Below, in pieces: positions 1-12,280 of a stretch of 12,280 nucleotides of DNA (within the stretch, counting starts at the first letter, position 1; the number at the start of each line of letters is the position of its first letter). The DNA is taken from contig JAGHAJ010000041.1 in assembly GCA_021161545.1 (NCBI GenBank), positions 1 through 12,280 on the forward strand, given 5' to 3'. The position numbers and the translations under genes were made by a program. The notes under the pieces are model-generated. The model did not search any database and was not told the origin of the DNA. It was given only the letters and a program-made list of their open reading frames with translations. The stretch comes from Synergistota bacterium (GTDB taxonomy: Bacteria > Synergistota > JAGHAJ01).

Positions 1-2
1 CG

Positions 3-134
3 GGTGATAGGCTTGCAGTTGAGGCGTTGAGAATGATGGAGAATTTTGAGATAACAGTTCTGCCTGTTGTTGACGGAGAAATGCCTATTGGAATGGTTCA
101 CTTTCATGACATATTGAAGGCTGGTATTGTGTGA
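3..134 (+). CDS. kdsD: Arabinose-5-phosphate isomerase, C-terminal CBS fragment (5' truncated by window)
   Basis: Only the last 43 codons are present, read in frame 3 to the TGA at 132-134. The peptide runs from [12 protein letters not shown] through [20 protein letters not shown] to ILKAGIV. This is the end of a second CBS domain as found in KdsD/KpsF/GutQ sugar isomerases (SIS domain plus two CBS domains), where the closing motif is typically G-hydrophobic-hydrophobic-H-hydrophobic-HD-I/L-L-x-A-G. KdsD interconverts ribulose-5-phosphate and arabinose-5-phosphate, the first committed precursor of Kdo. The next gene starts 6 bases downstream and encodes Kdo transferase, which supports the Kdo-pathway reading. 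The SIS catalytic domain lies outside the window, so identity rests on the CBS tail and context. A different CBS protein is possible but less likely. Confidence 0.75.
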
Positions 135-140
135 GGGCAT

Positions 141-1409
141 ATGTATAGGTTTTACCTTGCATTGTACAATGTGGTATTGCATGTGGTCCTGTTTGTGGCC
201 TCCTTTTATTTTATGCTGAAGTATAAAGAGGGTTTTTCTCAGCGAATGGGAGAGGTCAATCCTCCACCAAAGGGGGGTAAGAGGGTATGGGTTCATGCTG
301 TATCTGTAGGGGAGGTTGTTGCGGCTTCCTACCTTGTTGAGAGGTTGAAAGAGATAGTAGTTGATGGTGATATAGTGCTTTCTACAACGACTGTTACTGG
401 CATGAAGACCATAAAAGGGTTGAATCTTCCCGTAGACTTTGCCTTTTACTACCCTGTTGACCTGCCGTTTGCTGTGAAAAGGAGTGTTGAAGCAGTTTCT
501 CCAGATATTGTAATATTTGTGGAGACAGAGCTGTGGCCCAACATTGTAGAGGTTTTAAGCAGAAAGATGGTTCCTTTGACTATGATAAATGGCAGGCTTT
601 CAACTGGCTCTTTTAAGAGGTATAGGTGGGTTAAGCCATTGATAGGGGGGCTCCTTGAGAGGTTTTCACTCCTGTGTATGATATCGAGCAGGGATGCGTG
701 GAGAGTTATCTCCCTTGGTGCACCGCCTCGTCGTGTTAAGGTTATGGGAAATCTTAAACACGGTGCTACCATTCGGAGGGTGGGAGATTCAGATGTGAGC
801 CGCATTAGGCAGTGGCTTAACGTGAGGGAGGGGGAATTTGTATGGGTGGCTGGTAGCACCCATAAAGGGGAAGAAGATGTGATTCTGAAGGTGTTTAGGA
901 GACTTAAATCTAAGTATCCTGAAATCTTGCTTGCGATTGTTCCAAGGCATCCTGAGAGGGGAGATGAGGTTTTCAGGTTGGCTTGTTATTATGGCTTTAA
1001 TGCTGCAAAGAGAAGTGGTATAGTTAAGAGAGATAGAAGGGTAGATGTGGTTGTGGTGGACACGATTGGAGAGCTGTTTGAGATATACGGTGTGGCCACG
1101 GTGGTTTTTTGTGGAGGTAGCTTGGTCCCGAAGGGTGGACAGAACATAGTGGAACCTGCTGTCTGGGGGAAGCCTATTGTTCATGGCGTTTATATGGACG
1201 ATTTTTCGCTGGAGACGGAAGCCCTTGATGGAAAAGGTGCATTTGCTGTGAGGGACGAAGATGAGATGTTCTCTATAATAGATGAATTGTTACAGGACGG
1301 TGGAAAGAGAGAGGAAGTTGGTAGAAATGCTGAAGTAGTGGTAAGACAGTGGGTTACTGGTGTAGATGAGTGTATAGTAGAGATAGATAAACTCTTGAAA
1401 GGGAGATGA
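141..1409 (+). CDS. waaA: 3-deoxy-D-manno-octulosonic acid (Kdo) transferase
   Basis: This 422-residue protein has the usual WaaA/KdtA length (family GT30, GT-B fold). It transfers Kdo, or a Kdo variant, from CMP-Kdo to lipid A precursor at the cytoplasmic face of the inner membrane. Residues about 4-26 form a hydrophobic N-terminal membrane anchor. The HAVSVGE motif (52-58) carries the expected catalytic Glu58. ETELWPN (128-134), NGRLS (150-154), the PRHPERGDEV segment and the C-terminal GGSLVPKGGQNIVEPA segment that binds the CMP donor are all present. The ATG follows the kdsD stop by 6 bases, with GAGG at 133-136 as a close ribosome binding site. Its stop overlaps the next start (ATGA, 1406-1409), implying translational coupling. 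If the next two enzymes make Kdo8N, this transferase would be expected to accept CMP-Kdo8N, which is inference. Confidence 0.95.
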   Translation: MYRFYLALYNVVLHVVLFVASFYFMLKYKEGFSQRMGEVNPPPKGGKRVWVHAVSVGEVVAASYLVERLKEIVVDGDIVLSTTTVTGMKTIKGLNLPVDFAFYYPVDLPFAVKRSVEAVSPDIVIFVETELWPNIVEVLSRKMVPLTMINGRLSTGSFKRYRWVKPLIGGLLERFSLLCMISSRDAWRVISLGAPPRRVKVMGNLKHGATIRRVGDSDVSRIRQWLNVREGEFVWVAGSTHKGEEDVILKVFRRLKSKYPEILLAIVPRHPERGDEVFRLACYYGFNAAKRSGIVKRDRRVDVVVVDTIGELFEIYGVATVVFCGGSLVPKGGQNIVEPAVWGKPIVHGVYMDDFSLETEALDGKGAFAVRDEDEMFSIIDELLQDGGKREEVGRNAEVVVRQWVTGVDECIVEIDKLLKGR

Positions 1410-2605
1410 TTGGTTTGGAATTTGTGCTGCGTATGACGCCTCATGTGAGGTTTGGTAGAGGTGCTATCAAGTATGCTGCTGATGGCGTGAAAGAGCTCGG
1501 TGGTAAAAGGGTGCTGGTGGTTTCTGATAGGGGGGTTCAGAAGGTTGGTATAACTGATAGGTTGGTTGATATACTCCGTGGTGGTGGTTTAGATGTCTTT
1601 GTCTTTTCGGATGTTGTGCCGGAACCACCCGTTTATGTAGGTGATAATGCTGCCAGTATGGCAAAGGAAGTGGATGCTGATGTGATAGTGGGAGTGGGTG
1701 GCGGCAGTGCCATGGATGTTGCAAAAGCAGTGGCAGTCTTGGTTACCAACGGAGGGAAGGTGGAAGATTACCAGGGAGTTAACAAGGTGCCATCAAGGGG
1801 TCTCCCAAAGATAGTAATACCGACCACTGCAGGCACTGGTTGTGAGGTAACGTGGACAGCGGTCTTTAGCAATCCGGAGAAGAAGACAAAGGGTGGAATA
1901 AACTCCCCCTATCTTTACCCGGAACTTGCCATACTCGACCCTGAATTGACGCTTTCGCTCCCGCCTCTTATCACTGCATCTACAGGTCTTGACGCTTTTA
2001 CGCATGCAATAGAGTCTTACATAGGTAAGGCAGCCACGACAATAACCAAGTTGTTCTCAATCAGCGCGATGGAGCTCATATACAACAACATAGTGAAGGC
2101 AGTTCAGTCTCCCGACAATATAGAAGCCCGTGAGAAGATGCTTTATGGTAGCTTTCTTGCTGGTGTTGCCCTGAGCAATGCTGGTGTTGGTGCTGTGCAT
2201 GCCATGGCATATCCATTAGGATCTTTCTATAACATACCACACGGTGCTGCAAATTCCATACTACTACCCTATGTGATGGAGTTCAACAAGGATGTTTGCG
2301 TAGATGAATTTAAGGACATTGCCTATGTTATGGGTGAGAAGGTGGATATGATGCCTGGATGGGAGGTAGCAGGAAATGTGGTAGATAACCTTCATCTGCT
2401 TAAAGATAAGATAGGCTTGAACATGACACTCTCTATGCTTGGTGTGGAGTGGGAAAGGATACCAGAGCTTGCAGAAGCGGCACTGAAAGTGGATAGACCT
2501 ATAGCCAATAACCCCAGACTCATTACCAAAGATGATATCATCAGTATATACGAGGAGGCTTATGGGGTGGAGGATTTCGAAGAAGAAGATTTCGAGGAGG
2601 TGTAG
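1406..2605 (+). CDS. kdnB: Iron-type alcohol dehydrogenase, probable Kdo C8 dehydrogenase (KdnB)
   Basis: This is a 399-residue group III (Fe-dependent) alcohol dehydrogenase. The NAD-binding GGGS loop is at 98-101 and PTTAGTGCE at 139-147. The metal ligands read as Asp196, His200 (LDAFTHAIES), His265 and His279, the family DHHH pattern. Alone it could be any Fe-ADH (lactaldehyde, propanediol or butanol type). Its position, overlapping waaA by 4 bases and followed 3 bases later by a DegT-type aminotransferase, matches Shewanella oneidensis KdnB/KdnA. There, KdnB oxidises the C8 hydroxyl of Kdo to an aldehyde that KdnA then aminates. The start is uncertain: the ATG at 1406 abuts its GGGAG (1401-1405), while an in-frame TTG at 1415 has a 9-base spacing. 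The C-terminus carries a duplicated acidic DFEEE tail whose codons also form the next gene's Shine-Dalgarno sequence. Confidence 0.72.
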   Translation: MIGLEFVLRMTPHVRFGRGAIKYAADGVKELGGKRVLVVSDRGVQKVGITDRLVDILRGGGLDVFVFSDVVPEPPVYVGDNAASMAKEVDADVIVGVGGGSAMDVAKAVAVLVTNGGKVEDYQGVNKVPSRGLPKIVIPTTAGTGCEVTWTAVFSNPEKKTKGGINSPYLYPELAILDPELTLSLPPLITASTGLDAFTHAIESYIGKAATTITKLFSISAMELIYNNIVKAVQSPDNIEAREKMLYGSFLAGVALSNAGVGAVHAMAYPLGSFYNIPHGAANSILLPYVMEFNKDVCVDEFKDIAYVMGEKVDMMPGWEVAGNVVDNLHLLKDKIGLNMTLSMLGVEWERIPELAEAALKVDRPIANNPRLITKDDIISIYEEAYGVEDFEEEDFEEV

Positions 2606-2608
2606 TTT

Positions 2609-3814
2609 ATGGGCGGTAGAGAGCTAATAGGCGAGGATGAACTTAAGGAGCTGAAAGAGGTAATAGAGCACGGCATACTGATGAGGTATGGCTTTCATGA
2701 ACAGAGGAAAGGGGTTTACAAGGTAAAGGAGCTTGAGGATGCCTTTAAGGAGTATATGGGTGTGAAGTACGCACTTGGTGTAACATCTGGCACTGCTGCA
2801 CTGAGGGTAGCAATGGCTGCACTTGGTATAGGAGCTGGAGATGAAGTAATAGTTCCGTCTTTCACCTTTGTTGCCACCATAGAGGCAGTCATAGAGAGCA
2901 ATGCCATACCTGTGATAGCCGAGATAGATGATACATTAAATATAGATCCTGATGATGTAGAAAGGAAGATAACCGAATATACAAAGCTGATAGTCCCTGT
3001 CCACATGATAGGCACTCAAGCGGATATGGACAGAATAATGGCTATTTCGCACAAGTACAACATACCTGTACTTGAGGATACTCCTCAGGCGTGCGGAGGG
3101 AGTTATAAAGGCAGGAAAGTAGGGACATTTGGAGACATAGCTACGTTTAGCTTTGACTTTTATAAGCCCGCTACCAGTGGTGAAGGTGGAATACTCATCA
3201 CTAATGACGATAGGCTTTATAAGAGAGCAGAGTGGTATCACGACCACGGTCATACCCATGATGCTCCAACAAGGGCGCTTGATGAACACCCTATACTTGG
3301 CTTTAATTACAGGATGGGTGAACTTCAGGCGGCTGTTGCGCTTGCACAGTTTAGAAAGATAGACGAAATAAGCAGGGTGCAGAGGGAGAACAAGTATAAA
3401 ATAAGAGATGCAATAAAGGAGATAGAAGGTATCACGGTAAGGCGTGTCCTTGACGAGGAAGGTGACATTGGATATGGGCTTACATTTTCTTTGCCAACAG
3501 AGGAGAAAGCAGTAAAATTCCAAGAAGAGCTCCAGAAGGAGGGAGTCTCTACCGACCTTTTGGGTAAGAATAAATGGCACTTTGTGGCTAATTGGGAGCA
3601 CATTCTCCAGCACAGGACTGCTTCAAAGGTGCACTGCCCATTTGATTGTCCTTTGTATAAGGGCAAATATTCAAGGTTTAGGAGAGATGATTTCCCTCAG
3701 TCTTCAGCGATACTTAACAGAACACTTAGCATGGGTATAAATTATTACATGACTGATTCCGAGATAGAGCATATAGTGGAAGCTGTAAGAAGGGTGGCAG
3801 AAAGGGTACTTTGA
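2609..3814 (+). CDS. kdnA: DegT/DnrJ/EryC1 PLP aminotransferase, probable Kdo8N synthase (KdnA)
   Basis: This is a 401-residue fold-type I sugar aminotransferase. TSGTAALRVA (59-68) is the phosphate-binding loop and PSFTFVAT (83-90) a family motif. Asp157 in VLEDTPQ would contact the PLP pyridine nitrogen, and Lys186 in SFDFYKPATSGEGG would form the internal aldimine. GFNYRMGELQAA (231-242) is the family's conserved dimer-interface segment. The family aminates keto- or aldo-sugars using glutamate. Next to an Fe-type dehydrogenase and waaA, the best-fitting precedent is KdnA, which aminates the C8 aldehyde of oxidised Kdo to give 8-amino-3,8-dideoxy-Kdo. The ATG has a strong AGGAGGTG (2595-2602) 6 bases upstream, inside the end of kdnB. 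The stop overlaps the next start (TTGA, 3811-3814). Less likely alternatives are nucleotide-sugar aminotransferases, since the usual partner reductase or epimerase genes are absent here. Confidence 0.72.
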   Translation: MGGRELIGEDELKELKEVIEHGILMRYGFHEQRKGVYKVKELEDAFKEYMGVKYALGVTSGTAALRVAMAALGIGAGDEVIVPSFTFVATIEAVIESNAIPVIAEIDDTLNIDPDDVERKITEYTKLIVPVHMIGTQADMDRIMAISHKYNIPVLEDTPQACGGSYKGRKVGTFGDIATFSFDFYKPATSGEGGILITNDDRLYKRAEWYHDHGHTHDAPTRALDEHPILGFNYRMGELQAAVALAQFRKIDEISRVQRENKYKIRDAIKEIEGITVRRVLDEEGDIGYGLTFSLPTEEKAVKFQEELQKEGVSTDLLGKNKWHFVANWEHILQHRTASKVHCPFDCPLYKGKYSRFRRDDFPQSSAILNRTLSMGINYYMTDSEIEHIVEAVRRVAERVL

Positions 3815-4887
3815 TACTCGTTCTGGACGATGGTATAAGAGGGCATGTGCATCAGTCTCTGGGGCTGGCACGTGCCCTTGGTTTTCCGTATGAGGTTGTT
3901 TCTATCAGGTGGAAAAAGAAGACAGTTGCAAGAGTTTTGCAGACAAAGAGACTTTCTAAGTCTGTGAATGTAGAGGGTGATTATTATCTTTCTTGGCTTG
4001 AGCGTAATGTGGAGTTTTCTCCAATTCAGCAAGTTCTATCTGGTGGGAATAGAATGTGGCTGGTGATATCTGCTGGCTCAAAGGGTGCACCTGTAAACCT
4101 TGCACTTTCTAAGTTGCTTTCTGCAAAGAGCGTGGTGTGTATGTTGCCCGAACACATAAATCCGATGCTCTTTGACCTTCTCATTCTGCCGGAACATGAC
4201 ATGAAGCCTGGTCTGAGTGGGAATGTCGTTGTCACAAAAGGTGCCTTAAACATGGTTAAGGAGGGTCCACCCCTTAAAGAGAGAGAGAACATTATCTCTG
4301 TCCTTGTGGGAGGTAACGATGCGAACTACAGGTTGACAATTGACTGGGCAGAGGAATTTTCTTCTAATGTCGTTGAGCTTGCAGATAGACTTGGTGCTGC
4401 ACTATGGGTTACAACTTCGAGAAGGACACCTGTGGATGTTGCAGAATACTTATCAAGGAGGATTCTTAGTTATCGTCCGATTGTGGAAGTCGTGCTTGCA
4501 CACAGGACTGACAAGAATCCTGTTCCTGATATGCTTGGCTCTTCTAAGGTTGTGGTTGTCACAGAGGACAGTGTTGCCATGATTTCTGAGGCTGCCTCCA
4601 GCGGGGCAATAGTGTTGGTTGCCCGCGTCGGACATAGAAGTGGACCAAAGCGATGGGTGGATGCCATTCTGGGTAAGGGGATAAAAAAGTTTGACAGATT
4701 TCTTGAGTCCCTGAGAGATGAAGGGTATGTGCATCTTCTGGACAGAGGGAGCTGGAGTAGATATGCCTTTGATGTGGTTGTAAGTACTGATAGGGTAAAG
4801 GTCTTGAGGGAGGCAGAGCGAGTGGCTAATATAATATTGCAGAGGTGGGGTAAGTGTGAGGATATTGCAGGTGTTACCGGAGCTTGA
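3811..4887 (+). CDS. ELM1-family (DUF1022) GT-B-like protein in LPS operon
   Basis: This 358-residue protein belongs to the bacterial branch of the mitochondrial-fission ELM1 family (formerly DUF1022). The family motifs appear in order: an opening DDGIRGHVHQSLGLA (6-20), SAGSKGAP (87-94), VTKGALN (141-147), VLVGGNDANYRL (165-174... approximate), TTSRRTP (201-207) and TEDSVAMISEAASSG (251-265). The family is predicted to adopt a GT-B glycosyltransferase-like fold. Its biochemical role in bacteria is not established to my knowledge, although members often lie near envelope genes. The start is a TTG overlapping the kdnA stop. The opening motif begins at once, so no upstream extension is needed. 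The next gene starts inside its last 32 bases. A role as a sugar transferase or accessory in core LPS assembly is inferred from fold and context only. Confidence 0.85.
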   Translation: MILVLDDGIRGHVHQSLGLARALGFPYEVVSIRWKKKTVARVLQTKRLSKSVNVEGDYYLSWLERNVEFSPIQQVLSGGNRMWLVISAGSKGAPVNLALSKLLSAKSVVCMLPEHINPMLFDLLILPEHDMKPGLSGNVVVTKGALNMVKEGPPLKERENIISVLVGGNDANYRLTIDWAEEFSSNVVELADRLGAALWVTTSRRTPVDVAEYLSRRILSYRPIVEVVLAHRTDKNPVPDMLGSSKVVVVTEDSVAMISEAASSGAIVLVARVGHRSGPKRWVDAILGKGIKKFDRFLESLRDEGYVHLLDRGSWSRYAFDVVVSTDRVKVLREAERVANIILQRWGKCEDIAGVTGA

Positions 4888-5932
4888 ACTTGGCGGGGTG
4901 GAGACATTTGTGGTTCTGCTCTCTAAGGAGTTGAAGAAACTTGGGCATGATGTAGTAGTTGTTTCATCTGGGGGCAGGCTCGTTGATGAGCTGAAGGAAT
5001 ACGGTGTGGGACACATCAAGTTGCCGGTTTCCAGTAAGAATCCTGTTACGATATGGTATTCTGCGTTTCTTTTGTCTAAGATCCTGAAGGGTCTGCACGT
5101 GGATGTCATCCATGCACACTCGAGAGTGCCTGATTGGGTTGCGTATTTTGTTTCCCTTTTTACCAGAGTGCCTTTTGTGGTTTCTGCTCATGCCTTTTAC
5201 ACACCTCACTGGGGGAGCAGGATTGTGGCTAAGGCGGATAGGGTTATCTGTGATAGTGTATCCGTTGGGGAATATGCGGTTGAGAGACTTGGTGTTTCAA
5301 GGGATAAGATAAGAGTGGTATATAATGGCATAGATGTGAAGAGGTTTGAGGATGTAAAACCTCCGTTTTCGAACCCTCCTTACAGTATCGGAACGGTGGG
5401 CAGACTTGCGCCATCCAAAGGTCAGAAAGTTCTGATAGAGGCCTTTGCCAGGCTGCTGAAAGAGGGTCTGGATGTCAGGCTCGTCATAGCTGGTGATGGT
5501 CCCTTAATGGATGAGCTTGTATCTTTATCTGAGTCCCTTGGTGTCTCTGGATATGTTGAGTTTTTGGGGTTCAGGTCGGATATCCCGGATGTCCTTTCGC
5601 AGATAGACCTGTTCGTTCACCCATCTTTGATTCCGGAGCCGCTCAGTATGGCTCTCATTGAGGCGATGGCAGCATCCCGTCCTGTTGTTGCTTCAGGTGT
5701 TGGGGGTTTTAGAGAAGTCATCGTGGATGGAAAGACTGGATACCTCGTTAAACCTGCAAGTGTTGATGAGCTTGCAGATGCTATGAGGAAGATAGTTATA
5801 AATCCCGAAAGTGGGATAGAGATGGGAGAAAACGGCTTAAAGAGGGTGAGGGAGCTTTTTTCATCTGATGTAATGGCAACCAAGATGCTGGAGGTGTATG
5901 GTGAGTTCGAGGGCGCTAATAGTGAGGTATAG
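4856..5932 (+). CDS. GT4-family glycosyltransferase
   Basis: This is a 358-residue retaining GT-B glycosyltransferase of family GT4. The N-terminal acceptor domain opens with MRILQVLPELELGGVE, the GGVE loop of the family, and contains IHAHSRVPDW (85-94). The linker VVYNGID (154-160) leads to the donor domain with VGRLAPSKGQKVLIEAF (181-197), IAGDGPLMDEL (211-221) and the EX7E motif Glu261/Glu269 in PEPLSMALIEAMA, followed by the GGFREVI segment. The EX7E glutamates bind the nucleotide-sugar donor. Substrates cannot be read from sequence. Its place between Kdo-modifying and heptosyl-type genes suggests addition of a core or outer-core sugar in the cytoplasm. The start is a GTG inside the preceding gene, preceded by a G-rich GAGGTGGGG, and the 32-base overlap suggests coupled translation. 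The next gene again overlaps its 3' end, by 35 bases. Confidence 0.9.
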   Translation: MRILQVLPELELGGVETFVVLLSKELKKLGHDVVVVSSGGRLVDELKEYGVGHIKLPVSSKNPVTIWYSAFLLSKILKGLHVDVIHAHSRVPDWVAYFVSLFTRVPFVVSAHAFYTPHWGSRIVAKADRVICDSVSVGEYAVERLGVSRDKIRVVYNGIDVKRFEDVKPPFSNPPYSIGTVGRLAPSKGQKVLIEAFARLLKEGLDVRLVIAGDGPLMDELVSLSESLGVSGYVEFLGFRSDIPDVLSQIDLFVHPSLIPEPLSMALIEAMAASRPVVASGVGGFREVIVDGKTGYLVKPASVDELADAMRKIVINPESGIEMGENGLKRVRELFSSDVMATKMLEVYGEFEGANSEV

Positions 5933-6875
5933 TGCTATTGGCGATGTAGTTCTTGCAACGGCTCCAATAGTTGCTTTTGCCAGAGCGTTTCCAGATGCCC
6001 GTGTAGATGTCCTTGCAGGAAGTGTTGCACACACATTGCTTCAGAATAATCCCTATATTACTGAAGTGTTGCCCATTGACCCCAAAAAGGCGTTCTGGGA
6101 AGTGGTTAAAGAGATAAAGAATAGGAGATACAACATCCTTATAAACCTTCAGGATAATAATAGATCAGCCTTCTTGTCCATGTTTTCAGGGGCAGAGATT
6201 AAAGTGGGCTCCCACAGCAGTTGGTCTTTTGCCTATGACCTGTTCGTGAAAGACATAAATGAGAGGAAGCATGCTGTTGACTTCTACTATGATATCCTTT
6301 CGTTGGTGGTTCCCAATGCCCTGAAGGTTCTTCCTTGGATTTACCTCCTACCGGAAGAGGTGGATGCTGCAAGAAAGATGCTAAAGGACATGGGTGTGGG
6401 TGATAGATTTGTCTGCTTTAATCCTGCTGTTAGCTGCGTTAGTAGGGAGTGGTTGCCGGAGTATTATGTGGAGTTGGGTATATACATTCGTGATAGGGGA
6501 TATGATATAGTATTATTAGGGGGACCTTCAGAACATGATATAGAGCTTTGTGAGAATATAGCATCTGGTGTAGGTGAAGGTGCTTTTTCGCTGGCAGGTA
6601 GCCTGACTTTGAGGGAGCTTGCTGCTGTTTCGAGCCTGTGCAAGCTGTTTTTCACTGGTGATACCGGTCCCATGCACATTGCAGCTGCTGTTGGAACCAG
6701 AGTTATAGCGTTTTTTGGTCCTTCTGACCCTGTCAGGGCGCATCCTCTTGGCGATATGCATGAGGTATTTGTGAGCGATTTACCCTGTGTGGGTTGCTAC
6801 AAAAAGGAGTGTGAGACGAGAAAGTGTATGCGATTGATAACGCCTCGGGTGGTGTTGAACCGATTAGGTTTCTGA
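5898..6875 (+). CDS. GT9-family ADP-heptose:LPS heptosyltransferase-like protein (first copy)
   Basis: This is a 325-residue GT9 protein of the WaaC/WaaF/WaaQ type, which transfers L-glycero-D-manno-heptose from ADP-heptose to the Kdo or heptose region of core LPS. The N-terminal domain begins RALIVRYSAIGDVVLATAP, with the family Gly15-Asp16 acceptor-site Asp. The linker FNPAVSCVSREWLPEYY (172-190) is a diverged form of the family's nucleotide-binding segment. The donor domain has LLGGPSEHDIELC (206-218), SLAGSLTLREL (231-241) and TGDTGPMHIAAAVG (253-266), followed by FFGPSDPVRAHP. The C-terminus has four cysteines (297, 300, 305, 310) in a PCVGC-x4-C-x4-CM pattern, typical of WaaF-like members. 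The ATG has GGAGG just upstream, inside the preceding gene, and a GTG one codon later is possible. Whether it adds heptose I or II cannot be decided here. Confidence 0.88.
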   Translation: MVSSRALIVRYSAIGDVVLATAPIVAFARAFPDARVDVLAGSVAHTLLQNNPYITEVLPIDPKKAFWEVVKEIKNRRYNILINLQDNNRSAFLSMFSGAEIKVGSHSSWSFAYDLFVKDINERKHAVDFYYDILSLVVPNALKVLPWIYLLPEEVDAARKMLKDMGVGDRFVCFNPAVSCVSREWLPEYYVELGIYIRDRGYDIVLLGGPSEHDIELCENIASGVGEGAFSLAGSLTLRELAAVSSLCKLFFTGDTGPMHIAAAVGTRVIAFFGPSDPVRAHPLGDMHEVFVSDLPCVGCYKKECETRKCMRLITPRVVLNRLGF

Positions 6876-7885
6876 TAGTTACTGGCTTTTGTGGGATAGG
6901 CGATGCACTGTTTATCTCTCCCGTTGTAGAGACGTTAAAGGGAGTCTATCCAAATTCTTACATTACGGTGTTGACGAGGAATTTTCCATGGGTTGAAGAG
7001 ATATATGGGGGTATGCCAGCTGTAGATGATATCTTTGTTTATGATTATGAGAGAAAAGGAGGGGTCCATAGAGGTATCAAAGGCATACTTCGCCTCAGGC
7101 GAGAGCTTTTGCCAAGAAGGATAGATGTTGCCATTATCCTTCATCACACCTTTAGGTCTGCCCTTGTCGCTTACCTCTCTGGTGCTACTGTTAGAGTGGG
7201 ATATGATACGGATTACAGGCGTATATTTTTAACGAAATACCGTAAGGAGCCGAATCTGGAAGGTGTATGGTATTATCTTTTGCTACTTGAATTACTTGGT
7301 ATAAAAAGGAAGGATTTCGTTAAAGAGCTTAAGTGGAAGGTGCCGAATTTGGACTTTTGTAAATTTGTGAAGGATGTGAATAAACCCTATGTGGTTTTTA
7401 TACCTACGACGAGCTGGGCTCTCAAAGACTGGCCTGTTGACTACTACCTGTGGTTCCTTGAAAAACTTCGTCAGGAAAGTATTGATGTCTATGTGGTTGG
7501 TAAGGGAGAAAGGGCTAAGGAGGCTGGTAGGCTACTCGGTGATGAGGGTGCTATAGACCTTGTTGATAAGTTTGATACCCTTTCTGAGCTGAGCTGTCTC
7601 CTTCGGGATGCAGCGGTTGTGGTGGGTGGGGATACTGGAGTGCTTCATCTTGCTTCTGCTATGGGAGTGAGAGTTGTTGCTCTCTGGGGACCTACATCTC
7701 CCTTTAAGATGGTTGGCCGTATGCATAATAGGCTGGATTTTTACCTTTCTTACCCCTGCTATAGAATATGCAGGAAGACACTCGCAGATAGCTGCCCTTA
7801 CAAGAGTGAGTGTATGAAGTCCATTAAACCCCAGTGGGTATACGCTGCGGTGATGAAACACCTGAGAGAGCATAGGAGCTCTTAA
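6824..7885 (+). CDS. GT9-family heptosyltransferase-like protein (second copy)
   Basis: This is a 353-residue GT9 protein diverged from its neighbour. RFLIVTGFCGIGDALFISPVVE (15-36) carries the Gly-Asp pair. IPTTSWALKDWPVDYYLWF (193-211) is the linker with the W-x3-DWP element of heptosyltransferases. VVGGDTGVLHLASAMG (266-281) and LWGPTSPFKM form the ADP-heptose site. Four C-terminal cysteines (312, 316, 324, 330) again follow a WaaF-like PCYRIC-type pattern. An in-frame TGA at 6812-6814 means the GTG at 6824 is the most upstream usable start, giving a 52-base overlap with the previous gene. A weak AGGAG lies 14 bases upstream. The recognisable domain starts only at residue 14, so the N-terminus is loosely supported. 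It is the last gene of the LPS operon. The two different GT9 genes in tandem suggest successive heptose or heptose-like additions. Confidence 0.85.
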   Translation: MYAIDNASGGVEPIRFLIVTGFCGIGDALFISPVVETLKGVYPNSYITVLTRNFPWVEEIYGGMPAVDDIFVYDYERKGGVHRGIKGILRLRRELLPRRIDVAIILHHTFRSALVAYLSGATVRVGYDTDYRRIFLTKYRKEPNLEGVWYYLLLLELLGIKRKDFVKELKWKVPNLDFCKFVKDVNKPYVVFIPTTSWALKDWPVDYYLWFLEKLRQESIDVYVVGKGERAKEAGRLLGDEGAIDLVDKFDTLSELSCLLRDAAVVVGGDTGVLHLASAMGVRVVALWGPTSPFKMVGRMHNRLDFYLSYPCYRICRKTLADSCPYKSECMKSIKPQWVYAAVMKHLREHRSS

Positions 7886-8055
7886 CCATCTCCACTTCTA
7901 CTCTGCTTGGGTTAGATTTGTGTTACTTTTTGAGTTCCAGACTTCCAGAGCCGGAAGCTGTAAGTTTATACAGTTGGATCCGTGCTGCATATTCCCTTTA
8001 AAAAGAGACTTGCGTTTTCCTTTCTCTCCGTCTGTGGATTTTGTGTTTAGACTGC
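7886..8055. other. Intergenic gap between LPS operon and gntR
   Basis: These bases contain no convincing gene on either strand. Two short hairpins are visible: AGAGC/GCTCT spanning the end of the last LPS gene (7867-7882), and CTTCC/GGAAG (7942-7957) with an outer CAG/CTG. The stretch 8010-8050 is pyrimidine-rich and otherwise featureless. The LPS transcript presumably ends somewhere here, but no hairpin is followed by a clean T-run. Confidence 0.5.
7938..7960 (+). terminator. Possible weak terminator hairpin after LPS operon
   Basis: CAG (7938-7940) plus CTTCC (7942-7946) can pair with GGAAG (7953-7957) plus CTG (7958-7960), with one bulged A and a 6-base loop. The downstream sequence is TAAGTTTATA rather than a T-run. 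Intrinsic termination would therefore be inefficient at best. Confidence 0.22.
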
Positions 8056-8084
8056 TTGACATGCTCTCTGATATCTGATATATT
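8056..8084 (+). promoter_or_regulatory. Sigma70-type promoter of the gntR-activase-GRE operon
   Basis: A perfect -35 TTGACA (8056-8061) is followed after exactly 17 bases by TATATT (8079-8084). A TG dinucleotide at 8076-8077 adds an extended -10. Transcription would begin near 8090-8092, leaving a leader of under 20 bases before the gntR ATG at 8108. No other promoter-like sequence is evident before the two downstream genes, so this is probably the promoter of the whole module. Confidence 0.82.
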
Positions 8085-8093
8085 AGATATCAG
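8068..8093. promoter_or_regulatory. 26-bp near-perfect palindrome, probable GntR operator
   Basis: The half-sites CTGATATCT (8068-8076) and AGATATCAG (8085-8093) are exact inverted complements separated by 8 bases. Counting inwards to the dyad at 8080/8081, 12 of 13 base pairs match. Each half contains its own small palindrome GATATC. The element covers the spacer end, the -10 hexamer and the expected start site, so a bound protein would block RNA polymerase. GntR/FadR-type dimers usually bind such dyads next to their own gene. Autorepression relieved by a ligand is the natural inference. Confidence 0.75.
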
Positions 8094-8107
8094 ATGGAGG
8101 TGAAGGA

Positions 8108-8803
8108 ATGGGGAACGGAAGCGGTTTATACCTTAAGTCTTTGAGGGAGCAGGTTTATGAGTACTTGAGAAGGCAGATGAATACCGGTGAGCTGAAGCCG
8201 GGGGAGTTTATAGATATCAAAGAGATAAGCAGACAGCTTGGCATAAGCAAGACACCTCTCAGAGACGCACTCCTTCAGCTTGAGGTGGATGAGTTCGTTA
8301 AAATACTGCCAAGGCGTGGTGTTATGGTAAATACACTCACGATGAAGGATATAAAGAACTACTATGAGATAATCGGAGCACTTGAGGGAGTTGCTATCAT
8401 CTCTGCGTTTGACAGGTTGACCACTCAGGATGTAGACAGAATGGCTGAGTTGAACACGCAGATGAAGGATGCTATAGACAACGATGATTTTGATACTTAT
8501 TACGACAGAAATTTGGAGTTCCACAATACCTACATTCTGCTCTCCGATAACGAACGGCTGATAAAGACTGTTACCAGACTTAAGCAGAGACTCTATGACT
8601 TTCCGAGGAGAAAAGGCTTTGTGAAGGAGTGGGAAATGACCTCTATAGGGGAACACAATAGCCTCATAGAGTTGCTCTATGCAGGCGATGCAAAGGCAGC
8701 AGCTGATTTCATCAGGGATGTCCACTGGTCATTTAAGGTGCAGGAGAGGTTTATTAAGAGATATTACTTTGCATACAAAGTGGTGAATCATATCGAGGCG
8801 TAA
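8108..8803 (+). CDS. GntR-family transcriptional regulator with FCD ligand domain
   Basis: This is a 231-residue FadR-subfamily GntR regulator. The winged helix-turn-helix covers about residues 10-78. LREQVYEYLRRQMNTGELKPG leads into the recognition region EISRQLGISKTPLRDALLQLE (39-59) and the wing PRRGVMVN (68-75). The all-helical FCD domain follows. His139 (LEFHNTY), His183 (GEHNSL) and His206 (RDVHWSF), with an Asp near 133, fit the metal-binding site of FCD domains, which usually sense small carboxylic acids. The ATG has a good GGAGG (8096-8100) with 7-base spacing. The gene is the first of a likely three-gene operon and starts 24 bases from the palindrome in its promoter, so it probably represses itself and the glycyl radical enzyme genes until the substrate or a relative is present. 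The ligand is unknown. Confidence 0.9.
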   Translation: MGNGSGLYLKSLREQVYEYLRRQMNTGELKPGEFIDIKEISRQLGISKTPLRDALLQLEVDEFVKILPRRGVMVNTLTMKDIKNYYEIIGALEGVAIISAFDRLTTQDVDRMAELNTQMKDAIDNDDFDTYYDRNLEFHNTYILLSDNERLIKTVTRLKQRLYDFPRRKGFVKEWEMTSIGEHNSLIELLYAGDAKAAADFIRDVHWSFKVQERFIKRYYFAYKVVNHIEA

Positions 8804-8808
8804 AGGGG

Positions 8809-9720
8809 TTGAATATAGTGTCTGGAGGGATAATCTTTGATATAAAAAGATTTTCTGTACATGACGGTCCCGGGATACGCACCACGATTTTCTTTAAAGG
8901 ATGTCCCCTTTCCTGCTGGTGGTGTCATAACCCGGAGAGTCAGAGTATGAATCCTGAGCTTATGCTCTGGCCAGATAGGTGTATAGGGTGTGAAACATGC
9001 ATAAAAGTTTGTCCTAACAAGGCGGTTTCTCTTATCGATAACATGATAGTAACGAATAGAAAAAAGTGTGTAGCGTGTGGCGTGTGTGCTGATAACTGCC
9101 CTGCCTCTGCGAGGGAGATTGTGGGAAGAAGGGTCTCTGTTGAGGAGCTGTTGCGAGATATAGAGAAAGATGTGACGTTTTATGATGAGTCTGGCGGAGG
9201 TGTTACCATTTCTGGTGGTGAACCCTTCTTGCAGTGGGAGTTTTTAGAGAATCTGCTGAAGGAGTGTAGGGAGAGGGAGATACATACGGCCGTTGATACC
9301 ACAGGTTATGTTGATTCAGATGTAATCCTCAGGGTTAGCGATGTTATAGAACTCTTTCTTTATGACCTAAAGCTGATGGATGATAGCAAGCATAAGTACT
9401 ATACAGGTGTCTCCAACGGGCTGATTTTGAAAAACTTGAAGCTGCTTGACTCTGCAGGTAAAAGAATATTTGCACGTTTTCCCCTTATTCCGGGTATAAA
9501 CGATGATGAAGATAATATCCGTAAGACGGCTGAGTTTGTTTCGGGATTGAGTTCTGTTGAGGAGATAGATGTTCTTCCCTATCACAAGGGAGGTGAGCAG
9601 AAGGCCAAGAGGATAGGAAAGCGGTATCTCTATAATGGTGAGCAACCAACAGATGAAGTGGTTGAGCGGGTAGTGAATCTACTTCAGGGTTATGGCCTGA
9701 AGGTGAAGATAGGAGGTTGA
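8809..9720 (+). CDS. Glycyl-radical-enzyme activating enzyme (radical SAM, ferredoxin insert)
   Basis: This is a 303-residue radical-SAM activase that abstracts hydrogen from the conserved glycine of its partner enzyme using S-adenosylmethionine and reduced [4Fe-4S]. The GRE-activase signature FSVHDGPGIRTTIFFKGCPLSCWWCHNPES is present, with cluster cysteines 32, 36 and 39 in CX3CX2C. A ferredoxin-like insert follows with two CX2CX2CX3CP sets (58/61/64/68 and 87/90/93/97), predicting two further [4Fe-4S] clusters. PFL activase lacks this insert; activases of the diverse GREs such as diol dehydratases, decarboxylases and fumarate-adding enzymes have it. GGEP (136-139) is the SAM-binding motif. 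The start is a TTG 5 bases after the gntR stop with AAAGGGG upstream; a GTG three codons later is a possible alternative. It reads directly into the GRE gene, its presumed substrate. Confidence 0.95.
   Translation: MNIVSGGIIFDIKRFSVHDGPGIRTTIFFKGCPLSCWWCHNPESQSMNPELMLWPDRCIGCETCIKVCPNKAVSLIDNMIVTNRKKCVACGVCADNCPASAREIVGRRVSVEELLRDIEKDVTFYDESGGGVTISGGEPFLQWEFLENLLKECREREIHTAVDTTGYVDSDVILRVSDVIELFLYDLKLMDDSKHKYYTGVSNGLILKNLKLLDSAGKRIFARFPLIPGINDDEDNIRKTAEFVSGLSSVEEIDVLPYHKGGEQKAKRIGKRYLYNGEQPTDEVVERVVNLLQGYGLKVKIGG
9711..9716 (+). promoter_or_regulatory. Shine-Dalgarno sequence deciding the GRE start
   Basis: A perfect AGGAGG sits in the last codons of the activase gene, 9 bases before the ATG at 9726. 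An in-frame TTG at 9717 directly abuts it and could not be used with normal spacing. This favours the ATG, making the GRE 787 rather than 790 residues. Confidence 0.85.
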
Positions 9721-9725
9721 TTTTC

Positions 9726-12089
9726 ATGAACGAGAGAGTGAGAAAGTTAAGGGAGCAGAGTGTTAATACGGAGCCTTATGTCTCTGCAGAGAGGGCTATC
9801 CTCATTACGGACTTTTATCAGAGTGAGGAAGCAAAGGGGCTTTCTGCACCAATGTTGCGTGCACGTGCATTCAAGTACATAATGGAGAACAAGGAAATAT
9901 GCATAAATGATGGAGAGTTAATAGTTGGAGAAAGGGGACCTGCGCCAAAAGCTACCCCTACATATCCAGAACTCTGTTGCCATTCTCTTGAGGACCTTGA
10001 GATACTTGATAAGAGAGAGAGAACGCCGTTCAGGGTTAGTGAGGAAGTCAAAAAGGTTTACAAAGAGAAGATAATACCGTTCTGGAAGGGCAGGAGTATG
10101 AGAGATATGCTGTTTAATGCTATGCCAGAGGAGTGGAGAAAGGCGTTTGACGCTGGTGTCTTCACAGAATTCATGGAACAGAGGGCACCTGGACATGCAA
10201 TCCTTGACGATAAGATATACCATAAGGGTTTTCTTGATTTTAAGAAGGATATCGCGGAGGCAAGGAGAAATCTGGACTTCTTCAATGACCCACTTGCCTA
10301 CGACAAGGACCAGGAGCTTCAGGCTATGGATGTTGCTGCAGATGCACTCATACGGTTTGCTGAAAGGCATGCAGAGAAAGCAAGAGAGCTGGCGGAGAGG
10401 GAGCAAGACCCTGTCAGGAAGCAGGAGCTCCTGCAGATTGCAGAGATATGTTCGTGGGTACCTGCGCATCCGCCGAGGACATTCTGGGAAGCCCTGCAAA
10501 TGTATTGGTTTGTCCATCTTGGATTTGTCACCGAATACAATCCGTGGGATTCGTTTAACCCCGGGAGATTGGACCAGCACCTGTATCCATTCTACAGGAG
10601 AGATGTAGAGGAGGGAAGGCTCACGAAGGAGAAAGCAAAAGAACTCCTCGAACTGTTCTGGATAAAATTCAACAATCAGCCAGCACCTCCGAAGGTTGGT
10701 ATAACCGAGGAGCAGAGTGCCACATATCAAGACTTTGCCCTTATAAATGTAGGTGGTGTTAAAAAAGACGGTTCTGATGCAGTTAACGAGCTTTCTTACC
10801 TCATACTGGATGTGGTTGAGGAGATGCGGCTCATACAGCCGAGTGCGTGTGTCCAGTTGAGCAAAAAGAACCCGGATAGATTCCTTAAACGGGCTATCAG
10901 GGTGGTTAAAGCGGGGTTTGGACAACCTTCGATATTCAACACTGATGTGATTATTCAGGAATTCTTAAGGACTGGTAAGAGCATAGAGGATGCACGGCTT
11001 GGGGGCCCAAGTGGATGTGTTACCATAAGTGCGTTTGGTAAGGAGAGTTGCACACTCACGGGGTACATGAATTGGGTGAAGATATTTGAGCTTGTCTTGA
11101 ACAACGGTGTGGACCCTCTAACAGGCGAAGTGGTAGGGATACAGATGGGGGACCCCAGAGACTTCAAGACATTTGAGGAGCTCATGGATGCTTACAAAAG
11201 GCAGTTAAAATACTTTGTGGATGTGAAGATAAAGGGTAACAACATTATAGAGAGGCTTTATGCCCAGCACCTTCCTGCACCTTACATGTCTATCCTATTT
11301 GACGACTGTATCAAAAAAGGTGAAGACTACCACGCTGGGGGGCCAAGATACAGGACTACATACATACAGGGAGTTGGTATAGGTAGCCTTACCGATTCTA
11401 TGGCTGCAGTGAAGTATCATGTGTTTGATAAGAAGACGTTGTCCATGGAAGAACTCCTTGATGCCATGAAGAACAACTTTGAAGGAAAAGAGGAGCTCCG
11501 CCAAATACTGGTGAACAAGACACCCAAGTATGGAAATGATGATGACTATGCAGACTCTATTGCTACAGAGCTGTTTAATGCCTACTTTGATGTGCTGGAC
11601 GGTAGGCCGAACACAAAGGGTGGAAAGTACAGAGTCAACCTATTGCCTACTACTGTGCACATATACTTTGGAAAGGTAGTAGGTGCAATGCCCAACGGCA
11701 GGAAGGCTCATCAGCCACTATCAGATGGTATATCCCCTACGCAGGGTGCAGATGTAAATGGCCCAACGGCAGTGATAAAGTCCGTTGCCAAGATAGACCA
11801 TGCACGCACTGGTGGGACACTTTTGAACCAGAAGTTCATACCTCAGGTCTTGGAGACAGAAGAAGGTATAGAGAAACTTGCCCATCTGGTAAGGACATAC
11901 TTTAGATTTGATGGTCATCACATACAGTTTAACGTTGTGACTGCAGATACCCTCAGGGAAGCACAGAGGAAACCTGAGGAGTACAAGGACCTTATAGTCA
12001 GAGTGGCTGGTTACAGTGATTACTTCTGTGATATAGGTAGGGACTTACAGGAAGAAATAATAGCGAGGACAGAACAGGAGGGTTTTTAG
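9726..12089 (+). CDS. Glycyl radical enzyme (PFL-like), substrate unknown, Cys-Val-Thr active-site variant
   Basis: This 787-residue protein has the PFL domain and a C-terminal Gly-radical domain. Numbering from the ATG, RVAGYSDYF (759-767) carries the radical Gly762 and GGPSGCVTISAFGKE (426-440) carries the thiyl Cys431. It therefore uses a glycyl/thiyl radical pair in an anaerobic cytoplasm and is activated by the upstream radical-SAM protein. Length and spacing resemble glycerol dehydratase-type GREs. It is not a pyruvate formate-lyase, which has adjacent Cys-Cys. It also departs from eliminating GREs (diol dehydratases, choline lyase, hydroxyproline dehydratase), whose Cys-Val-Glu supplies a catalytic base: here residue 433 is Thr. 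Where many of those enzymes show a GHS element before GRxDQ, this one reads WDSFNPGRLDQ (274-284). A fumarate-adding, decarboxylating or novel activity remains possible. No extra subunits or pathway genes are adjacent. Confidence 0.88.
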   Translation: MNERVRKLREQSVNTEPYVSAERAILITDFYQSEEAKGLSAPMLRARAFKYIMENKEICINDGELIVGERGPAPKATPTYPELCCHSLEDLEILDKRERTPFRVSEEVKKVYKEKIIPFWKGRSMRDMLFNAMPEEWRKAFDAGVFTEFMEQRAPGHAILDDKIYHKGFLDFKKDIAEARRNLDFFNDPLAYDKDQELQAMDVAADALIRFAERHAEKARELAEREQDPVRKQELLQIAEICSWVPAHPPRTFWEALQMYWFVHLGFVTEYNPWDSFNPGRLDQHLYPFYRRDVEEGRLTKEKAKELLELFWIKFNNQPAPPKVGITEEQSATYQDFALINVGGVKKDGSDAVNELSYLILDVVEEMRLIQPSACVQLSKKNPDRFLKRAIRVVKAGFGQPSIFNTDVIIQEFLRTGKSIEDARLGGPSGCVTISAFGKESCTLTGYMNWVKIFELVLNNGVDPLTGEVVGIQMGDPRDFKTFEELMDAYKRQLKYFVDVKIKGNNIIERLYAQHLPAPYMSILFDDCIKKGEDYHAGGPRYRTTYIQGVGIGSLTDSMAAVKYHVFDKKTLSMEELLDAMKNNFEGKEELRQILVNKTPKYGNDDDYADSIATELFNAYFDVLDGRPNTKGGKYRVNLLPTTVHIYFGKVVGAMPNGRKAHQPLSDGISPTQGADVNGPTAVIKSVAKIDHARTGGTLLNQKFIPQVLETEEGIEKLAHLVRTYFRFDGHHIQFNVVTADTLREAQRKPEEYKDLIVRVAGYSDYFCDIGRDLQEEIIARTEQEGF

Positions 12090-12108
12090 AAAAAACTTTT
12101 CAAAATGC

Positions 12109-12137
12109 TTGACTTTTGGGTAGCTTCGTGTTATAGT
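12109..12137 (+). promoter_or_regulatory. Sigma70-type promoter of the cold-shock gene
   Basis: TTGACT (12109-12114) is followed after exactly 17 bases by TATAGT (12132-12137), with TG at 12129-12130 forming an extended -10. Transcription would start near 12143-12145, giving an untranslated leader of about 60 bases before the ATG at 12204. It begins only about 20 bases after the GRE stop, and no terminator is visible between them. Confidence 0.8.
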
Positions 12138-12140
12138 GTG

Positions 12141-12170
12141 CGTGTCGGTTAAGAGGAGCTCCTTGACACG
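12141..12170 (+). promoter_or_regulatory. Stable hairpin in cold-shock mRNA leader
   Basis: CGTGTC (12141-12146) pairs with GACACG (12165-12170). After a six-base 5' bulge (GGTTAA), GAGG (12153-12156) pairs with CCTT (12161-12164) around an AGCT loop. The total is ten base pairs including one G-T wobble. An A8T6 run follows (12174-12187) and then the ribosome binding site. The first bases of the stem may lie at or just upstream of the transcription start, so the outer pairs depend on where transcription begins. Structured leaders are a known feature of cold-shock genes. Confidence 0.6.
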
Positions 12171-12193
12171 ACGAAAAAAAATTTTTTAGGAGG
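12159..12193 (+). promoter_or_regulatory. Anti-Shine-Dalgarno / Shine-Dalgarno pair in cold-shock leader
   Basis: The ribosome binding site AGGAGG (12188-12193) lies 10 bases before the ATG. CTCCT (12159-12163), in the loop and 3' arm of the upstream hairpin, is an exact complement of AGGAG (12188-12192). The same CTCCT can instead pair with AGGAG at 12154-12158 (a self-complementary AGGAGCTCCT). The leader could thus switch between a form that frees the ribosome site and one that hides it. This is inferred from base complementarity only. Confidence 0.45.
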
Positions 12194-12203
12194 CAGTAAA
12201 AGC

Positions 12204-12280
12204 ATGTACGAAGGTAAGGTTAAGTGGTTTAATGCAACAAAGGGTTACGGGTTCATCGAGAGAGAGGACGGACAGGATGA
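12204..12280 (+). CDS. csp: CspA-family cold-shock protein (3' truncated by window)
   Basis: The first 25 residues are visible, beginning [26 protein letters not shown] is the opening beta strand of the cold-shock OB fold and KGYGFIE is the RNP1 single-stranded nucleic-acid binding motif. Complete family members are about 65-70 residues, so roughly two thirds lie beyond the window. These proteins bind single-stranded RNA or DNA and often act as RNA chaperones. Some are cold-induced and others constitutive, and the sequence alone does not say which. The gene has its own strong promoter and a structured leader and is not part of the upstream radical-enzyme operon. The ATG has a perfect AGGAGG at 12188-12193, although the spacing of 10 bases is slightly long. 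Confidence 0.93.

Follow-up and report, generated by a model that had tools for sequence, protein, structure and literature searches.

Lipid A almost universally carries the same first sugar, Kdo, and the locus described here raises the question of what a dehydrogenase and an aminotransferase are doing among the genes that make and attach it. The window, by which we mean the whole 12,280-nucleotide stretch of Synergistota DNA that was analyzed (contig JAGHAJ010000041.1), carries the two genes between the Kdo transferase gene waaA and core glycosyltransferases. The 8-amino form of Kdo, Kdo8N, is treated as a hallmark of Shewanella (PMC6357163; the same paper puts its C8 carbon near 44-45 ppm), and our literature search found no LPS data for Synergistota. 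We consider it highly probable that this operon makes and installs Kdo8N, converting Kdo to 8-oxo-Kdo and then to Kdo8N and using a dedicated KdsB. The system is a variant of the known Kdo8N pathway, much wider than described, and its two-enzyme module recurs in several bacterial phyla.

Layout and distribution of the operon

All of the window genes discussed lie on the forward strand. The window opens with the last 43 codons of kdsD, the gene for arabinose-5-phosphate isomerase with SIS and CBS domains, which ends at base 134 (positions 1 to 134; TIGR00393, 341.8 bits against a cut-off of 203.7). It is followed by waaA (141 to 1,409), recognized by PF04413 (E = 5.5e-54) and scoring 332.6 bits against NF004388, under the equivalog cut-off of 438. 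The dehydrogenase, ADH2 (1,406 to 2,605; PF00465 and PF25137), is a group III (iron-type) enzyme of a KdnA-associated clade and the proposed Kdo 8-dehydrogenase. The DegT-type PLP aminotransferase (2,609 to 3,814; PF01041, E = 9.5e-93, and a match to 5k8b) is encoded by a kdnA orthologue and is proposed to convert 8-oxo-Kdo to Kdo8N. Downstream lie an ELM1-like protein (3,811 to 4,887; PF06258), probably a core glycosyltransferase, and, by domain match, a GT4 family glycosyltransferase (4,856 to 5,932) and two GT9 heptosyltransferase-like proteins (5,898 to 6,875 and 6,824 to 7,885). The ELM1-like gene is kept 3' of kdnA in several Synergistota families.

From waaA onward these open reading frames are intact, and they lie where the first-pass annotation had placed them. 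It had also correctly reported the 4-base overlap between waaA and the dehydrogenase gene, the 3 bases between the dehydrogenase and aminotransferase genes, the metal ligands Asp196, His200, His265 and His279 of the dehydrogenase, whose dinucleotide motif is present as well, and Lys186 of the aminotransferase. Its proposal that waaA, the pair and the core glycosyltransferases form one operon, with kdsB to be sought upstream, is borne out and extended by an overlapping contig of the same genome, C253, which has exactly 127 bases in common with the window and carries the remainder of kdsD, kdsA and kdsB. Across the two contigs the order is kdsB-kdsA-kdsD-waaA-ADH2-kdnA, which links the pair to genes for Kdo synthesis, activation and transfer. 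Both lpxC and kdsB were found in this genome, which is 82% complete and yielded no KdsC phosphatase above cut-off. An identification of the open reading frame before kdsB as lpxB was rejected, since Pfam did not recognize LpxB in it; the corresponding region in relatives makes up the C-terminal half of a protein with an LpxK N-terminal half.

The proposed Kdo-to-Kdo8N pair, which the earlier reading placed within a kds-waaA operon of a carrier unrelated to Shewanella, is found well beyond the window. The full order from kdsB to kdnA is kept in several Synergistota families, and the arrangement is also found in Desulfobacterota. Among 61 Synergistota genomes, a dehydrogenase match (KdnB search, E<=1e-30) is present in all 32 genomes with KdnA and in 0 of the 29 without it. 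KdnA occurs in 50 of 198 Desulfobacterota genomes, with ADH2 directly upstream in 29 of these 50, and kdsB and waaA adjoin the pair in several. Because it recurs in many Synergistota families and in a second phylum, the gene arrangement is not due to chance; conserved order and co-occurrence together rule out a chance adjacency of the pair. A few KdnA genomes are without a recognizable ADH2 or KdnB, for example Desulfobulbus alkaliphilus (G067) and G277, the latter with no Fe-ADH match at all, and a few KdnA-negative genomes (G096, G108, G111 and G114) have ADH2-like matches at 42-44%.

Identity of the two enzymes

Among PDB structures, the window aminotransferase matches Shewanella KdnA best (5k8b, E = 3.5e-102), with a gap of 49 orders of magnitude to the next structure (2e-53). 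It is 43% identical to a Shewanella KdnA in an alignment that starts at residue 1, and it falls inside a 40-row KdnA clade (SH-aLRT 99). The PDB ranking and the placement with KdnA rule out a nucleotide-sugar aminotransferase such as ArnB, WecE or perosamine synthase. Motif comparison shows DHGHTH at residues 212-217 (positions 3,242 to 3,259), an instance of the KdnA signature DHGHxH that was derived in the present analysis. All KdnA proteins in the linked or co-occurring set carry this signature, and the KdnA-like proteins found in Chloroflexota, Actinomycetota and Bacillota lack it. Since relatives lacking it occur in bacteria without LPS, the wider aminotransferase family does other chemistry. 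These sequence comparisons strongly support the assignment of the window protein as KdnA and its predicted function as the Kdo8N transaminase.

The first-pass annotation had equated the pair with exactly that of Shewanella, which fits the aminotransferase but is mistaken or unproven for the dehydrogenase. In sequence, FucO and methanol dehydrogenase are both closer to ADH2 than is KdnB, which ranks 37th of 45 PDB matches (E = 4.3e-29, versus 3e-79 for the best) and is 31% identical over 244 residues, compared with 37% for FucO. All 22 of 22 KdnA-associated dehydrogenases of the window type form one clade (SH-aLRT 96), separate from the metabolic Fe-ADHs of the same genomes, although support is weaker, 53/97, in a careful tree with another set of rows. 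The low PDB rank of KdnB and this separate clade do not support a simple orthology between the two.

ADH2 and KdnB have substrate-pocket residues in common. They agree at six positions (D80, T151, G164, N166, V261 and G276) whose residues other Fe-ADHs seldom carry; control clades with 3-6 rows have 0-1 such positions in common, and 2-row clades 3-4. Thr151 (codon at 1,856 to 1,858; FucO Asn151) is in all ADH2 and KdnB rows and in no other Fe-ADH compared, and Val261 (codon at 2,186 to 2,188; FucO Leu259) is invariant in ADH2, KdnB and ADH3. In FucO, Asn151 and Leu259 are known to belong to the pocket, which widens when they are mutated (PMC10324492).

An initial view from a quick tree, that ADH2 is certainly non-orthologous to KdnB, was dropped after AU tests. 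Uniting ADH2, KdnB and ADH3 in a single clade was not rejected and gave a slightly better tree, both with the pocket columns included (p-AU 0.552) and with them removed (p-AU 0.587). This weighs against ADH2 and KdnB being independent Fe-ADH recruitments that converged on the same pocket residues, whereas the branch that carries KdnB and ADH3 (100/100), roughly 2 changes per site in length, and the much greater identity of ADH2 to FucO-type enzymes, speak for it. We regard such convergence as possible but rather doubtful; it concerns origin only and is compatible with the Kdo8N reading.

Proposed pathway and its alternatives

A role of the pair as the Kdo-to-Kdo8N enzymes is well supported by these comparisons, and Shewanella provides the model for the likely substrate, product, step order and LPS incorporation. 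Kdo itself would come from KdsD and KdsA, with a phosphatase acting after them. ADH2, with NAD(P)+ and its bound metal, would act on free Kdo and oxidize its C8 hydroxyl, and KdnA with PLP would transaminate the resulting aldehyde, probably from glutamate, to give Kdo8N, which is 0.984 Da lighter than Kdo. The KdsB of the KdnA-associated clade would then activate Kdo8N as the CMP sugar, and WaaA would attach it to lipid A. The module most likely swaps one hydroxyl of the first LPS sugar for a positively charged amine, in a fermentative bacterium, and we infer a positive charge on the LPS.

The KdsB of the window genome belongs to a clade, KdsB-2, of 24 rows (support 99) that come from KdnA-positive genomes only, and it has a glutamate two residues before the metal-binding aspartate. 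D77 of KdsB, which the K5 capsule enzyme 1gq9 and 3pol/4fcu share, was discarded as a specific marker, so only Glu233 (E. coli numbering) is retained as a candidate. An ordinary KdsB is retained as well in about 10 of the Synergistota genomes sampled, G009 being an example with two KdsBs, and both Kdo and Kdo8N LPS could therefore be built by one cell. We tentatively suggest, at somewhat less than even confidence, that Kdo8N is an alternative inner-core sugar of wide occurrence and that a complete track of its own serves it, in which ADH2 or KdnB and KdnA are joined by a dedicated KdsB-2. This KdsB-2 would recognize the amine partly via the glutamate two residues before the metal-binding aspartate.

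The amine could instead be placed at C8 of a related substrate (CMP-Kdo, lipid A-bound Kdo or another 8-carbon ulosonic acid), or be acylated afterwards, leaving no charge. KdnA-like relatives are indeed found outside LPS operons as well, one of them adjoining a NeuB-like gene in Prochlorococcus, and the pocket residues of ADH2 match those of KdnB in part, not throughout. We nevertheless consider this unlikely: kdsB linkage, seen in three arrangements and in two phyla, together with the co-segregating KdsB clade, argues for a step before CMP activation. It is far less probable still that the two genes are neighbours by accident, one encoding an ordinary alcohol or lactaldehyde enzyme of fermentation and the other a nucleotide-sugar aminotransferase. 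The best PDB and NCBIfam matches of ADH2 are methanol dehydrogenase, lactaldehyde reductase and ErcA, but it scores far under the equivalog cut-offs (335.7 of 523 bits for TIGR02638; 358 of 550 for ErcA). The first-pass annotation had named trees that group the pair with such enzymes as evidence against Kdo8N, and the dehydrogenase is lactaldehyde-like in overall similarity; yet it sits in its own KdnA-tied clade with a KdnB-like pocket, the aminotransferase groups with KdnA and not with ArnB or WecE, and the gene order is conserved in two phyla with perfect co-occurrence in Synergistota.

In a profile search, no NCBIfam model names ADH2 or KdnA, so pipelines label the pair as a generic alcohol dehydrogenase and aminotransferase. 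If the Kdo8N reading is true, an amine-bearing inner core would be common in Synergistota, Desulfobacterota and Bacteroidota; dehydrogenases of more than one form would serve it, and it would have its own sugar-activating enzyme.

Comparison with known enzymes

The window KdnA and Shewanella oneidensis KdnA (5k8b, 8-amino-3,8-dideoxy-alpha-D-manno-octulosonate transaminase) have in common a full-length alignment, the PLP lysine, DHGHxH, their clade and linkage to kdsB. The window enzyme differs in its identity of only about 43%, in its place within a waaA operon and in the section of the clade to which it belongs, whose partner is ADH2 and not KdnB. The Shewanella KdsB of the kdn cluster resembles that of the window genome in its linkage to kdnA and in the glutamate two residues before the metal-binding aspartate, but it lies outside the latter's clade, and the common glutamate may be parallel.

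Shewanella KdnB (5k8c, 3-deoxy-alpha-D-manno-octulosonate 8-oxidase) is FeADH3/cd08184 (PMC5125639). It shares with ADH2 the group III fold family, the metal ligands, the GGG motif and, with Y269 added to the six pocket positions above, seven pocket residues. Gene order differs, with ADH2 upstream of kdnA in the window and kdnB downstream of kdnA in Shewanella. FucO is the closest E. coli relative of ADH2, and both have the NAD-type aspartate at position 41. The contrast between them is in the pocket, where Asn151, Phe254, Leu259 and His267 of FucO are replaced by Thr, Leu, Val and Tyr in ADH2.

A Kdo operon spanning two contigs

The window (contig C28 of a 1.58-Mb genome that is 82% complete) opens with the 3' end of kdsD, followed on the same strand by waaA (141-1409), a group III dehydrogenase (ADH2; 1406-2605), a DegT-type aminotransferase (KdnA; 2609-3814), an ELM1-like protein (PF06258; 3811-4887), and one GT4 and two GT9 proteins. 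The first-pass annotation had proposed that the dehydrogenase and aminotransferase make Kdo8N, and their metal set and PLP lysine, respectively, lie at the positions it gave. It also suggested looking upstream for kdsB. Another contig (C253) carries a glycosyltransferase-like ORF, kdsB, kdsA and kdsD in that order, and its last 127 bases match the start of the window exactly, within kdsD, so the operon reads kdsB-kdsA-kdsD-waaA-ADH-kdnA-glycosyltransferases, with kdsB present before kdsA-kdsD. Elsewhere this genome encodes lpxC, and a search of the 82% recovered gave no kdsC match above cut-off.

In several of the phylum's families an ELM1-like gene comes immediately after kdnA. At locus L199 (1559-3868) and in relatives, the gene directly before kdsB encodes a 770-residue protein, an N-terminal LpxK fused to a glycosyltransferase-like C-terminal half; the contig of the window's own genome holds just the C-terminal portion.

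The aminotransferase and its dehydrogenase partner

Assignment of the aminotransferase as KdnA-type held up well. Its top match among all PDB chains is Shewanella KdnA (phmmer, E = 3.5e-102), followed by perosamine synthase (2e-53), and a 71-row tree places it in a 40-row clade with KdnAs (SH-aLRT 99), outside which fall ArnB, WecE and the other DegT proteins of its genome. The DHGHxH motif is found in every KdnA of this clade except a long-branch Prochlorococcus protein, and the KdnA-like proteins that neighbour the clade (from Chloroflexota, Actinomycetota, Bacillota and Planctomycetota) lack it. The Prochlorococcus gene (L045, 2040-3200; 44% to the window protein) adjoins an apparent NeuB-type synthase gene, and the aminotransferase possibly places an amino group on another ulosonic acid.

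The proposal of a KdnB-type dehydrogenase stood in part. By similarity the protein is nearest to NAD methanol dehydrogenase and lactaldehyde reductase, with KdnB (5k8c) ranking 37 among its matches, and it scores far under every NCBIfam equivalog cut-off. In a first tree all 22 window-type dehydrogenases linked to or co-occurring with KdnA form one clade (96), and metabolic Fe-ADHs from these genomes lie outside it. A second, careful tree gives this clade weaker bootstrap support (53/97) and joins KdnB firmly to ADH3, the third partner type. The AU test does not reject a tree in which ADH2, KdnB and ADH3 form one group, and this tree has a slightly higher likelihood (p-AU 0.552; 0.587 with ten pocket columns taken out), so ADH2 and KdnB may or may not share a common origin. 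The sole other Fe-ADH-like ORF of the genome (L028, 1381-2772; contig G000:C221; 463 residues) adjoins an RpiR-like regulator.

ADH2 and KdnB have in common D80, T151, G164, N166, V261 and G276, all six uncommon among other Fe-ADHs. Control clades with three to six members have zero or one such position in common with KdnB, and those with two members have three or four, an overlap in keeping with their small size. T151 and V261 align with FucO Asn151 and Leu259, which line the substrate pocket, and the FucO N151G/L259V substitutions widen it for bulky substrates (PMC10324492; numbering there is one above the MG1655 protein used here).

Co-occurrence and a second KdsB

KdnA (E<=1e-60) occurs in 32 of 61 genomes of the phylum, and a match to Shewanella KdnB (E<=1e-30) in 32/32 of these versus 0/29 of the others (Fisher p = 4.6e-18, with the KdnB threshold set after the data were seen and the genomes not independent). 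KdnA lies near kdsB in three arrangements: LpxK fusion-kdsB-kdsA-kdsD-waaA-ADH2-kdnA, kdsB-ADH3-kdnA, and kdsB adjoining a Bacteroidota-type KdnA. Bacteroidota with unlinked KdnA have KdnB elsewhere in the same genome. Among 198 Desulfobacterota genomes, 50 have KdnA; ADH2 is directly upstream of kdnA in 29 of these and a weaker KdnB-like match lies on the opposite side in 3. Several genomes have the order ADH2-kdnA-kdsB, then waaA. Genome G025 (L223; G025:C1:991732 and 1851482) has ADH2 adjoining kdnA plus a separate KdnB-like gene (43% to Shewanella KdnB). Two genomes, G067 (L036) and G277 (L289), have KdnA near kdsB yet no recognisable ADH2 or KdnB genome-wide, which may reflect gaps in the sequence or a dehydrogenase of a third type.

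Ten KdnA-positive Synergistota genomes (G009, G017, G024, G029, G038, G040, G043, G045, G050, G052; loci L204, L205, L207, L208, L210, L211, L212) have two KdsBs, one adjoining kdnA and one ordinary. In the KdsB tree, all KdsBs linked to kdnA or present as the sole copy in a KdnA genome, including that of the window's genome, form one 24-member clade (99); outside it lie the second copies and the KdsBs from genomes that lack KdnA. Glu occupies the E. coli Gly233 position in 24/24 of this clade and in 7/9 KdnA-linked KdsBs of other phyla, Shewanella included, versus Gly, Ser or Asn in ordinary KdsBs and Gly in the solved structures whose alignments were compared. Two residues on, E. coli Asp235 is taken to correspond to Aquifex D219, which binds the catalytic metal (PMC3149649). 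By inference, a carboxylate at position 233 could contact the C8 amine.

Lifestyle and relation to Shewanella

Beside the LPS operon, a GntR/FCD regulator, a glycyl-radical activase and trans-4-hydroxy-L-proline dehydratase (NF043068, 1317.9 bits versus a cut-off of 1100) at 8108-12089 make up a predicted hydroxyproline fermentation unit, and the dehydratase would fit an amino-acid fermenter. In all three trees (dehydrogenase, KdnA, KdsB) a Synergistaceae locus (L042) nests among same-phylum relatives, which makes Synergistota the most likely phylum.

In the founding work KdnB was reportedly characterised as an oxidase that uses oxygen; a structure solved later is said to hold tightly bound NAD(H) and zinc. 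If oxygen is needed, KdnB would be unsuited to anaerobes, whereas ADH2 belongs to the usual NAD-dependent type and would suit them; this contrast should not be pressed, because likely anaerobes (L039, L060) carry KdnB-type genes too. KdnB is listed as FeADH3 with no other role known (PMC5125639), and Kdo8N has been termed a hallmark of Shewanella (PMC6357163). Gene content and phylogeny point to a probable Kdo8N pathway, encoded by this operon in a lineage of anaerobes distant from Shewanella; its dehydrogenase is divergent and its KdsB co-segregates with KdnA.
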